Positions 1 through 64,000 of a DNA stretch of 64,000 bases are shown piece after piece. Under the pieces are notes generated by a model, which was given only the letters and a program-made list of their open reading frames with translations, was not told the DNA's origin and made no database searches. Both the position numbers and the translations under genes were made by a program. This stretch comes from Candidatus Acidulodesulfobacterium ferriphilum (GTDB lineage Bacteria; SZUA-79; Acidulodesulfobacterales; Acidulodesulfobacteraceae): contig SGBD01000001.1 in assembly GCA_004195035.1 (NCBI GenBank), forward strand, positions 1-64,000, in the 5' to 3' direction. Positions within the stretch are counted from its first letter, which is position 1; each line of letters opens with the position of its first letter.

Positions 1-366
1 AAATTAGGTTTAAAGCCAGATAGCATTACTAACAATAATATCAACGTTTACGGCGGAAAGGGCGGCAAGGATAGGACAATATCCGAAATCGCTGACAAGT
101 CTTTAATTACCGATATTAAAATATTTTTAAAAGAAAATAATATAGAAAAATTCGGCGATGCCGTTACTGGGAGTAAGATAAATTATGAAATCCGCAAGGT
201 ATTAGGGGATACCGGGTCAATTCACGCATTAAGGCATAACTATGCAATAAATTGCATAAAAGAATTTGAAATGAAAGGGTTTTCGCATGTCGAAGCCGTT
301 CATTTAACAAGCTTGCAACTCGGACACAACAGAAATGAAATTATAGAGGGGGTTTACTCAAAATGA
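1..366 (+). CDS. Tyrosine recombinase/integrase, C-terminal part (start lies outside the window)
   Basis: The frame is open from base 1 to a TGA at 364-366 and gives about 121 residues. The visible part is the C-terminal half of a tyrosine recombinase catalytic domain. It has a basic GGKGGKDRTI segment, an H-x-x-R motif in HALRHNYA, a later LGH motif in LQLGHNRNE and a terminal Tyr in EGVYSK that fits the nucleophile. These enzymes cut and rejoin DNA at attachment sites. The stop overlaps the start of the next gene (ATGA), so the two are probably translated together. It differs from the integrase at 1068-2129, so two recombinases meet here. The specific element type cannot be told from this fragment. 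Confidence 0.8.
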   Translation, partial: KLGLKPDSITNNNINVYGGKGGKDRTISEIADKSLITDIKIFLKENNIEKFGDAVTGSKINYEIRKVLGDTGSIHALRHNYAINCIKEFEMKGFSHVEAVHLTSLQLGHNRNEIIEGVYSK

Positions 367-803
367 TTGATACGGAAAAATTGCAAATTTTATTAAATCG
401 CCGCAAAGACAAATTCAGAATACTTCAGGAAACATTTAACTTAACGGCAAATCTCTTAAACATCGATATAGATAATTTTAACGATAAACTTAATGCCGCT
501 TTAGCTAAAATTATAAACCTGCTCGAACTTGAAGCGCAATCTAAGCGGACGACTGGGCGAATCCTAACTAACAGCGACTACAAAGCTATCGGTATTTTTC
601 AAAAAAGGATTAAAAAACTTAAAAACAAAAGAAAACCGGCATTGAAGGAAAATAGGCTCATTAGGTTAATGCCCAAAATATATAAAATTAAAGAAAAAAA
701 GGGGCTGAGTTTTAGGGAACTAGCGGAATACATAAAGGAAAAATATCATATTGAAGTAAATTTTACTTATCTAAATAGAATTTACAAAAAGATTAACAAA
801 TAA
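363..803 (+). CDS. Hypothetical protein of a mobile element
   Basis: This 146-residue, lysine-rich protein starts inside the stop codon of the upstream recombinase, which argues for translational coupling. I do not recognise a family. The N-terminal half looks helical and coiled-coil-like. The last 30 residues (about 115-146) contain SFRELAEYIKEKY followed by a second helix, which resembles a small helix-turn-helix. DNA binding as an accessory of the recombinase is therefore possible, but this is inference. No signal peptide or membrane segment is visible. Confidence 0.6.
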   Translation: MIDTEKLQILLNRRKDKFRILQETFNLTANLLNIDIDNFNDKLNAALAKIINLLELEAQSKRTTGRILTNSDYKAIGIFQKRIKKLKNKRKPALKENRLIRLMPKIYKIKEKKGLSFRELAEYIKEKYHIEVNFTYLNRIYKKINK

Positions 804-837
804 ATTTTATGGATTTAAGGGAGCCTAAAATAAATAA

Positions 838-1065
838 ATGAAAAAACTCTTAACGGTTAAAGATGTTGCGGATTTGTTATGCGTAAGCCCGAAGACGCTT
901 TACCAGTGGGCTGAATACGGGTCTATCCCCTGCTTTAAACTTAACGGAAGCTTAAGGTTCGACGAAGAAAAAATAACCGAATGGGTAAATTCTAATGAAA
1001 AAAAATCAATTGTTGGGTATAATAACCTTAAAGGCGGAGTGCCCATGAAAAGGAGGTGTAATTAA
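838..1065 (+). CDS. Excisionase-like helix-turn-helix protein (MerR/HTH_17 type)
   Basis: This 75-residue protein fits the small DNA-binding domain shared by phage excisionases and MerR-like proteins: LTVKDVADLLCVSPKTLYQWAEYG, then a wing with SLRFDEEKITEWV. Such proteins bend attachment-site DNA and set the direction of recombination. It ends 2 bases before the integrase start, and its last codons contain the integrase ribosome-binding site AGGAGGTG (about 1051-1058), so expression of the two is tied. The C-terminal tail after about residue 55 looks unstructured. An excisionase role is inferred from the domain and neighbour. Confidence 0.75.
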   Translation: MKKLLTVKDVADLLCVSPKTLYQWAEYGSIPCFKLNGSLRFDEEKITEWVNSNEKKSIVGYNNLKGGVPMKRRCN

Positions 1066-1067
1066 AC

Positions 1068-2129
1068 ATGGGCATCTTCAGACGAAAAGGGTCGGAATTT
1101 TACTGGATGGATATAATCGCAAACGGTAAAAGATACAGGGAGTCCACGAAGTCCAAAAACAAAAAACAAGCCGAAGCGGTTTACGCAAACAGGTACTCTG
1201 AAATCGTAAACGGAAAAACGATTAAAAATGCCGAACCTGAGGCAAAGGAAAACAGATTCACCTTTGCGGAGCTTGCGGAAAAATATTTGGCGTGGGTTTA
1301 CGGAAAACAGGTATCGTACGGCAATAAAAAATCCGCTATAAATTGCTTTTTTATGAACAGGTTTAAATATTTAGACGATATTAAAATATACGATATAGAA
1401 AAGCTGCAAAGCGAATTAATCGCAAAGGGGTATCAAAAATCCTATATAAATAAAACGTTTTCGGTATTTAAGCATATGTTTACGAAAGCGTTAGACTGGG
1501 AAATGATCGACGAAAGCGCTTTGCAAAGGGTAAGAAGGGTTAAAAACCTAACCGGCACAAATAAAATCCTAAGGTATCTGACCAAAGAAGAAATAGAAGT
1601 CTTAATCTCAAACTGTCCGCCGCATTTAAAACCGATAGTTTTAGTGGCTTTAAATACCGGTATGCGTAAATCGGAAATCCTGCACTTGACATGGGACAGG
1701 GTGGATTTAAAAAACAGATTAATTTTACTCGACAGGACAAAAAACGGCGAAAGGCGGGAAATACCGATGAATAATTTAACGGTTAAACTATTTAGCTCTT
1801 TGCCGAGGCATCTGCGCGTTCCTTACGTATTTTATAATAATAAACAAAAGCCTTACAAGAACGTTACGGAAGGGTTTCAAAGCGCGTTAAAAAAGTCCGG
1901 CATAAAGAATTTCAGGTTCCACGATTTGAGGCATACGTTTGCTTCGATACTCGTTATGGCGGGAGTCGATATTAGCTCGGTTTCGGAACTGCTCGGGCAT
2001 ACGAGCATTAAGATGACGCAAAGATATGCTCATCTGTCGCCTGCGCACCTGAGAAAAGCCGTAGATATTTTTGAAAATGTCACATTTTTGTCACAGTTTG
2101 AGGAAAAGGGAAAAGTTGAAGATTTATAA
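1068..2129 (+). CDS. Site-specific integrase, tyrosine recombinase family
   Basis: This 353-residue protein has the order of a phage or genomic-island integrase. An N-terminal arm-type DNA-binding region (about 1-55) is followed by a SAM-like core-binding domain (about 65-155) and a catalytic domain (about 170-330). Catalytic residues are visible: Arg200 in NTGMRKSEI, Lys225, His285-x-x-Arg288 in HDLRHTFA, His311 in LLGHTS and Tyr320 in QRYAHLS. It appears intact. The start is fixed by AGGAGGTG upstream. It lies directly behind an excisionase-like gene and faces a short pilin gene that ends 34 bp beyond its stop. The right edge of the element probably lies between 2130 and 2165, but no attachment-site repeat could be confirmed inside the window. 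Confidence 0.9.
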   Translation: MGIFRRKGSEFYWMDIIANGKRYRESTKSKNKKQAEAVYANRYSEIVNGKTIKNAEPEAKENRFTFAELAEKYLAWVYGKQVSYGNKKSAINCFFMNRFKYLDDIKIYDIEKLQSELIAKGYQKSYINKTFSVFKHMFTKALDWEMIDESALQRVRRVKNLTGTNKILRYLTKEEIEVLISNCPPHLKPIVLVALNTGMRKSEILHLTWDRVDLKNRLILLDRTKNGERREIPMNNLTVKLFSSLPRHLRVPYVFYNNKQKPYKNVTEGFQSALKKSGIKNFRFHDLRHTFASILVMAGVDISSVSELLGHTSIKMTQRYAHLSPAHLRKAVDIFENVTFLSQFEEKGKVEDL

Positions 2130-2162
2130 GTTGCTGATTTTATTTATTAAAACGGAAGGAAA

Positions 2163-2294
2163 TTAGGCTGCCCTATTGACGTAGCTTAAATACGTAGGAA
2201 TCGCTATCGCCGCCAAGATACCTATAATGGCGATGACGATTAAAAGCTCGATAAGGGTGAAACCTTTTTTGCCTTTAAGTCTGTTAATGTTCAT
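2163..2294 (-). CDS. Very short type IV pilin-like protein (43 residues)
   Basis: This small gene has a strong ribosome-binding site (AAGGAGGT, 2301-2308 on the opposite strand) and encodes 43 residues. A basic leader is followed by the prepilin peptidase site KG|FTLIE: cleavage between Gly11 and Phe12, with Glu16 as the conserved Glu5 of mature pilins. Then comes the hydrophobic helix with GILAAIAIP, ending at YVNRAA. The mature peptide would be only 32 residues, the bare N-terminal helix with no globular domain. Either it is a real mini-pilin or minor pseudopilin stub, or a longer pilin gene was cut by integration of the neighbouring element. It lies 92 bp downstream of the orphan gene 2387-2809, on the same strand. 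Confidence 0.8.
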
Positions 2295-2351
2295 TTTAAA
2301 ACCTCCTTGTTGGTTTTTAGTTTTCTTTTAATTACATAATTACATTTAATT

Positions 2352-2374
2352 TGGTTTTTTTTGAATTTAAAAAC
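2352..2374 (-). terminator. Weak AT-rich hairpin after the orphan gene
   Basis: Just past the stop of 2387-2809 the sequence reads GGTTTTT, a 6-9 base loop, then AAAAAACC, giving a short stem rich in A-U pairs. It could attenuate transcription between the orphan gene and the mini-pilin gene, but the stem is weak and its function is uncertain. Confidence 0.25.
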
Positions 2375-2386
2375 CTTATTACATCC

Positions 2387-2809
2387 TTATTGCATCGCTT
2401 CCATATTTAAAATCAGGCTGCCTAAGCCAAGCACTAAAAGAACTTTAACCACCTCTCTTGCCGTCCCGCCCGTGAACGGCATGCGTTCACTCCCTGACTG
2501 AAAGGCGGATACCGCGGCATCCGTTATCTTTTCCAGCGCCCCCGTGTCCGCGCCTTCTAACCCGCAAAGCGAACCGAAAAGCGATACGGAAATATTGCTT
2601 AAACCGGCGTCTTTACTCGTTTCTGCCTGTTCCGCATACTTTTTAACGAAGGACGAAACCGCCTCGAAACCTGCGGATGCTTTTATATCTCCCGCAAGCT
2701 CATCCACCCCTTTCGAATTAATATAAGAGATAAGGTCTCCGCCCTCTGCTTCGCTCAGCCAGCTATAAAACCTCTTATTAAAGAAATCGCTGTAATAAAG
2801 GTTGTCCAT
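2387..2809 (-). CDS. Orphan protein with C-terminal hydrophobic segment, sigma-54-driven
   Basis: I do not recognise this protein, 140 residues from the ATG at 2809. A TTG at 2851 would add 14 residues, but it lacks a ribosome-binding site and the ATG has a modest GGGTG. The N-terminal part is aromatic and charged (NLYYSDFFNKRFYSWL), the middle alternates small and charged residues, and the last 25 residues form a hydrophobic helix (VVKVLLVLGLGSLILNM) that could insert in a membrane. There is no signal peptide. A near-consensus sigma-54 promoter at 2882-2897 and two palindromes further upstream precede it, and the mini-pilin follows on the same strand. A role linked to pilus-like assembly is speculation from this context. 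Confidence 0.6.
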   Translation of the reverse strand: MDNLYYSDFFNKRFYSWLSEAEGGDLISYINSKGVDELAGDIKASAGFEAVSSFVKKYAEQAETSKDAGLSNISVSLFGSLCGLEGADTGALEKITDAAVSAFQSGSERMPFTGGTAREVVKVLLVLGLGSLILNMEAMQ

Positions 2810-2881
2810 AAACGCACCCGATTTTATAGTTTTGTTTAATAACCGGCACAATTTTATTATTACATTTATACTTGATGATAA

Positions 2882-2897
2882 AGCAATAATTGTGCCA
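2882..2897 (-). promoter_or_regulatory. Sigma-54 (-24/-12) promoter of the orphan/mini-pilin genes
   Basis: On the minus strand the sequence reads TTGGCACAATTATTGCTT. TGGCAC and TTGCT separated by exactly 5 bases match the RpoN consensus TGGCAC-N5-TTGCW. The predicted start is near 2871, about 60 bases before the ATG at 2809. rpoN itself is encoded in this window. The -24 half is also one arm of an inverted repeat (GGCACAATT at 2845-2853 and its complement at 2888-2896). Confidence 0.8.
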
Positions 2898-3018
2898 ATA
2901 CCGATAATTAAACAAACTAAAACCGGTCTTACGGTTGGATGCCTTTAAAATCAATACATTAATATTAAAACTTTAATTTATATTAAAATATAAATTTAAA
3001 GTTAATCATATTATAAAA

Positions 3019-3033
3019 TGACAAATATTGTCA
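3019..3033. promoter_or_regulatory. Perfect palindrome TGACAA-N3-TTGTCA, copy 1 (candidate activator site)
   Basis: TGACAAATATTGTCA is a perfect dyad with a 3-base centre. It lies about 155 bases upstream of the start predicted for the sigma-54 promoter at 2882-2897, in the range where enhancer-binding activators of RpoN bind. A second copy lies 98 bases further upstream. The cognate protein is unknown. Confidence 0.65.
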
Positions 3034-3116
3034 ATGAAAATTGGGAAATTTCGGAGGATAAAAATAATAAATAAATTTTAATAATTAATTTAATAACTTA
3101 TATGATATTTTGCCCA

Positions 3117-3131
3117 TGACAAAAATTGTCA
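3117..3131. promoter_or_regulatory. Perfect palindrome TGACAA-N3-TTGTCA, copy 2 (candidate activator site)
   Basis: TGACAAAAATTGTCA repeats the same dyad 98 bp from copy 1, and the symmetry extends one base on each side (3116-3132). Two identical half-site pairs in otherwise featureless AT-rich DNA, upstream of a sigma-54 promoter, suggest a pair of dimer sites for one activator. The rest of 2898-3209 shows nothing else I can support. Confidence 0.65.
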
Positions 3132-3209
3132 TATTCAATTACAAAATTTGTTAATTTGTAAAAAAAATAAAAATATCAGCCCTGAGGCGGCTTAAGCGAG
3201 GAGCAAATA

Positions 3210-3539
3210 TCAGTTATTGATAAACCTGATATCTCTGACGGTTATGCGCTTTTCCGCAAATATTTTTTTCTTTTCCAAAGAAAAAAGATAGTCGTTGACT
3301 TTGCTTATCAAGTCTTCTTTATTAAACCCGAGTTCAAACAAAAGAACAGGGTTATCGACGCTAACCGTCAGAATATCTTTATTAAACGCCTTTGGTTTGG
3401 TTTTTTTCCCTATTTCGGCGCCGCAGATAGTTCCCCAATTTTCATATAACATTAAGGCAATGTAGTCGGAAAAATTGAGTTTGCTTCTTAGCGCTTTTAA
3501 AAGAATATCTTTTAAATTTAATTGTTGATTTGCGTTCAT
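3210..3539 (-). CDS. DUF721/DciA-like protein
   Basis: This 109-residue protein matches the DUF721 family, to which the bacterial replicative-helicase loader DciA belongs. The family pattern is visible: W-x-x-I-x-G-x-x-I-x-x-x-T-x-P (NWGTICGAEIGKKTKP) followed by strands ILTVSVDNPVLLFEL and a closing helix with INDYL-like spacing. It is short, only the core fold without the extra arm many DciA proteins carry, so helicase loading is plausible but unproven. It reads towards the sigma-54 promoter region and stands alone; its neighbour at 3626 is divergent. Confidence 0.7.
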   Translation of the reverse strand: MNANQQLNLKDILLKALRSKLNFSDYIALMLYENWGTICGAEIGKKTKPKAFNKDILTVSVDNPVLLFELGFNKEDLISKVNDYLFSLEKKKIFAEKRITVRDIRFINN

Positions 3540-3625
3540 AATTATATTATTATTGCTTATAATATAAAAATTTTCAATAATATTAATATATCTCCAAATT
3601 TATTAAAAGGTAAAGGTATATAATT

Positions 3626-4108
3626 ATGATGCGTATTTATTGCCCTTATTGCGGAACATCGTACGATATCGATGAATCTTTAATGCCCAAAGGTAATGTA
3701 AAGGTAAGATGCAGGTCATGCGCGAATGTTTTTGTTATCGATAGAGAACAGGGGGCAATTAAAGACGAGCCTGAACAGGACTATAAACATGAAAAGGTTT
3801 CTCAGCCCGAAAATGAACCTGCGTCGGAAACGAAAAAAAACCTTGAAGGCGATAAAGACATCATCGAGGTCAGCGACTTTATGAAAAGGGTTATACAAGA
3901 AATAGACGGCTCGCTAAATCAGGAAAATAAAGAAAACGAAAGCAATAAAAATGAAAAACCTAAAAATACTTCAGACAATAAAAAAATAAATCCCCTTAAA
4001 ATCGTAATACTGCTAATATTAATTCTGTTGTTAATAGCAGCTGGCGCTTATACTCTTGAATATTATAACATCGTAAATCTGCCCGCTTTTTTGCCGAAGC
4101 TGTTTTAG
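3626..4108 (+). CDS. Zinc-ribbon (MJ0042-type) protein with one C-terminal membrane helix
   Basis: The 160-residue product begins with a zinc ribbon: Cys6-x-x-Cys9 and Cys29-x-x-Cys32, in the context YCPYCGTSYDIDESLMP typical of the MJ0042 finger. Residues 45-120 are a charged, low-complexity linker, and about 126-147 form a single membrane helix (LKIVILLILILLLIAAGAY) with a short tail. Similar proteins with this layout are common in deltaproteobacteria and mostly uncharacterised. The finger would lie in the cytoplasm. Its stop overlaps by 4 bases the stop of the convergent kinase gene. Confidence 0.75.
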   Translation: MMRIYCPYCGTSYDIDESLMPKGNVKVRCRSCANVFVIDREQGAIKDEPEQDYKHEKVSQPENEPASETKKNLEGDKDIIEVSDFMKRVIQEIDGSLNQENKENESNKNEKPKNTSDNKKINPLKIVILLILILLLIAAGAYTLEYYNIVNLPAFLPKLF

Positions 4109-5190
4109 GAATATTTTCTTTTCTCGATCGGAAGATAGACGGTTACGGTTGTTCCGTGATTTTTAACGGAGTCTATATTAATAAATCCGTTATGTTCGTA
4201 AATTATCTTCTGGCTGATGGCAAGACCGAGTCCGCTCCCCTTTTCTTTTGTCGTAAAAAACGGAACGAATAGATTTTTAATATCCTTTTTGCTTATCCCG
4301 CAGCCATTATCCGTAAATTCTATTTTTAAGAATTTTGGACTGTTTCTCGTATAATCCAGCTTTGTAATAATTTTTATTATACCCTTAGTTTCCGGTTTTA
4401 CCGCCTCTATTCCATTTTTTAAAGTATTCAAAAAAACCTGCTTTAAAGCGTTTTCGGACGCATAAATTTTTGGAAGGCTCGGGTCGAATTCTTTAATGAT
4501 TTCCACATTTTTATTTGTCAACGCTTCCTGCTCCAGCAGTATTATTTCATTGACAATCTTATTGATATTAACCTTTTCGCTACTTGTCTTATGTTTTTTC
4601 GATAAAGACAGAAGGTCTTCGATAAGGTTGTTTATTCTGCCGACTTCTTTTATTATTATTTCCAAAAAATTATTTAAATCCTTGATGTTCGCCTGCAAAT
4701 CAAACGATGCCTGATCAAATTTTCTTTTCAGGTAAGAAGCAGCTGCCTTGACGCCGCCAAGCGGATTTCTTATCTCATGCGACATCTCCGCTATGAATCT
4801 CGATAAATCGTTAAGCCTTTCTTCGTTTTTGATGTTATTGTCCATTTCCTTAAATCTTGTTATATCTTTCAAGGAAACGATAACATAAAACTTATCTTCG
4901 TCCGCAATTTTAGATATTTCTAAAATAACCGTGCGCCTGTTGCGGTTCTTATTTTCAAATTTATATTCAAAATCGATAAAACCCTCTCCCGTTTCTATAA
5001 CCTCGGAGGCACGCTCGTCTATATACCTGTTATTATAAAAAAAATCGCTCAGGCTTATATTGTTTATAAATCTATCGGAATATCCCGTAAGTTCCTGCGC
5101 CGGCAAATTTAAAAACTTTAAGGTAAGGTTTTCGTCGAATAAGATTAAAGAGTGGTTTAAATTATTAATAATTAAAGTGTTTATATCCAT
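4105..5190 (-). CDS. PAS-domain sensor histidine kinase, NtrB-like
   Basis: This protein has one PAS domain (roughly residues 5-120: SLILFDENLTLKFLN...LTGYS), a HisKA domain with the phosphorylated His in MSHEIRNPLGG, and a HATPase domain with N, G1 and G2 boxes (NGIEAV, DNGCGISK, GSGLGLAISQKI). No membrane segment lies in the kinase proper, so like NtrB it is probably cytoplasmic. I chose ATG 5190 because the PAS fold starts just after it. An in-frame TTG at 5271 would add 27 partly hydrophobic residues. No response regulator is adjacent. amtB lies upstream on the same strand, but a strong hairpin separates them. Its partner is unknown; NtrX in this window is one candidate. Confidence 0.85.
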   Translation of the reverse strand: MDINTLIINNLNHSLILFDENLTLKFLNLPAQELTGYSDRFINNISLSDFFYNNRYIDERASEVIETGEGFIDFEYKFENKNRNRRTVILEISKIADEDKFYVIVSLKDITRFKEMDNNIKNEERLNDLSRFIAEMSHEIRNPLGGVKAAASYLKRKFDQASFDLQANIKDLNNFLEIIIKEVGRINNLIEDLLSLSKKHKTSSEKVNINKIVNEIILLEQEALTNKNVEIIKEFDPSLPKIYASENALKQVFLNTLKNGIEAVKPETKGIIKIITKLDYTRNSPKFLKIEFTDNGCGISKKDIKNLFVPFFTTKEKGSGLGLAISQKIIYEHNGFINIDSVKNHGTTVTVYLPIEKRKYS

Positions 5191-5283
5191 AAGAAAATGA
5201 TACATTGACGGCAAAAAAACCGCAAGAAAAAAACGGCGGAATAGAACCGGCGCCCTACCCCAAACAATCAAAAAATAATAAAT

Positions 5284-5318
5284 AAAAATGGGACAGATTT
5301 TAAATCTGTCCCATTTTT
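5284..5318. terminator. Perfect hairpin terminator after amtB; repeat-like core
   Basis: A 17-bp perfect stem (AAAAATGGGACAGATTT and its complement around one central base) is flanked by A and T runs, so it can end transcripts in both directions. It lies 21 bp past the amtB stop. The GGGACAGATTT core recurs as a palindrome at 42996-43019, which suggests a mobile palindrome recruited as terminator. Confidence 0.75.
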
Positions 5319-5339
5319 CAATAAGATTTAAATCTAAAT

Positions 5340-6713
5340 TTAGAAGTTGTATCCCGCTTCGTCGTGCTGCGTGATATCGAGACCCATTGCCTCGGTTTCT
5401 TTATCCACTCTTAAGCCCATAACCTTGTCTATCACTTTAAATATTATGTAGCTCATGGTAAACGAATAGGCGGCAACGGTAATGACGGTTAAAAATTGAA
5501 TCCACATCTGCCCCGGATTCCCGTAAAACAACCCTCTTCCAGCAGAGTTAATAAGCGGGTCCGCAAACAAGCCCGTAGCCAATGCCCCCCATGCCCCGCC
5601 TATAGCGTGAACATTAAATGCGTCGAGGGCATCGTCGTAACCGAGTTTAGGTTTAACATAAACAACCATCGAATAACATATAACGCCTGCAACAAAGCCG
5701 ATTACTATCGAAGCTATCGGATTAACGAATCCTGATGCGGGGGTTATCGCGACAAGCCCTGCAACGGCGCCCGAAACCATGCCCAAGGTTGTGGGTTTTC
5801 CGCTTCTTATCCATTCGGCAATCATCCAGCCCAAAGCCGCCGCAGCTGTGGCGGTATTCGTTACCAAAAATGCGGATGTCGCAAGCGGACTGGCTTCCAG
5901 CGCGCTTCCCGCATTAAAACCGAACCATCCGAACCATAAAAGAGCTCCGCCCAATATCGTATAACCCAGCTGGTTCGGCTGAACTATGTTTTCCTTCATA
6001 TATCCTTTTCTTTTTCCCAGAACAAGCGCGCCTGCAAGTCCGGCAACACCGGAATCGATATGGACGACGGTTCCGCCCGCAAAATCGAGGGCGCCCATTT
6101 TTTGGAATATTCCTCCTATCCCCCAAACCGCCTGAGCTACCGGGGCATAAACCACGGTAAGCCATACTATCGTAAAAACAACCCATGAAGAAAACTTTAT
6201 TCTTTCGACGAGCGAACCGCTTACCAACGCAACCGTTATTATCGCGAACATCAATTGAAACATAACATAAATATATGAAGGTATCGTACCGTCATATCTT
6301 GAATGCTGTACTTCCTTCATTGCAAATAAACCGATATACTTAAAATTTCCGATAATCCCGCCAAAAGCATCCGGTCCGAAAGCCAAAGAATAACCCCATA
6401 AAATCCAGATAACGCTAACCGTACAAATTGTAATAAAACTGAGCGATATAGTATTTAAAACATTTTTTCTCCTGACCATACCGCCGTAATAAAAGCCAAG
6501 CCCCGGCGTCATAATCAATACGAGAGCCGTTGAAGCCAGAACCCATGCGGTATTGCCCGCGCTGAATGCCGGAACCTTGGAAGCGGCGGCAAAAACAGGG
6601 CTTACCCATGAAAATAAAACTAAAGACAGACCGCCTATTAACGACCATGCGAATGTTAACGGACTTAACGGTATTTTAAAATTTTTAAAATATTTAAGCA
6701 GATTCAGATTCAT
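5340..6713 (-). CDS. amtB: Ammonium transporter AmtB
   Basis: This Amt/MEP/Rh family channel has 457 residues from the ATG at 6713. AAAAGG lies 7 bases ahead of it; an in-frame TTG at 6737 is less likely. An N-terminal signal-like helix ends near FAAA, followed by the family's 11 membrane helices. Signature stretches include TPGLGFYYGGMVRRKNVLN near the start, DFAGGTVVHIDSG in the middle and HAIGGAWGALATGLFA, carrying conserved pore residues, near the end. It moves ammonium across the inner membrane and is gated by the PII protein encoded just upstream. A degenerate copy of the dispersed repeat lies in the gap between glnK and amtB. The short tail (KETEAMGLDITQHDEAGYNF) is the usual PII-responsive end. 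Confidence 0.97.
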   Translation of the reverse strand: MNLNLLKYFKNFKIPLSPLTFAWSLIGGLSLVLFSWVSPVFAAASKVPAFSAGNTAWVLASTALVLIMTPGLGFYYGGMVRRKNVLNTISLSFITICTVSVIWILWGYSLAFGPDAFGGIIGNFKYIGLFAMKEVQHSRYDGTIPSYIYVMFQLMFAIITVALVSGSLVERIKFSSWVVFTIVWLTVVYAPVAQAVWGIGGIFQKMGALDFAGGTVVHIDSGVAGLAGALVLGKRKGYMKENIVQPNQLGYTILGGALLWFGWFGFNAGSALEASPLATSAFLVTNTATAAAALGWMIAEWIRSGKPTTLGMVSGAVAGLVAITPASGFVNPIASIVIGFVAGVICYSMVVYVKPKLGYDDALDAFNVHAIGGAWGALATGLFADPLINSAGRGLFYGNPGQMWIQFLTVITVAAYSFTMSYIIFKVIDKVMGLRVDKETEAMGLDITQHDEAGYNF

Positions 6714-6750
6714 AATTTTTCCTTTTTCCTCCTTCAAATTTATAATTTAT

Positions 6751-6827
6751 CTGGATTATCGCTTCGCTCTCGGCTTTCAGCCTCGTGAAGTTTCTCCTAA
6801 ACTTTCCCGCTTTCGCAGGAACGACAG
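6751..6827 (-). repeat. Dispersed palindromic repeat, degenerate copy A
   Basis: This copy begins CTGGATTATCGCTTCGCTC and ends CCCGCTTTCGCAGGAACGACAG, with nested small hairpins inside. It matches the family found throughout the window, here with a broken central palindrome. It lies between glnK and amtB. Confidence 0.7.
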
Positions 6828-6855
6828 TTTATTTTTCCTGCAAACCAACCGCAAA

Positions 6856-8495
<1,640 letters not shown>

Positions 8496-8518
8496 AAAAT
8501 AATTCTCCCGATTAATGA

Positions 8519-8690
8519 TTGACCCAAATACAGATTTAGAAAATATTTATAAGTTTTAATGCTAAATAACACTGGATTCCCGCTTTCGCGGGAATGACAC
8601 CTAACGGGTGAAATGATAAATCACTGCATTGTCATTCCCGCAAAAGCGGGAATCCAGAGTATAAAATCCTAAATCTGGATTTGGGATTAA
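8519..8690. repeat. MITE-like palindromic repeat, copy B (full unit)
   Basis: The unit runs from CCCAAATACAGATTTA to TAAATCTGGATTTGGG, imperfect terminal inverted repeats. It encloses two inverted core hairpins (8572-8598 and 8631-8657, CTGGATTCCCGC...GCGGGAATGAC). Flanking pentamers ATTGA and ATTAA resemble a decayed target duplication. It sits in the 5' leader of the porin-glnK-amtB transcript, between the sigma-54 promoter and the first ATG. Confidence 0.8.
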
Positions 8691-8796
8691 TTAACAATTT
8701 TACATTTTTACATTCATTTGAAACAAATTTACCGGCGCCGGTCAAAACCCTGAAAATTTACAATTGGAGGTAAAGCTAAAGGGTTACAATATGATA

Positions 8797-8812
8797 AGCA
8801 AAACTTATGCCA
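8797..8812 (-). promoter_or_regulatory. Sigma-54 (-24/-12) promoter of the porin-glnK-amtB operon
   Basis: The minus strand reads CTGGCATAAGTTTTGCT: TGGCAT, 5 bases, TTGCT, one base off the RpoN consensus. The predicted start is near 8786, giving a leader of about 290 bases that contains repeat copy B. Upstream, GCTGGATT occurs twice, at 8823-8830 and 8856-8863, 33 bp or three helical turns apart. These are candidate activator contacts, although closer to the promoter than usual. Confidence 0.75.
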
Positions 8813-8916
8813 GATTAAAAAAGCTGGATTTAATACAGTTTTGCAGATAAATAAGGCTGGATTAATTTAAAATATGCTATAAAAATAGTCATATTAATAA
8901 AACATCTTTTTATTGA

Positions 8917-10311
8917 TTAATTTTTAGGCAAAAAATGGATAAAAAGCCGCGCCATTCTTTTTTGCAGATTTCTCCTGCTCATGCCGATATTTTCAGCTGT
9001 TTTTGTAATATTATTATCGTTTTCTTTAAGCTTGCTCGTTAAATAGCGTTTTTCAAATGCCTCTTTTGCTTCCTTGAAGGAATTTATATCTCTGCCGGCA
9101 TATTTTTCAATATCGTTTTTATTGTTATCTTTATTAATGCTAATGCTGTATTCATCATTTTTAATTTTTAATTCGTTCAGCACATCCTCTTCGGTTATTT
9201 TATTTTGCGAATTAAAAATGGAAAACCTTTCGATAATATTTTTTAATTCCCTGACATTGCCCGGCCAATCATAATTTTTCAACACATTCATCGCGCGTTC
9301 GTCTATTTCCAACATCTGCGCCTTTCCGAAACTTTTAATGAAATAATTAATCAATAAAGGAATATCTTCCCTTCTATCCCTTAAGGGCGGAATAAAAAAC
9401 GGGATAACATTCAGCCTGTAAAATAAATCGCTTCTGAACCTGCCCGCCGCCATCTCCTTTTCGAGGTCTTTATTTGTCGCGGCTATAACCCTCGTATCTG
9501 TCTCGACCTCCGTTTCGCCGCCGACCCTTTGAAATTTCTTATCCTGTAAAACCCTTAAAACTTTTGACTGCATCCTTAAACTCATATCCCCTATTTCATC
9601 GAGAAATAATGTTCCGCCGTCGGCAAGTTCGAATTTCCCCCTTTTTTTACTATTAGCGCCTGTAAAAGCTCCCTTTTCGTATCCAAAAATCTCGCTTTCT
9701 ATGAGTTCTTCGGGTATGGCGGCGCAATTAATTGCAATGAAAGGCTCTTCTTTCCTTGAACTGCTTAAATGGAGCGCCCTTGCGACCATCTCTTTTCCTG
9801 TTCCGTTTTCTCCCGTAATTAAAACGGGTGCCTCAGCCTGTGCCGCCTTCAATATTTTTTCTTTTAAAAACTTAATGCTATCGGACTCCCCTATAAGTTC
9901 AAAACCGCCCGAAAGGCTGTTTGCCATTATTATCTTTTTTTCGCTGACGCTGTTGTATTTAACGGCATTTTCGACGGCGATAAGAACCCTGTCGAGCGAT
10001 AAGGGTTTTTCTATAAAATCATACGCTCCCATTTTTATGGTTTTTATGGCGGTATCGATATCGGAATGGCCTGAAATCATAATAACGGGGATATTTTTAT
10101 TTGCTTTAACCATATCGTTCAAAATACTGACCCCGTCTCTGCCCGGAAGCCAGATGTCTAATAAAACCGCATTTGGAGAGATTTCGTTAAAAGCCTTGAA
10201 ACCAGCTTCGCCGCTTCCTTCCGATATGACTTTGTATCCCTCGTCCGTCAAAATACCTTCCAGAGACTTTCTTATGCTTTCTTCATCGTCTATTATTAAA
10301 ATAAGTTTCAC
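8917..10311 (-). CDS. ntrX: Sigma-54-dependent response regulator NtrX
   Basis: The 464-residue protein has three parts. A receiver domain has acidic residues Asp8-Asp9 and phospho-acceptor Asp52 in LLDIWLPGRDG. The AAA+ activator domain carries Walker A GENGTGKE, the sigma-54 contact loop GAFTGA and an arginine-finger region near FRSDLFYRLNV. The C-terminal Fis-type helix-turn-helix ends in TAENIGMSRRNLQKRMARL. It activates RpoN promoters when phosphorylated. Its start overlaps the stop of the kinase gene (ATGA-like, 4 bases), the standard ntrY-ntrX arrangement. The two sigma-54 promoters in this window are possible targets, but no site could be assigned to it. Confidence 0.93.
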   Translation of the reverse strand: MKLILIIDDEESIRKSLEGILTDEGYKVISEGSGEAGFKAFNEISPNAVLLDIWLPGRDGVSILNDMVKANKNIPVIMISGHSDIDTAIKTIKMGAYDFIEKPLSLDRVLIAVENAVKYNSVSEKKIIMANSLSGGFELIGESDSIKFLKEKILKAAQAEAPVLITGENGTGKEMVARALHLSSSRKEEPFIAINCAAIPEELIESEIFGYEKGAFTGANSKKRGKFELADGGTLFLDEIGDMSLRMQSKVLRVLQDKKFQRVGGETEVETDTRVIAATNKDLEKEMAAGRFRSDLFYRLNVIPFFIPPLRDRREDIPLLINYFIKSFGKAQMLEIDERAMNVLKNYDWPGNVRELKNIIERFSIFNSQNKITEEDVLNELKIKNDEYSISINKDNNKNDIEKYAGRDINSFKEAKEAFEKRYLTSKLKENDNNITKTAENIGMSRRNLQKRMARLFIHFLPKN

Positions 10312-12224
10312 TTTATTTTCACCCTCCCCTCGCCAGGCTTTAATTCTATGATAAAACTTGCCCCGCCGTCTTCGTTGTTTTCCGCTCTTATCTGAGCGTT
10401 GTTCTCGACCATTATATTTTTAGTTATGGCAAGTCCTAAACCTGTTCCGCCCTGCTTTGTAGAAAAATAAGGCTCGTACATATTTTGCATAACCTCGCCT
10501 TCCATGCCCGTTCCGTTATCCGCAAAAACTATGCGGACGATATTTTTATCCGCATCTTTTTTCGTCGAAATCGTTATTCTGCCGCTATATCCGGCGGATT
10601 CTTTTCTGCCCTGCCGTTTTAATAAAACGCTGTACACTCCGTTATCGATTATATTCATAAATGCCCGCTTCATCTGTTGTTTGTCTATATAGACTTCCGG
10701 CAAATCTCCGTCAAGATTCGTGATGAATTCTATATCTTTATGGGCATTTTTATAAAGCGGTACGACATCGTTAATCAAGTAGTTTACATTTATGTATTCA
10801 AAATTAGCCTCGGGAAGCCTTGCATAAAGCGAAAATTCATCTACAAGGTTTTTTAAATCGCCGACCTCTTTAATAATGGTATCTACCATTTCATTAAAAA
10901 TCAAATCTTCATTGCCTGCCTTTCCGCCAAATTTTCTCTTAAGCCTTTCGGCCGAAAGCTTAATCGGGGTCAGGGGATTTTTTATTTCGTGCGCCATGCG
11001 TTTCGCAACCTCCTCCCATGCCGCAACCCTCTGTGCCTTCATCATATCCGTCGTATCGTTTAAAACGATGATAAAACCTATATAATTATTTAATTCGTCT
11101 TTCATAACCGTCAGATTTACGATATAAACCTTCACGCCGCTTTTAACATTAAGTTTTACCTCTTTTGTTATGCTTTCTTTATCCTCTCCTGCCAAATCTT
11201 TTATCATGCCCCTTATATCCGAAAACGCCGTTTTATCGAAAACATCTTTATAATGAAGGTTGACGGACTTTTTAGAATTTAAGTCGAACATATTCTCGGC
11301 GGCATTATTTATATTTCTAATTTTACCGGTCTTGTCTATGGCAATGACGCCGGCATGAATATTTTTAAGAATTATTTCCATATATTTTCTTCTTCTATCT
11401 ATTTCTTCGTTAACCTTTCGCAAATCAAGATTAGCCTTTTCTATTACCTGCTTATTTTTACTTAAATCCTTAGCCATGACATTAAAAGAATCTATAAGCA
11501 TCCCTATTTCATCGTCGGAACCGGCGGGAACCGAGGTATCCAGATTCCCCGCAGCCACCTTTTTGGTTCCCTCCACCAGGTCTATTATCGGCTTTGTCAA
11601 CTTTTTTGACAGGTAAAATCCCACCCATAAAGAAATAAATAAAATAATAAGGGTAAATATGGAAAAAAATATAAGGTAAGTCGTTTCCATAGGATTTTTC
11701 ATGAACCGTATCTGCGAATATTCTTTGTAAAAATTAGAGAGCCAGTATATCTTGCGGACAATCTTTTCCTGCCCGCCCGCATTATGTTTATGGTAAAATC
11801 TTGCGATGTCGATTGAGTAATCCATTGCCTTTTCTATTTTTGGGGCATACCACTTGTTGATAATATTGGCGGCAAAACCGGTTGCGACTATTACGACGAA
11901 CATAAACACGGATGGAACAAGAGAGACTATCACGAACAAAGAAACCAGCTTTGTCCTTAATTTTGCCCCCGTAACCTTCATTTTTCTTTCTATAAGGAGT
12001 TTGATTACATTCCTTATGACTAAAAAGAGCATAAATAAAAACAGGATTACGGTTATATTTATGTAAGCGTAAACGATAATCTTGGATGTTAAGGATGTAT
12101 TCGTAAAAGAAATCATCCTGATTTCCGCAAAGGTTGAGATTATTATCAGAAATACCGTTACGATTATAAATATAATCTCTCTTCTTATCCTGATTTTTTC
12201 GATCGATTTGCCTTTATCTTTCAT
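10308..12224 (-). CDS. ntrY: Membrane sensor histidine kinase NtrY
   Basis: The 638-residue kinase has several N-terminal membrane helices (about 15-40, 45-70, 90-120, then about 185-205). A HAMP linker (KKLTKPIIDLVEGTKKVAAGNLD), a PAS domain (ILKNIHAGVIAIDKTGKIRNIN), a HisKA domain with the His in MAHEIKNPLTPIKLSAERL, and a HATPase domain ending DNGTGM and GGTGLGLAITKNI follow. It is somewhat shorter than alphaproteobacterial NtrY because the extracytoplasmic part is small. It pairs with NtrX, whose gene overlaps its end, and senses nitrogen or redox state in studied species. A DUF4390 gene lies directly upstream, as is common in deltaproteobacterial genomes. Confidence 0.93.
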   Translation of the reverse strand: MKDKGKSIEKIRIRREIIFIIVTVFLIIISTFAEIRMISFTNTSLTSKIIVYAYINITVILFLFMLFLVIRNVIKLLIERKMKVTGAKLRTKLVSLFVIVSLVPSVFMFVVIVATGFAANIINKWYAPKIEKAMDYSIDIARFYHKHNAGGQEKIVRKIYWLSNFYKEYSQIRFMKNPMETTYLIFFSIFTLIILFISLWVGFYLSKKLTKPIIDLVEGTKKVAAGNLDTSVPAGSDDEIGMLIDSFNVMAKDLSKNKQVIEKANLDLRKVNEEIDRRRKYMEIILKNIHAGVIAIDKTGKIRNINNAAENMFDLNSKKSVNLHYKDVFDKTAFSDIRGMIKDLAGEDKESITKEVKLNVKSGVKVYIVNLTVMKDELNNYIGFIIVLNDTTDMMKAQRVAAWEEVAKRMAHEIKNPLTPIKLSAERLKRKFGGKAGNEDLIFNEMVDTIIKEVGDLKNLVDEFSLYARLPEANFEYINVNYLINDVVPLYKNAHKDIEFITNLDGDLPEVYIDKQQMKRAFMNIIDNGVYSVLLKRQGRKESAGYSGRITISTKKDADKNIVRIVFADNGTGMEGEVMQNMYEPYFSTKQGGTGLGLAITKNIMVENNAQIRAENNEDGGASFIIELKPGEGRVKIK

Positions 12225-12248
12225 CTTGTATATTGTTAAAAAATAAGT

Positions 12249-12836
12249 TTAATAAATAAATTTAAGGCTGTATGTATTTGTGGTCATCAGGAAATAACCT
12301 GTAAAAAACGGGATATAATTAAGAGGAAACGGGATATGGAATGTGCCTAAAACTCCTCTTATAATTATCTCGTATTTGCGGCCCGGCCTGAAATTTCTTT
12401 TGGCCCGTACACGCAAATTTTGAACCTTAGACATATAGGCTAATGCGCCGCTAAACGACCTCGCTATTAATCTTTTGCCGAATTTACCCATGTAATTATA
12501 TCTTATAATGAAATAATTATTCAGCTCATCGTATTTTATAGAATTTACTAAAACACGGTCGTATAAAACCCTCCCGCCCGGTTCCGCCCGCACCTTAACA
12601 TAAAATCGGAATTTGACGGGAAACCCGCTTAAAATAGCTTTTTTTAAGTCTTCGTTAAAAGCGTTGCTTACTTTAAAATATAAAATAACGCTGTTTTTAT
12701 TATAGGATGTTACTATTACATCCGAGATTTTCGCCATCCCGAAAGCTTTCAGGGGGGGGAATAAGACAGCGGCAAAAATCGCCGGAAATATAATAAACTT
12801 AATTAAAAACGGCACAGCCTTTTCCTTTTTTTTCAT
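12249..12836 (-). CDS. DUF4390 protein, exported or membrane-anchored
   Basis: This protein of about 195 residues begins with a lysine-rich start and one hydrophobic helix (FLIKFIIFPAIFAAVLFPP), a signal or anchor, followed by a beta-rich domain ending FTGYFLMTTNTYSLKF. The pattern fits DUF4390, a family found next to ntrY. Its function is not known; a role in the signal input of the kinase is only suggested by location. I chose ATG 12836 because AGGCAGGA lies just ahead; ATG 12857 is 7 codons upstream without a clear site. Only 24 bases separate it from ntrY. Confidence 0.7.
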   Translation of the reverse strand: MKKKEKAVPFLIKFIIFPAIFAAVLFPPLKAFGMAKISDVIVTSYNKNSVILYFKVSNAFNEDLKKAILSGFPVKFRFYVKVRAEPGGRVLYDRVLVNSIKYDELNNYFIIRYNYMGKFGKRLIARSFSGALAYMSKVQNLRVRAKRNFRPGRKYEIIIRGVLGTFHIPFPLNYIPFFTGYFLMTTNTYSLKFIY

Positions 12837-12893
12837 TCTTAATCCTGCCTTAATCATTTACTTAAGATAGATTTTATTGTATCATAAAAAAAT

Positions 12894-13652
12894 ATGAAAG
12901 TATTAGTATTAGGCTGCGGCACTTCAACGGGGGTTCCGTTAATCGGATGCAATTGCAAAATTTGCACATCAGACAATCCAAGAAACAAAAGACTAAGGCC
13001 GTCGATTCTCGTGTCGGAAAATAACCTGAATATTTTAATCGACACGCCTCCCGATTTACGAACCCAAGCGCTAAAGGAAAATGTAAAAAACATCGATGCC
13101 GTCCTATATACCCACACCCACGCGGACCATCTTTTCGGAATAGACGATTTAAGGATGTTTAACTACATTAAAAATGCCCCGATACCCATATATGCCTCCG
13201 AAACAGCGATACATTTCATCGAAAATAAATTCGATTATATATTTAAAGAGAAAACGCTTTCAAGCAAGCCTAACCTTACGCCGAATATATTAAAAGGCAG
13301 GATTGAAATTAACGGGTTAAGCATAACGGCTGTTCCCGTTTACCACGGCGAAGACATAATAAACGGATATAGAATAAACGATTTTGCATATATTACCGAT
13401 GTTTCAAAAATACCGGAAACATCTTTTAAATTATTAAGCGGCTTAAAGGTATTGATGATTGACGCCCTGAGATATAAACCGCACCCGACGCATTTAAGCA
13501 TTGATGAAGCGATAACCGTTTCCAGAAGAATAAATCCCGTCAGAACTTACTTTACCCATATGGGACACAATATCGACTACGAAGAAATTAAAAAATACGG
13601 CGCAAATGGGAATTTTATACCCGCCTATGACGGATTAACCTTCGAGGTATAA
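12894..13652 (+). CDS. Metallo-beta-lactamase-fold hydrolase, PhnP-like
   Basis: The 252-residue protein shows the MBL metal site HTHADHLFGIDD (H-x-H-x-D-H), a later His in PVYHGE, an Asp in YITDVS and a C-terminal THMGH. Near the start, GCGTSTGVPLIGCNCKICTS is characteristic of the PhnP branch, whose Cys residues bind an extra zinc. That branch cleaves cyclic phosphodiesters. No phn genes are nearby, so the true substrate may be another phosphodiester. It is divergent from the DUF4390 gene across a short gap and lacks an obvious ribosome-binding site. Confidence 0.85.
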   Translation: MKVLVLGCGTSTGVPLIGCNCKICTSDNPRNKRLRPSILVSENNLNILIDTPPDLRTQALKENVKNIDAVLYTHTHADHLFGIDDLRMFNYIKNAPIPIYASETAIHFIENKFDYIFKEKTLSSKPNLTPNILKGRIEINGLSITAVPVYHGEDIINGYRINDFAYITDVSKIPETSFKLLSGLKVLMIDALRYKPHPTHLSIDEAITVSRRINPVRTYFTHMGHNIDYEEIKKYGANGNFIPAYDGLTFEV

Positions 13653-13670
13653 ATACCGCGCCCTAACTGC

Positions 13671-13850
13671 CCAAACCCAGATTTAGAAAATTTTTATATA
13701 TTCCAATGTTAAGTAAATCTGGATTAACGCTTCGCTTTCGCACTGCGTCACGCGCTTACGCATCTTCGGCATGCGAAGATAAGCACGCGTGAGCGCGTAT
13801 ATGAAGTCCTTCAAGGACTTTCCCGCTGAAGCGGGTTGGACAATTGGGGA
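13671..13850. repeat. Dispersed palindromic repeat, degenerate copy C
   Basis: The left end reads CCAAACCCAGATTTAGAAAA and is followed by CTGGATTAACGCTTCGC. A chain of nested small hairpins replaces the central palindrome (for instance around GCATGC and GTCCTTCAAGGAC), and the copy ends near CCCGCTGAAGCGGG. It fills the space between convergent genes 12894-13652 and lptG. Confidence 0.65.
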
Positions 13851-13875
13851 AAGATAACCGCATTTGCCGCCTTAG

Positions 13876-14979
13876 TTAATCTATATCTGCCATAAGATAT
13901 ACGGCAAATAATAAAAATATAATATCCGCCATAAACGCGGCTAAAAGCGGATTCAGCTGGGAGGACTCCCCGAGCGACAGGGCAATGGAATTAACAATCC
14001 ACCATGTAAAGGCAAATACGATGCTTATTCCTATCGCAATAGGCGTGCCGCCTTTCTTTTCCAGCAATAATCCAACGGAAATGCCGATAAGTATAAGAAT
14101 CAGGTTTATTACCGGGTAGGATAATTTGGAATAAAAACCGGTAAGAATATAACTGACGCCCGATTCCGTTTTTTTTGCGACCGTAAGCATTTTTGACAGG
14201 CTGGTTATAGAAAGAAATTCCGGTTTCAGGGTGTAAGATTTAAAAAAATTTAAGTTTAAATTAATAGGCATTTCCACATTTTTAAAAAATTTTTCCGAAA
14301 ATTCGGATTTATTTTTAAATTCGAATTTGTCTAACCGCCCGTTAATTAACTCGAGATTATTATGTTTAAAATACCCCTCTTCCGCTATATATCTTTTATT
14401 TAAGACAAAATCGCCATCGAATACGTAAATATTGACGCCCTTAATTACCTTCTTTGACGGATCCAGAGATTTTGCCGTAATAATGTATTTTTTGTAATGA
14501 ATCATAATGTCCTTTGTCCTGTATTTATATACGGAATCTATATCATAGGACGAATTTTTGTTGATATATCTTTGCATTACGAACCTTCTCAGTATATTGG
14601 TCTTAACGGCAATAAAATTCGAAAGAAAAAAAGAAGACATCGATATTATAATTCCGGTCAAAATTAACGGCATAAAGAACTTAAACATACTTAAACCCGA
14701 AGACTTTACAGGCATTATTTCATTGTTTTTATTCAAAAATGTTATGGTAAGCAGGGTCGATAAGAGGGCGGATAACGGAAGCACCCTGTAAATTATTTCC
14801 GGAAGTTTATATAAAAAATATAGAATCACATAACCGGCGTCTGGAGAATGCTTTGTGAATGCGCCTATATTAGAAATAAAATCCACCACGATATAAAAAG
14901 CGGCTAAGCTTAAAAGGGCGACAGCCAAATATTTTAAAAATTCGGCCAATAAATATCTTTGCAATATTTTTATTTTCAT
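13876..14979 (-). CDS. lptG: LPS export permease LptG
   Basis: This 367-residue YjgP/YjgQ family protein has three N-terminal membrane helices, a periplasmic beta-jellyroll middle (about 125-260) and three C-terminal helices (KLSYPVINLILILIGISVGLLLEKKGGTPIAIGISI, given in part). With LptF and the ATPase LptB it extracts LPS from the inner membrane and passes it to LptC. I call it LptG because it is the second gene of the pair. Its ATG and upstream bases were duplicated when a repeat hairpin entered the lptF-lptG junction (14966-15077), leaving the gene intact. Confidence 0.9.
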   Translation of the reverse strand: MKIKILQRYLLAEFLKYLAVALLSLAAFYIVVDFISNIGAFTKHSPDAGYVILYFLYKLPEIIYRVLPLSALLSTLLTITFLNKNNEIMPVKSSGLSMFKFFMPLILTGIIISMSSFFLSNFIAVKTNILRRFVMQRYINKNSSYDIDSVYKYRTKDIMIHYKKYIITAKSLDPSKKVIKGVNIYVFDGDFVLNKRYIAEEGYFKHNNLELINGRLDKFEFKNKSEFSEKFFKNVEMPINLNLNFFKSYTLKPEFLSITSLSKMLTVAKKTESGVSYILTGFYSKLSYPVINLILILIGISVGLLLEKKGGTPIAIGISIVFAFTWWIVNSIALSLGESSQLNPLLAAFMADIIFLLFAVYLMADID

Positions 14980-15077
14980 ATTATTTCATCTCATTATCTT
15001 AAAAGCTGGATTCCCGCCTACGCGGGAATGACAATTTATTTTTATTTTCATATTATTTTATCGCATTATCTTAAAAG
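14966..15077. repeat. Repeat copy D: single hairpin with a duplicated lptF/lptG junction
   Basis: A hairpin (15006-15033, CTGGATTCCCGC...GCGGGAATGACA) lies between two 40-base direct repeats (14966-15005 and 15038-15077) that differ at 2 positions. The left copy contains the lptG start codon and the right copy the lptF stop codon, so the duplicated segment is the original gene junction. Confidence 0.85.
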
Positions 15078-16154
15078 TGTCCTTAAATACAATATAAAGC
15101 CTGAAACAAAAAGAAACAAATCCGCCCCCCAAACGCCTATAACCGGATTTATTTGATTTCTTAGCGACAGATAAAACCCCGATGTGAATAAAATATAATA
15201 AGCCGTCACAATTATTATCGTATAGGAAATTGCCAGAAACAGACTTCTTTTCTCAAGAAACATCCCGAGGGACATGCCGATAAATACAAACAGTATTGTG
15301 GCAAGGGGAATGGCAATCTTTTTGTATAAGTATATGAGATAAATATTCTTTATCTTGCTATCCTTTTCCGATAAATACCTTCTTGCGAGTTGGGGAAATG
15401 TCATAAAATGAACGGAACCGTTTTTACCCGGAAACGACAGCCCTTTTAATTTTATATTTATCTTATATGTGTTAAAATGCAATATCCAAAAATTTTTAGA
15501 ATTCGGGTCTTGATTTTGAATTATGCCGTTTTTTAAATAAAAATACAGGGTATTTTGTTTTTGGTTATAAACGATAGCGCCGCTTTTGGCAATCAGGGTT
15601 TCGGGCGTATTATGCACCCTGTTCAGTATAAAAATACCCTTTAAGGTAGATTTGTTCGTGTTGACATCCCTGACAAAAATTTTTAATTTTCCGAATTTAT
15701 CCGTAAAAGCATTTTTTTTTAATGCCGAAAGCGCCGCTTTTTTAAATTCTTTTACCGCAAGCACCCTGAAAAAAAAGTTAAATCTCGGAGCCATATAAAA
15801 AGAAAATAAAATTGAAACTGCAAGCGGTATCAAGGCAAAAAGAAGGACCGGCTTCGTCAGTTTAAAAATCGAGACGCCGGAAACCTTTAATGCCATAATT
15901 TCGTTATCCTGCGTCATTTTCCCGAAAACCGTCAATACCGCAAGCAAAAAAGATACCGGAAGGGTTATTATCATGAAATCGGGTATCGTTAAACTGGCAA
16001 GCTTTAGTACGGCGGTTATGCTGACCCCCTTATTAAGCACCATCTGGGTAAGCAATAAAATCCGGTTTATCGTAATACTGAAGGTAAATATTAAAAGTCC
16101 GAATATAAAAGGAGGGATAAATTGTTTAAATATGTATCTGTCTATTGTTGACAT
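15066..16154 (-). CDS. lptF: LPS export permease LptF
   Basis: The 362-residue protein of the YjgP/YjgQ family has the same six-helix plan as its neighbour. The opening IDRYIFKQFIPPFIFGLL and the cytoplasmic coupling segment KMTQDNEIMALKVSGVSIFKL are typical. The last helices end near FVSGFILYLRTLLR. It forms the LptB2FG transporter together with LptG. The pair lies far from lptCAB (26-28 kb) but in the same window. It faces the divergent receiver-protein gene across a 224-base AT-rich promoter region. Confidence 0.9.
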   Translation of the reverse strand: MSTIDRYIFKQFIPPFIFGLLIFTFSITINRILLLTQMVLNKGVSITAVLKLASLTIPDFMIITLPVSFLLAVLTVFGKMTQDNEIMALKVSGVSIFKLTKPVLLFALIPLAVSILFSFYMAPRFNFFFRVLAVKEFKKAALSALKKNAFTDKFGKLKIFVRDVNTNKSTLKGIFILNRVHNTPETLIAKSGAIVYNQKQNTLYFYLKNGIIQNQDPNSKNFWILHFNTYKINIKLKGLSFPGKNGSVHFMTFPQLARRYLSEKDSKIKNIYLIYLYKKIAIPLATILFVFIGMSLGMFLEKRSLFLAISYTIIIVTAYYILFTSGFYLSLRNQINPVIGVWGADLFLFVSGFILYLRTLLR

Positions 16155-16226
16155 AACTTATTAATAAAAAAATCCCCCGTTTCTATAAAAAATATTAAAA
16201 TTAATTTATGCTAAAATAATAAATTA

Positions 16227-16255
16227 TTGACTATATTATTTAATAATATTAAAAT
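16227..16255 (+). promoter_or_regulatory. Sigma-70-type promoter of the receiver-like gene
   Basis: TTGACT (16227-16232), a 17-base spacer and TAAAAT (16250-16255) match the vegetative consensus well. The predicted start near 16262 gives a leader of about 115 bases, which contains a small hairpin (16325-16346) just before the ribosome-binding site GGGAGG. Confidence 0.6.
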
Positions 16256-16378
16256 TAATCTTAAAACATTAAAAAAATAACCGTTATCAGTATAACAAAA
16301 ACCGCGTATATTTTAAAGCATTAATTTCCTTAGCCCGCAAAGGAAAATGCAGGCGGCATTAATATATGGGAGGTCATA

Positions 16379-17437
16379 ATGGCATATAATGTAATTTTTA
16401 TCGATGATAGCGATTCGATGCAAAAGGCTGTTTCAACCATATTCATAAATAACTCTGACTTCAATTTAAATCCGCTTAGCGAACCGTCGTCTTTATTTAA
16501 AATAGCTAAAGATTTTCATCCTGATATTATTATATTAAGTTATAATTCGGTCAATACCGAAGTTAAGGGAAATGTTTCCGAAATTAAAAATAACGCCGAT
16601 CTCTCCCGGATTCCTCTTATTCTTTTAGTTCCTTCCGATTTGTCGGACAACGAAAGGGAGCTTCTTATCAAGGACGGGGTTAACGGATTTATATACAGGC
16701 CGTTTGAAAAAGAGGTTTTTCTTTCAAAAATAAAAAGAATACTGGGCATTATAGACATCCCCGAAAAAACGGGGGAAAAAATATACGATATTTCGTCATT
16801 CGAAACTAAAGAAGCGGATAAAAAAGCGCCTGAATCTCCGGCAAAAGCGGAACCGGCTCCTGCAGCTCCCGTACCCGCAACTCCTGCCGAAACCGAAGAC
16901 GTAGAAAAAGCGGGTGAAAACGATTCTTTCGGCATATATTCAAACAATGTGGTCAACATCGATTCCGCAGAATTAAGCCAGGCTTTTGAAAATCTTTTTA
17001 AAGACGACGCCATCTTTGAAGAATTTCAGAAACTTAACAAAAAGGATGAGCCGGGGACCGGCGTTAAAATGCCGGAAGAAAGCCTTGAAGCCCAAGAACC
17101 TGCTTTGCCTGCCGAAGGCGGGGTATTCGAAGAGCCTGAAAAACTTAATAAAACGGTAGAGGAGCCTGTTCGGGAATTAAATAAAAACATTATAAATCTG
17201 GAAGAAAATATTATAACTGAAAATAAAATTACAACCGAAGGGGGGTTAAAATTGGAAATTTTAGACGAGCAGAGCCTGTTAAAATTGGACGCATTATTAA
17301 AAAATTCGATACAAAAAACACTGGAAGAAATTAAGCCTCAAGTAATTGACAATATAAAGAACATACTGCCCGAAATTATCGAAAGGCTTGTCAAGGAAGA
17401 GATAGAAAAAATTAAGCAGACGGCGTTAAGCAATTAA
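16379..17437 (+). CDS. Degenerate receiver-domain protein with long acidic linker and PopZ-like C-terminal helices
   Basis: The first 125 residues fold like a response-regulator receiver and keep Asp9-Asp10. The phospho-acceptor Asp is replaced by Ser54 (HPDIIILSYN) and the conserved Lys by Arg107 (IYRPF), so normal phosphorylation is unlikely. Residues 140-290 are a Pro/Ala/Glu-rich, probably disordered linker with two EEPEKLNK-like motifs. The end (about 305-350) has a pair of amphipathic helices, QVIDNIKNILPEIIERLVKEE, resembling the oligomerising tail of the polar organiser PopZ. The function is unknown; a scaffold or localisation role is inferred. The ribosome-binding site is GGGAGG. nadC follows 24 bases later. 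Confidence 0.7.
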   Translation: MAYNVIFIDDSDSMQKAVSTIFINNSDFNLNPLSEPSSLFKIAKDFHPDIIILSYNSVNTEVKGNVSEIKNNADLSRIPLILLVPSDLSDNERELLIKDGVNGFIYRPFEKEVFLSKIKRILGIIDIPEKTGEKIYDISSFETKEADKKAPESPAKAEPAPAAPVPATPAETEDVEKAGENDSFGIYSNNVVNIDSAELSQAFENLFKDDAIFEEFQKLNKKDEPGTGVKMPEESLEAQEPALPAEGGVFEEPEKLNKTVEEPVRELNKNIINLEENIITENKITTEGGLKLEILDEQSLLKLDALLKNSIQKTLEEIKPQVIDNIKNILPEIIERLVKEEIEKIKQTALSN

Positions 17438-17461
17438 TAACGCGCCATATAAGCCAAAAAT

Positions 17462-18313
17462 ATGCGTTTATTCGAATCCCAGGTAAAACCTCTCATATAT
17501 GGCGCTTTAAGCGAAGATATAAAGGGCGGAGATATTACGACGGATGCCGTTACCCTAAAAAACGATCCCGAAATCAGCTGCACCGTTACCTCAAAATCGA
17601 ACGGCATTGTTTGCGGCCTGCAAATATTCTCGATGGTTTTCGACATAGTCTCCAAAAATAATTATGAAATAAATTTTTTGGTTCAAGAGGGCGATTATGT
17701 TTCGAAATCTCAAGAGATAATATTTTTAAAAGCAAAAGCGAGCGTTATACTTTATGCGGAAAGGACTGCCCTCAATTTTATTCAGCACTTATCGGGAATT
17801 GCAACAATCGCAAACTTAGCGGGGAAAGAGCTCGAAGGGCTTAAAACAAAAGTTTTGGACACAAGAAAAACAATCCCCGGGTTAAGGCTGCTCCAAAAAT
17901 ATGCCGTTAAGACAGGGGGGGCTGAAAATCACAGGTTCGACCTGTCATCGGGGATATTAATAAAGGACAACCATATTAAATTAGCCGGCGGCATAAAAAA
18001 TGCCTTAAAGATGGTAAGGGATTACCGTTCGGGATTTAATTTTAAAATAGAAGTGGAAGCATCTACTTTAGACGAGGTAAAAGAATGCCTCGAAGGCGGA
18101 GCCGATATAATTATGCTTGACAATATGGATGTCTTTACCATGAAAAGCGCCGTTAATCTTATAAACGGCAAGTCCTTAACGGAAGCTTCGGGCAATATAA
18201 CCGTAAGCAAATTAAGAAAAATAGCGCAAGATTCCGGAGTAGATTATATCTCTATGGGTTCGCTGACCAATTCGATAGTGCCTGCAGATTTCTCCTTGAA
18301 TTTTATTATTTAG
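17462..18313 (+). CDS. nadC: Quinolinate phosphoribosyltransferase
   Basis: This 283-residue enzyme (nicotinate-nucleotide pyrophosphorylase, carboxylating) makes nicotinate mononucleotide from quinolinate and PRPP in de novo NAD synthesis. Family landmarks are EDIKGGDITTDA near the start, AERTALNFIQHLSGIAT, the active-site stretch LDTRKTIPGLRLLQKYAVKTGGAENHR (quoted in part) and IKDNHI. EVEAS and IMLDNM follow, and SMGSLTNS near the end binds phosphate. The length is normal. It follows the receiver-like gene closely and precedes birA and coaX, so a cofactor-synthesis group (NAD, biotin ligase, CoA) is read in one direction. Confidence 0.95.
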   Translation: MRLFESQVKPLIYGALSEDIKGGDITTDAVTLKNDPEISCTVTSKSNGIVCGLQIFSMVFDIVSKNNYEINFLVQEGDYVSKSQEIIFLKAKASVILYAERTALNFIQHLSGIATIANLAGKELEGLKTKVLDTRKTIPGLRLLQKYAVKTGGAENHRFDLSSGILIKDNHIKLAGGIKNALKMVRDYRSGFNFKIEVEASTLDEVKECLEGGADIIMLDNMDVFTMKSAVNLINGKSLTEASGNITVSKLRKIAQDSGVDYISMGSLTNSIVPADFSLNFII

Positions 18314-18443
18314 TTAAATTTTAAATTAAAATAGTGTAAAATATAACCTACGGGGTTGACGGTTATAACGGTTGGTTGTGCTTTTTTTATTAATTTTTAT
18401 TAATTATAAATAAATTTCTAAAAGTTTTAGGGGTTATAAAAAA

Positions 18444-19271
18444 ATGGATGAAACTGATTTGAAAGATATGAATTATATCGACATTTTTGAAATTAAAAAA
18501 AATCTGAAGGGTTCTTTTATCGGCAAGAACATATATTATGAAGAAAAAGTGGATTCTACCAACACATTGGCAAGGGAACTTTCGGCTAAAGGGGTAAAAA
18601 ACGGCAGCGTCGTAATATCGGATTATCAAGAAAAGGGAAGGGGGAGAAACGGAAAAATCTGGACATCCCCGTGCGGCTGCAATATATATATGTCCATAAT
18701 ATTAAAACCTAAATTCAGCCCTGAAGTTGCTCAAGGAATGACTATTTTGGCCGCCGTTTCGGTTGCAGACGCAATTGCGGAGGTTGCCTCTTTAAAGCCT
18801 CAAATTAAATGGCCTAACGACATCCTTATAGACTCAAAAAAGGTTTCCGGAATATTAACCGAGATGAGCACGCAAAATATGATAATAGAGCATATTATAG
18901 TCGGCATCGGAATAAATGTGAATGCCGAAGAAAATGATATAGAAGACGGCATAAAAAATATTGCCACATCCCTTTTAATAGAATCAAAAAAAACAGACGG
19001 ATTTACGGGCCTTCTAAATAGAAACAAACTTATTACTTCTATCCTTAACAAATTCGATAAATATTATGAAATGTTTTTATCCACAGGCTTGTCGTCCGTT
19101 CTTCAATATTACCAAAAATACTTTAACATGATAGGCAAAGAAATCGAGATAAATATTAAAGACAAGAGGGTTAAAGGACAGGTTGTCGGAATAGATTCAA
19201 AAGGCGCTCTTCTTTTAAAGACGGGCGAAAATGAACTCGAGAAGGTTGTTTCGGGCGAAATATATCTTTAA
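18444..19271 (+). CDS. birA: Biotin-protein ligase (without regulatory HTH domain)
   Basis: This 275-residue class I biotin ligase activates biotin as the adenylate and attaches it to carboxyl-carrier proteins. The biotin and ATP site is visible as KGRGRNGKIWTSP, then KWPNDILIDSKKVSGILTE, and the small C-terminal SH3-like domain ends KVVSGEIYL. The N-terminal winged helix of Escherichia coli BirA is absent, so it should not act as a repressor. Between nadC and this gene lie 130 bases with a small inverted repeat (TATAACC/GGTTATA) but no clear promoter. It is followed 9 bases later by coaX. Confidence 0.92.
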   Translation: MDETDLKDMNYIDIFEIKKNLKGSFIGKNIYYEEKVDSTNTLARELSAKGVKNGSVVISDYQEKGRGRNGKIWTSPCGCNIYMSIILKPKFSPEVAQGMTILAAVSVADAIAEVASLKPQIKWPNDILIDSKKVSGILTEMSTQNMIIEHIIVGIGINVNAEENDIEDGIKNIATSLLIESKKTDGFTGLLNRNKLITSILNKFDKYYEMFLSTGLSSVLQYYQKYFNMIGKEIEINIKDKRVKGQVVGIDSKGALLLKTGENELEKVVSGEIYL

Positions 19272-19280
19272 GCTCTTTCT

Positions 19281-20069
19281 ATGTTATTAGCATGCGACAT
19301 CGGTAATTTATCTTCCGTTTTTGGAATATTCGATACGGAAGGCAATATAGTTAAAACATTCAGGGTAAATACATCCTCCATGGCTTGCGCTAAAGATTTA
19401 AATCAAAATTTTTCTAAAAATTTTGATTTATTCGATTTAAAAGATATAGAGGGGGTTTCCATCTCTTCGGTCGTTCCAAGTGTTGACCTGGTTTATAAAG
19501 ATTTTTTCAAAAAATTTAAAATAGACCCTTTATTTATTTCATCGAAAATAAAATTAAATATCCGTATTTGCGCGGAAAACCCCGAACGATTAGGTTCCGA
19601 TAGGATTGCCGACATAAGTTATGCCCATTTTACGAGCCAAAAATTTCAAATCGTCGTAGATTCAGGAACTGCCTTAACTATCGATGCAGTAAATGAAAAG
19701 GGGGATTTTTTGGGCGGAATTATTTTCCCAGGAATATCTTCGCTTGCCGCCTGCCTTCACAGGTCAACCGAAAAACTTCCTCTTATAAATATTACAAAAA
19801 ATACGGTAAAGCCGCAAAGTCCGGTAGGGACAAATACCGAAATGTCTATAATGTCGGGGGTATATTACGGAACTATATTCCTGATTGAGGGATTTATCGA
19901 AAATATTTGCGATTATTATAACTGCGACATCAATAACTTAAATGTTATTTTTACGGGGGGATATTCAGGTTTAATTTTTGACGACACCTGCATAAAAGCG
20001 AAAAAAATCCTCGACGAATACTGGACGCTCAAGGGCATAAAATATTTATACGATTTAAACAATAATTAA
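19281..20069 (+). CDS. coaX: Type III pantothenate kinase
   Basis: The 262-residue protein begins LLACDIGNLSSVFGIF, the phosphate-binding strand of the ASKHA fold, and has VDSGTALTIDAV and GGIIFPGISS, which match CoaX. It phosphorylates pantothenate in the first step of CoA synthesis, needs a monovalent cation and is not inhibited by CoA in studied cases. The birA-coaX order is common in bacteria. The next gene is convergent; a fragment of the dispersed repeat fills the gap. Confidence 0.93.
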   Translation: MLLACDIGNLSSVFGIFDTEGNIVKTFRVNTSSMACAKDLNQNFSKNFDLFDLKDIEGVSISSVVPSVDLVYKDFFKKFKIDPLFISSKIKLNIRICAENPERLGSDRIADISYAHFTSQKFQIVVDSGTALTIDAVNEKGDFLGGIIFPGISSLAACLHRSTEKLPLINITKNTVKPQSPVGTNTEMSIMSGVYYGTIFLIEGFIENICDYYNCDINNLNVIFTGGYSGLIFDDTCIKAKKILDEYWTLKGIKYLYDLNNN

Positions 20070-20071
20070 TA

Positions 20072-20116
20072 ATAACCCAAAACTGCCGATAGAAAATTAT
20101 TTTCTGGATTAAAGCA
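20072..20116. repeat. Dispersed repeat fragment, copy E
   Basis: Only one end remains: AACCCAAAACTGCCGATAG, then TTTTCTGGATTAAAGC. The outer part closely matches the terminal repeat of copy J (54133-54299), showing they are related although 34 kb apart. Confidence 0.6.
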
Positions 20117-20170
20117 TTTTAAAATAAATAAATCTGACACCTTTATTTTCCTTTATTTTTTATTTTATTC

Positions 20171-21421
20171 TCATGTCCCTTCCTGCCATGACTTCAAGTA
20201 ATTAATCTGTTCGTCCGTAAGGGTGTCTATCTCGATGCCCATCGATTTTAATTTTAAGGACGCGATCCTTTCATCTATTTCCTTAGGAACATTATAAACC
20301 CTCGGGGACATATTTTTTCCCAAAACGGCAAACTCCGCCGAAAGAGCCTGAACGGAAAAACTCATATCCATAACGCTTGCCGGATGCCCGTGGGCGCTTG
20401 CAAGGTTGATAAGCCTGCCTTCGGCCAATAAATATATCCTTTTGCCGTCTTTAAGCCTGTATTCCTCGACAAAATCCTTTACCTTTTTTACCGACTTTGC
20501 CATTTTTTTAAGCTTATTTATATTGATTTCGACATCGAAATGACCGGAATTTGACACAATGGCGCCGTCTTTCATATTTTCAAAGTGTTCGGCGTTTATA
20601 ACATTTATATCGCCCGTGACGGTGCAAAAAATATCCCCGACCTTGGCGGCATCCGTTCCTTTCATTACCCTGAATCCGTCCATTATGGCTTCTAAAGCCT
20701 TAACGGGGTCAATCTCCGTAACAATAACATTGGAGCCGATACCTCTTGCCCTTGACGCAAGCCCTTTTCCGCACCAGCCATAACCCATTACCACAAAGTT
20801 CTTGCCCGCAAGCAGCATATCCGTCGCCCTGATAATGCCGTCTATGGTTGACTGCCCCGTCCCGTACCTGTTGTCGAAAAGATGTTTGGCATCGGCATCG
20901 TTTACCGCTATAACCGGTATTTTAAGTTCCCCCGCCGCTTCCATAGAGCGAAGCCTTATTACCCCCGTGGTCGTTTCTTCCATGGAGGCTTTTATATTTT
21001 TAATTAATTTTTTATATTTCTTATGTATAACGGATATAAGGTCTGCTCCGTCATCGAGGGTAACATTCGGTTTGGCGCCTAAAACACTGTCTATGTGTTC
21101 ATAGTAAGTTTTTGAGTCTTCTCCTTTAATGGCATAAACATCTATGCCGAAATCTTTAACTAACGAGGCAGCGACATCGTCCTGAGTCGAAAGAGGGTTG
21201 GAAGCACACAGGTAAACTTCGGCTCCGCCGGCCTGCAATGTTCTGGCAAGATTAGCCGTTTCTGCCGTAACATGAAGGCATAACCCCATATTTAAACCCT
21301 TGAACGGCTTTTTTTCGGCAAACTGTTCTTTTATCAGCGACAAAACCGGCATATCCTGCCCGGCCCATAAAATTCTCTCTTTACCCTGTTTTGCAAGCTT
21401 AATATCCTTTATATCCGCCAT
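20171..21421 (-). CDS. ahcY: Adenosylhomocysteinase
   Basis: The 416-residue NAD-dependent enzyme splits S-adenosylhomocysteine into adenosine and homocysteine and so relieves product inhibition of methyltransferases. Markers are [25 protein letters not shown], the catalytic DDGADL and [13 protein letters not shown]-binding [18 protein letters not shown], and the C-terminal [15 protein letters not shown]. The length fits the shorter prokaryotic form. It lies 32 bases after metK, so the two make one activated-methyl-cycle unit under the metK promoter. Confidence 0.96.
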
Positions 21422-21453
21422 TATACCCCCGCGTATTAATATAATTAAAATAA

Positions 21454-22656
21454 TTAAACAAACGATTTAGTCCTGCTTAAATTATGAGCCGCTTCCTTAA
21501 GTTCGTGAATTTTAACAAGTTTTTCCCAAGTAAAATCATCGTCGGGTCTGCCAAAATGACCATAATTAGAGGTTTTAGCAAAAATAGGCCTTAAAAGGTC
21601 AAGCGTTTTTACCAAATTATAAGGTCTTAAGTCAAACACATTGCATACGGCATTCGAGATAACTTCATCGCTGTATATTCCCGTGCCGAAAGTATTTGCC
21701 ATAATCGAAATCGGTTCGGCTACGCCTATCGCATAGGCAACCTGAACCTCGCACTTTTCGGCGAGTCCGCTTGCAACGACATTTTTGGCGATAAACCTTG
21801 CCATGTATGACCCGCTTCTATCAACCTTGGATGGGTCTTTTCCCGAAAAAGCCCCGCCGCCGTGCCTTCCCATTCCGCCGTAAGTATCGACTATGATTTT
21901 CCTTCCCGTAAGCCCCGTATCGCCGTGCGGACCGCCGATAACAAAACGGCCGGTGGGATTTATAAAAAATTTTGTATTATTATCCAGAAGTTCGGCCGGC
22001 AGCACTTTTTTAATTACCTCTTCGGTAACGGCATCTTTAAGCCTTTCCTGAGAAACCGACTCGGCGTGCTGAGTCGAAAGGACGACGGAGGTAATTTTAG
22101 AAACTTCGTTATTTTCGTATTTAACGGACACCTGGGTTTTTCCGTCGGGTCTTATAAAATCCAAAACCTTGCTTTTTCTGACATCGGCAAGCCTTTTAGA
22201 AAGTTTATGCGCATAATAAATCGGAGCGGGCATAAAATCAGGGGTTTCCGATGTGGCATAACCAAACATAAGCCCCTGATCCCCTGCCCCCTGGTCCTCT
22301 TCCTTATCTCTTTCCACGCCCATTCTTATATCGGAAGATTGTTTGCCCACGGTCGTAATTATCCCGCAGCTTTTATAATCAAACCCCATAGAAGAATCGT
22401 CATATCCTATTTCTTTTATTACGCTTCTTATTAAATCCTGATAGTTTACGACGCCGTTAGAAGTAACCTCGCCCGCTATTATGACAAGGCCTGTCGTGAC
22501 CATCGTTTCCAATGCTACTTTTGAACGCTTATCCTGTGCTATAAAAGCATCAAGTATAGAATCGGATATTTTATCGCAAATTTTATCCGGGTGGCCTTCG
22601 GTCACAGATTCGGATGTAAAAATAAAACTTCCATTTTTAAAATTCATTTTACTCAC
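21454..22656 (-). CDS. metK: S-adenosylmethionine synthetase
   Basis: The 400-residue enzyme makes SAM from methionine and ATP. Visible signatures are [31 protein letters not shown], the loop [17 protein letters not shown] and the phosphate-binding [19 protein letters not shown] (quoted in part). The length is slightly above the usual 384-396. A ribosome-binding site AAGGTGAG lies just ahead. It heads a metK-ahcY pair. I saw no SAM riboswitch in the 111 bases upstream, only a good promoter. Confidence 0.97.
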
Positions 22657-22722
22657 CTTTCTTTAAAAATTAAAAATCTCTTTGAAAAACATTTTTTAAC
22701 TTTTTTCAAAAAATATAGGATT

Positions 22723-22752
22723 ATAATATAATAACCTTACGGGCGGTGTCAA
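22723..22752 (-). promoter_or_regulatory. Sigma-70-type promoter of metK-ahcY
   Basis: On the minus strand, a perfect TTGACA (22747-22752) is followed after 18 bases by TATTAT (22723-22728), or after 16 bases by TATATT. The predicted start is near 22716, so the leader is about 60 bases, too short for a SAM-I riboswitch. Confidence 0.65.
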
Positions 22753-22767
22753 TTTAAAAGTTTTGCC

Positions 22768-23685
22768 TTATTTATTAACATCTCTATGGTAGTAAGATAT
22801 GCCGTATTCGTCGTTTACATTGCCCAGCTTATTTTTAAGCTCCTCGGCAATAAATACTGACCTATGAACTCCGCCGGTACAACCTATCCCGACCGTGAAA
22901 TAGGATTTGCTTTCTTTCCTGTAAAGAGGAAGACTGAATTTTAAAAAACCTACTATATGTTCTATAAAATCATTTGACTCATTAAAGGACAGCATATATT
23001 CCCTGACTTCCCTGTTAAAGCCTGTAAGGTCTTTTAATAGCGGAACAAAAAATGGGTTTGGAAGAAATCTTGCATCAAAAATTGTGTCCGCTTCCAGCGG
23101 CAAGCCGTATTTAAAGCCAAAAGACAGTATTTTTACCGAAAATGTCGGGTTATATATTATGTCCCCTATATGGGGCAATAAAATGCCGTCTAATTCGTGA
23201 ATATTGACATCGGTGGTATCCAAAACCACATCGGCGTGGAGTTTAATATTTTTAAGAAGCTGCCTTTCTTCTCTGACCGCAATAGTAATATCGTCCGCGG
23301 GCAGCGGATGCTTTCTCCTTGTTTCGGAATATCTTTTTATAACGGCTTCGTCTCTTGCTTCAAGAAATATGTATTTAAAAAACGAGGATTGTAATCTTAA
23401 AAATTTAACATAATCTTCGAATTCGTTTAAGAAACTCTTTTCCCTTATATCGACAATAAAAAGTATGTTTTTTAATTTTGCCGATAATCCTAATTCAAAA
23501 AATTTTGGAAGCAGCATCATCGGCATATTATCGACGCAAAAAAAGCCTTTATCCTCAAGTATTTTTAATGCGGATGATTTTCCCGAACCAGAAATTCCGC
23601 TGATTAAAATAATATTCGGCTTGGCCGCTTCGCCGTCCGCTATACTAATCAAGTTGCTTTGCAACTCTCTTTTATTCTCTTCCAT
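22768..23685 (-). CDS. rapZ: RNase adapter protein RapZ (YvcJ family P-loop protein)
   Basis: The protein has about 305 residues from the ATG at 23685; an in-frame TTG at 23706 is less likely. The N-terminal Walker A is ISGISGSGKSSALKILEDKGF, with FCVDNMP after it (quoted in part). The C-terminal domain has GIGCTGGVHRSV, the phosphate-binding loop of the RapZ family. In enterobacteria RapZ guides RNase E to small RNAs that control cell-wall sugar synthesis; elsewhere it binds nucleotides with unknown targets. It follows hpf by 4 bases in the rpoN operon. The usual ptsN gene between hpf and rapZ is missing here. Confidence 0.93.
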   Translation of the reverse strand: MEENKRELQSNLISIADGEAAKPNIILISGISGSGKSSALKILEDKGFFCVDNMPMMLLPKFFELGLSAKLKNILFIVDIREKSFLNEFEDYVKFLRLQSSFFKYIFLEARDEAVIKRYSETRRKHPLPADDITIAVREERQLLKNIKLHADVVLDTTDVNIHELDGILLPHIGDIIYNPTFSVKILSFGFKYGLPLEADTIFDARFLPNPFFVPLLKDLTGFNREVREYMLSFNESNDFIEHIVGFLKFSLPLYRKESKSYFTVGIGCTGGVHRSVFIAEELKNKLGNVNDEYGISYYHRDVNK

Positions 23686-23689
23686 ATTA

Positions 23690-24214
23690 TTATAAATCCG
23701 GCGCAATCAGGGAAAAATTTCCGTCTTCGCCTTTAAAAATAAAAGATATTTTTGAAGACACTTTATCTTTAAAAATTATAAAATCTTCGTTTCTTTTTTT
23801 AAGTTTTTGCACCGCCTCTTCGATGCCGAGGGGATATTTTTCATAATCCTGCCTTATTTCTATATTTGGAATATTTTCCTCCTCCTCTGCGCCGGTAAGA
23901 GCCTTATCTTCATAATCTTTTCTTCTGTTTTTTTCTTTGTGTTTTTTAATCTGGGCCTCGACCTTTTCCATCAGTAAATCGATGGCGCTGTAAATATCGG
24001 ATGATTTTTCTTCGGCATTAATAGTCAGATTCTTCGCAGTTAATTTAATCTGCGCGATACCCGACTCCTTATGTTCGACGCGTTCCATGCTAAGGGTTAT
24101 ATGCGCCTCCATGATATTATTCAAATACTTTTCCAGTTTTAAGACCTTTGACTCTGCATACTGCCTTATGGCATCGCTCGAACCGATATGTTTAAATGTA
24201 ACGGCTATGTTCAT
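23690..24214 (-). CDS. hpf: Ribosome hibernation promoting factor, long form
   Basis: This protein of about 174 residues begins MNIAVTFKHIGSSDAIRQYAE and has an RNA-binding N-terminal domain (1-100). A charged linker and a C-terminal dimerisation domain (IEEAVQKLKKRNEDFIIFKDK) follow, which allow 100S ribosome pairing in stationary phase. I chose the ATG at 24214, 9 bases after AAGGAG; ATG 24223 overlaps that site. It lies between rpoN and rapZ, the conserved order. The C-terminal domain is a little divergent (FIFKGEDGNFSLI) but recognisable. Confidence 0.92.
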   Translation of the reverse strand: MNIAVTFKHIGSSDAIRQYAESKVLKLEKYLNNIMEAHITLSMERVEHKESGIAQIKLTAKNLTINAEEKSSDIYSAIDLLMEKVEAQIKKHKEKNRRKDYEDKALTGAEEEENIPNIEIRQDYEKYPLGIEEAVQKLKKRNEDFIIFKDKVSSKISFIFKGEDGNFSLIAPDL

Positions 24215-24245
24215 TTGCGTCATCTCCTTGATTAATTTATTATAT

Positions 24246-25805
24246 TTATTTCACGCTTTTAATTAACTTATTTCTCTGGCTCGATGGGGGGATATTCATA
24301 ATTTCCCTATACTTGGCTATTGTCCTGCGGGCGATAACGATTCCGTCCCCTTTCAGCAAATCAGTTATTTCATTATCATGATAAACCCTCCCGATATCAT
24401 TTTCCCGGGCTATAATCTTTTTTATCCTTGCCATTACATTTTCCGATGATGAATCCCCGTAAGAAGCGCTGGAGAAAAAACTCTTAAGTTCAAAAACACC
24501 CAAATGCGTGCTTAAATATTTGTTGGAAGTTGCCCTTGAAACCGTTGATTCGTGAATATTCAACTCGGCGGCAATATCTTTTAATATTAAATGTTTCAAA
24601 TTTCCCATCCCGTTATCAAAATAATCGGCCTGCTTGTTGACTATTAATTCCGCTATTTTTAGAATCGTTTCCTTTCGGGTGTTGATGCTTTTAACTAACC
24701 ATGAAGCCGATTTAAACCTGTCTTCGACATAATTTTTCATATCGGGACTCACTACTATTTCTCCGCTAAGCACCTTTTTGTAGTAAGAATTGATTTTAAT
24801 CTGCGGAATATAATCGTCGTCCATAAAAACAACATATTTTCCTTTAATTTTTTTTAAATACAGGTCGGGCACTATAAATCTTGTTTCTGCCTGACCGAAA
24901 TTAGCCGCAGGTCTCGGATTAAGCCTTTTAAGCCTTTCAACGCAGTCCAATACGCATTGCGTATTCTTTCCCGTTTCTTTAGAAATCTTTTGATAATTTT
25001 TATTTGCAACATCCTTTAAATAATTTTTGATTATAATTTTAAGCAAATAATCGTCTTTAAAATGGTAATCTGCCTGAATCAATAAACTCGATACGGTATC
25101 AAAAGCCGCTAAACCCACGGGCTCAAGCCTGCCTATCTTAGTTAAGACAGAATCTATAAATTTATTTATGTCCGCATCCCCGCCATCTTTTTTTTTAAAT
25201 ATATTGCGGGATGCATAATCGGCAAGCTCCTGCCTTGAAATAGCCAGAAAGCCGTTTGAATCTAAGTTGCCCGCAATATACTCGGAAATTTTAACCTCTT
25301 GAGAAGAAAAATTGCCCGTTCTTACCTGCTCCATTATGGATTCATATAATGTGTTCACGCTATAAAAACTATTTTCGATTATATAGTTCTTGTCGCCGTA
25401 CTTATAGCCGCCGCCGTTATCTTTAGATAAATCAAGAAACTGTTCATTATAATTCACTAAATAATCCGCCAGCTCTTTGGCCGCATATGAGTCTTGCCGA
25501 AAGGATGCGCCGTCAAACGATGCATCGTTTGACGGCGCATCGTCTAAAGCGGCATCGCCATTAGATTTGTTGCCTTCATCTTTTACCTGATTCTTAACAT
25601 TTTCGAGCAGGGCCTCTTTTTTGGCTTCTCCCGTAAAAACGGCGGAATCGATATCGATAATAGGATTTTCGGATATTTCCTGCTTTATCATATCCGAAAG
25701 CTCGATATTGTTTAACGCCAGCATTTTTATCGCAAGCTGAAGACGCGGAGTCATAACTAATTGCTGCGTTAATTTCAAATTTTGCCTTAATTCGATATTG
25801 CCCAT
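24246..25805 (-). CDS. rpoN: RNA polymerase sigma-54 factor
   Basis: The call rests on region I (LRQNLKLTQQLVMTPRLQLAIKML), an acidic region II, a core-binding domain, a helix-turn-helix (IHESTVSRATSNKYL) and the RpoN box ARRTIAKYREIMNIPPSSQR at the end. I chose ATG 25805, where region I begins. The ATG at 25922 would add 39 basic residues not seen in the family. It serves the two -24/-12 promoters in this window and NtrX. It lies after lptB in the conserved lptCAB-rpoN-hpf-rapZ series. A perfect 38-base palindrome lies inside its region II. Confidence 0.95.
   Translation of the reverse strand: MGNIELRQNLKLTQQLVMTPRLQLAIKMLALNNIELSDMIKQEISENPIIDIDSAVFTGEAKKEALLENVKNQVKDEGNKSNGDAALDDAPSNDASFDGASFRQDSYAAKELADYLVNYNEQFLDLSKDNGGGYKYGDKNYIIENSFYSVNTLYESIMEQVRTGNFSSQEVKISEYIAGNLDSNGFLAISRQELADYASRNIFKKKDGGDADINKFIDSVLTKIGRLEPVGLAAFDTVSSLLIQADYHFKDDYLLKIIIKNYLKDVANKNYQKISKETGKNTQCVLDCVERLKRLNPRPAANFGQAETRFIVPDLYLKKIKGKYVVFMDDDYIPQIKINSYYKKVLSGEIVVSPDMKNYVEDRFKSASWLVKSINTRKETILKIAELIVNKQADYFDNGMGNLKHLILKDIAAELNIHESTVSRATSNKYLSTHLGVFELKSFFSSASYGDSSSENVMARIKKIIARENDIGRVYHDNEITDLLKGDGIVIARRTIAKYREIMNIPPSSQRNKLIKSVK
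25504..25541. repeat. Perfect 38-bp palindrome inside rpoN
   Basis: GATGCGCCGTCAAACGATG is followed at once by its exact complement. It encodes part of the acidic, poorly conserved region II (near APSNDASFDGA). The exact symmetry is not required by the protein, so it is either an inserted palindrome or a nucleic-acid signal. Confidence 0.85.
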
Positions 25806-25981
25806 ATCTAAACTTAAATCGTCCTTAAAATTAATATAAAAATTAAAACGCCTTATTGCCCGCCGTAAAGGTCTGCGGATTGACAGACTATAAATCCATC
25901 TTTTATATATATTATATATCATTATGGATAATTATAAAACAGGTAATACGGATTGGGATGCAATATTAATTGAAGTATTAT

Positions 25982-26704
25982 TCAGATGCCTATATTAAAT
26001 TTCTCTCCGAGGAAAAATCTCTTTACAACGCTGCTCGAGATAATATGCGAAGGTTTACCGTTTTCTATAATTTTGCCGTCGTTAATTATGTAGGCGCTAT
26101 TGCATATTCTAAGGGCTTCCCTGACATTATGGTCCGTTATCAATATGCCTATGGATTCGTTTTTTAAATTGGTAAGTATATCCTGCATATCCTCAACCGC
26201 AATGGGATCTATTCCGGAAAACGGTTCATCTAAGAGAATAAATTTGGGGGAAGAAATCAGCGAGCGGGCAACTTCTACCCTTCTTCTTTCGCCGCCCGAT
26301 AAACTCATAACCGAAGACTTCCTGACCCTTTCAAGACCGAATTTTTCTATTAATTCGTTGAGCCTTTTTTCTTTTTCCTTATCGGATATTTTTAATAATT
26401 CAAAAATGGCTAATAAGTTTTGTTCGGTCGTAAGTTTTCTAAAAACGGATGTTTCCTGAGGCAAATATCCTATACCTAATCTGGCTCTCTTATACATCGG
26501 CATCCTGGTAATATCGGCATCGTCTAAAAATATGGAACCGCTGTTTGGCCTCAGCATCCCGGAAATCATATTGAATGTGGTAGTTTTGCCCGCGCCGTTC
26601 GGACCCAAAAGACCTGTGATTTCCCCTGTTTTAATTTCTAAACTGATATCGTTTACCACAGCCCTTTTTTTAAATCTTTTTACTAAATTGACCGTTCTAA
26701 TCAT
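25982..26704 (-). CDS. lptB: LPS export ABC transporter ATPase LptB
   Basis: The 240-residue ATPase has Walker A GPNGAGKTTTF, a Q-loop near YLPQETSVFRKLT, ABC signature LSGGERRRVEVARSL, Walker B FILLDEPFSGIDP and a switch His in ITDHNVRE. The FRKLT segment and GIDPIAVEDMQ are LptB-like. It powers LPS extraction by LptF and LptG, encoded at 13876-16154. It follows lptA by 16 bases and precedes rpoN. Confidence 0.95.
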   Translation of the reverse strand: MIRTVNLVKRFKKRAVVNDISLEIKTGEITGLLGPNGAGKTTTFNMISGMLRPNSGSIFLDDADITRMPMYKRARLGIGYLPQETSVFRKLTTEQNLLAIFELLKISDKEKEKRLNELIEKFGLERVRKSSVMSLSGGERRRVEVARSLISSPKFILLDEPFSGIDPIAVEDMQDILTNLKNESIGILITDHNVREALRICNSAYIINDGKIIENGKPSHIISSSVVKRFFLGEKFNIGI

Positions 26705-26720
26705 TAGCCGTTAATTATTA

Positions 26721-27320
26721 TTATTTATTATTGTTTTTATTTTTTGCTTTTTTTAAGTTCTTTGAAGGTTGAATCGTTAAAGATTTATTGGAATACACCG
26801 TGGCATTAACCCTTTTCGTATGTCCGCCGAAAACCGTCGAAATACCCGTTTTAAAGTTAATAGTTATTTTCTCCCCGACTATTTTATTTTTGCCTTCGTA
26901 TGCTACGGGATTTTGTGTAATTATCGCAATCCCCGATTTTTCGTAATAAACGGCATTTCCCCCCGTAATATTGTCTTTTCCTTTGATAATATGGACATTT
27001 CCGGTTGCAATAAGCGTCTTTATTTTATTTTTTTTCGTATATAAAACATGCAATATAGCGGATAAAATTTTAAGATTGCCTTTAATAGCTATAACATGAC
27101 CGGAGAATACCGCCGTCTTGCTTTTATTATTAACCACGAGGGAATCCGCCGTTATATTGATTTTGGAGGGTTCAGCCGGTTTATTTAAAGCGGCGGCCGC
27201 CTCGGATTTTAATCCAAATCCGTTTTTAGGAGCAGCAAAAACACAGTACATTAAAATCGGTATGATGAAAAAGAACAGATGCCGCCTTTTATTATCTGTA
27301 TTTATTGGATTTATTCGCAT
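26721..27320 (-). CDS. lptA: Periplasmic LPS-bridge protein LptA (OstA-like)
   Basis: This 199-residue protein has a signal peptide (about 10-40, FFFIIPILMYCVFAAP), then an OstA/jellyroll repeat fold: ITADSLVVNNKSKTAVFSGHVIAIKG, then repeated VYYEKSG and NPVAYEGKNKIVGEKITIN segments (quoted in part). The tail is Lys/Asn-rich. LptA units stack into the periplasmic bridge carrying LPS to LptD. Its start overlaps the stop of lptC. Confidence 0.88.
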   Translation of the reverse strand: MRINPINTDNKRRHLFFFIIPILMYCVFAAPKNGFGLKSEAAAALNKPAEPSKINITADSLVVNNKSKTAVFSGHVIAIKGNLKILSAILHVLYTKKNKIKTLIATGNVHIIKGKDNITGGNAVYYEKSGIAIITQNPVAYEGKNKIVGEKITINFKTGISTVFGGHTKRVNATVYSNKSLTIQPSKNLKKAKNKNNNK

Positions 27321-27901
27321 TACATTCTTCCCCCGCCGGATATGAAATGAACATCTTTGTTTAAAATAAAAATCCTTTTTTTAATATAAAAAATTAATCC
27401 GCTCCCCGAAATGTCGTAATTTTTACCTTTAATCCTCATATAACCCGGGGCGACAATTTTATCATCCTTTGCAACATAGTATATTAACTTTGTTTTCATG
27501 GACGACCCCTTAATATCTTTTATTATGACGCCGCCCGAAACGGTAACATTTTTGGAAACGGCGTTTAAACGCCCGTGTCTTCCCGTTATAATATACGCGG
27601 GCTTTTTATTTTTTCCGTAAATGTAGGCTTTTACGTCTTCCAGTTTAATTATATTCTTTTTCGGGGAATAATAATTTAAACTTTTCGAAAATATTTCGTA
27701 AGCGAGCGTACCATTTTTAAAAAATTTATAATCTACCGTCTTTAAAGTTATATATCCTTTAGATATACTTAAATTTAACAATCCTTTTTTAATATTTATA
27801 TAGTGAAGAATTAAAAAAAAAGCAAGCACTAAAAGAAACATGACGCCGAGAACAAGGGCTATTTTTTTTAAAATTTGCTGATTAATTGCCTTAAGACCCA
27901 T
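27320..27901 (-). CDS. lptC: LPS export protein LptC
   Basis: The 193-residue protein has one N-terminal membrane helix (about 12-32, ALVLGVMFLLVLAFFLILHY) and a periplasmic beta-jellyroll with LKTVDYKFFKNGTLAYEIFSKSLNYY and VKAYIYGKN (quoted in part). LptC sequences diverge strongly, so the call rests on the fold pattern and position between kdsC and lptA. It hands LPS from LptB2FG to LptA. It overlaps kdsC by 11 bases and lptA by one. Confidence 0.85.
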   Translation of the reverse strand: MGLKAINQQILKKIALVLGVMFLLVLAFFLILHYINIKKGLLNLSISKGYITLKTVDYKFFKNGTLAYEIFSKSLNYYSPKKNIIKLEDVKAYIYGKNKKPAYIITGRHGRLNAVSKNVTVSGGVIIKDIKGSSMKTKLIYYVAKDDKIVAPGYMRIKGKNYDISGSGLIFYIKKRIFILNKDVHFISGGGRM

Positions 27902-28415
27902 TTTTATTTAAATCGTTTAAAAAATTAAATAAAAGCCCTTTTTTTTCAAGAATAATGTCGCAAACTTCTCTTACCGCGCCGCAACCGCCGCTTTTTTCCG
28001 TAACAAAATCGGCATAATCCCGCACATATTTAGGGGCATCCGGAACCGATGCCGAAATGCCCGCTATATTTAAAAGTTCAATATCGACTATATCGTCGCC
28101 CATATAAAACAAATTTTTAAAATCAAGATTATAGTCTTTTAGAACCTTTTTTAAAGAGTTTAACTTATCCTTGCATCCTTCTATATAGAAATCTACGCCC
28201 AGTTCTTTCACCCTGATAACGGCGGCATTGCTTGTCCTCGCTGAGATAAAGCCCACTTTAAGCCCCATTTTTTTTGCAAGCCTTATTCCCGCTCCGTCAT
28301 GGGCAAAAAATGTTTTGGTTTCAACCCCGGACTCCGATATGTGTATCTTTCCGTCCGTCAATACGCCGTCCACATCGAAAACAAGAATTTTAATCTCGCT
28401 GAAATCTAAATTCAT
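27891..28415 (-). CDS. kdsC: Kdo-8-phosphate phosphatase
   Basis: This small HAD phosphatase (174 residues) shows motif I FDVDGVLTDGKI, followed by FFAHDGAGIRLA, motif II ISARTS and a motif IV region YMGDDIVDIELL, all typical of KdsC tetramers. It removes phosphate from Kdo-8-phosphate, the third step of Kdo synthesis. It lies between kdsD and lptC, joining Kdo synthesis to LPS export. Confidence 0.94.
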   Translation of the reverse strand: MNLDFSEIKILVFDVDGVLTDGKIHISESGVETKTFFAHDGAGIRLAKKMGLKVGFISARTSNAAVIRVKELGVDFYIEGCKDKLNSLKKVLKDYNLDFKNLFYMGDDIVDIELLNIAGISASVPDAPKYVRDYADFVTEKSGGCGAVREVCDIILEKKGLLFNFLNDLNKNGS

Positions 28416-28436
28416 ACCCCCGCCGTTTTGCCGCAG

Positions 28437-29420
28437 TTAATAACCGGATACGCCGGCCTTTACTATATCGTGTATATGTATAACCCCTACGGGCTTAGGA
28501 TTATCTAAAGATTCTACGACAAAAAGCGATGTAATCTTTAAATCCTCCATTTTCTTTAAAGCGCTGACCGCAAGAGTGTCTCCGACCACCGTCTTAGGAT
28601 TTGCCGTCATAATATCCTTAACGGGTTTATTAAATATATTTTCCGCGGAAGCGAGCAGGGCTCTTCTTAAATCCCCGTCCACTATAATTCCGCAAAGGCA
28701 ATAATTTTCATCGACAACCCCTGTTAACCCCAGCCTTTTTGAGTTCATTTCTATAATCGCTTCGTTTAACAAAGCCGATTCTTTTATAACCGGAATTTCC
28801 TTTTCCTTATGCATTATGTCCGAAACTTTTAAAAATTTCTTTCCTATCGAACCTCCGGGGTGAAGCCTCGCAAAATCCTCTTCGAGAAAATTTCTCCTTT
28901 TTAACAATGAGACTGCAAGGGCGTCGCCTATGGCAAGCTGAGCCGTTGTGCTTGCGGTCGGGGCAATATTGAACGGGCAAGCCTCTTTTTCTACGGAAAC
29001 ATCAAAAAAATAGTCCGACAGCTCATAAAGCTGAGAGTTTTTGTTTCCAGAAAACCCGATAATCTTGGCTCCTATAAGTTTTATGCTTGGAAGTATGGAT
29101 ATAATTTCTTTCGTGTTGCCGCTGTTGGATAATACGATAATGGCGTCATCCCTGCCAATCATTCCTAAATCGCCGTGGGAAGCCTCCGCTGGGTGCATAA
29201 AAAAGGACGGGGTGCCCGTGCTTGCCAGAGTCGAAGATATTTTTCTGGCTATAATCCCCGATTTGCCTATGCCTGTGAGAATTACCTTCCCCTTAATGCC
29301 AATGAGCAAATCGACCATCTCCGCAAAATTATCGTCAAGCCTGTCTATCAGCGCCGTTATCGAGTCGGCCTCTATCTTTAAAACATCGCGGGCCGCTTCC
29401 AGAATATTTAACTCTTCCAT
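28437..29420 (-). CDS. kdsD: Arabinose-5-phosphate isomerase
   Basis: The 327-residue protein has a SIS domain (about 35-165: TGIGKSGIIARKISSTLASTGTPSFFMHPAEASHGDLGM, quoted in part) and two CBS domains (about 205-325). This is the standard layout of KdsD/KpsF. It converts ribulose-5-phosphate to arabinose-5-phosphate, the first step of Kdo synthesis. The order kdsA, repeat copy F, kdsD, kdsC keeps the pathway together. The CBS domains may bind a nucleotide or sugar regulator. Confidence 0.95.
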   Translation of the reverse strand: MEELNILEAARDVLKIEADSITALIDRLDDNFAEMVDLLIGIKGKVILTGIGKSGIIARKISSTLASTGTPSFFMHPAEASHGDLGMIGRDDAIIVLSNSGNTKEIISILPSIKLIGAKIIGFSGNKNSQLYELSDYFFDVSVEKEACPFNIAPTASTTAQLAIGDALAVSLLKRRNFLEEDFARLHPGGSIGKKFLKVSDIMHKEKEIPVIKESALLNEAIIEMNSKRLGLTGVVDENYCLCGIIVDGDLRRALLASAENIFNKPVKDIMTANPKTVVGDTLAVSALKKMEDLKITSLFVVESLDNPKPVGVIHIHDIVKAGVSGY

Positions 29421-29433
29421 TTTTTCCTGCTTT

Positions 29434-29666
29434 GTCTATTAACCCAAATCGGGATTTAGAAATTTATTTTCTGGATTATCGCTTCGCTCTCGTGCCTTAC
29501 GGCACTCGTGAAGTTTCAAAGAAACTTTCCCGCCCACGCGGGAATGACTTTGAGAGGATTCAGCGTTTCACCCGTCGGGTGTCATTCCTGCGCAGGCAGG
29601 AATCCAGTATTGCTTCGCTTTGGAATACCTAAAGTAGTTTCTAAATCGGGATTTGGGTTAATAGAC
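29434..29666. repeat. MITE-like palindromic repeat, copy F (long variant)
   Basis: Outer inverted repeats of 29 bases (29434-29462 and 29638-29666, 27 matches) begin GTCTATTAACCCAAAT. Inside is a degenerate left core with nested hairpins and an intact right core (TCATTCCTGCGCAGGCAGGAATCCAG). It fills the gap between kdsA and kdsD. Confidence 0.8.
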
Positions 29667-29694
29667 CCCTTTAATATTTTTAATTATTATTATA

Positions 29695-30534
29695 TTATAT
29701 GCCGTATTTAGATATTTCGAGAACATTTTTTAAATCATTTTTAAAAGACGATAGATACACGGAATTTGCCGAATCGCTTAAAGCCCGCGGCGGGTCCGGG
29801 TGAACCTCAAAAAAAATACCGTCAACCCCCACCGCGGAAGCCGCCCTCGCAAGCGGCATAACATATTTTCTTTCGCCGGAAGAGCTGGAACCGGAACCGC
29901 CGGGAAGCTGCACGCTGTGAGTCGCGTCGAAAACGACAAGCGCTCCAAATTCTTTCATTATCTGCAATGCCCTGAAATCTACGACAAGATTATTATAGCC
30001 GAAACTGACGCCTCTTTCCGTTAAAATAATTTTATCGTTTCCGGCAGACCTAATCTTTTCGACAATATGTTTTGTATCCCCCGGAGCCAAAAACTGCCCC
30101 TTCTTAACATTTACTATCTTGCCCGTTTTTGCCGCCTCGAGCAAAATATCCGTTTGTCTTGACAAAAAAGCGGGTATCTGAATTACATCGAGAACATCTT
30201 TAGCTTTTTCGATGTCGCTGACGCTGTGAACATCGCTCAATACGGGTATATCGTATATCCTTTTAATCTCTAAAAGCATTTCAAGCCCCTTATCTATGCC
30301 GGGGCCGCGGAAAGAATGAACCGATGTCCTGTTAGCTTTATCGTAAGATGCCTTAAATATCAAATTAAATTTAAGTTCTTCCGAATAATCCTTCAAAACG
30401 GAAGCAATCCCGTCAAGGGTTTTAAAATCCTCGATAACGCACGGTCCCGCGATAATAAAGGGATAAACATTATCGAATTTAAAGTCCAACAGCGACTTTA
30501 AATCATCTTTAGTGAAGACATTTAAATTTTCCAT
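29695..30534 (-). CDS. kdsA: Kdo-8-phosphate synthase
   Basis: The 279-residue aldolase-like enzyme condenses PEP with arabinose-5-phosphate. Markers are IIAGPCVIEDF, FKASYDKANRTSVHSFRGPGID, PVLSDVHS, IQIPAFLSRQTDILLEAAKTG (quoted in part), NVKKGQF and FDATHSVQLPGG. Asn in KANRTS is the usual residue. It follows pyrG by 12 bases, a common deltaproteobacterial and proteobacterial order supplying CTP for CMP-Kdo. Confidence 0.96.
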   Translation of the reverse strand: MENLNVFTKDDLKSLLDFKFDNVYPFIIAGPCVIEDFKTLDGIASVLKDYSEELKFNLIFKASYDKANRTSVHSFRGPGIDKGLEMLLEIKRIYDIPVLSDVHSVSDIEKAKDVLDVIQIPAFLSRQTDILLEAAKTGKIVNVKKGQFLAPGDTKHIVEKIRSAGNDKIILTERGVSFGYNNLVVDFRALQIMKEFGALVVFDATHSVQLPGGSGSSSSGERKYVMPLARAASAVGVDGIFFEVHPDPPRALSDSANSVYLSSFKNDLKNVLEISKYGI

Positions 30535-30546
30535 ATATTTCGGAGA

Positions 30547-32340
30547 TTAAACCTTTGCCCCTTTTTTAGCCGCCGGAATAACTCTGGATTTAGACCCGGA
30601 TTTGCGTATTTTGCCTTTTTTAATGGCGGAAACTTTTTCTATTTTAGACTGCGCCTTTAACTTGCCGTGCAGGTTTAAATATTTAACGGAAGCTAAAACA
30701 AAGTCTTTAAATAAGGGGTGCGGCGATAACGGCGATGATTTAAATTCGGGATGGAACTGGCATCCGATAAACCACGGGTGGTCTTTTAACTCGCAAATTT
30801 CCACAAGCCTATCGTCGGGTGAAACGCCCGAGAAAATAAAACCCGAAGATTTGAATATTTCCCTGTAATCGTTATTAAATTCAAACCTGTGCCTGTGTCT
30901 TTCGCTGATTAAAAGGCTGCCGTTCTGATATAATTTAGCATAGTTCTTTTGGTTTAACATCTGTTTTTTATTATTTTTAATATAAATATGATAAGCAAGG
31001 GTATTTTTGGATATTATGCATGGATATGCCCCGAGCCTCATAGTCCCGCCCATTTTACCGAGGCTCTTTTGCCCTTCCATAAGGTGGATTACCGGGTTTC
31101 GGGCGGCATCGTTAAATTCGACGGAATTTGCATCGTCAAGCATTAAAACATTCCTGGCATATTCAACGGTCAAAAGCTGCATACCCAGACATATTCCGAA
31201 ATAAGGAATTTTATTAATCCTGGCATAATTAATTACCCTTATCATTCCATTGATTCCGCGGGAACCGAAGCCGCCCGGAACCAGTATGCCCGAACAATCT
31301 GCAAGTTCTTTGAGTTTTTCTCCGTAATCGTCCGCTTCAAAATCTTCGGAATTAATATATTTTATATCGACATTGACATTATTTGCCAGCCCCCCGTGTA
31401 TAAGGCTTTCATTTAAGCTTTTATAAGACTCTTTTAAATTTACATATTTTCCGACTACTCCGATAGTAACGGAACTTTTCAAATTCTTTAATATCTTCGA
31501 TATTTTATTCCATTCGGTTAAGTCCGGAGATTTAGCCCAAATATTAAGATATTCTATTATTTTAGAATCCAATCCTTCGTTATGGAGCGATAACGGAACA
31601 TTATAAATACTTTCTTCATCTTTTGCAGTAATAACGGCGCCTTCTTCTACATTGCAAAACAGGGCGATTTTTGCCCTGATATCCTGAGGAAGAACCCTGT
31701 CCGCCCTGCAAATTATAATGGAAGGCTCTATGCCGATAGCCCTGAGTTCTTTCACGGAATGCTGGGTCGGCTTTGTTTTCAGCTCATCGGCCGTTTTAAT
31801 ATACGGCACAAGCGTTAAATGAATGTACAAAACATTGTCTTTCCCCCTGTCAAGCTTAAACTGCCTGATAGCCTCCAAAAATGGAAGGCTTTCGATGTCG
31901 CCGACGGTTCCGCCGATTTCTATAATGGCCACATCTTTGTTTTCGGAAACCTCTATTATTTTCTTTTTTATTTCGTCGGTTATATGGGGTATCACCTGAA
32001 CCGTTTTGCCCAGATATATCCCTTTTCTTTCATTGTTTATTACCGCATCGTAAACTTGGCCGCTTGTTAAATTATTCTTTTTTGTGAGCGAAAGCGATGT
32101 AAATCTTTCGTAATGCCCTAAATCAAGGTCAGTTTCGGCGCCGTCATCCGTCACAAAAACCTCTCCGTGCTGAAAAGGATTCATGGTTCCGGGGTCAACA
32201 TTGATATAAGGGTCAAGTTTCTGCATGGTAATATTAAGTCCCCTTGCTTCGAGAAGCGCGCCTATGGATGCGGCGGCAATGCCCTTTCCCAAACTTGAAA
32301 CAACGCCGCCCGTGATAAAAATATACTTTGTTTTATTCAT
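30547..32340 (-). CDS. pyrG: CTP synthase with a lysine-rich C-terminal extension
   Basis: This 597-residue enzyme aminates UTP to CTP. The N-terminal synthase domain starts [23 protein letters not shown], and the glutaminase domain has GGFGSRG, the nucleophile Cys in [10 protein letters not shown] and [10 protein letters not shown]. The usual length is 530-550. Extra length comes from an insertion just before ISERHRHR ([20 protein letters not shown]) and a basic tail of about 35 residues after [11 protein letters not shown] ([11 protein letters not shown]). Catalytic parts are intact. Its start overlaps the stop of dapB by 8 bases. Confidence 0.96.
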
Positions 32341-33178
32341 GTTTATTCAGCCCCAGCACATCTCTCATATCATAAAATCCCTTATTTTTTTCGCTAAGCC
32401 AAACGGCCGCTTTTATCGCCCCTCTCGCAAAATTATCCCTTGAAACAGCCTTATGCGTAATCTCTATAACCTCTTCGTTCCCGGCAAATATAACCTTATG
32501 TTCCCCGATTATATCCCCAGCCCTGACCGATAAAATGCCGATTTCGTCTTTCTCCCTTTCTCCCACATCGCCGCACCTGCCGTACACGCCCCTTTCGTTT
32601 AAATCGATATTTCTTTGTTTGGCAACGGATTCGGCAAGCATTTTGGCCGTTCCGCTCGGGGCATCCTTTTTCTTCCTATGATGCGTTTCTACTATCTCGC
32701 AATCGTAACCTTCGCCCAAATATTTTGATGCGTCATAGACTATATTAAGCAAAACATTGATGCCGAGGCTCATATTTCCCGATAAAACCACGGGAATATG
32801 CCTGCCGTACCCCTTTATTATATTGGCGTCTTCATCCGAAAAACCGGTCGAGCCTATAACTATCGGAGTATTATAAAGCATAGCTTCCTCGGCATGGACA
32901 AGCGACGCGCTTTTGGATGTAAAATCGATTATAACCTTGTTTTTAATCTTTGCCGTAAGATGAAGGGCTTCCTTTAAGGTAGGGAACTTTCCCGCGGAAG
33001 TCCTCTTAAACTCTAAATCTTCCATGTCTGAAAAAGCGAGGGATGTAACCTCTTCACCCGAATAACCCGAATCGACCCCTCCTATAAATACTAACCGGCT
33101 GTAATCATTTAAGAGAAGGGTTATGGAGCGGCCCATTCTGCCGTTGCTCCCGCATACTATTATGCCTATTTTTTCCAT
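32333..33178 (-). CDS. dapB: 4-hydroxy-tetrahydrodipicolinate reductase
   Basis: The 281-residue enzyme reduces the DapA product with NAD(P)H for lysine and meso-DAP synthesis. It has a Rossmann start [52 protein letters not shown] and the catalytic [23 protein letters not shown] (quoted in part). It lies between dapA and pyrG on one strand. No DapD/DapE genes are in the window, so the branch of the pathway is not known. Confidence 0.95.
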
Positions 33179-33211
33179 TTTTTTTAAAAACCTGTTATTT
33201 TTCCTTAATCC

Positions 33212-34087
33212 TTATCTTAATATACCATATTCTTTTAAAGCAACCCTAATCTTTTCTATGGCGGACCCTGAGGCTTCCGATAAAGGAAGCCTTATTTCGT
33301 TTTCGATAAAGCCCATAATATTTAAAGCCTTTTTAACGGGAATCGGATTTGTTTCGATAAACATGGCGTGAATTAACGGGAGGAGTTTAAAGTTAATTTT
33401 CCTTGCAGGTTTATAATCCCCTTTTAAAGCGTATTCGGTCATAGAAGCCATATCCTTCGGCGCAACATTTGAAACCGTGGAAATAACCCCGTGTCCCCCG
33501 ACGGCGATTACCGGCAATGTAAGGGCATCATCTCCCGACAATACGCAAAAATCCTCTGGAGCCTTTCTTAAAATAGCTGCAACCTGGTCTAAAGAACCGC
33601 TTGCCTCTTTAATGCCTTTTATGTTATCTATCTCAAAAAGCCTTATCACGGTTTCGGGAAGCAAATTAACCGCAGTCCTTGATGGAACATTGTAAAGGAT
33701 TACCGGCAGCGAACAGTTTTGCGCTACGGCTCTAAAATGAAAATATAATCCGTCCTGCGTAGGCTTGTTATAGTACGGGGTAATTTGCAAATGCCCGTCT
33801 ATTTTAAACTTTTCGGCTTCTTTAGCAAGATGGATTGCTTCGGCAGTGTTATTGGAACCTGTTCCTGCAATAACCTTAACCCTTTTGTTGACAATTTCCG
33901 ATGTCAATCTTATAACGGCGATATGCTCCTCGAAAGAAAGGGTCGCGGATTCGCCCGTGCTTCCACATGCAACAATGCCTGAAACTCCGTTTTCTATCTG
34001 AAATTCTATCAATTTTTCAAGAGCTTTTTCATCGATATTGCCGCCGTTAAAAGGCGTAACAATGGCCGTAAACACACCCTTAAACAT
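33212..34087 (-). CDS. dapA: 4-hydroxy-tetrahydrodipicolinate synthase
   Basis: The 291-residue TIM-barrel aldolase starts MFKGVFTAIVTPF. It has GSTGESATLS, GTGSNNTAEAI, the Tyr in LYNVPSRTAVNL and the Schiff-base Lys in IKGIKEASGSL. It condenses pyruvate with aspartate semialdehyde. It lies between lysA and dapB, grouping three lysine/DAP genes in the order lysA-dapA-dapB on the minus strand. Confidence 0.96.
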   Translation of the reverse strand: MFKGVFTAIVTPFNGGNIDEKALEKLIEFQIENGVSGIVACGSTGESATLSFEEHIAVIRLTSEIVNKRVKVIAGTGSNNTAEAIHLAKEAEKFKIDGHLQITPYYNKPTQDGLYFHFRAVAQNCSLPVILYNVPSRTAVNLLPETVIRLFEIDNIKGIKEASGSLDQVAAILRKAPEDFCVLSGDDALTLPVIAVGGHGVISTVSNVAPKDMASMTEYALKGDYKPARKINFKLLPLIHAMFIETNPIPVKKALNIMGFIENEIRLPLSEASGSAIEKIRVALKEYGILR

Positions 34088-34132
34088 ACAAACTCCCGTA
34101 ATAATTAATTATAAAATTATATAACACCTTTT

Positions 34133-35383
34133 TCACCATTCAGGTATAAATTCCCCTGCAATTAAATCGTCGTATGTTTCCCTTTTTCTTATAATGCAAT
34201 ATTTATCTTTATCTACCAGAATCTCGGGTACTCTGGGTCTTGAATTATAATTGGAAGACATCGAAAATCCGTAAGCGCCCGCGCTGTACACCGCAAGCAA
34301 ATCTCCTTCCTGAACATGGCTTAGAAGCCTGTCTTTGCCGAGAAAATCGGCAGACTCGCAAATAGGACCGACTACATCGGCTCTTATCCTTGCCCCGCTT
34401 CTTTTAACTACAGGAACAATCTCGTGATATGCCTCATACAATGCGGGTCTTATCAAATCATTCATGCCGCCATCAACTATAACAAAATTTTTACTGCCCG
34501 TGTCTTTATTATATATAACTTTTGTAACAAATATGCCGCTATTTCCCGCAACCACTCTTCCTGGCTCAAATATAACCTTTCCTTTATAATCTCCCAAAAT
34601 ATTTTTTATGGAATTCATATAGGTAGAAGGATGCGGGGGCATTTCATTTTCATATGTAATGCCGAGTCCGCCGCCTAAATCTAAATATTTTATGTCAAAG
34701 CCGATTGCGGTAAGCTGTAAAAGTAAATTCTTAATTATTAGCACGGCGTCATTAAACGGGGAAATTTCCGTTAATTGCGACCCGATATGACAATCAAGTC
34801 CGACCACATCCACATTTTTTAATTCTTTAGATTGTTCATAGATGGAAACGGCATGTTTTATGCTTATTCCAAACTTATTTTTTTTAAGCCCCGTAGAAAT
34901 ATAGGGATGGGTTTTTGGATCGACATTAGGATTAATTCTAAAAGAAATCCGCGCTTTTTTGCCCAAATCCCCCGCAATTTTATCTATCAAAAATAATTCG
35001 GGCAAGGATTCGACATTAAACATTAATATATCCGACTTAAGAGCAAATTCAATCTCGCTTTCCGTTTTACCGACGCCCGAATATACCACTTTTTGTTTAT
35101 CGACCCCTGCTTGAATTGCCCTGAAAAGCTCTCCACCAGAAACAATATCCGCTCCCCAACCCATTTTAAATAAAAAATTAAGAATAGCAATGTTCGAATT
35201 TGCCTTTACGCTATAACAAACAATAGAATTTAATACTTTTGAACTTTCGTCAAAGGCGCTTATGTGCCTTTTTAATGTTGCAAGCGAATATAAATAAAAA
35301 GGGGTCCCGACCTCGGCCGAAATATGCTTGACGGGAACATCTTCGCAGTATAATTCGTTTTCTTTAAAGATAAAATCGTTCAT
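34133..35383 (-). CDS. lysA: Diaminopimelate decarboxylase
   Basis: This 416-residue fold-III PLP enzyme makes lysine from meso-DAP. The PLP Lys is in IVCYSVKANSN, and other landmarks are GADIVSGGELFRA, HIGSQLTEI, YLDLGGGLGITY, FEPGRVVAGNSG and GPICESADFLGKDR with YSAGAYGFSM. The length is normal. Its ATG and ribosome-binding site (AAAGGAAAT) belong to a segment that occurs three times upstream because of repeat insertion, and the copy at 35381-35400 is the one used. Confidence 0.96.
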   Translation of the reverse strand: MNDFIFKENELYCEDVPVKHISAEVGTPFYLYSLATLKRHISAFDESSKVLNSIVCYSVKANSNIAILNFLFKMGWGADIVSGGELFRAIQAGVDKQKVVYSGVGKTESEIEFALKSDILMFNVESLPELFLIDKIAGDLGKKARISFRINPNVDPKTHPYISTGLKKNKFGISIKHAVSIYEQSKELKNVDVVGLDCHIGSQLTEISPFNDAVLIIKNLLLQLTAIGFDIKYLDLGGGLGITYENEMPPHPSTYMNSIKNILGDYKGKVIFEPGRVVAGNSGIFVTKVIYNKDTGSKNFVIVDGGMNDLIRPALYEAYHEIVPVVKRSGARIRADVVGPICESADFLGKDRLLSHVQEGDLLAVYSAGAYGFSMSSNYNSRPRVPEILVDKDKYCIIRKRETYDDLIAGEFIPEW

Positions 35384-35524
35384 AAGTTATAATTTCCTTT
35401 CTATTCTTTATCTGGATTCCCGCCTGCGCGGGAATGACACATAAGTTATAATTTCCTTTCTATTCTTTATCTGGATTCCCGCCTGCGCGGGAATGACACA
35501 TAAGTTATAATTTCCTTTCTATTA
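35381..35524. repeat. Repeat copies G1/G2: triplicated ispB/lysA junction with two hairpins
   Basis: Two identical 59-base units (35381-35439 and 35440-35498) each consist of a junction segment (CATAAGTTATAATTTCC...) and a hairpin (CTGGATTCCCGC...GCGGGAATGACA). A third junction segment follows at 35499-35523. Each junction copy carries the lysA start codon and ribosome-binding site and the end of the polyprenyl synthase gene. Only the outermost copies are used. Confidence 0.92.
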
Positions 35525-36473
35525 TGTAATTTGCTATATCCGTTAAATTTCTTTTGTGTTCCGAATCTGGAAAAACATTTAAATTTTCTTTTGCTTTCAA
35601 AACGGCCGCCTTTGCTTTTGATATAGTGTAATCTATCGAGTCATAGCTTTTTACAAGTTTTAAAACAGCTTGAAGGTCTGCGTTCGTAAGTTTTTTCTTA
35701 TAAATAATTTCGGAAACGATATCTTTCTCGCTATTAAGGCATCTTTCCATGGTATGGATGAGCGGAAGGGTGAGCTTGCCCTCCTTTAAATCATTGCCTA
35801 TAAACTTGCCGAATTCTTCGTTTGAAGTATAATCAAGGGCATCGTCCATAAGCTGGAACGCAATGCCGATGTTTAAACCGTAATCGTAAAGATTTTGACC
35901 GTATTCATCGGTTTTCAGGGAAATTATTGCGCCTATTTGCGATGCGCAGGCAAAAAGCACGGCTGTTTTCTTTATAATTATATCGAGATAATCATCCTCC
36001 GTCGTTTTAATATCGGCGGTTTTAACAAGCTCTTTCACTTCGCCCTCGGCCATAAGCGTAACGGCAATAGAATAAGCCTTTATAACATCCATATTATCTA
36101 AGCTTGAAAGTACCTTAAAAGACTTTGCGAATAAATAATCGCCTACAAGCACCGAAGCTTCATTTCCAAAAACCGTATTTGCGGATGACTTTCCCCGTCT
36201 TAACGGGGCGTTATCGACAACATCGTCGTGAAGAAGCGTAGCCGTATGGATAAATTCGATAACTGCGGCTAAAGGAATATGGTCATCGCCTTTATATCCG
36301 CAAATTTTTGAAGATACAAGGAGGAGTATAGGGCGTATCCTCTTTCCGCCGCTTGAAATCACATATTTTGCAACCCTTTGAATCAGCGGCGTTTCGGTAG
36401 CAAGATGAGTTTCGAACTGGCTTTCGACCATTTTTAGTTCATCTTCTATATAATCAAAGGAAATATTCTGCAA
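35505..36473 (-). CDS. ispB: Polyprenyl diphosphate synthase
   Basis: The 322-residue trans-isoprenyl diphosphate synthase has the first Asp-rich motif in HDDVVDNAPLRRGKSSAN, the second in FQLMDDALDYTS, and GGKRIRPILLL. Such enzymes make C40-C50 side chains for quinones, or related prenyl chains. Chain length cannot be judged reliably from sequence by eye, so the ispB name is by analogy. Its last 6 codons lie in the junction segment triplicated by the repeat. Confidence 0.88.
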   Translation of the reverse strand: MQNISFDYIEDELKMVESQFETHLATETPLIQRVAKYVISSGGKRIRPILLLVSSKICGYKGDDHIPLAAVIEFIHTATLLHDDVVDNAPLRRGKSSANTVFGNEASVLVGDYLFAKSFKVLSSLDNMDVIKAYSIAVTLMAEGEVKELVKTADIKTTEDDYLDIIIKKTAVLFACASQIGAIISLKTDEYGQNLYDYGLNIGIAFQLMDDALDYTSNEEFGKFIGNDLKEGKLTLPLIHTMERCLNSEKDIVSEIIYKKKLTNADLQAVLKLVKSYDSIDYTISKAKAAVLKAKENLNVFPDSEHKRNLTDIANYIIERKL

Positions 36474-36550
36474 TTTAAATCTCTGTTAAAGTTTTTAATT
36501 AATTATGCCCTTTATTTTTTTATTACCTAAATTGTATTATTTTATGTCAG

Positions 36551-37906
36551 TTAACTTAAATATTCAATGATTTTTTTTAGTTTCGAAACAGGGTGAAAAT
36601 TTATTCCCTTAATACCTTTTATATCTTTTAAATTGGATTCGGGAAGTATGATATTAGAAAAACCTAAATTAACGGCCTCTTTAACGCGGGCAGACGGATT
36701 CATAACCCCCCTGACCTCGCCGGTAAGACCGATCTCTCCAAATGCTATAAAATCAGGGGGTATAGGCTTTTCTAAGTAGCTTGAAATAACGGAAACCGCG
36801 ATCGGCAAATCTATCCCCGGCTCTTGAATAGTTATCCCTCCAAATATTTTAACATAAATTTCTTTGGATGAAAGCTTAATTCCTTCTTTTTTTTCTAAAA
36901 CCGCCGCTATAATAGAAACCCTTCCGCCGTCTATTCCCAGACAGACCCTTTTTGGAACAGGCATATACGATTGAACGACAAGGGCCTGAACCTCCACAAG
37001 CAAAGACCGCGTCCCCTCCATACATGCCGTTACGACGGAACCCGGGGAACCGGCCTGCCTTTCCTCTATAAAATATGCCGATGGATTTTTTACTCCTGCC
37101 AGGCCGTTTTCGGACATTTCGTAAACGCCGATTTCATCGGTGGAACCAAATCTATTCTTATAACACCTTAATATGCGGTAAGAATCCTTTTTGCTCGAAT
37201 CAAAGTATAAAACGGTATCTACTATATGTTCCAGAGTTTTTGGTCCGGCAAAATTACCCTCTTTGGTAACATGTCCCACAAAAAATACCCCGCAATTTTT
37301 TTTAAGACAAGCGGATGTTATCTCGTGGGCGATTTCTCTTAAAGAATTAGGGCTTCCGTAGGCGGTTTCGGAGTCCGGCATCGTAACCCTTTGAATGGAA
37401 TCTATAATTATAAAATCGTAATCCCCGTTATTAACGGTATATAATATCTCGTTTATATCGTTAAGGGATAATAAAAACAGATTGCCCGAAGTAAGCCCGA
37501 GCCTTTTTGCCCTCAAAAGAAGCTGGTTTAATGATTCTTCGGTGGAAATATATAATATCTTTAAACCTGAACCGGGAGAAGCAAGCCTGTTTGAAATCTG
37601 AAGCATAAGGGTGGATTTGCCTATTCCTGGATCGCCGCCTATCAGTACGCTTTGACCGTTAACCAAACCTGAGCCGACGGAAACATCGAACTCGTTTATT
37701 CCTGTTTTAATTCGGGATAAAGCCTTTGAACTTTCTGCCTCTATCGGAGTTACGGGAGAATTTTCCGGGGGCTTATCGTATAACCTGACGGTTTTGGTTG
37801 ATTTTGCCTCGGGGAGGGCGATCTCCATCGTGTTATAGCTCTGGCACTCGGGGCATTTTCCGACCCATTTTATAGAAGCGGCGCCGCAATTCTTACACTT
37901 ATACAT
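36551..37906 (-). CDS. radA: DNA repair protein RadA (Sms)
   Basis: The 451-residue protein has an N-terminal zinc finger (CKNCGAASIKWVGKCPECQSYN) whose cysteines are C-x2-C and C-x2-C (quoted in part). The RecA-like ATPase core has Walker A GGDPGIGKSTLM, the RadA-specific KNRFGSTDEIGVYEM motif and a Lon-like C-terminal domain (LGIDGGRVSIIAAVLEKKEGI, quoted in part). It is a branch-migration helicase acting in recombination repair. It overlaps the upstream RpiB-like gene by 8 bases. Confidence 0.96.
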   Translation of the reverse strand: MYKCKNCGAASIKWVGKCPECQSYNTMEIALPEAKSTKTVRLYDKPPENSPVTPIEAESSKALSRIKTGINEFDVSVGSGLVNGQSVLIGGDPGIGKSTLMLQISNRLASPGSGLKILYISTEESLNQLLLRAKRLGLTSGNLFLLSLNDINEILYTVNNGDYDFIIIDSIQRVTMPDSETAYGSPNSLREIAHEITSACLKKNCGVFFVGHVTKEGNFAGPKTLEHIVDTVLYFDSSKKDSYRILRCYKNRFGSTDEIGVYEMSENGLAGVKNPSAYFIEERQAGSPGSVVTACMEGTRSLLVEVQALVVQSYMPVPKRVCLGIDGGRVSIIAAVLEKKEGIKLSSKEIYVKIFGGITIQEPGIDLPIAVSVISSYLEKPIPPDFIAFGEIGLTGEVRGVMNPSARVKEAVNLGFSNIILPESNLKDIKGIKGINFHPVSKLKKIIEYLS

Positions 37907-38411
37907 TTATGTTTTCTGCGTTAGCAATAAAATCCAGCACGGTTTGATTCTGTTCTGTAAAATCGGTTGAAAGAAAAATATTAATCTCTCTTTCGCAGTT
38001 TTTTGTGTCTATGGTAACATCATTATTTTTGACCACTATCACATTAGCGTTAAATTCTTTTCTCGAGTTGACGATAGTTTCGTCATCTACGGCAAAGACG
38101 GCTCTTACATTTTTGAATTTATTCAGCAAAACCGTAACGGCGGCATGATTGTTTTTAAGCAAGGCAATTCCAAACTCCAGCTTCCCCGTTTTTATCGCTT
38201 CCCCCAGTTTAAAAGCCATCCTGAATATGTCTTTATGCTGTTCTATCCTTGAAGGCCCTAAGTCGTAAAGGCTTGTCCATTTTGTATCGAGGTAAATCCC
38301 GACCTTTTCTTTAAAGAAAAAGCTATCCTTGTCGGAAAATATGCCGATTTTCAATGCTTTTTTATGCTGCCTGTCCGAAGTATTCACCCAATCCCTGAGC
38401 TGCATCGTCAT
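37899..38411 (-). CDS. RpiB-fold protein lacking the catalytic residues
   Basis: After a 20-residue N-terminal extension, residues 20-150 follow ribose-5-phosphate isomerase B from end to end: KIGIFSDKDSFFFKEKV for the nucleotide-like first strand, KLGEAIKTGKLEFGIALL, NKFKNVRAVFAVDDETI and EFNANVIVV. The key parts are changed. The S/C-D-H-x-x-F motif reads SDKDSF (His lost), and the catalytic CGTG loop reads LKNNHAAVT (84-93), with no Cys. It is therefore probably a non-catalytic sugar-phosphate- or nucleotide-binding protein. It shares an operon with radA. The fold match was made by eye. Confidence 0.7.
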   Translation of the reverse strand: MTMQLRDWVNTSDRQHKKALKIGIFSDKDSFFFKEKVGIYLDTKWTSLYDLGPSRIEQHKDIFRMAFKLGEAIKTGKLEFGIALLKNNHAAVTVLLNKFKNVRAVFAVDDETIVNSRKEFNANVIVVKNNDVTIDTKNCEREINIFLSTDFTEQNQTVLDFIANAENINV

Positions 38412-38514
38412 TATAAACGGTACCTTTCCTTTTTACTTTTTAATTTAACTTTTAAAATTATTTGCGGACGGATATTAAGAAATACCCGGTGTATCTCAAG
38501 GAATTCATTAGTCT

Positions 38515-38543
38515 ATTTTATCCTATTAATAAGCATAAAACAA
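38515..38543 (-). promoter_or_regulatory. Sigma-70-type promoter of the RpiB-like/radA operon
   Basis: The minus strand has TTGTTT (38538-38543), a 17-base spacer and TAAAAT (38515-38520). The predicted start near 38508 gives a leader of about 97 bases, with AAAGGAAAGG about 12 bases ahead of the ATG at 38411. Confidence 0.5.
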
Positions 38544-38567
38544 GTTTTTAATAAAAATCGCGGGTTT

Positions 38568-39650
38568 TTATTCGTAATACTCCTCGAACGAAGGCCACAG
38601 GCGCTTAATTAATTTGTCTATATTATCCGCGTCTGTCATTCGGGGATAAAATTCCGACCGCTTTTTTGAAGCGGTTGACAGGGGGGTTTTAAAAATGGAT
38701 TCTATCTCTTCCTTGTATTCCTCTAATAAATTTTTTGATGTTTTTAAACTTTCCGCTACATAACCCCCCAATAAATTCCCTGAAATTACTGCGCTTACGA
38801 TACCCGCTCCGGTAATTGGATGCGTCAAGCCTGCGGCATCGCCGCACAACGCGATATTGCCGGAATATAAATCATTTAAGCCGGATACGGGAACAAGACC
38901 GGATGTTTTTCCATAAATATTGGAACCGATAAGTCCTTTATTTCTTATTTCGTTAAGAAAATTATTAAGAGAACTTGAAAGGGGCATATCGACCCTTGGC
39001 TTTTCGATACCTATGCCGACATTTGCAAATCTGCCTTTCGGAAAAACCCAGCCGTAACCGTAAGGTATATATGACCTGAAATAACAAATAGTAGAATCAA
39101 GTCCTTCCTCTTTTAAAATATCCGCCCTTACCTGCGTCGCGAAAATATAAGACTTATTTTTAAGCCTCTGTTTAAAATTACCGCGTAAATCAAAGCTATT
39201 TTTGGGACCGGCTGCTATAATCAAATAATCGTAATTAATTTCTATAGGCTTATTATCCGCGATGCGCAAGCCGGTTATCTTATTTTCATCAGCGTTAATT
39301 TTCAGGATGTTTGTCTGTTTAACTAAGTTAGTTCCCGCCTTGACCGCCGATTTGACAATATAGCCGTCAAAAACTTCCCGATTTAATATATAGCCCTTCC
39401 CTTCGGACCTGTAAATATTTTTGCCCGTATCGATGTCCATAAAGCTAACTTTTTGGTTTACAGCGGAAGGAATTTCGGCTAAATTAACGAATTGATTTAT
39501 ATTGCGGCTGACAAGCTCCGCGCATTGAACGGGGAAACCGATGATTTTTCTTTTATCGATTAAAACATTTTCTATCCCCTTAAGGGACAGGGAATACGCG
39601 CACGAGGCCCCCGCTGGACCCGCGCCTATTATCGCGGCCGCCGTTCGCAT
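38568..39650 (-). CDS. FAD-dependent oxidoreductase, geranylgeranyl reductase family
   Basis: The 360-residue flavoprotein begins with a dinucleotide-binding motif IIGAGPAGASCAYSL. It has the family signature around GFPVQCAELVS, a GWVFPKG motif and the second FAD motif ALCGDAAGLTHPITGAGIVSA (quoted in part). Relatives reduce prenyl chains of lipids or quinones. Encoded within 5 kb of a polyprenyl synthase, it may act on a quinone or polyprenyl substrate, but no experiment can be inferred from sequence. It follows the NHL protein by 7 bases. Confidence 0.85.
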   Translation of the reverse strand: MRTAAAIIGAGPAGASCAYSLSLKGIENVLIDKRKIIGFPVQCAELVSRNINQFVNLAEIPSAVNQKVSFMDIDTGKNIYRSEGKGYILNREVFDGYIVKSAVKAGTNLVKQTNILKINADENKITGLRIADNKPIEINYDYLIIAAGPKNSFDLRGNFKQRLKNKSYIFATQVRADILKEEGLDSTICYFRSYIPYGYGWVFPKGRFANVGIGIEKPRVDMPLSSSLNNFLNEIRNKGLIGSNIYGKTSGLVPVSGLNDLYSGNIALCGDAAGLTHPITGAGIVSAVISGNLLGGYVAESLKTSKNLLEEYKEEIESIFKTPLSTASKKRSEFYPRMTDADNIDKLIKRLWPSFEEYYE

Positions 39651-39657
39651 ATATGAA

Positions 39658-40701
39658 TCAATCTGCCCCGAATATCCGATATATTAATATGTTATCGTTG
39701 TTGGTGTCGGCTACCGCCATATACTTGCCGTTTTTAGATATGGAAATATTCGATTCGTGGTTAAAGTTCCTGCTCCCCGCCCCGGGGGTGCCGAAATTGT
39801 AAGATTTTACGACATTATAGCCGTTAACTAACTTAAAAACCGTTATGATGCTTCTTCCGTAATTTGCTACATAAAGATACCCGTTTTTATAAACAATGCC
39901 CACGGGATGATAAAGCTTGTAACCGTTATCCCCCGGCGTGCCGATTGAGCCTATATAATCAAACTGCCTGTTAAAAACAAGTATTTTAGACAGGCTGTAA
40001 TCCGATACATAAATATATTTCCGGGAAAAAGCCATGCTTACAGGTTTTTTAAATGCTACATTGCCAAGGTTTATTTTGCCTTTCCCGCTGTTTTGCTTTC
40101 CGGTTTTTGCCGAACCGCCGGCATTAGTTAATTTTAGATTTTTTTTCCTTTCGTAAAACTGACCGTTTTTTAAATAAATAAGTATATCGTTAGCCCCGGA
40201 GTTTGCGACATAAATTCTATTATACGCAAAACCCAAAAATGTCGGTTCTATTAATAATCTTTTGGAATTTGAGGTTTTTCCGAATTCCGAAATAAAACTT
40301 CCATTCGGCTTAAAAATCTGAATTCTTGAATTTCCCGAATCGACTATAAAAATTCTTTCGGGATTCCCGTAAGAGCATCCGTATAAAGGAACCATAAACT
40401 CGCCCGTCGTCTTACCCTCGATGCCCCATTGGCGCAGATAATTTCCGCCCAGATTAAATTTTATTATTCTTGAATTGCCTGAATCGACGACATACAGGTT
40501 ATTCTTAGCTCCGAAAAAAACACCGGCAGGACCCTTAAGGTTGGACTTCCCCCCTATAACGCGAACCAATTTTATAGAATAGGGAACCTTTTTAAAATAA
40601 AGCCCGAACCTTTTTTGAAACAGCAAAACGGCAAGTATTACAATTATGATTATGCTTAATAAAAAGAATATTTTATTAAGTTTTTCTTTGAATAAAGCCA
40701 T
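39658..40701 (-). CDS. NHL-repeat beta-propeller protein, membrane-anchored
   Basis: The 347-residue protein has an N-terminal membrane helix (about 12-30, FFLLSIIIIVILAVLLFQ) and then about six NHL repeats. Examples are LYVVDSGNSRIIKFNLGGNYLRQWG, IFIVDSGNSRIQIFKPNGSFISEFG and KYIYVSDYSLSKILVFN (all quoted in part). The propeller should lie in the periplasm. Such domains bind proteins or ligands; no enzymatic motif is visible. A 30-residue Gly/Lys/Asn insertion interrupts the middle. It is probably co-transcribed with the flavoprotein downstream. Confidence 0.8.
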   Translation of the reverse strand: MALFKEKLNKIFFLLSIIIIVILAVLLFQKRFGLYFKKVPYSIKLVRVIGGKSNLKGPAGVFFGAKNNLYVVDSGNSRIIKFNLGGNYLRQWGIEGKTTGEFMVPLYGCSYGNPERIFIVDSGNSRIQIFKPNGSFISEFGKTSNSKRLLIEPTFLGFAYNRIYVANSGANDILIYLKNGQFYERKKNLKLTNAGGSAKTGKQNSGKGKINLGNVAFKKPVSMAFSRKYIYVSDYSLSKILVFNRQFDYIGSIGTPGDNGYKLYHPVGIVYKNGYLYVANYGRSIITVFKLVNGYNVVKSYNFGTPGAGSRNFNHESNISISKNGKYMAVADTNNDNILIYRIFGAD

Positions 40702-40845
40702 ATAAGCGCCTCCAAAACGATTACTATCTGAAATTAGAATTAATTAATACTTTATCCTGCATCATTTCTATCCGTATCGAAGACATGCTTTGATAAACTC
40801 TTGGACAATAATATCGCTGAAGCGGATTGGAACAATTTACCATTT

Positions 40846-41352
40846 TTATATTACTATATGAACGGCTATATAATTTGAAAATCCCGACTTTATTCCAAAA
40901 TTATCTTCGCTGCGGACGCAAAAAATATAATAGCCGGTTTTCAAATCTTTTTTATTTACATTATAAAAAAACTTATTATATTGCAAGCTAAATTTTTTTG
41001 CAAAAAGCAAATTTTGAAAAGCGATAAGCGTGGACGAATTACATGAAAACTTTACCTTCTTTTTGTTTTTATACCATTTTTCATAAATTAAAAATCCCTT
41101 TATCCCGTTTAAACTATGGCTGTATTCATATATAATACTAATGCTGTTTTTGAGCTTCCCTGCCGATAAAACTTTCGGAAGCGGGGGAGGCGTTATAATC
41201 GGGGGATTAGGATAGGCAGTTTTGGCGCATCCGGATAAAAAAAGGGAAAGGGAGAAAGCGGCAAAGATTAGAATTAATAAAGGGATGAATAAAATTATTT
41301 TACTGCTCAAGCCTCTCCAGTGATTTTTTATTTCTTTCGATTTCTTCTTCAT
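40846..41352 (-). CDS. Lipoprotein of unknown function (FN3-like)
   Basis: A hydrophobic signal segment leads to the lipobox LSGC (Cys42 counted from the ATG at 41352), then a Pro-rich stretch (NPPIITPPPLPK) and a beta-rich domain of about 110 residues resembling a fibronectin type III fold (FLIYEKWYKNKK...GYYIFCVRSEDNFGIKSGFSNYIAVHIV). The ATG lies 53 bases inside argH. A TTG at 41310, preceded by GGAGAGG and overlapping the argH stop, would give a more normal signal length and may be the real start. Small lipoproteins next to argH are frequent in deltaproteobacteria. Confidence 0.7.
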   Translation of the reverse strand: MKKKSKEIKNHWRGLSSKIILFIPLLILIFAAFSLSLFLSGCAKTAYPNPPIITPPPLPKVLSAGKLKNSISIIYEYSHSLNGIKGFLIYEKWYKNKKKVKFSCNSSTLIAFQNLLFAKKFSLQYNKFFYNVNKKDLKTGYYIFCVRSEDNFGIKSGFSNYIAVHIVI

Positions 41353-42766
41353 AATCGTTTATAATAGATTTAACCCTGTTTAAAGCAGTTCCGCCGTAAG
41401 ATTTTTTTAAATTGACGGAGGCTAACGGATTAAATACCTCAAATATATCATTCTCAATGCCGCCGCATATTTTCTTGTATTCCTCGACCTTGAGTTTTGA
41501 TAATGTTTTTTTATTTTCTTTGGCATAATTTACTATCCGCCCGACTATTTCATGGGATTTTCTAAAAGGGATGCCCTTTTTTACAAGGTATGTCGCAATA
41601 TCGGTAGCATAAATAAAATCATCGTCCAACTTTGAGCGCATATTTTTTGCATTAAATTTAACCGTTTTTATAATCTCCTTAAAAATTAAAATGGAATTAT
41701 AAACGGTATCCGCGCTTTCCATAACGGGCTTTTTATCCTCCTGCATATCCCTGTTGTATGTTAACGGCAAAGCCTTCATCATTATAAACAGGGATAAAAG
41801 GTTCGATATGACGCCCCCGGTCTTTCCTCTTATAAGTTCCAGAACATCGGGATTTTTCTTCTGGGGCATAATGCTTGAACCTGTCGTAAATTCGTCCTTT
41901 AACTCTATAAATCCAAATTCTTCGCTGTTCCATATTATCAACTCTTCGCAAAACCTCGAAAGATGCATCATAATCATTGAAAGGGCAAAATTAAACTCAA
42001 GGGCAAAATCCCTGTCAGAAACGCTGTCCATGCTGTTTCTTGAAATCTTTGCAAACCCTAGCATCTTTGCCTCTAACTGTCTGTCTATTTCAAAATCGAC
42101 GCCTGCAAGGGCGCCGCTGCCGAGCGTAAGAACATCTGCCGCGGCATAACAATTTATTAATCTCTCGAAATCTTTAGCAAACATCTCATAGTAAGCCAGA
42201 ATATGATGGGCTAACGACACGGGCTGGGCATGCTGAAGATGCGTATATCCGGGAAGAATAGTATCTATATGATTCTTGGCAATATTTACAAGTTCCAATC
42301 TTAAATCTAACGATAGCAGGGCAACTTTTTTAATTTCATTTTTTACATACAGCCTGAAATCAATCGAAACCTGATCGTTTCTTGACCTTGCGGTATGGAG
42401 TTTGGCTCCCGAAACGGGAGCAAGCAGGGTTAATCGTTTTTCTATGTTCATATGTATATCTTCGTATCTTTTGTCAAATTTAAAAGCGCCGGTTTTAATG
42501 TCTTCTTTTATTTTTAACAGGGATTTTTCTATCTCTTTCTTTTCTTTTTCGCTCACGACTCCCGCCTTTCTTAATGCGTAAAGATGGGCAATGCTTCCTG
42601 CTATGTCAAAATCTGCAAGCCTTTTATCGATGTCCAATGAAGAGGTAAAATCTGCCGTAATCCCCGAAATATCATCCTTAAAGCGCCCTCTGATAAAATT
42701 ATCGGCGGCGGCGCTTTCTTTTTCTTTTACCCGTTTTACCCGCGCCTGTTTTTTCTTTGAAACCAT
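41300..42766 (-). CDS. argH: Argininosuccinate lyase
   Basis: The 488-residue enzyme of the fumarase/aspartase superfamily splits argininosuccinate into arginine and fumarate. Landmarks are HTARSRNDQVSIDFRLY, GYTHLQHAQPVSLAHH, the flexible signature loop GSSIMPQKKNPDVLEL and TYNRDMQEDKKP. An extra N-terminal basic stretch of about 20 residues (KKKQARVKRVKEKES) precedes the usual start IRGRFKDDISG. It is the last arginine gene of the series, separated from argG by a repeat array. Confidence 0.96.
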   Translation of the reverse strand: MVSKKKQARVKRVKEKESAAADNFIRGRFKDDISGITADFTSSLDIDKRLADFDIAGSIAHLYALRKAGVVSEKEKKEIEKSLLKIKEDIKTGAFKFDKRYEDIHMNIEKRLTLLAPVSGAKLHTARSRNDQVSIDFRLYVKNEIKKVALLSLDLRLELVNIAKNHIDTILPGYTHLQHAQPVSLAHHILAYYEMFAKDFERLINCYAAADVLTLGSGALAGVDFEIDRQLEAKMLGFAKISRNSMDSVSDRDFALEFNFALSMIMMHLSRFCEELIIWNSEEFGFIELKDEFTTGSSIMPQKKNPDVLELIRGKTGGVISNLLSLFIMMKALPLTYNRDMQEDKKPVMESADTVYNSILIFKEIIKTVKFNAKNMRSKLDDDFIYATDIATYLVKKGIPFRKSHEIVGRIVNYAKENKKTLSKLKVEEYKKICGGIENDIFEVFNPLASVNLKKSYGGTALNRVKSIINDYEEEIERNKKSLERLEQ

Positions 42767-42784
42767 ATTTTTTTATTAACATTA

Positions 42785-42994
42785 ATACTGCATTATAAAT
42801 TTATTTTCTGGATTCCCGCCTACGCGGGAATGACTATATGGGGATTGAGGTTTTAACCCAAAGGGTGTCATTACCGCGAAAGCGGTAATCCAGTTTAAAG
42901 TTAAATTACCATATTGTCATTACCGCGAAAGCGGTAATCCAGTTTAAAGTTAAATTACCATATTGTCATTACCGCGAAAGCGGTAATCCAGTTT
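42785..42994. repeat. Repeat copy H: one hairpin plus a 49-bp tandem array
   Basis: A first hairpin (CTGGATTCCCGCCTACGCG..., about 42810-42837) is followed by GTCATTACCGCG...CGGTAATCCAG units starting at 42867, 42916 and 42965, an exact 49-base period. Each unit is a 27-base hairpin and a 22-base spacer. The hairpin sequence is ATTACC instead of ATTCCC, with matching change on the other arm. It fills the argG-argH gap. Confidence 0.88.
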
Positions 42995-42995
42995 T

Positions 42996-43019
42996 GGGGA
43001 CAGATTTAAATCTGTCCCC
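42996..43019. terminator. Perfect 24-bp palindrome after argG
   Basis: GGGGACAGATTT is followed by its exact complement, then CTTTT on the plus strand. It lies 8 bases past the argG stop and shares its core with the amtB terminator at 5284-5318. On the argG strand the hairpin is followed by A rather than U, so it may shield the 3' end instead of acting as a classic terminator. Confidence 0.6.
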
Positions 43020-43027
43020 TTTTCCAC

Positions 43028-44224
43028 TTATCTTGACCTGAGTTTATACCGCAATGATTTCAAATTAATAAACCCCGTCGCATCGCTTTGCGAATACGCA
43101 CCTTTGTCGTCTTCGAATGTAACGATATTTTTTGAATAGAGGCTTTTACCCGATTTTCTGTATAAAACCTTCATATTTCCTTTGTATAATTCTATCCCGA
43201 TATGCCCGGAAACCGATTTCTGGGTGCGGTCTATCAACGCCTGAACGGCGTTAAATTCGGGGCTGAACCAGCTGCCTTCGTATATTAACTTTGAGTATTT
43301 GGGAACAAGGCTGTCTTTAAGTTCGATCTCCTCGCCCGTTAAAGTAATAGATTCTAAAAGCCTGTGGGCAAAACTCAAGACGGTTCCGGCAGGCGTTTCA
43401 TAAACGCCCCTCGACTTCATACCCGTAATCCTCGTCTCGACAATATCCGCTCTTCCTATGCCATTTCTGCCGGCGATTAAATTCAGCCCTTCGATAATCC
43501 CTGCCGGCGTTAAATCTTTTCCGTTTAACGATACGGGATTGCCATCCTCATAGGCAATATCCACCGCTTCGGGAACATCCTGAGCCTTTTGAGGAGAAAC
43601 TGTAATTTCAAACATAGATTCATCGGGGGCGTTTTCCAAATCTTCGAGTATGCCCCCTTCATAACTTATATGAAAAAGATTTTTATCGCTCGAATAAGGT
43701 TTTTCTTTTGTAACGGGAACCGCAATACCGTTATCTTCCGCATATCTGACAAGTTCCGCCCTTGACGATATTTCCCATGTCCTCCACGGGGCAATTACCT
43801 TAATGCCCGGATTGATTGCGCTATAGGCAAGCTCGAATCTGACCTGGTCGTTTCCCTTTCCCGTGGCCCCGTGAGCCACATAGTTTGCGCCGGCTTCAGA
43901 GGCAATTTCTATCTGCCTCTTTGCTATCAGCGGTCTTGCAATGGCGGTTCCCAGCAGGTACGCGCCCTCATAAAGAGCGTTGCCTCTTAGCGCCGGAAAA
44001 ATGTAGTTCCCTGCAAATTCCTCTTTCATATCTTCAACTATCGCTCCGGCGGCGCCGGTCTTCAAAGCCTTTTCTTTTACGGCATTCAGGTCTTCTTTTT
44101 GTCCCACATCGCAGCAATAGGCGATAACATCGGCTTTATAAGTATTGATAAGCCATTTAAGTATAACCGAGGTATCGAGTCCTCCCGAGTAAGCCAAAAC
44201 AATCTTATCTTTTGCCATAGCCAT
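43028..44224 (-). CDS. argG: Argininosuccinate synthase
   Basis: The 398-residue ATP-dependent ligase joins citrulline and aspartate. Its pyrophosphatase loop is LAYSGGLDTSVILKWL, followed by YCCDVGQKEDL, AHGATGKGNDQVRFELAY and VTKEKPYSSDKNL, all typical. Two Met codons occur at the start (MAM); either could be used, with GGGAG upstream. It follows argF and precedes argH in pathway order. Confidence 0.97.
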   Translation of the reverse strand: MAMAKDKIVLAYSGGLDTSVILKWLINTYKADVIAYCCDVGQKEDLNAVKEKALKTGAAGAIVEDMKEEFAGNYIFPALRGNALYEGAYLLGTAIARPLIAKRQIEIASEAGANYVAHGATGKGNDQVRFELAYSAINPGIKVIAPWRTWEISSRAELVRYAEDNGIAVPVTKEKPYSSDKNLFHISYEGGILEDLENAPDESMFEITVSPQKAQDVPEAVDIAYEDGNPVSLNGKDLTPAGIIEGLNLIAGRNGIGRADIVETRITGMKSRGVYETPAGTVLSFAHRLLESITLTGEEIELKDSLVPKYSKLIYEGSWFSPEFNAVQALIDRTQKSVSGHIGIELYKGNMKVLYRKSGKSLYSKNIVTFEDDKGAYSQSDATGFINLKSLRYKLRSR

Positions 44225-44249
44225 AATAAATATTTTTCTCCCGTTAAAT

Positions 44250-45209
44250 TTAAAAAAGCATCTCCATTATTGCCTTTTGCACATGAAGCCTGTTTTCCGC
44301 CTCTTCGAATACATACGGCGAAAACCTTTCGAATACGGCTTCGGTAACCTCTTCGTTTCTATGGACAGGCAGGCAATGAAGAAATATAACATCCTTTTTA
44401 GCGCTCCCGATAACCCCGTCATCGATAATGAACGGCTTAAGCTTATCGATTTTTTCTTTGTTATCTTCCTGTCCCATACTGATAAAAACATCGGTAGTAA
44501 TAACATCGGCATCCTCAGCCGCGCTGATTTTATCATGTGAAACGGAAAACCTTCCGCCCCTTTTTCCGGATTCTCTTGCAACCCTTTCATCCGCCTTAAA
44601 TCCGTCAGGCATTGCCAAAACAAGCTCGAAACCCATAACGGCCTGAAGGCTGATCCACGAATTTGCCATATTGTTTGCATCGCCGAAGTACGCTATTTTA
44701 AGATTTTTAATAATGTCTCCGGCATCTCCCGCAACGGCATCCGCCGCTTTCTTCGTATTATTCCGCATTTTGCTTTTCGCCTCATAAACGGTGAATATAT
44801 CGGCTAAAATCTGGGCGGGGTGATATAAATCGGTAAGACCGTTAATCACGGGCTTTTTGAAATACACGGCAAATTCCTCTATTCTTGCCTGCTCGAATGT
44901 TCTTATAACAGCTCCGTCTATATACCTGCTTAAGACGCGCGCCGTATCTTTTATAGGCTCGCCCCTGCCCAACTGCATGTCTCTGGGCGACATAAAAATC
45001 GGATACCCGCCCAGCTCCGCCACTCCAACCTCAAAAGATACCCTCGTTCTTGTGGAAGACTTTTCGAATATAAGCCCTATTTTTTTGCCTTTAAGATAAC
45101 CGCCGCCAAGGGTTCTATCCGCTTTTAAAAGAGCGGCCCTCGAAAGAATATCATACATTTCACCCGCGGTTAAATCATAAACGGACAAAAAATTTCGTAC
45201 GGAATTCAT
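44250..45209 (-). CDS. argF: Ornithine carbamoyltransferase
   Basis: The 319-residue enzyme makes citrulline from ornithine and carbamoyl phosphate. It has the carbamoyl-phosphate loop STRTRVSFE, the HPAQ region in LYHPAQILADIFT and the ornithine site FLHCLPVHRNEEVTEAVF. I chose ATG 45209 because the usual N-terminus (FLSVYDLT) follows closely and argD has just ended. ATG 45239 would overlap argD and add 10 residues. The loop NNTKKAADAVAGDAG in the middle is an uncommon insertion. Confidence 0.96.
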   Translation of the reverse strand: MNSVRNFLSVYDLTAGEMYDILSRAALLKADRTLGGGYLKGKKIGLIFEKSSTRTRVSFEVGVAELGGYPIFMSPRDMQLGRGEPIKDTARVLSRYIDGAVIRTFEQARIEEFAVYFKKPVINGLTDLYHPAQILADIFTVYEAKSKMRNNTKKAADAVAGDAGDIIKNLKIAYFGDANNMANSWISLQAVMGFELVLAMPDGFKADERVARESGKRGGRFSVSHDKISAAEDADVITTDVFISMGQEDNKEKIDKLKPFIIDDGVIGSAKKDVIFLHCLPVHRNEEVTEAVFERFSPYVFEEAENRLHVQKAIMEMLF

Positions 45210-45213
45210 AATT

Positions 45214-46416
45214 TTATTTTGTAATTGTTTTACAGTCATTAAGGACTTCTGCCGCCTTTCCCATAAACAAATCGATTTCGTCTTTTTTGATAATTAACGG
45301 CGGAGTGAGCCTGAGAACCCTGTCCTGAACGGCTGTGGTTAAAAATCCTTTTTCGATTAATTTGATTGCGATATCTTTTGCCTTTAAATCATAAAACTCA
45401 ATGGCGCTTATAAGCCCGATAGTCCTGACTTCTTTGATTAATTTTGGAAATTTATCTTTCAAATCGTTTAATTTGATGCCGATATAATCCCCTTTTTTAA
45501 AAACATCGTCCAAAAATCCGTCTTTCGTTATTTCGTCAAAAAAAGCGTTGGCCGCCGATAAAACAAGCGGTCCGCCCCCGAATGTCGACGCGTGATTGCC
45601 CGGTTCGAAAGCCCTTGCCGCTTCGTCTTTTGCCAGCACTGCGCCGATAGGAAGCCCGCCGGCCAGCGGTTTTGCAAGGGTCATAATATCCGGTTCCACA
45701 TCAAAATTCATATAGGCAAAAAGTTTTCCTGTTCTTCCAAGCCCGACCTGAACCTCGTCGAAAATTAAAAGAATGTCGTTTTTAAGGGTTAAATCTCTCA
45801 GCTTCTTTAAGTAGCCTCTATCCGCTATATTAACCCCGCCCTCTCCCTGCACGGGTTCCACGATAACGGCGCAATATTCCGGGTTTCCAACCAGGCTTTC
45901 GATATCCGTTAAATCGTTAAATTTTACATAAGTGAAGCCGCCTAAAAGCGGTTCGAATCCGTTATGATACTTTTCCTGTCCTGTTGCCGAAAGCGCCCCG
46001 AAAGTCCTCCCGTGAAAGGAATTTTGCATGGTTATTATCTTATATCCCCTTTTTGAAAATTTCTTCGCAAAAATTCTTGCAAGCTTAATGGCGCCCTCGA
46101 TGCTTTCCGCCCCGCTATTGCAGAAAAAAACTTTATCGGCAAACGAATTTTTACAGAGTTTTTCCGCAAGCAAAGCCTGCGGTTCTGTGTAAAAATAGTT
46201 GGATACATGAATTAACTTCCCCAGCTGTTCTATTATCGACGAATTTATAGCTTTATTATTATACCCAAGGTTATTTACGGCTATTCCCGATGCAAAATCG
46301 ATATAACTTTTGCCGTTTTCATCAAAAAGGGTTACCCCGTCGCCTTTTACTAAAGCAAGGTCAAACCTGCCGTATGTATTCATTATATACTTATTCGTAA
46401 GCTCTTTTATGGTCAT
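45214..46416 (-). CDS. argD: Acetylornithine aminotransferase
   Basis: The 400-residue class III PLP aminotransferase converts N-acetylglutamate semialdehyde to N-acetylornithine. Markers are FCNSGAESIEGAIKLAR, SFHGRTFGALSATGQ, the Asp in IFDEVQVGLGRTG and the PLP Lys in TLAKPLAGGLPIGA. It ends just before argF, and repeat copy I separates it from argB upstream. Confidence 0.95.
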   Translation of the reverse strand: MTIKELTNKYIMNTYGRFDLALVKGDGVTLFDENGKSYIDFASGIAVNNLGYNNKAINSSIIEQLGKLIHVSNYFYTEPQALLAEKLCKNSFADKVFFCNSGAESIEGAIKLARIFAKKFSKRGYKIITMQNSFHGRTFGALSATGQEKYHNGFEPLLGGFTYVKFNDLTDIESLVGNPEYCAVIVEPVQGEGGVNIADRGYLKKLRDLTLKNDILLIFDEVQVGLGRTGKLFAYMNFDVEPDIMTLAKPLAGGLPIGAVLAKDEAARAFEPGNHASTFGGGPLVLSAANAFFDEITKDGFLDDVFKKGDYIGIKLNDLKDKFPKLIKEVRTIGLISAIEFYDLKAKDIAIKLIEKGFLTTAVQDRVLRLTPPLIIKKDEIDLFMGKAAEVLNDCKTITK

Positions 46417-46429
46417 TTATTTTACCTTT

Positions 46430-46572
46430 AATAATGCGGTATAAATTTATTTTATGGATTCCCGCTTTCGCGGGAATGACATTGTATGGGATTTGTCGCT
46501 TCGCGCCCTTAGTAAGTTGTCATTCCCGCGAAAGCGGGAATCCATGATATATAAATTATAAATTTCCTTCGC
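46430..46572. repeat. MITE-like palindromic repeat, copy I
   Basis: Left core TGGATTCCCGCTTTCGCGGGAATGAC (given in part; 46455-46480) and inverted right core near 46519-46545 are framed by ATAAATTTAT and its near complement. Here CTGG has become ATGG at both ends, again a paired change. It occupies the gap between argB and argD. Confidence 0.75.
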
Positions 46573-46591
46573 ATCCGTCCTTAATTTGTCA

Positions 46592-47440
46592 TTAATGCGT
46601 TATCTGGGTTCCTATGCCCTTTTTTGTAAATATTTCTAATAAAACTGCATGGGGGATGCTTCCATTTATTATATGCACCTTCTTAACGCCCAAATTTAAA
46701 GCGCTTATGCAAGAATTAGCTTTCGGTATCATTCCGCCGTGGATAATCCCTTCTTTTATCATCTTTTTTATCTCGTTTTCTTTTGCCGAAGATATTAATT
46801 CGTTTTTTGAATCTAAAAGGCCGTCCTGATCAGACAAAATAATAAGTTTTTCGGCGGCAAGTTCGGCTGCAATCGCTCCAGCCGCTAAATCCGCGTTGAT
46901 ATTAAGGGTATTTCCCGTTTCATCCATGCTGACCGGAGCAATCACCGGAATAAAGGCCGCATCGAGCGTCAATAAGACCTCTTTGTTAATCCTCTTTACG
47001 ACCCCGACATTCCCGAGGTCTATTTTACCCGTTTTTATTTTTTCCGCCACGATAAGATTGCCGTCTTTCCCCGATAAACCACAGGCCTTCCCCCCAAATT
47101 TATTTATTAAAGCAACAAGGTTTTTGTTGATTTTACCCGACAAAACCATTTCGACGACTTCCATTGTGCTTTCATCGGTCAAACGATATCCGTCGTGAAA
47201 ATTAATTTTCATGCCGAGCTTCTTTAAAAGAATATCGATGTCTTTTCCGCCGCCGTGGACTATTATTATATTAATGCCGATGAGTTTTAAAAGTATAATG
47301 TCTTTAATGAAACCTTCCTTTAAATCGTTATCCAAAGCAATAGAGCCGCCAAATTTTATTACGAAGGTTTTTGAAGCAAATTGTTGAATATACGGCAACG
47401 CCTCGAGTAAAACCCCCGCTTTTTTTATATATTCTTCCAT
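46592..47440 (-). CDS. argB: Acetylglutamate kinase
   Basis: The 282-residue amino-acid kinase phosphorylates N-acetylglutamate, the controlled step of arginine synthesis. It has FVIKFGGSIALD, VHGGGKDIDILLKKLG, GLSGKDGNLI, NINADLAAGAIAAEL and GGMIPKANSCISAL. The N-terminal helix typical of arginine-inhibited, PII-regulated forms is present (EEYIKKAGVLLEALPYIQQF, at the very start), so feedback by arginine is plausible. It begins at the base where hslU ends. Confidence 0.96.
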   Translation of the reverse strand: MEEYIKKAGVLLEALPYIQQFASKTFVIKFGGSIALDNDLKEGFIKDIILLKLIGINIIIVHGGGKDIDILLKKLGMKINFHDGYRLTDESTMEVVEMVLSGKINKNLVALINKFGGKACGLSGKDGNLIVAEKIKTGKIDLGNVGVVKRINKEVLLTLDAAFIPVIAPVSMDETGNTLNINADLAAGAIAAELAAEKLIILSDQDGLLDSKNELISSAKENEIKKMIKEGIIHGGMIPKANSCISALNLGVKKVHIINGSIPHAVLLEIFTKKGIGTQITH

Positions 47441-48846
47441 TACAGTATATACCTTGAAAGGTCTTCGTCTTTAACTATGTCTATTAATCTGTCATCGACA
47501 TAAGCCTTATCTATAACGACCTTTTTAGAAGCTTTGAACGGGGCATCGAAGGATATGCCCTCCATAACCTTTTCTAAAATCGTATGAAGCCGCCTTGCGC
47601 CGATATTCTCGGTTTTCAGGTTGACCTCCTCGGCGATTTCGGCAATTCTTTCTATCCCGTCATCCGTAAAATCCAATACCACATTTTCGGTTTTAAGCAG
47701 TTCAAAGTACTGTTTTATTAAAGCGCCTTTAGGCTCTTTCAATATTCTTATGAAATCCTTTTTAGACAGCGAGTCCATCTCGACCCTTATCGGAAATCTT
47801 CCCTGAAGCTCAGGAATTAAATCAGACGGCTTAGACACATGAAATGCCCCCGCCGCGATAAATAAAATATGGTCTGTTTTAACTACCCCGTATTTTGTCA
47901 TGACATTAGAGCCTTCTATTATGGGAAGCAAATCCCTTTGAACGCCTTCCCTCGATACATCGGGGCCGTAAGATTTTTCTCTGGAAGCAATTTTATCTAT
48001 TTCATCGATAAATATCAAACCGGAATTTTCCACGCTTTGAATAGCGCTCTTGATAACCTTATCCGTATCGACAAGCCTTTCGCTCTCTTCGCGGACTAGT
48101 ATATCGTAAGCCTCGGGGACCCTTATCTTTTCCAATTTTTTTTGTTTGGGAAACATATTGGAAAACATGTCTTTAAAATCCTGTCCGATATCGTCCATCC
48201 CAGATTGAGAAAATATTTCTATGACGGGGACGGGAGACCTGTTTAACGACTTAACCTCCATTTCCACAAACCTATCGTTTAGTTTGCCTTCTTTAAACAT
48301 AATCCTGAATTTTTCCCTTGTATTTATATAACTGCTTTTACCGTTAGCTTCATTGTTTGCGCCGTTTTTTTTTGGCATTCTCGGGGGCGGGGAAACTAAT
48401 AAGTCCAAAAGAAGTTCCTCGGCATTTTGCTTTGCCTTTTCGATAACATAATCGGTTTCTTTTGCCCTTTCGCTTATGTAAGCCGTTTCGACAATATCCC
48501 TGATCATGGATTCTACATCCCTTCCCATATAACCGACCTCCGTAAATTTTGATGCTTCGACCTTTATGAAAGGGGAATCGGATAATTTTGCGATACGCCG
48601 GGCAATCTCGGTTTTGCCGACCCCAGTCGGCCCGATTAAAAGGATATTTTTAGGAACAATATCGTCTATGATTGAAGGCGGCACATTGTTTCTTCTAAAA
48701 CGGGTCCTTAAGGCTATGGCTACCGATTTTTTTGCCCTGTCCTGCCCTATGACATATTTATCGAGTTCTTTTACGATTTCTTTCGGCGTTAAAAAGTCTA
48801 TTTTCTTATTATTCTTATTATTCTTATTGTTCTTATTATTAGCCAT
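47440..48846 (-). CDS. hslU: HslU, ATPase subunit of the HslUV protease
   Basis: The 468-residue AAA+ unfoldase has [22 protein letters not shown], Walker [14 protein letters not shown], the I-domain (about 110-240), Walker [10 protein letters not shown] and the C-terminal LSRYIL that docks in HslV. Its opening has a repeated Asn-Asn-Lys stretch encoded by a 9-base tandem repeat, not seen in relatives. It is followed directly by argB. Confidence 0.96.
48804..48841. repeat. 9-bp tandem repeat in the start of hslU
   Basis: The sequence repeats TTATTATTC-like units about four times, encoding [12 protein letters not shown] on the minus strand. Unit length is a multiple of three, so slippage would change length but not frame. 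Confidence 0.8.
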
Positions 48847-48852
48847 GCTGTT

Positions 48853-49410
48853 TTATATCTCCTCTAAAATAATGTTATCATTCGTGTAAATGCAGATGCG
48901 GGAAGCCGTCTTCATTGCGTATTCGGCAATTTCTTTTGCGCTTAAATCCGTTTTTTCCATTAAACCGAGCGCGCAGGCAAGCGCATAAGGGGCGCCCGAA
49001 CCGATGGATAAAATATCCTCGTCAGGTTCTATAACATCGCCTGCTCCCGATATTATAAAAGAGTCCGTCTTATCGACCACGATAAGCATGGCCTCAAGCC
49101 GCCTGAGTATTTTATCCGTCCGCCAGTCTTTTGCGAGTTCTACGCTTGCCCTTTTTACGCTCCCGTTATATTTTGAAAGTTTCTCTTCCATTTTTTCGAA
49201 AAGCGTAAAGGCATCGGCGGTTGCCCCCGCAAATCCCGCTATTACCTTATCGTTATACAGCCGCCTGACCTTTCTCGCCTTGTGTTTCATAATAGTATTT
49301 CCAAGCGTAACCTGCCCGTCCCCCGCAACGGCGACACGGCCGTTTCGCCTGACCCCGATTATTGTGGTTCCGATAAGTTTTACCGCCTCATTAGCGTTAT
49401 TATTATCCAT
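48853..49410 (-). CDS. hslV: HslV, peptidase subunit of the HslUV protease
   Basis: The 185-residue threonine peptidase matches the family from Thr15: [25 protein letters not shown] (quoted in part). Thr15 should become the N-terminal nucleophile after removal of a 14-residue leader ([14 protein letters not shown]), longer than the one to four residues usual in HslV. No in-frame start lies closer to it, and GGGAG precedes the ATG. It lies between xerC and hslU, the common order. Confidence 0.95.
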
Positions 49411-49449
49411 TAATTTATTTCTCCCGTTTAAATTTAAATTATAATAAGG

Positions 49450-50376
49450 TTATTTATGCCCCGAAAGCGGATGGGACTTATTATAAACATCCAGAAGTTT
49501 CTTAAGGCTTAAATGCGTATATTTTTCGGTTGTAGATAAGTTTGAATGTCCGAGCATATCCTGAATAGACCTTAAATCGGCGCCGTTATCCAAAAGATTT
49601 GTGGCAAAAGAATGCCGCAAACTATGTGGTGAAATATTTTTAAACTGCCCCGTAATCGCCATAGACTCTTTTACCACCCTGTGGATAGTCCTTCTTGTAA
49701 GATGCGAACCCTTCTTATTAATAATCAAATAGCCCGCTTGAGGCGTTAAGCGAATCCTGTCCAAATAATCAAACCATGTTTTAATCTTTTTAACGGTTAT
49801 TTGCGTAAGCGGAACAATTCTCTGTTTTGACCCCTTTCCTAAAATTCTAACATAGCCTCCGCTTAATTCCAGATCCGTCTTTTTCACGGCAATTAACTCG
49901 CTGACCCGCAGACCGCTCCCGTATAAAAATTCCAAAATTAAGTCATTCCTTATTATTTCGAAATGCTTATTTGACCTCCTTTTATGCCATTTTAACGCCG
50001 CATCGAAATAGTTATTTAATAAAAAATCTGCCTCCTTCGATGTTAAAAAGAACGGCAATTTTTTTTCTACTTTTGGAAGTTCCAGTAAAAAAGCAGGGTT
50101 ATGGCTGATTAAATGTTTTTTTTCCAAAAAGCCAAAAAATGATTTTATCGACTCGACCTTTCTTGCCAGACTCGTCTTTTTAACGGTTTCGTAAATCTTG
50201 CTTAAATAACCCTTTATTTCTATTTCGGTTACCTCTTCCAGCGAGCAGACGGATATGTCTTTTTTTAGATAGTCGATAAAAAGTTTAACATCCGTCCTGT
50301 AAGCCGAAACCGTATTTAAAGAGTAATTTTTCTCGAGCTCAATATTTTCCGAAAATTCTTTTAAAAAATCTTCCAT
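49450..50376 (-). CDS. xerC: Tyrosine recombinase XerC
   Basis: The 308-residue protein has an N-terminal SAM-like DNA-binding domain (1-100) and a catalytic domain with Arg157 (GSGLRVSEL), Lys181 (LGKGSKQR), His251-x-x-Arg254 (HSLRHSFAT), His277 (LGHSNL) and Tyr286 (TEKYTHLS). Together with a XerD partner it resolves chromosome dimers at dif. Its place before hslV-hslU supports the housekeeping role over a mobile-element origin. A XerA-like single enzyme is the alternative. Confidence 0.92.
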   Translation of the reverse strand: MEDFLKEFSENIELEKNYSLNTVSAYRTDVKLFIDYLKKDISVCSLEEVTEIEIKGYLSKIYETVKKTSLARKVESIKSFFGFLEKKHLISHNPAFLLELPKVEKKLPFFLTSKEADFLLNNYFDAALKWHKRRSNKHFEIIRNDLILEFLYGSGLRVSELIAVKKTDLELSGGYVRILGKGSKQRIVPLTQITVKKIKTWFDYLDRIRLTPQAGYLIINKKGSHLTRRTIHRVVKESMAITGQFKNISPHSLRHSFATNLLDNGADLRSIQDMLGHSNLSTTEKYTHLSLKKLLDVYNKSHPLSGHK

Positions 50377-50525
50377 TTAACATTCACATTAATTTACATT
50401 TATTGTAAATTGCCTATCAAGTGAATAAATAAAATAATTTAAAATTTAGATTATATCATAAATCGGAATGGAAATTAAATACAAATTTAACCCCCTTGAT
50501 AGAATGGGCAGACAAAAAAGCCGGC

Positions 50526-51371
50526 TCAAATAAATCTGTAAGTTAGAACAAAGGCGCCGAATATTATGCAATAAAAGGCAAACGGGTAAAGGGCGTTTAC
50601 CTCGTATTTATGAAAATATTTCATAAGGGCATATACGCTCAAATATGCCGCAACTCCGGCAACCGCGCCGCTCGCCAAGGATACTGCGGTAAAATGAAGC
50701 ATATGCAGTTTAATCATCTTTGGAACCTCCAGAAGTCCTGCGGCAAGAATTATGGGCGTTGCCAGAAGGAATGAAAATCTGGCGGCGTATTCGTGTTTAA
50801 AACCTAAATAAAGCGCGGCAACCATAGTAATCGCGGAACGGGATATGCCGGGTATTAGAGCAAACGACTGAAACGCGCCGATAATGAGGGCGGCGGCAAT
50901 AGTCATATCGGATATTTTAGCGATGCCCTGCTTCCTCCGTTTCTTTTCGCCCAGATAAAGTATTACGCCGTTTACCATAAGAAAAACAGCCGCTATATCC
51001 GTAAAACCGAAAAGCCTTTTTAGTTTATGAACAAACAGCAGTCCCATAAGTCCGGCAGGAATAGTGGCAAGAGCGAGAAGATAAAGGGTTTTAGAGCCTT
51101 CGTTTATATTAAGATTTTTGTTTTTTAAGCCGGTAAAAAATCCTTTAAATAAATTAATCCAATCTTTATAAAAATATATGAGCAGGGCAAACGCGGTACC
51201 CAGATGAAGCACGACAAGAAACGGCAAAAAACCCTCCGACTGCCTGTTTATATGCCATCCCAAAAGTTTTGGAATTATAACCCCGTGGGCAAGGCTTGAA
51301 ACGGGAAACAGCTCCGTAATGCCCTGAAGAACGGCTAAAATTAAAGCATGGAGCAAGGAAAGATGAATCAT
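50526..51371 (-). CDS. uppP: Undecaprenyl-diphosphate phosphatase
   Basis: This 281-residue BacA-family integral membrane protein has about eight helices. Its signatures are LQGITELFPVSSLAHGVIIPKLLGW (quoted in part) and IPGISRSAITMVAALYLG, which form the active site. It recycles the lipid carrier for cell-wall and LPS assembly and can confer bacitracin tolerance. The usual SSSGHL motif reads SSLAHG. It has its own predicted promoter and a possible small RNA gene just upstream. Confidence 0.95.
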   Translation of the reverse strand: MIHLSLLHALILAVLQGITELFPVSSLAHGVIIPKLLGWHINRQSEGFLPFLVVLHLGTAFALLIYFYKDWINLFKGFFTGLKNKNLNINEGSKTLYLLALATIPAGLMGLLFVHKLKRLFGFTDIAAVFLMVNGVILYLGEKKRRKQGIAKISDMTIAAALIIGAFQSFALIPGISRSAITMVAALYLGFKHEYAARFSFLLATPIILAAGLLEVPKMIKLHMLHFTAVSLASGAVAGVAAYLSVYALMKYFHKYEVNALYPFAFYCIIFGAFVLTYRFI

Positions 51372-51426
51372 AAAGCACCCCTTATTAAAACATGTATTTT
51401 ATTTTTTTATTAATTTAATTTGATTT

Positions 51427-51455
51427 AATTTAATACGGTTAGGCCAAAAAGTCAA
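51427..51455 (-). promoter_or_regulatory. Sigma-70-type promoter of uppP
   Basis: TTGACT (51450-51455), a 17-base spacer and TAAATT (51427-51432) on the minus strand fit well. The predicted start near 51420 leaves a leader of about 49 bases before the ATG. Confidence 0.5.
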
Positions 51456-51459
51456 CATT

Positions 51460-51483
51460 GGAATAATTTGTGGAATAATTTGT
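51460..51483. repeat. 12-bp direct tandem repeat upstream of uppP
   Basis: GGAATAATTTGT occurs twice head to tail, immediately upstream of the predicted -35 of uppP. It could be an operator with one site per unit, but there is no other evidence. Confidence 0.5.
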
Positions 51484-51503
51484 AAATGGCATCGTTCCCG
51501 ACA

Positions 51504-51587
51504 ATAAGAAAATACCCTTTGGCCGATATTTATAGCGGCCGCAGGGTATTAAACCTACAATGGAGGGTGATTCTTTGCTTACAGTAT
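51504..51587 (-). ncRNA. Candidate small RNA or terminated leader upstream of uppP
   Basis: On the minus strand, a -10 box TATTAT (51594-51599) is followed by about 80 bases that end in a hairpin: AATACCCT...AGGGTATT (51511-51550) with GGCCG/CGGCC inside, then TTCTT. That fits a rho-independent terminator. The unpaired stretch carries TCACCCTCC, complementary to a strong Shine-Dalgarno sequence. No convincing reading frame is present. Either it is a trans-acting small RNA or an upstream leader of uppP; uppP seems to have its own promoter downstream. Confidence 0.4.
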
Positions 51588-51609
51588 GAATTTATAATAA
51601 CACGAGAAA

Positions 51610-51653
51610 TGTTACAATAGTGTTAAGGTTTTGTTAAGTTTTTGTTACAATCT
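51610..51653. promoter_or_regulatory. Four TGTTA repeats at exact 11-bp spacing (candidate OmpR/PhoB-type operator)
   Basis: TGTTA starts at 51610, 51621, 51632 and 51643. On the opposite strand this reads TTAACA/GTAACA every 11 bp, like the direct-repeat boxes bound by PhoB/PhoP-family regulators. It lies just upstream of the -10 box of the candidate small RNA on one side and of the promoter at 51674-51702 on the other. Confidence 0.6.
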
Positions 51654-51673
51654 CCTGCGGGCAGCTAAATTTG

Positions 51674-51702
51674 TTGAACCGATTCAATAAATTTGTTATT
51701 AT
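51674..51702 (+). promoter_or_regulatory. Sigma-70-type promoter of the FAH-family/MFS genes
   Basis: TTGAAC (51674-51679), a 17-base spacer and TATTAT (51697-51702) form a good promoter. The predicted start near 51709 is about 34 bases ahead of the ATG at 51743, with AAGAGG as ribosome-binding site. Confidence 0.6.
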
Positions 51703-51742
51703 ATTCCAATGTATACCTGCTGCACAATAAAAAGAGGCCTAA

Positions 51743-52522
51743 ATGAAATTTGGAAGATTCAGGCATAAGACCGGGGAAATGAGAACATATTACGGAACAT
51801 TATCTACCGATGCCGGGAACACTTTTATTAATACTATAGAAGAAGATTTCGATTTTACTAATTTTAATTATACCGGAAGGCAGTATGAGCTTTCGGAACT
51901 CGAATTTTTGCCTCCCAGCGTCCCGACCAAAATTGTTGCCGTAGGGCTGAATTATAAAGACCACGCCCTGGAAATGCAAAAAAAATTGCCCGAAGAACCT
52001 TTGCTTTTTATTAAACCGTCCTCAAGCATTATCGCCCATCTTGGAACTATTTTAAGACCTGCGGCTTCTAAAAGAGTGGATTATGAATCCGAACTGGCAA
52101 TCGTTATAGGCAAAACGGCAAAAAATGTGAAAAAAAGCGATGCAGAGGGTTATATATTCGGTTATACTTGTTTAAACGATGTGACCGCAAGGGATTTGCA
52201 AATCAAAGATATTCAATATACAAGGGCAAAGGGGTTTGACACCTTCGCTCCGGTAGGCCCTTTTATAGAAACCGAAATAGAAAACCCGTCAGGTCTTCAA
52301 ATCAAGGGATATCTTAACGGCGAATTAAAACAGTCGTCGAACACTTCCAACCTTATTTTTAATCCCTGCGAGTTAGTCGAATTTATTTCCGGCATTATGA
52401 CGCTTTTCCCCGGCGATATTATTTCGACGGGCACCCCTTCGGGAGTCGGCAGTTTAAACCGCGGGGATGTATTTGAAATCGAAATTGAAAATATCGGGAA
52501 ATTAAAAAACTTCGTCGAATAA
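51743..52522 (+). CDS. Fumarylacetoacetate hydrolase family protein
   Basis: The 259-residue protein has the FAH fold. After a small N-terminal domain come IVAVGLNYKDHALEM, FIKPSSSI, the metal-binding Glu pair in RVDYESELAIVIGKTAK, CLNDVTARDLQ, KGFDTFAPVGPFI and IISTGTPSGVG. It resembles acylpyruvase and 2-hydroxyhepta-2,4-diene-dioate isomerase types; the related oxaloacetate decarboxylase/tautomerase activity is also possible. The substrate cannot be fixed by sequence. It is followed 16 bases later by an MFS transporter. Confidence 0.88.
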   Translation: MKFGRFRHKTGEMRTYYGTLSTDAGNTFINTIEEDFDFTNFNYTGRQYELSELEFLPPSVPTKIVAVGLNYKDHALEMQKKLPEEPLLFIKPSSSIIAHLGTILRPAASKRVDYESELAIVIGKTAKNVKKSDAEGYIFGYTCLNDVTARDLQIKDIQYTRAKGFDTFAPVGPFIETEIENPSGLQIKGYLNGELKQSSNTSNLIFNPCELVEFISGIMTLFPGDIISTGTPSGVGSLNRGDVFEIEIENIGKLKNFVE

Positions 52523-52538
52523 AAAAGGGGTGAAAATA

Positions 52539-54131
52539 ATGGAAAACAAAAATTCCGGCAACCCCGAAAGTCCTGCGAAAACGCCCGTGAGCCAGCCAAA
52601 AATTTCCGAACACAGGCTGTACAAATGGCTCATCCTTGCCATATCCGTTACCGCTTCTTTTATGGCAATACTGGATATAAATATCGTTATAGTAGCGCTT
52701 CCCAAGATGATGTCTCACTTCGGGGTGAATGTTATAACGATAGACTGGGTTATTATTGCCTATACTATTACATATTCGATTATCATACTTCTTACAAGTT
52801 TTGTAAGTAAAAAATACGGCCTAAAAATACCGTTTGTAATTTCGATTATATTCTTTCTGATAGGTTCCGCCTTCTGCGGATTTGCCCCGTCTTATAGAAT
52901 AATGATTATCTTTAGAATTATTCAGGCTGTCGGAGGGGCGGGACTTATCCCTATATCCGTTAACCTTATCGCAAAATACTTTAAAGCGCAGGAAAGGGGA
53001 ACCGCAATGGGCGTCTGGACCATCGGGATAATGGTAGCCCCGGCTTTAGGTCCTATAATCGGAGGATATTTTGTCGATTATGTCGATTGGCGAATGATAT
53101 TTTATTTTAATGTCCCTATAGGTATAATTCTGCTTTTAGGCACTTTTATTTTATTAGAAAACGATATTCCGTTAAAGCCGTTTGCAAAAAAATTCGACTT
53201 TGCGGGTTTTATTTTAATCGCGGTATGCCTCGGAACATTGCTGTATGTTCTGAACGAAGGGCAGACATTAGAGTGGAATTCATACGCAATCAGGTTAAAC
53301 GAGCTGATCTGCGCCGCTTCTTTCATACTCTTTCTTATCGTGGAAATCTTTTCTAAAAGGCACTTAATGGATTATTCGCTGTTTAAAAATAGAAATTTCT
53401 TAACGGGAAACTTAGTGAGCATGATAAGGGCGGGGGCTATTTTCAGCTCATTATTCCTGCTGCCGATATTTATCGAAGACATACTGAGTTATAATGCAAT
53501 GCATGCGGGATATTTAATGGCGCCGTTTGCCGCGGCGGTTGCGGTTATTTCCCCCGTTGCAGGCAAAATTTCCGATAAATACGGCCCGAAATACCTGCTT
53601 GTAGCAGGCATGCTGATATTTGCCATAGCAAATTTTTCGTTGGGAAGCATGTCCCTTCAAACATCTATCCCGTTTATCGTGTATAACCAATTTTTAAGGG
53701 GAATGGGCGTAGGGCTTATAAACGCTCCCGTTATGATGACCGTTATTAACTCGGCTAAATTTGAACAGATACCCGATGCATCGGCGCTCTATAATGTTCT
53801 ATTTCAGATAGGGGCATCTTTTGGAATAGCCTGGTCGGGAAATGAACTTGCGATTAGGCAAGTTTATCATTTAAACCAGTATGCAGGGGATATTAACTAT
53901 AATTTTTATGAATTTAAAAATGTAATAAATTTCTTGCGGGAAGACTTAATAAAAAACGGCAACTCCTTTGTCAAAGCAACCCTCTATCCATCTAATGCCG
54001 CTAAAGTCTTTGATTTTTTGCTTAACGAATTTTCTTTAATCGGCGCTTACGGAGATGTATTTTTTATATTAGGTTATCTCTGTATTTTTGGGGGAATAGC
54101 CGCCTTATTCGTAAAAAATATTAAAAAATGA
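52539..54131 (+). CDS. MFS multidrug efflux transporter, DHA2 (EmrB/QacA) family
   Basis: The protein has about 530 residues and 14 predicted membrane helices. DHA2 motifs are visible: LDINIVIVALPKMM in helix 1, GLKIPFVISI after helix 2, RIIQAVGGAGLIPISVNLI in helix 4 and GPIIGGYFVDYVDWRMIFYFNVPIG (quoted in part) in helix 5. It should export drugs or organic acids using protons. The ATG at 52539 follows AAAGGGGTGA; a GTG at 52530 would overlap that site. Its membership in one transcript with the FAH-family gene suggests export of a related metabolite, but that is inference. Repeat copy J begins at its stop codon. Confidence 0.9.
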   Translation: MENKNSGNPESPAKTPVSQPKISEHRLYKWLILAISVTASFMAILDINIVIVALPKMMSHFGVNVITIDWVIIAYTITYSIIILLTSFVSKKYGLKIPFVISIIFFLIGSAFCGFAPSYRIMIIFRIIQAVGGAGLIPISVNLIAKYFKAQERGTAMGVWTIGIMVAPALGPIIGGYFVDYVDWRMIFYFNVPIGIILLLGTFILLENDIPLKPFAKKFDFAGFILIAVCLGTLLYVLNEGQTLEWNSYAIRLNELICAASFILFLIVEIFSKRHLMDYSLFKNRNFLTGNLVSMIRAGAIFSSLFLLPIFIEDILSYNAMHAGYLMAPFAAAVAVISPVAGKISDKYGPKYLLVAGMLIFAIANFSLGSMSLQTSIPFIVYNQFLRGMGVGLINAPVMMTVINSAKFEQIPDASALYNVLFQIGASFGIAWSGNELAIRQVYHLNQYAGDINYNFYEFKNVINFLREDLIKNGNSFVKATLYPSNAAKVFDFLLNEFSLIGAYGDVFFILGYLCIFGGIAALFVKNIKK

Positions 54132-54132
54132 G

Positions 54133-54299
54133 CCCAAAATTGCCGATAGAAATATTTAAAACTGTTTCGGCATATTATAAAATTCTGGATTCCTGCCTAC
54201 GCAGGAATGACACCAGTTGTGTGAATATTTAAATTATATTTTAGTCATTCCTGCGTAGGCAGGAATCCAGAAAAGAAATTTTCTATCGGCAAATTTGGG
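54133..54299. mobile_element. MITE-like palindromic element, copy J, with 5-bp target duplication
   Basis: The 167-bp unit begins CCCAAAATTGCCGATAGAAA and ends with the matching inverse ...GGCAAATTTGGG. It contains two inverted core hairpins (CTGGATTCCTGC...GCAGGAATGACA) and is flanked by ATGAG at 54128-54132 and 54300-54304. The left duplicate includes the stop codon of the MFS gene. It encodes nothing. Confidence 0.85.
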
Positions 54300-54407
54300 A
54301 TGAGCGGGTTCCTTGATTTCATTTTACAGCCGTAGTAAAATAATCAAATTCGCGCAATTTACCCGATTGACTATTTAATTGACTATTTATTAGGAGGGCA
54401 TTAACTT

Positions 54408-56132
54408 ATGATAGCCTATTTCGTTATGGAATGCGCCGTCGATAGCAGAATTCCGACATACAGCGGAGGACTTGGAATTCTTGCAGGAGATACATTGCAA
54501 AGTTTTGCCGACCTTGAAGTTCCTGCCGTTTGCATAACTCTTCTATGGAAAAACGGCTTCACCAGACAAAAGCTGGCAAGCGACGGGACGCAGCTTGATT
54601 CCGTTCAGGAGTGGGATGTCGAAAAGTATATGCAGTTCACAAATATAAAAATTAAAATACCTCTCGGCGACAAAGATATTACGATTGCCGCTTATAAATA
54701 CACCATAGAATCGACAAAGGGGGATAACGAAATCGACGCTTATTTTTTAACCCCCGATGTTCCCGAAAACGACCCCGAAACAAGGAAGATATGCGACAGG
54801 CTGTATATCGAAGGGGGTTTAACCCGCCTTAAGCAGGAAATAATTTTAGGCGTAGGCGGATACGAAATGTTAAAGGCGATAAAATACAAACCGTTTTTAT
54901 ACCATATAAATGAAAGCCATTCAGCCTTTTTAATCGCAAGCCTTATGAAAGATATGAACGATTTAAACAGGGTAAAATCAAGGGTGGTTTTTACGACCCA
55001 TACCCCTATCCCTGCCGCTTTCGATAAATTCGCAATGAAAGATGTAGCGGGCATGCTCGGCAGATATTGCGACAAACAGGTGCTTTACGATATATATCAA
55101 GAAAAACTTGAGGATAACGATGAACTGAACCTTTCGTGGCTTGCCATCAAAAATGCAAAAAATGTCGTAGCCGTCTCAAGAAAGCATAAGTTCGTTTCGG
55201 AACAGATATTCGAAGGATACAGGCTTAAATATGTCACCAACGGCATTCACCATATAAAATGGGCTTCCGCTCATCACAAAATGCTATATACAAAATATAT
55301 TAAGGGTTGGGAGGATGATCCCGATTTACTGAGGGATGTCGCCTGCATACCCGATAACGAGTTCGCTCAGGCGCATATATTATCCAAGGAGGCTCTTGTA
55401 GAAATGGTGAACTCCGAAAGCGACGCTTCGTTTATTCCCGAAGATTTTACGATAGCAATGGCAAAAAGAATAACCCATTATAAACGAAACAATCTAATAC
55501 TTTCGAATCCCAATAAATTAATCGAAATAGCGGAAAGAAAAGGAAATATCCAGATTATCTTTGCGGGAAAAGCCCACCCCGCCGACCCGGACGGTTTAGC
55601 CATGATAAAATCGATTCATAACGCATCCCAGTATATCGCCTCGAAAACAAAAAAGATTAAAATTGCGTTTTTGGAAAATTACAATATTCATAAAGCTAAC
55701 ATAATATTAGCCGGAGTTGATTTATGGCTTAACAATCCGGTAAGGCCGTTAGAAGCATCAGGCACAAGCGGCATGAAAGCATCGCTTAACGGCGTTCCAA
55801 ATTTTAGCGTTCTTGACGGATGGTGGCTTGAAGCCTGCATGGAAGGAATAAACGGATGGGGGATAGGACCCAGGCCGGCGTGGACGGACCTCAGTTACTC
55901 CGATGATATACAGGATTTAAACGATATTTACGGAAAACTCGAATTTAACATACTGGATTTATATTATAAAAATTTTTCGGACTATCTTAAAATAATGAAG
56001 ATGGCGGTTTCCACCATAGCTCCATATTTTAATACTCATAGAATGGTTTCGGAATATGTTACGGATTTGTATCTGACCGGTATAATCATGTGCTATTTAG
56101 AGCATGAAAAGACAGGCGTTTGCGATATGTAA
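54408..56132 (+). CDS. glgP: Alpha-glucan (glycogen/maltodextrin) phosphorylase, short form
   Basis: This 574-residue GT35 enzyme releases glucose-1-phosphate from alpha-1,4-glucans. It starts YFVMECAVDSRIPTYSGGLGILAGD (quoted in part) and has THTPIPAAFDKF, VTNGIHHIKW, RITHYKRNNL, FAGKAHPADPDG and the PLP-Lys motif LEASGTSGMKASLNG. The length and start are typical of the compact bacterial type lacking the N-terminal extension. A ribosome-binding site AGGAGGG precedes it. No glycogen synthase or branching gene lies nearby. Upstream, ATTGACTATTTA occurs twice in tandem. Confidence 0.92.
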   Translation: MIAYFVMECAVDSRIPTYSGGLGILAGDTLQSFADLEVPAVCITLLWKNGFTRQKLASDGTQLDSVQEWDVEKYMQFTNIKIKIPLGDKDITIAAYKYTIESTKGDNEIDAYFLTPDVPENDPETRKICDRLYIEGGLTRLKQEIILGVGGYEMLKAIKYKPFLYHINESHSAFLIASLMKDMNDLNRVKSRVVFTTHTPIPAAFDKFAMKDVAGMLGRYCDKQVLYDIYQEKLEDNDELNLSWLAIKNAKNVVAVSRKHKFVSEQIFEGYRLKYVTNGIHHIKWASAHHKMLYTKYIKGWEDDPDLLRDVACIPDNEFAQAHILSKEALVEMVNSESDASFIPEDFTIAMAKRITHYKRNNLILSNPNKLIEIAERKGNIQIIFAGKAHPADPDGLAMIKSIHNASQYIASKTKKIKIAFLENYNIHKANIILAGVDLWLNNPVRPLEASGTSGMKASLNGVPNFSVLDGWWLEACMEGINGWGIGPRPAWTDLSYSDDIQDLNDIYGKLEFNILDLYYKNFSDYLKIMKMAVSTIAPYFNTHRMVSEYVTDLYLTGIIMCYLEHEKTGVCDM

Positions 56133-56165
56133 TTCTAACCCTGAATTGCCTATCCACCTGCTCGC

Positions 56166-57203
56166 CTATCCGTTTGGATTTATTATAATTTTTAAGGAAT
56201 CCTGAGCTTTAGCCGTAAGCTCGAATCCTTTAGCAATATCTTTTAAAGGAAGCCTGCCGGTTATCATATCCTTAACATTAATCCTTTTAGACCTTATAAG
56301 CTCAAGCGCCGTCCTGTGGTCAAGCATCGAACCGGCATAGGAGCTCAAAAGCGCAACCTCGGTTCTCCAGAATATTTCGTTTATAGGCAGGGGGAGCTTT
56401 GCCCCTTCGTCCGCCGCTCCAAAAAATAAAACGGTTCCGCCTCTCCTGATGGATTTAAGTCCCTGCAAGGCGGCGCTGATAGCCCCCGTCGATAAAATCA
56501 CTATATCCGCCAAAAATCCGTCATTTATTTTTTTAACCGCTTCAGGTAAATCTATGTTTTTATCGCCGGCGTTAAAAACATAATCCGCCCCAAATTTTTT
56601 AGCATATTCAAGCCTTTTGTCATTTATATCCGTTGCTATGATCCTTGTCGCGCCGGTCGTCCTTAAAAGGTTGATATGAAGAAGCCCCGCAAGCCCGCTT
56701 CCGATGACGAGAGCAGTATCCGCGGGTTTCACGCCCGCGAGCCTTTGGCCCCTGACAACGCAGGCAAGCGGCTCGATAAATGTTCCCTCTTCGAAACTAA
56801 CGGAATCCGGCAGAATATATATACCGTTTTTGACATTTATTCCGGGAAGCCTTAAAAACTCGGAAAACCCGCCCGGGTCAAAGTTAGTCGACCTCAGGGT
56901 ATCGCAAACGGTATGGTGTCCGCTCAGGCAATATTTGCAGGTATTGCACGGAACATGGTGGGCGGCGCAAATTCTGTCCCCAACCTTATATCCGTTAACA
57001 TTTTTCCCAACCTCCGCAATTACACCTGTAACCTCATGCCCTAAAACAAGAGGCACCTTATCCCTCCTATACCATTCTATTACATCGCTTCCGCAAATTC
57101 CGCTTGCCATAACCTTCATAAGAATTTCATCGCCGTTTATCTTTGGAATATCTTTTTCGATTATTCTTATGTCTTTATTGCTGTAATAAAGAGCGCATCT
57201 CAT
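56166..57203 (-). CDS. Zinc-dependent alcohol/polyol dehydrogenase (MDR family)
   Basis: The 345-residue protein has the catalytic-zinc Cys in GICGSDV, GHEVTGVIAEVGKNV, a structural-zinc cluster CNTCKYCLSGHHTVC, and an NAD-binding motif LVIGSGLAGLLHINLLR. It resembles sorbitol, threonine 3- and galactitol-type dehydrogenases; the substrate is not determinable. The NAD motif reads GSGLAG instead of the common GxGPxG. The gene follows the epimerase gene by 39 bases on the minus strand, so a sugar-linked oxidation is plausible. Confidence 0.88.
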   Translation of the reverse strand: MRCALYYSNKDIRIIEKDIPKINGDEILMKVMASGICGSDVIEWYRRDKVPLVLGHEVTGVIAEVGKNVNGYKVGDRICAAHHVPCNTCKYCLSGHHTVCDTLRSTNFDPGGFSEFLRLPGINVKNGIYILPDSVSFEEGTFIEPLACVVRGQRLAGVKPADTALVIGSGLAGLLHINLLRTTGATRIIATDINDKRLEYAKKFGADYVFNAGDKNIDLPEAVKKINDGFLADIVILSTGAISAALQGLKSIRRGGTVLFFGAADEGAKLPLPINEIFWRTEVALLSSYAGSMLDHRTALELIRSKRINVKDMITGRLPLKDIAKGFELTAKAQDSLKIIINPNG

Positions 57204-57242
57204 AATGGCAATGCCTCCGCATTAATAAATTTGATAAATATT

Positions 57243-58271
57243 TTAATAATTCCCGCCCGCATTTCCGAGCGTAAACAAACCCCTGTAATATTCTAATGTT
57301 TGTTCCAATCCTTCCCTTAACGAAAACTTCGGATTAAATCCCAGCTCTCTTTCGGCTCTTGTTATATCGGCTTCCGAATACTTTATATCCCCGCCCCTGA
57401 AAGGTCCGTGCTCATATTGTATGTCGTTGCCGAAAAATTCCTTAAGCATCTGAACCAGTTCATTTAAACTAACCGATTTTCCGATTCCGGCGTTATAAAC
57501 ACCCGGCTTTTTCTCTCCCCCGTACATTACTGCCAGAAGATTTATATCGACAATATCGTCAACATAGCAAAAATCTCTTGTAGTCGTTCCGTCCCCATTA
57601 ATAATAAACCTTTCATTGCTCAAAATCTTTTTTACCCATATAGGGATAACAGCTGCATAAGGGGAATAAGGGTCTTGAAATTTCCCGTATATGTTAAAAT
57701 ACCTGAAGCCTATCGACTCAAAACCAAAACTGTTAAAAAATGCCTTTGCGTATATTTCGTTGGTGAGCTTTGCGGCGCCGTAAACGGAAAGGGGTTCTCC
57801 TATATTGTCCTCTGCCGACGGAATATTTGAATCTGTTCCGTAAACAGCCGAACTCGATGCATAAATAAACCTCTTAACCGCTGAAAGCCTCGAAGCGTTA
57901 AGGATGTTAAAGAAAGCGGCATCGTTATTGGAATGAAAAAGATGCGGTTCTTTTAGCGACCACGGAACGGACGCTATTGCCGCCTCATGAAAGACATAAT
58001 CTATATTTTCGGCGACATTTTTGCAAAGTTCGGCATCGTTTAAATCACCTTTAATAAATTTAAAGCCGTCCGTTTTTCCGTTTTCCCTCGCAAAATTATT
58101 AATATGCTCTATGTTGGAAATCCTGCCAGTAATAAGGCTATCGACGCCGGTAACGCTCTGCCCCAATTCTAAAAGCCTTAACGCAAGATTTGTTCCGACA
58201 AAGCCTGCCGCCCCCGTAACCAAAAACCTCAATTTTTTATTTTTAAACCAATTTTTTATTTTTTCGGTCAA
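57243..58271 (-). CDS. NAD-dependent sugar epimerase, UDP-GlcNAc/UDP-glucose 4-epimerase type
   Basis: The 342-residue short-chain dehydrogenase/reductase has an NAD motif LVTGAAGFVGTNLALRLL, HEAAIASVPWSL, SSSAVYG and the catalytic Tyr-x-x-x-Lys in SVYGAAKLTNE. The stretch YFNIYGKFQDPYSPYAAVIP is typical of the WbpP/GalE-like branch that supplies N-acetylgalactosamine or galactose nucleotides for surface glycans. The exact substrate is uncertain. Its start overlaps the stop of the CLC gene by 4 bases. Confidence 0.88.
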   Translation of the reverse strand: MTEKIKNWFKNKKLRFLVTGAAGFVGTNLALRLLELGQSVTGVDSLITGRISNIEHINNFARENGKTDGFKFIKGDLNDAELCKNVAENIDYVFHEAAIASVPWSLKEPHLFHSNNDAAFFNILNASRLSAVKRFIYASSSAVYGTDSNIPSAEDNIGEPLSVYGAAKLTNEIYAKAFFNSFGFESIGFRYFNIYGKFQDPYSPYAAVIPIWVKKILSNERFIINGDGTTTRDFCYVDDIVDINLLAVMYGGEKKPGVYNAGIGKSVSLNELVQMLKEFFGNDIQYEHGPFRGGDIKYSEADITRAERELGFNPKFSLREGLEQTLEYYRGLFTLGNAGGNY

Positions 58272-60085
58272 ATTTTTTGCCCTCCTTCTATGGCAAGCAC
58301 GACATCCCGCTTTCTTAAGATTCCCCGGTAATCGCCCTTTTCATCGACTATAATAAGTTCGTCCGCGTTTTTTCTAAAGAAGCTGTGTACGGCAATATCC
58401 AGCGTGTCGTTTATCTTGATTCTCGGTATGGGCGGCGGGTCCATAATATCCTTTGCAAGCCTTGAATCGTCCGGCGAAGTCAGCATTATATTTTTTATCT
58501 TATCATACTTAATCGTCCCGACTATTTTACCTGTTTTATCTATGACGGGATGCATAAAAAAATTGGAATTAAAAAAAATCTTGATCATTTCGTATAAAGG
58601 CATATCGGGGTCTATAGGCTTAGCCGCCGAACCTTCCTCCATAACATCTTTAACCGAATATCTTTGAAGTGGCTTAATCAAATAATCTTTAAAGTGGGCG
58701 GGGGATTCCATTCTATTTCTTTTTTGCTTGGAATAAATGCTTTTTTTACCGCTTGCAACAAAGGTTATTGCCGAAACAAGCATTAAAGGGGGCAAAAGCC
58801 CGTAGCTTCCCGTCATCTCCGAAACCATCAATAAGGATGAAATTGGGGTTTTTGCGGCGCCTGCAAAAAATCCTCCCATGCCTATTAAAACAAACGGCGC
58901 AATATCGGAAGCGAGTACCAGCTGCGGGAACAAAATATGAAAAATCCCCCCGATTGCCCCTCCGAACGCTCCGCCTATAACTAATGAAGGAGCGTAAACC
59001 CCGGCGGAACCGCCCGAACTTATAGTAAACGAGGTTGCCGCAATTTTAAAAAACCCTAAGAGTATAAGAGTTATTATGGTCAATTTTCCCAGAACGGCAA
59101 GCTGGAGCCAGCCGTAACCGACACCCATAATTTCCGGAAAAAAATAAGCTATTATGCCGACCAGCGCGCCGCCGAGCATAGGTTTAAAGTGGGGTTTAAT
59201 ATTTATCTTTTTAAAAATGTCATGAACAAAATAAAAAAATCTTACATAAAAATTTCCCATAAAGGCGAGAAAAATCCCCAAAACTGCATAAAAAATTAGA
59301 ATTATCGGCCTTGAGTAAGTAAACATAGGAGTTAACACGACAGGACTAAAACCAGCGTAAAAATAGGCATAAATGGAATATCCCACAATAGCCGCTATAA
59401 TAGAAAGCATTAACGCCCCGCCTTCAAAATCCATTTCGGAATACAAAACCTCTACGCCGAACATTGCGCCTGCAAGCGGAGATTTAAAAATCGCGCCGAT
59501 GCCTGCCCCTATCCCCGCGACAAGCATTGTTCTTCTATCGGGAACAGGCAGTCCCAAATAAGTTGCAAGAACGGAACCGAATCCCGCCCCAATCTGCGCA
59601 ACAGGTCCTTCCCTTCCGCCGGAACCGCCCGAACCGAGCGTAACGGCGGACGCCAGCGTCTTAATTATCGGCACCCTTCCCCTGATAAACCCGTCTTTAT
59701 TATGGAAGGCGTCTATAGCCGCGTCCGTTCCATGCCCTTCGGCCTCCGGCGCAAAAGTATAAACTAATAAACCTGATAACAGTCCGCCGAACATTATAAT
59801 CAAAGGAATTACCCAGTGAATTGCCACCGTATTCGGAGGCGCTCCCGTCTGACCTAACAGCCCGGGTCTCGGAGAATAATAATGAGCCAGACTTACCTGA
59901 AATATAAATCTGAAAAGCCTTATTAGCGAATTAAAAACTATGGCGCCGATGCCGGCGATAATCCCTATCAGCACTCCAAAAAAAATCCATCTCGAAAAAT
60001 AAAAAATGGAATTGTCTTGAAATAATATTATTTTTCTTTTGAGGTTCGTTTTAGCTTTTATAAATGTTTTTTTTAAAGAAGGCAT
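58268..60085 (-). CDS. CLC-family chloride channel or H+/Cl- antiporter with two CBS domains
   Basis: The 605-residue membrane protein has about ten or more helices. The CLC selectivity motif GSGGSGGREGP (Glu159 is the gating glutamate) and GGSAGVYAPSLVIGGAFGGAIGG (quoted in part) are visible. The C-terminal cytoplasmic part (about 460-600) holds a CBS pair (SVKDVMEEG, VIDKTGKIVGTI, LAKDIMDPPPIP, IVDEKGDYRGILRKRDVV). CBS domains usually bind adenine nucleotides and gate transport. It heads the clc-epimerase-dehydrogenase series and lies just downstream of tRNA-Glu. Confidence 0.93.
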   Translation of the reverse strand: MPSLKKTFIKAKTNLKRKIILFQDNSIFYFSRWIFFGVLIGIIAGIGAIVFNSLIRLFRFIFQVSLAHYYSPRPGLLGQTGAPPNTVAIHWVIPLIIMFGGLLSGLLVYTFAPEAEGHGTDAAIDAFHNKDGFIRGRVPIIKTLASAVTLGSGGSGGREGPVAQIGAGFGSVLATYLGLPVPDRRTMLVAGIGAGIGAIFKSPLAGAMFGVEVLYSEMDFEGGALMLSIIAAIVGYSIYAYFYAGFSPVVLTPMFTYSRPIILIFYAVLGIFLAFMGNFYVRFFYFVHDIFKKINIKPHFKPMLGGALVGIIAYFFPEIMGVGYGWLQLAVLGKLTIITLILLGFFKIAATSFTISSGGSAGVYAPSLVIGGAFGGAIGGIFHILFPQLVLASDIAPFVLIGMGGFFAGAAKTPISSLLMVSEMTGSYGLLPPLMLVSAITFVASGKKSIYSKQKRNRMESPAHFKDYLIKPLQRYSVKDVMEEGSAAKPIDPDMPLYEMIKIFFNSNFFMHPVIDKTGKIVGTIKYDKIKNIMLTSPDDSRLAKDIMDPPPIPRIKINDTLDIAVHSFFRKNADELIIVDEKGDYRGILRKRDVVLAIEGGQKI

Positions 60086-60141
60086 ATATTTTTTAGAAAG
60101 GAAAATACTTATTTTAATAACTTAAGCATAATAAATAAAAA

Positions 60142-60216
60142 TGGCAGCCCCAACGGGATTCGAACCCGTGTTACTGCCGTGAGAGGGCAACGTCCTAACC
60201 GCTAGACTATGGGGCC
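60142..60216 (-). tRNA. tRNA-Glu (anticodon CUC)
   Basis: Read on the minus strand, the 75 bases fold as a cloverleaf. The acceptor is GGCCCCA/TGGGGCT, the D arm holds AGCGGTTAGGAC, and the anticodon loop CTCTCAC gives CUC. The T arm is CGGGTTCGAATCCCG and the 3' end GCCA has an encoded CCA. The first acceptor pair is G-U, mildly unusual. A T-rich stretch follows. Confidence 0.93.
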
Positions 60217-60301
60217 GTTTTAATCAATAGGATTTTTCAAACGAAAAACATTTATCGTTAAATTATATAATATATTTAAAATAAAATAAATAAAAATTAC
60301 T

Positions 60302-60465
60302 CCTTAATCCTGCAATAGAATTTTATTTTCTGGATTCCCGCTTTCGCGGGAATGACAATAAGGGAATTTAAACTTTAACCCGGCGGGTGTCATTCCCGCG
60401 AAAGCGGGAATCCAGAATTTACGTAAGATAGAAACATTTAAATATTTTCTATTGCAGGATTAAGG
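60302..60465. mobile_element. MITE-like palindromic element, copy K, with 5-bp target duplication
   Basis: The 164-bp unit has perfect 19-base terminal inverted repeats (CCTTAATCCTGCAATAGAA at 60302-60320, complement at 60447-60465), two inverted core hairpins, and TTACT direct repeats at 60297-60301 and 60466-60470. The right duplicate contains the stop codon of the 74-residue gene. The arms differ from copies B, F and J, yet match each other exactly. Confidence 0.88.
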
Positions 60466-60690
60466 TTACTTTTTAATATAGCCCCTTAAATATATGAATA
60501 TTAACAGTATATTTAAAACGGCAAGACCCGTAAGATTTGAGTGAAAGCCGACTGCCGCCCAGATAAAAGACGCGAAGCCGCTTATAATAAAACCAGATTT
60601 TTTATGCGAGCTTAATTGCCAGACGCCTGCCAATGTCACGGCAAATGCAAGCCAGTCCAGTATATCCCAAAAATTCAAATTAATTTGCAC
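60466..60690 (-). CDS. Small membrane protein, PnuC/SWEET-like half-size
   Basis: The 74-residue product has three hydrophobic segments: DWLAFAVTLAGVWQLS, SGFIISGFASFIWAAVGF and LAVLNILLIFIYLRGY. It is spaced like one three-helix bundle of PnuC or SemiSWEET transporters, which work as dimers of such units. The alternating W and G pattern supports that fold, but the substrate is unknown. Its stop codon lies in the target duplication of repeat copy K. rmlA lies just upstream on the same strand, 26 bases away. Confidence 0.65.
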   Translation of the reverse strand: MQINLNFWDILDWLAFAVTLAGVWQLSSHKKSGFIISGFASFIWAAVGFHSNLTGLAVLNILLIFIYLRGYIKK

Positions 60691-60716
60691 TCAAAAAAAC
60701 TCATTTTTTTATTTTT

Positions 60717-61625
60717 TTAAATCGGCGATTTATTTTTATTTTTATTTTTTTCACCTTCTGCTATTTTTAAAATATACCCGCCGTAGCCGCTTTTAATGCA
60801 TTTATTAGATAGCTTCTCCAACTCTTCTACGGATATATAATTCATCTTATAAGCAATTTCTTCTATGCACCCGATTTTAAGCCCCTGCCTTTTTTCCATC
60901 ATCTCGATAAACTTGGACGCGTCAAGGAGGCTTTCAGCCGTTCCCGTATCAAGCCATGCGTAACCCCTTCCAAGCGTAATGGCATTAAGCCTCCCGCCGC
61001 TCAAGTATATGTTATTTACATCGGTTATCTCAAGTTCTCCCCTTTCGGAAGGCTTTAACTCTTTAGCTATGTTGACAACATCATTATCGTAAAAATAAAC
61101 GCCCGTAACGGCATAGTTCGATTTTGGATTTTGGGGCTTTTCCTCTATCGACAAAACTTTTTCATCGTCATCTATTTCGATAACTCCGTATCTTTGAGGG
61201 TCTTCGACATAATATGTAAATATGACGCCGCCCCCTTTTTTATTTATAATTTCTCTTGCATAGTTAAATTTATCGGGGATACCGTGCCCATAAAAAATAT
61301 TATCGCCCAAAATCAAACATACATCGTCTTTGCCTATAAAATCTTCTCCAATGATAAAGGCTTCCGCAAGCCCGCCGGGTGAAACCTGCTCTTTATAGCT
61401 TATATTAAGCCCCAGGTCGTTTCCATTGCCGAATATAGCTTTAAATTTATCGACATCGCCCGGGGTCGTGATTATTAAAATATCCCTGATGCCGCCAAGC
61501 ATAAGGGTTGACAACGGGTAATAAATCATCGGCTTGTCATAAACTGGAAGAAGCTGTTTGCAAACGCTTAAGGTTATGGGATAAAGCCTTGTTCCGCTGC
61601 CTCCTGCAAGAATGATACCCTTCAT
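60717..61625 (-). CDS. rmlA: Glucose-1-phosphate thymidylyltransferase
   Basis: The 302-residue nucleotidyltransferase starts KGIILAGGSGTRLYPIT with the signature GGSGTRLxPxT, then KQLLPVYDKPMIYYPLS, LILGDNIFYG, the catalytic Asp/Glu residues in IEEKPQNPKSNYAVTG and RGYAWLDTGT. It makes dTDP-glucose for rhamnose and related sugars. No rmlB, rmlC or rmlD is nearby, so it is detached from the usual cluster. The last residues are a Lys/Asn run (KNKNKNK). Confidence 0.95.
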   Translation of the reverse strand: MKGIILAGGSGTRLYPITLSVCKQLLPVYDKPMIYYPLSTLMLGGIRDILIITTPGDVDKFKAIFGNGNDLGLNISYKEQVSPGGLAEAFIIGEDFIGKDDVCLILGDNIFYGHGIPDKFNYAREIINKKGGGVIFTYYVEDPQRYGVIEIDDDEKVLSIEEKPQNPKSNYAVTGVYFYDNDVVNIAKELKPSERGELEITDVNNIYLSGGRLNAITLGRGYAWLDTGTAESLLDASKFIEMMEKRQGLKIGCIEEIAYKMNYISVEELEKLSNKCIKSGYGGYILKIAEGEKNKNKNKSPI

Positions 61626-61729
61626 ATCGATAATATTAATTATTAATTTTAATTAATTCGTTTGTTTTTTGTATATAATATAATATAAAAATTTTAAAAA
61701 CAAGGGAAGAATAAGGAAAACGGGAGAAG

Positions 61730-63013
61730 ATGGAAAACGCAAGTTCCGAAATCGTGATAATTGCAATTATACTTTTATCTATTGCAACGGTTGGGGGTAT
61801 TTTAACAGGCTACCTTAAAATACCGTATGCTTCTATGCTGGTTTTAATCGGGCTTGCGGTCGGCTTATTCCATATTTTTCCCCATTTGAAAATAACTCCC
61901 GCCATTATATATTATGTCTTTTTGCCGATATTGATAATGGAAGGGGCGGTTAAGTTTAAAGTCAAAACATTAAAAGAAAATCTCCTCCCGATTTCTGTTT
62001 ACGCAATATTCGGAACAATTATTTCTACTATTCTGTCCGGGCTGGCGCTTCATTATGTGTTCCGTATTCCCCTGAAGCAATCTCTGTTGTTCGGCGCAAT
62101 AATAAGCCCAACCGACCCTTTATCTATAATGGCATTGCTAAAAAATAACGGGGGCAGGGAGAGCCGAGAGAACGGCGGCGAAAGCGGGGATAAACCAAGA
62201 GCAAGAGCAAGTGAAGGGATTGAAACCGTTCTTGAAGGCGAAAGCCTTTTCAACGACGGCATAAGCTTAGTTTTATATGAACTATTTTTAACGATAAATT
62301 TTAATAAAAACCCGGTTTTTATTATAGGAATGTCTTCTTTAAAGTTTCTATATACATTCCTTGGCGGGGCTATACTCGGCATAGCGCTCGGCTTTTTAAT
62401 CTCGTTTATTCTTTCTTTTACTTATGATTATCTTACCGAAATAATGATTTCGATTTTACTTGCGTATATATCGATTATAGCGGCATATTATATAGGCGTA
62501 TCGTTTATAATAACGATAATATTCAGCGGCATAATACTTGCAAATTATGGTTTCAAAAAAATGGTTTCGTCCCAAACAATACAAGTTTTTCCTATCGTAA
62601 TAGAATTCCTGGCGTTTGTTTTGAATTCTTTAATATTTCTTTTAATAGGCATGGAGATGAATCTTTTTAAAATTTTAAATTTCTGGCTTGTTTCCGGTAT
62701 TTTAATCGTTTTTGCCGTATTTTCCCGAGGTTTTTCGATATATATCCTTGCCCCGTTAATAAATTTTATTAAACAAAAATTTGAAATATTTTCAAAGGGT
62801 GTTGCTATGAATAATATTTATAAAAATTTTATGATTTTTGGAGGACTGAGAGGCGCATTATCTATTGCAATGGCGTTGTCCCTGCCTTTACACCTGAAAA
62901 TGCGCTCCGAAATTATAACTTATGTCTTTATAATCGTGTTGTTCTCGCTCACCGTTCAGGGGATAATCTTTGACATTTATGCAAAAAAAAGAATAAGCCA
63001 ATTTATATCTTAA
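61730..63013 (+). CDS. Na+(K+)/H+ antiporter, CPA1 (NhaP) family
   Basis: The 427-residue protein has about 12 membrane helices with CPA1 motifs. Examples are the Asp in SPTDPLSIMALL, EGESLFNDGISLVLYEL (Asn-Asp pair at the ion site) and FGGLRGALSIAMALSLP. A hydrophilic insertion of about 22 residues (NGGRESRENGGESGDKPRAR) precedes ETVLEGES, a position where most relatives have a short loop. It expels Na+ or K+ for protons, controlling pH and salt. It is divergent from rmlA, with GGGAGAAG as ribosome-binding site. Confidence 0.92.
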   Translation: MENASSEIVIIAIILLSIATVGGILTGYLKIPYASMLVLIGLAVGLFHIFPHLKITPAIIYYVFLPILIMEGAVKFKVKTLKENLLPISVYAIFGTIISTILSGLALHYVFRIPLKQSLLFGAIISPTDPLSIMALLKNNGGRESRENGGESGDKPRARASEGIETVLEGESLFNDGISLVLYELFLTINFNKNPVFIIGMSSLKFLYTFLGGAILGIALGFLISFILSFTYDYLTEIMISILLAYISIIAAYYIGVSFIITIIFSGIILANYGFKKMVSSQTIQVFPIVIEFLAFVLNSLIFLLIGMEMNLFKILNFWLVSGILIVFAVFSRGFSIYILAPLINFIKQKFEIFSKGVAMNNIYKNFMIFGGLRGALSIAMALSLPLHLKMRSEIITYVFIIVLFSLTVQGIIFDIYAKKRISQFIS

Positions 63014-63027
63014 AAAATAAATGAAAT

Positions 63028-64000
63028 ATGGAAATAATAAAAATAGATTCCCTGGCATATAAAGGTTACGGCGTCGGAAGGGTTAATGACAAGGTTGTGT
63101 TTGTAGGTTGCGCCTGCCCGGGGGATACTTTAAAAATAGAAATTTACGATGAGCATAAAAATTACGCCTTCGGCAGAATCGTTGAAATTATAAACCCGTC
63201 GCAGAAAAGAATTGCCCCGATTTGCAAGCATTTCGGCATTTGTGGAGGATGCGACTACCTTCATATACCGTACGAAGAAGAACTTTACTGGAAAACGGAG
63301 ATTTTTAAAGCGGAATTTAACAAGACTTTTAAAGATTTCGGATTTAAAGATTTTGAAAATGTTAATTTAATAAAAGGTTTTAAAACTCAAAATTACCTTA
63401 ATTACAGGCAAAAGATAGGGTTGAAAATTTCCCCTCCTCTTATCGGGTTTTACAAAAAACTGTCCCATGATGTCGAGGGCATAGAGTATTGCCATCTTGC
63501 GAAAGAAGGGGTGAACGAATTGTTGAAAAATGCAAGGAATGTACTCTTAAGCGGCAATTACAGGGATAATTTTTTGAACGAAATATATTCCGTAACGCTG
63601 ACGGATACCGGATTAAAAAATATAACCTTTAGTTTAAAAAATCGTATCCCGAACCTGCGCCAAAATTATGATTTAACCTTTAAGGATATAATAGAAAGAA
63701 CGGGGGCAGATAATGTTTTTGTTGAGCTTAAACAGAAAAAAGGGAATAAGGAAGATAAAAAGATTATAAAATATAGCAGGGATAGGGATAAAAACGATAA
63801 CAATTTACGCGGCAAAGGGAATTACTTTATGCTAAAAGGCAAAAAATTTGCGTACGACCTCCCGTCTTTTATCCAAGTCAACAGAGAACAAAATGAAAAC
63901 ATAATAGAAAAGGTAACGGCGTATATTAAAAACCTTAATGAAAACAGGAGAATTTATTTTGATAACGCCCTCGATTTATTTTGCGGATACGGAAATATCA
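63028..64000 (+). CDS. TRAM-domain 23S rRNA (uracil-5-)-methyltransferase, partial
   Basis: The frame is open from ATG 63028 to the window end (324 codons). An N-terminal TRAM domain (IKIDSLAYKGYGVGRVNDKVVFV, quoted in part) is followed by a 4Fe-4S motif with Cys in CKHFGICGGCDYLHI, then FIQVNREQNE and the start of the SAM site ALDLFCGYGNI. This is the RlmD/RumA/RlmCD layout, which methylates U1939 or U747 of 23S rRNA; the exact site cannot be assigned. The catalytic Cys lies beyond the window. A basic insertion (KQKKGNKEDKKI) sits before the SAM domain. Confidence 0.9.
   Translation, partial: MEIIKIDSLAYKGYGVGRVNDKVVFVGCACPGDTLKIEIYDEHKNYAFGRIVEIINPSQKRIAPICKHFGICGGCDYLHIPYEEELYWKTEIFKAEFNKTFKDFGFKDFENVNLIKGFKTQNYLNYRQKIGLKISPPLIGFYKKLSHDVEGIEYCHLAKEGVNELLKNARNVLLSGNYRDNFLNEIYSVTLTDTGLKNITFSLKNRIPNLRQNYDLTFKDIIERTGADNVFVELKQKKGNKEDKKIIKYSRDRDKNDNNLRGKGNYFMLKGKKFAYDLPSFIQVNREQNENIIEKVTAYIKNLNENRRIYFDNALDLFCGYGNI

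Follow-up and report, generated by a model that had tools for sequence, protein, structure and literature searches.

CGTC-1-type REP hairpins flanked by long target duplications at the polyprenyl synthase/lysA junction of Candidatus Acidulodesulfobacterium ferriphilum and at three further loci

REPs of the CGTC-1 type, among which are Neisseria dRS3 and Rickettsia RPE-6, are described in their defining paper by a CGTC, TGTC or CCTC tag, an 8-bp stem starting with AT, a 4-nt loop and a CCA tail, and as occurring mostly in head-to-head dimers, without a dedicated transposase (Di Nocera et al. 2013, PMC3733652). The same paper presents the multiplication of CGTC REPs as an open question. RAYT/IS200-type systems are described as mobilising REP hairpins as short elements (PMC2817692, PMC8266576), and members of the IS200/IS605 family as making no larger target site duplications (PMC2817692). 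Insertions that have no counterpart in a close relative, together with the corresponding empty sites and long target duplications, provide a footprint against which candidate mechanisms can be judged.

Here we describe such a footprint at the junction of a polyprenyl synthase gene and lysA in Candidatus Acidulodesulfobacterium ferriphilum. The window referred to throughout is the whole stretch of DNA that was analysed, 64,000 nt of contig SGBD01000001.1. New here is the recurrence of the same scar at three more loci. The finding is real and goes beyond a curiosity, but its carrier belongs to a repeat class already known.

The array at the synthase/lysA junction

In the assembled sequence, window positions 35381-35523 have the form J-H-J-H-J, where J is the synthase/lysA junction and H is a hairpin insert. 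This is the arrangement of two identical 59-base units plus a partial third copy that the earlier note had reported, with an end one base short of the 35524 given there; TRF finds a tandem period of 59, 2.4 copies and a 100% match. J is 25 nt long and occurs in three identical copies. It takes in the end of the synthase coding sequence with its TAA stop, an AGGAAA ribosome-binding-like stretch that lies within these final codons, and the ATG of lysA. All three copies are on the minus strand: the one at 35499-35523 adjoins the synthase and holds its final codons and stop, the middle copy starts at 35440 and ends at 35464, and the copy at 35381-35405 adjoins lysA and holds the ATG in use along with its ribosome-binding-like stretch. 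The 34-nt H is found in the window only as the two identical copies at 35406-35439 and 35465-35498, also on the minus strand.

Since the entire overlapping junction is contained in J, both genes remained whole, as had been claimed. The polyprenyl synthase (ispB-like, 322 aa, 35505-36473, minus strand, PF00348) and the lysA-like PLP-dependent decarboxylase (416 aa, 34133-35383, minus strand, PF02784/PF00278) each have an open reading frame and Pfam matches. The description of the insertion as being without damage holds for these reading frames; the array also adds two identical 13-codon mini-ORFs between them, translating as MCHSRAGGNPDKE and a stop, each of which, on the minus strand, opens at a duplicated ATG and closes at a TAG supplied by the following J copy (35460-35501 and 35401-35442, coordinates read off the sequence). 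Translation from each extra ATG might act as a relay of 13 codons leading to lysA.

H reads TGTC-ATTCCCGC-GCAG-GCGGGAAT-CCAG followed by an ATAAAG tail, and the folding energy of each hairpin is about -15 kcal/mol (z -3.9). Its core, GTCATTCCCGC-N4-GCGGGAATCCAG, matches the CGTC-1 definition. The TGTC tag, one of the three accepted forms (CGTC, TGTC or CCTC), precedes the stem here and at the second locus described below; ATTCCCGC-GCAG-GCGGGAAT makes an 8-bp stem starting A-T with a 4-nt loop; and CCAG supplies the CCA tail in H and in most listed copies. The dimer habit is also present, with 51 head-to-head pairs spaced 57-58 nt apart against 22 others in the sequence stretches examined. The source genome (G000) contains 91 exact-core and 158 looser-pattern copies, with 0 for the reversed-pattern controls. 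Given that the looser pattern yields only 15 copies in one relative, G002, and none in another, G001, the CGTC-1 REPs have probably expanded recently in G000.

Three other readings of the hairpin were rejected. A chance origin is contradicted by the 16 occurrences of the REP pattern in the window, where shuffles gave an expectation of 0.00, and by the random-position test below. The hairpins have no T run and no terminator was found at the array, which argues against an intrinsic terminator, and the only Rfam match in the window is a tRNA.

Relatives with a single, hairpin-free junction, as envisaged in the earlier note, do exist. Both G002, the closest relative of G000 by lysA (95%), and G001 have a single J at this position, and the hairpin is absent from all other family genomes shown in the junction comparison. 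When the flanks of the array are aligned to G002 they overlap by exactly the 25-nt J, which bears out the proposal that the junction was duplicated along with the hairpin. Such a single-copy empty site in a relative is what a transposon-type insertion with target duplication would leave. At all 12 hairpin loci compared with a syntenic G002 contig, the hairpin was missing from G002. Exact-pattern head-to-tail REP arrays occurred in just one of the 30 phylum genomes examined, the source's own, so that no second J-H-J-H-J was found among these relatives.

The same scar at other loci

Three further loci in the same bacterial family carry one REP fragment of 31 to about 38 nt between duplicated flanks of about 30-41 bp; for every one of them a relative has the site in single copy. 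The second locus lies in the window, on the minus strand, between two LptF/LptG-type genes. One 41-nt J copy (14965-15005) contains the start, ATG plus four codons, of the downstream gene (13876-14979); the 31-nt REP insert follows at 15006-15036; and the other 41-nt copy (15037-15077) contains the final codons of the upstream gene (15066-16154), its stop included. The two copies are identical at 39 of 41 positions, and positions 15838-15878 of G002 (41 bp) align to either side of the hairpin. The G002 site is itself not clean (G002:C9 near 15850-15870), in that an 11-nt REP half (GTCATTCCCGC) lies inside J, perhaps the remnant of another REP.

The third locus, on contig C4 of G000, carries a 37-nt insert and a 32-nt duplication, together 69 nt, in frame within a gltX-like gene (PF00749). 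Both flanks align to G002, where they overlap by 30 bp, and by reading the J copies agree at 30 of 32 positions. The fourth locus, on contig C7 of G009, has a REP at a gene end with flanks sharing at least 31 nt, and when its two sides are aligned to G011 they overlap by 43 bp. Duplication lengths across the four loci are therefore 25, 41, 32 and at least 31 nt. The tails of H mostly resemble the arms of an element of ~165-185 bp, the third locus showing this on both sides and the others only in part. Target duplication explains why overlapping gene junctions, and genes too, can take in a hairpin and lose nothing. At every one of the four loci J overlaps coding sequence, which may reflect selection keeping harmless cases only. 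As a separate observation, a REP followed by similar sequence is found both in G002 (C12 near 27261) and at G000:C1:648463; by reading, the former may be in frame just past an ATG, in a signal-peptide-like start.

Flanking repeats at the scar loci exceed every shuffle. In the random-position test, flanking repeats with a score of 50 or more occurred at 20 of 20,000 positions in 144 kb, all of them at three REP loci (15000, 35412-35467 and 42896-42936). We also surveyed 237 distinct REPs, drawn from G000 near exact-core copies and from chosen stretches of G002, G003, G009, G011, G024 and G027. A head-to-head partner was present for 175 and absent for 62; of the latter, a rough filter assigned an element arm to 22 and classed 40 as bare, though some of these 40 do carry arms. 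The scar was found in 5 REPs at 4 loci among those 40, the remaining 35 being without it, and the partnered REPs showed one strong flanking repeat, the array at 42866 described below. Two marginal cases were left out of the count, the partnered L030 (score 21, shuffle maximum 17) and G000:C1:550564 (score 26, shuffle maximum 22). In at least 150 IMG/VR loci (at least 229 REPs, at least 164 of them without a REP neighbour), none of 26 flagged cases was a clean single J-H-J when judged by eye. Taken with the 4 loci among the bare REPs, this means that the route is a minor one, or that its scars fade. Head-to-tail REP arrays of the exact pattern were seen in at least 24 IMG/VR stretches; by reading, one of them (L265) resembles J-H-J-H, and several look like the repeat arrays of Neisseria.

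REP pairs present a different picture. They sit in MITE-like units of ~165-185 bp with several arm variants and short target duplications, and the unit ends include GATTTGGG, CAATTTTGGG and GGATTAAGG. Pair inserts of about 164-186 bp, compared with G002, gave overlaps of 2, 5 and about 9 bp (8521-8705, 60302-60465 and G000:C1:107004-107189), scored only where the G002 alignment was clean, since G002 has unmatched sequence at the other pair inserts compared. The window also holds a tandem array of another kind at 42866-42994 on the plus strand, attached to a REP pair and absent from G002. It has a period of 49 and consists of three REPs and two 21-nt spacers in 100% identical repeats, with a REP variant whose stem is compensated (ATTACCGC/GCGGTAAT), and is followed by a GGGGACAG...CTGTCCCC palindrome. 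In G009:C7 (L153, 280-520), the spacer part of a REP pair occurs in tandem copies and the REPs have decayed.

Possible origins of the array

At these loci a REP-centred fragment was inserted with a duplication of 25 to about 41 bp. Mobilisation by Y1/RAYT was rejected, PF01797 having no match in a genome that is 97% complete (controls were positive in 5 of 14), and so was Ku-type end joining, as Ku was not found. Neither the fixed duplication length nor the known enzyme of a transposon is seen: the lengths vary, and there is no candidate among Y1 and Ku. With neither found, we infer that a hairpin fragment was captured at a staggered break, and we consider it fairly likely that such capture with target duplication, followed by unequal exchange, made J-H-J-H-J. 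Staggered nicks 25-41 bp apart would cut the target, a nuclease-resistant REP hairpin fragment would be captured at the break, and fill-in would leave J on each side, so that a 34-nt REP fragment and 25 bp of duplicated target would yield J-H-J. Through unequal exchange between these J copies the H+J unit would then be doubled. Against capture stand the small share of bare REPs that bear the scar, which shows that it is not the rule, the finding of no clean single J-H-J among the flagged IMG/VR cases, and the fact that replicative template switching would give the same product.

Template switching during replication is the strongest competitor, although we regard it as a good deal less probable than capture. 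A polymerase would leave the target, copy a REP elsewhere, return 25-41 nt upstream and copy J again, with no staggered cut. The variable length of J, the lack of fixed REP ends, the donor-like tails and the failure to find either Y1 or Ku all agree with such a switch, but it leaves unexplained the restriction to REP-centred fragments of ~31-38 nt. Any microhomology at the switch points is not scorable because J would absorb it.

The earlier note held that each hairpin insertion had copied the junction. Copying together with the hairpin stands, whereas a separate insertion for each unit appears improbable. Two insertions at the same base, each copying the same 25 bp, would account for complete 59-nt units with a full J in each; they would also need the same site, the same loop variant and the same ATAAAG tail twice, where unequal exchange does it in one step. 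Tandem slippage or unequal exchange accounts for two identical units and fits the two 59-nt units here, but cannot by itself turn a single J into J-H-J. Because exchange between identical J copies can double a unit and the 59-nt units are identical, the second unit is more simply explained in this way than by a second insertion, and the array is probably a record of one insertion and one unit duplication.

That the array is an assembly artefact, with a true unit number other than two, is very unlikely: a short tandem repeat 143 bp long invites the suspicion, but the single J-H-J at three other loci would go unexplained, and at two of these the J copies have diverged (39/41 and 30/32). Least credible of all is off-target integration by Cas1-Cas2 with J as repeat and H as spacer, suggested by the repeat-spacer geometry and by a G000 Cas1 gene that adjoins a CRISPR array, since CRISPR repeats there are 36 nt and spacers 30 nt while J is 25, 41 or 32 nt and H 34, 31 or 37 nt, and the inserts are always REPs. 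This reading as a CRISPR start-up array was rejected, the 36-nt host repeat also being of another sequence. The CRISPR array itself lies at G000:C1 near 568620, beside Cas1 and a large frame that, by reading, is Cas9-like; the array sizes were also obtained by reading.

Returning to fragment capture, we put forward only tentatively the wider idea that CGTC-type REPs may spread singly and independently of a transposase, as nuclease-resistant hairpin fragments of ~31-38 nt captured at staggered breaks, with long and variable duplications (25 to about 41 bp) as the footprint. If the capture route is true, the long duplications allow REPs to establish themselves at gene junctions and even inside genes, with the reading frame kept.

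Comparison with known systems

The hairpins described here share their tag, stem, loop, tail and dimer habit with the CGTC-1 REPs as described in PMC3733652. The long target duplication around single REPs is a feature of the present loci, and the terms "target site" and "duplicat" are absent from the main text of that paper. In the parts of the literature searched for one, no prior report of long duplications at REPs was found. RAYT/IS200-type systems likewise involve REP hairpins as short mobile elements; the loci here differ on both counts by which such systems, as described, would be recognised, having duplications of 25-41 bp and a genome in which no Y1 transposase was found.

The intragenic palindromic elements of Rickettsia, the RPEs, insert in frame. 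They resemble the third locus, where a REP-derived insert lies in frame in a housekeeping gene, the gltX-like gene, and differ from it in that the insert here has 32 bp of the host gene duplicated around it.

Follow-up and report, generated by a model that had tools for sequence, protein, structure and literature searches.

The window analysed here, a stretch of 64,000 nt from Candidatus Acidulodesulfobacterium ferriphilum, carries a gene at 37899-38411 on the minus strand that starts with ATG, encodes a protein of 170 amino acids related to ribose-5-phosphate isomerase B (RpiB), and ends within the first codons of radA (sms; 36551-37906, minus strand), which encodes a normal RadA/Sms protein (TIGR00416, E=2.2e-145). 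The two genes overlap by 8 nt, ATGTATAA, at 37899-37906 (minus strand). Ahead of the pair lies a conserved promoter-like element, TTGTTT-N17-TAAAAT (38515-38543, minus strand), identified by comparison of loci, and the upstream neighbour encodes an FAD-dependent protein of the geranylgeranyl-reductase (GGR) family (38568-39650, minus strand; TIGR02032, E=2.2e-47). An earlier reading of this DNA, made from its letters without database searches (hereafter the sequence-only reading), had the coordinates, strand and length of the open reading frame right, as well as the 8-base overlap with a genuine radA. On its other side radA is flanked by a polyprenyl-synthase-like gene (35505-36473), and lysA- and dapA-like genes follow next; judged by gene content, the radA neighbourhood is of an isoprenoid and amino-acid type and not of a repair type.

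The protein matches the Pfam family LacAB_rpiB (PF02502) with E=1.2e-14 and 54.9 bits, above the gathering score of 24.7, and the match spans positions 1-130 of the 138-position profile, as is expected of a whole-domain member. Among sequences with solved structures, RpiBs come closest (best 6mu0, E=6e-10). Scores against the more specific models fall well short of their cut-offs, at 35.7 bits vs 138.65 for the RpiB equivalog TIGR01120 and 52.9 vs 88.3 for the subfamily TIGR00689. An AlphaFold2 model built from an alignment of orthologues and distant RpiBs reached a pLDDT of 85.3 and a pTM of 0.80; from orthologues alone, the pLDDT was 60.8 with residues 32-58 unresolved, meaning that the structure of this segment depends on the mixed alignment containing canonical RpiBs. 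When the mixed-alignment model was compared with the PDB using Foldseek, the top 45 matches all belonged to the RpiB/LacAB superfamily, with query-normalised TM-scores of about 0.77-0.80 for the best RpiBs. Membership of the RpiB/LacAB fold, with a predicted Rossmann-like alpha-beta-alpha architecture, is well supported. The RpiB fold claimed in the sequence-only reading was thus recovered from both sequence and predicted structure, and the structure search that it had proposed as a check returned no different fold.

In RpiB, the catalytic Cys normally lies in a CGTG loop; the M. tuberculosis enzyme uses a Glu elsewhere. The roles of site residues were taken from studies of LacAB (PMC3755991) and kinetoplastid RpiB (PMC4783025). 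In the alignment of orthologues with canonical RpiBs, C-G-T-G falls on K86-N87-N88-H89 of the window protein, in agreement with the loop replacement read earlier: the catalytic position (Cys69) is K86 here and N, A, K, T or S among the orthologues, and Thr71 is N88. The Asp-His motif had also been read as replaced, which holds for His11 (K28 in the window protein; K, R, G or N across the orthologues) but not for Asp10, retained as D27 and invariant across all orthologues. Asp45 is likewise retained, as D61, and Tyr46 is I62. His102 (canonical H99) is E119, variable among the orthologues, Asn103 (canonical N100) is F120, and the phosphate-binding Arg113 (canonical R110) is N130. The C-terminal Arg-His and Arg of RpiB are missing from the window protein; some members of one genus have an Arg-His pair near the C-terminus, of uncertain alignment with the canonical GRH. 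Cys139, correctly picked out as the sole Cys in the window protein, is not conserved (S, C or Y in the orthologues). What is shared with RpiB (PF02502, TIGR01120) is therefore the fold, the order of secondary structures, the NKxxxxRA motif and the Asp of the Asp-His motif; the window protein differs in lacking the Cys and GTG loop, the intact Asp-His pair, the ring-opening His/Asn pair and the phosphate-binding Arg, and in carrying an 18-residue N-terminal extension. Of the catalytic and binding residues of RpiB, D27 and D61 are the only ones that remain, and apart from the Arg-His pair just mentioned the orthologues do not conserve the others either.

The genome from which the window comes also encodes an intact canonical RpiB (G000:C1:554229-554678), adjoining glyA and bearing the motifs SDHAGF, CGTGIGM, KHNNAN and GGRH, which also occur in 20 other family genomes examined. 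RpiA (PF06026) was not found in the nine family genomes searched, where the controls were positive. With canonical RpiB present and no RpiA, the isomerase function is already filled, making the window protein a paralogue and not the cell's isomerase. The interpretation of the window protein as an RpiB-fold pseudoenzyme, that is, a paralogue predicted to be catalytically dead, is well supported by its sequence, the predicted structure, the orthologues and the intact canonical RpiB encoded at another site of the same genome, as the sequence-only reading had it. As a side observation, the canonical RpiB of an unrelated genome (G304; L139 238-1944) is fused in frame to GlyA.

Orthologues, 60-84% identical, are present in 18 of 30 genomes of one bacterial family. 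A survey of relatives for adjacency to radA and loss of the same residues had been suggested; all 18 orthologues sit between the same GGR-family gene and radA, and in all of them the catalytic residues are missing. The related loci come from uncultured bacteria known through metagenome assemblies. One relative is named, Candidatus Acididesulfobacter diazotrophicus, which we take to be a member of the acid-mine order Acidulodesulfobacterales. The order has been described (PMC6776010). When 386 genomes were searched with a profile, comparable proteins turned up in this family only; two weak matches outside it proved to be ordinary RpiBs with CGTG intact, beside glyA or fused to it in frame. In a tree, the orthologues form one clade (100/100 support) outside the family's canonical RpiB clade, on a stem of 2.94 changes per site; so long a stem points to an old origin. 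A literature search for an RpiB pseudoenzyme or a link between RpiB and RadA returned nothing relevant, and the papers searched describe no equivalent, a dead RpiB encoded away from sugar operons.

Pairwise dN/dS values for the pseudoenzyme gene (YN00; pairs with saturated synonymous sites or zero counts excluded) are 0.05-0.19, in the same range as canonical RpiB (0.03-0.23) and somewhat higher than radA (0.02-0.15), which shows, as judged from codon comparison, that the gene is under purifying selection. Conservation is inverted relative to the enzyme: it has shifted away from the active site and now falls on a different face. Residues 19-50 (beta1-alpha1-beta2) are invariant at 25 of 32 positions in the 18 orthologues vs 12 of 30 in canonical RpiB from the same genomes, and the former catalytic loop, residues 86-96, is invariant at 0 of 11 vs 9 of 11. 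On the orthologue alignment, the near-invariant block covers codons 17-55 (38247-38363, minus strand), reads KKALKxGIFSDx[DE]SFFFKEKxGIxLDTxWTSLYDxGPSR, and takes in beta1-alpha1-beta2 and the following loop; the freely varying ex-catalytic CGTG loop and helix 3 correspond to codons 86-96 (38124-38156, minus strand). Synonymous change within the conserved block is normal, so the constraint acts on the protein, and a nucleotide-level element (an overlapping reading frame or an RNA) was ruled out. The last ten codons of the gene do show low synonymous change, as would be expected with the ribosome-binding region of radA located there. The idea that the protein is a nucleotide or sugar-phosphate sensor finds no support, since the phosphate-binding residues are gone and the RpiB pocket loop varies freely.

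These patterns bear on several explanations. An active enzyme acting on another substrate, through a new site centred on invariant positions, D27, D61, R55 and K60 for example, would fit the invariance of D27, D61, R55, K60, K34 and N97 in the orthologues. However, the loop with which RpiB holds its substrate varies freely, there is no conserved Cys, His or C-terminal Arg, and no sugar-pathway genes adjoin, so we regard new chemistry of this kind as improbable. Galactose-6-phosphate isomerase, LacA/LacB, provides a precedent for RpiB-fold subunits missing part of the active site (17% identity, one of two heterodimer sites used; PMC3755991), and canonical RpiB is the sole Rpi found in the family; the window protein could accordingly be imagined as a non-catalytic subunit of canonical RpiB in a mixed oligomer like that of LacA with LacB, altering the activity or stability of the isomerase. 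LacA and LacB, however, complement each other's site and belong to a lactose operon, whereas the window protein keeps neither half and has none of the His, Asn and Arg residues by which LacA contributes to the shared site. The usual dimer face of these proteins, alpha3/beta4/alpha4 (PMC3755991), is poorly conserved: alpha3 (0 of 11 invariant) and alpha4 (3 of 14) are among the least conserved parts, though beta4 is kept. Tyr120 of canonical RpiB is Phe in two older lineages that lost the gene, which would suit such a subunit, but the correspondence fails in other losses, and Y120F was dropped as a marker of gene absence once more loss genomes were added. On balance, a role as an RpiB subunit seems rather unlikely.

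Eight genomes retain radA without an intact copy of the pseudoenzyme gene, implying at least five losses; presence and absence mapped on the RadA tree require five changes, which are forced also by the well-supported branches. Two genomes preserve the remains of the gene beside an intact radA: in G022 all that is left is some 76 nt of the 3' end (95% identity), and in G026 the middle has been deleted and the two ends remain. Judged from these remnants, both cases are losses and not gains. Three further genomes lack the gene; all three are incomplete, and the locus was not found in them. The lost and truncated copies would be expected if the gene were a decaying relic that does little and persists chiefly because the translation start of radA lies within its 3' end, but a dN/dS far under 1, together with the near invariance of a 39-residue block across 18 genomes from three genera, requires selection on the protein, making a relic very improbable.

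The sequence-only reading had coupled the gene to radA through the overlap and a shared promoter, and the comparison of loci upholds this for part of the family. A promoter-like site, TTGTTT/TTGTCT-N17-TAAAAT, lies between the upstream gene and the pseudoenzyme gene at 8 of 11 loci from two genera, and in 7 of the 8 genomes without the pseudoenzyme gene the same site stands ahead of radA, in support of a shared promoter. In all ten further orthologues of these two genera, the gene overlaps radA by 8 or 14 nt; in the third genus the coupling fails, the overlap being replaced by about 40-185 nt of AT-rich sequence. The pseudoenzyme gene and radA are thus likely to be co-expressed, presumably by co-transcription. 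In the third genus (L012-L018), there are also 365-590 nt of AT-rich DNA between the GGR-family gene and the pseudoenzyme gene. The ribosome site of the latter, AAGGAGG, is strong, and the start of the gene probably lies four codons earlier (MASQ).

A dedicated partner or regulator of RadA, made in step with it and tuning branch migration or answering a metabolite, could account for the position of all 18 orthologues directly before radA, the 8-14 nt overlap in two genera and the conserved common promoter-like site, and a further point in its favour is G007, a 100% complete genome in which neither the pseudoenzyme gene nor a RadA match was found. At the expected site of radA in G007, next to the polyprenyl synthase, the GGR-family gene lies in inverted orientation (L149 ~2700-2974). 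Yet the gene is not kept wherever radA is kept, having been lost at least five times independently with radA retained, and no RadA alignment column was found to track its presence. Moreover, in the relatives examined, the GGR-family gene precedes the pseudoenzyme gene or, after its loss, radA, and this equal constancy makes the adjacency to radA ordinary static synteny. The overlap is absent in the third genus, and the radA start region accounts for both the 3' end left in decayed copies and the low synonymous change in the last ten codons. We therefore consider a dedicated RadA partner unlikely. The stronger proposal, in which the protein would be dedicated to the branch-migration helicase RadA as a regulator or cofactor, coupled to it in translation, and would tie recombination in an acidophile lineage to some other state of the cell, is in our estimation unlikely, and the DNA-repair role suggested in the sequence-only reading finds no support, given the losses with radA kept, the lack of a tracking RadA residue and the isoprenoid and amino-acid neighbours.

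The explanation we favour, and which we think probable, is that the gene encodes a dead RpiB paralogue repurposed as a non-enzymatic binding protein, accessory and non-essential, that is expressed with radA. Such a paralogue would have arisen before the family diversified, losing the isomerase and sugar-phosphate-binding site and coming to carry the N-terminal extension. Its beta1-alpha1-beta2 face (residues ~17-55, to which W45, Y49 and the GPSR loop belong) would most likely bind a macromolecular partner, for which RadA is one candidate among several. Its role would be accessory, with expression from the promoter in common with radA and translation probably coupled in two of the three genera; at least five losses show that the gene is not needed in many relatives. 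Against the repurposed binding protein stand these losses, the dependence of the confident model on an alignment with canonical RpiBs, and the retention of D27 and D61, which could allow some ligand binding or new chemistry. Overall, the picture is that of a genuine, repurposed enzyme that can be dispensed with, and not of a proven DNA-repair partner. A link with DNA repair, if true, would raise interest greatly; the support for it extends as far as likely co-expression.

The prozyme of trypanosome AdoMetDC (PMC6221367) is similar in being a dead paralogue kept beside the live enzyme in the same genome, and differs in fold and pathway and in its reported activation by heterodimer formation. 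The present family offers a clear-cut natural example of an enzyme being retired, with live and dead paralogues within the same genomes, and the repeated independent losses permit comparisons with and without the gene. In the genome that retains only the 3' remnant (L033), the gap between the GGR-family gene (end at ~3214) and radA (start at 2853) contains an inverted-repeat-like sequence, CCGTCATTGCGAGCGTAGCGAAGCAATCTCG together with its near complement, which suggests that a repeat element may have been involved in the decay.
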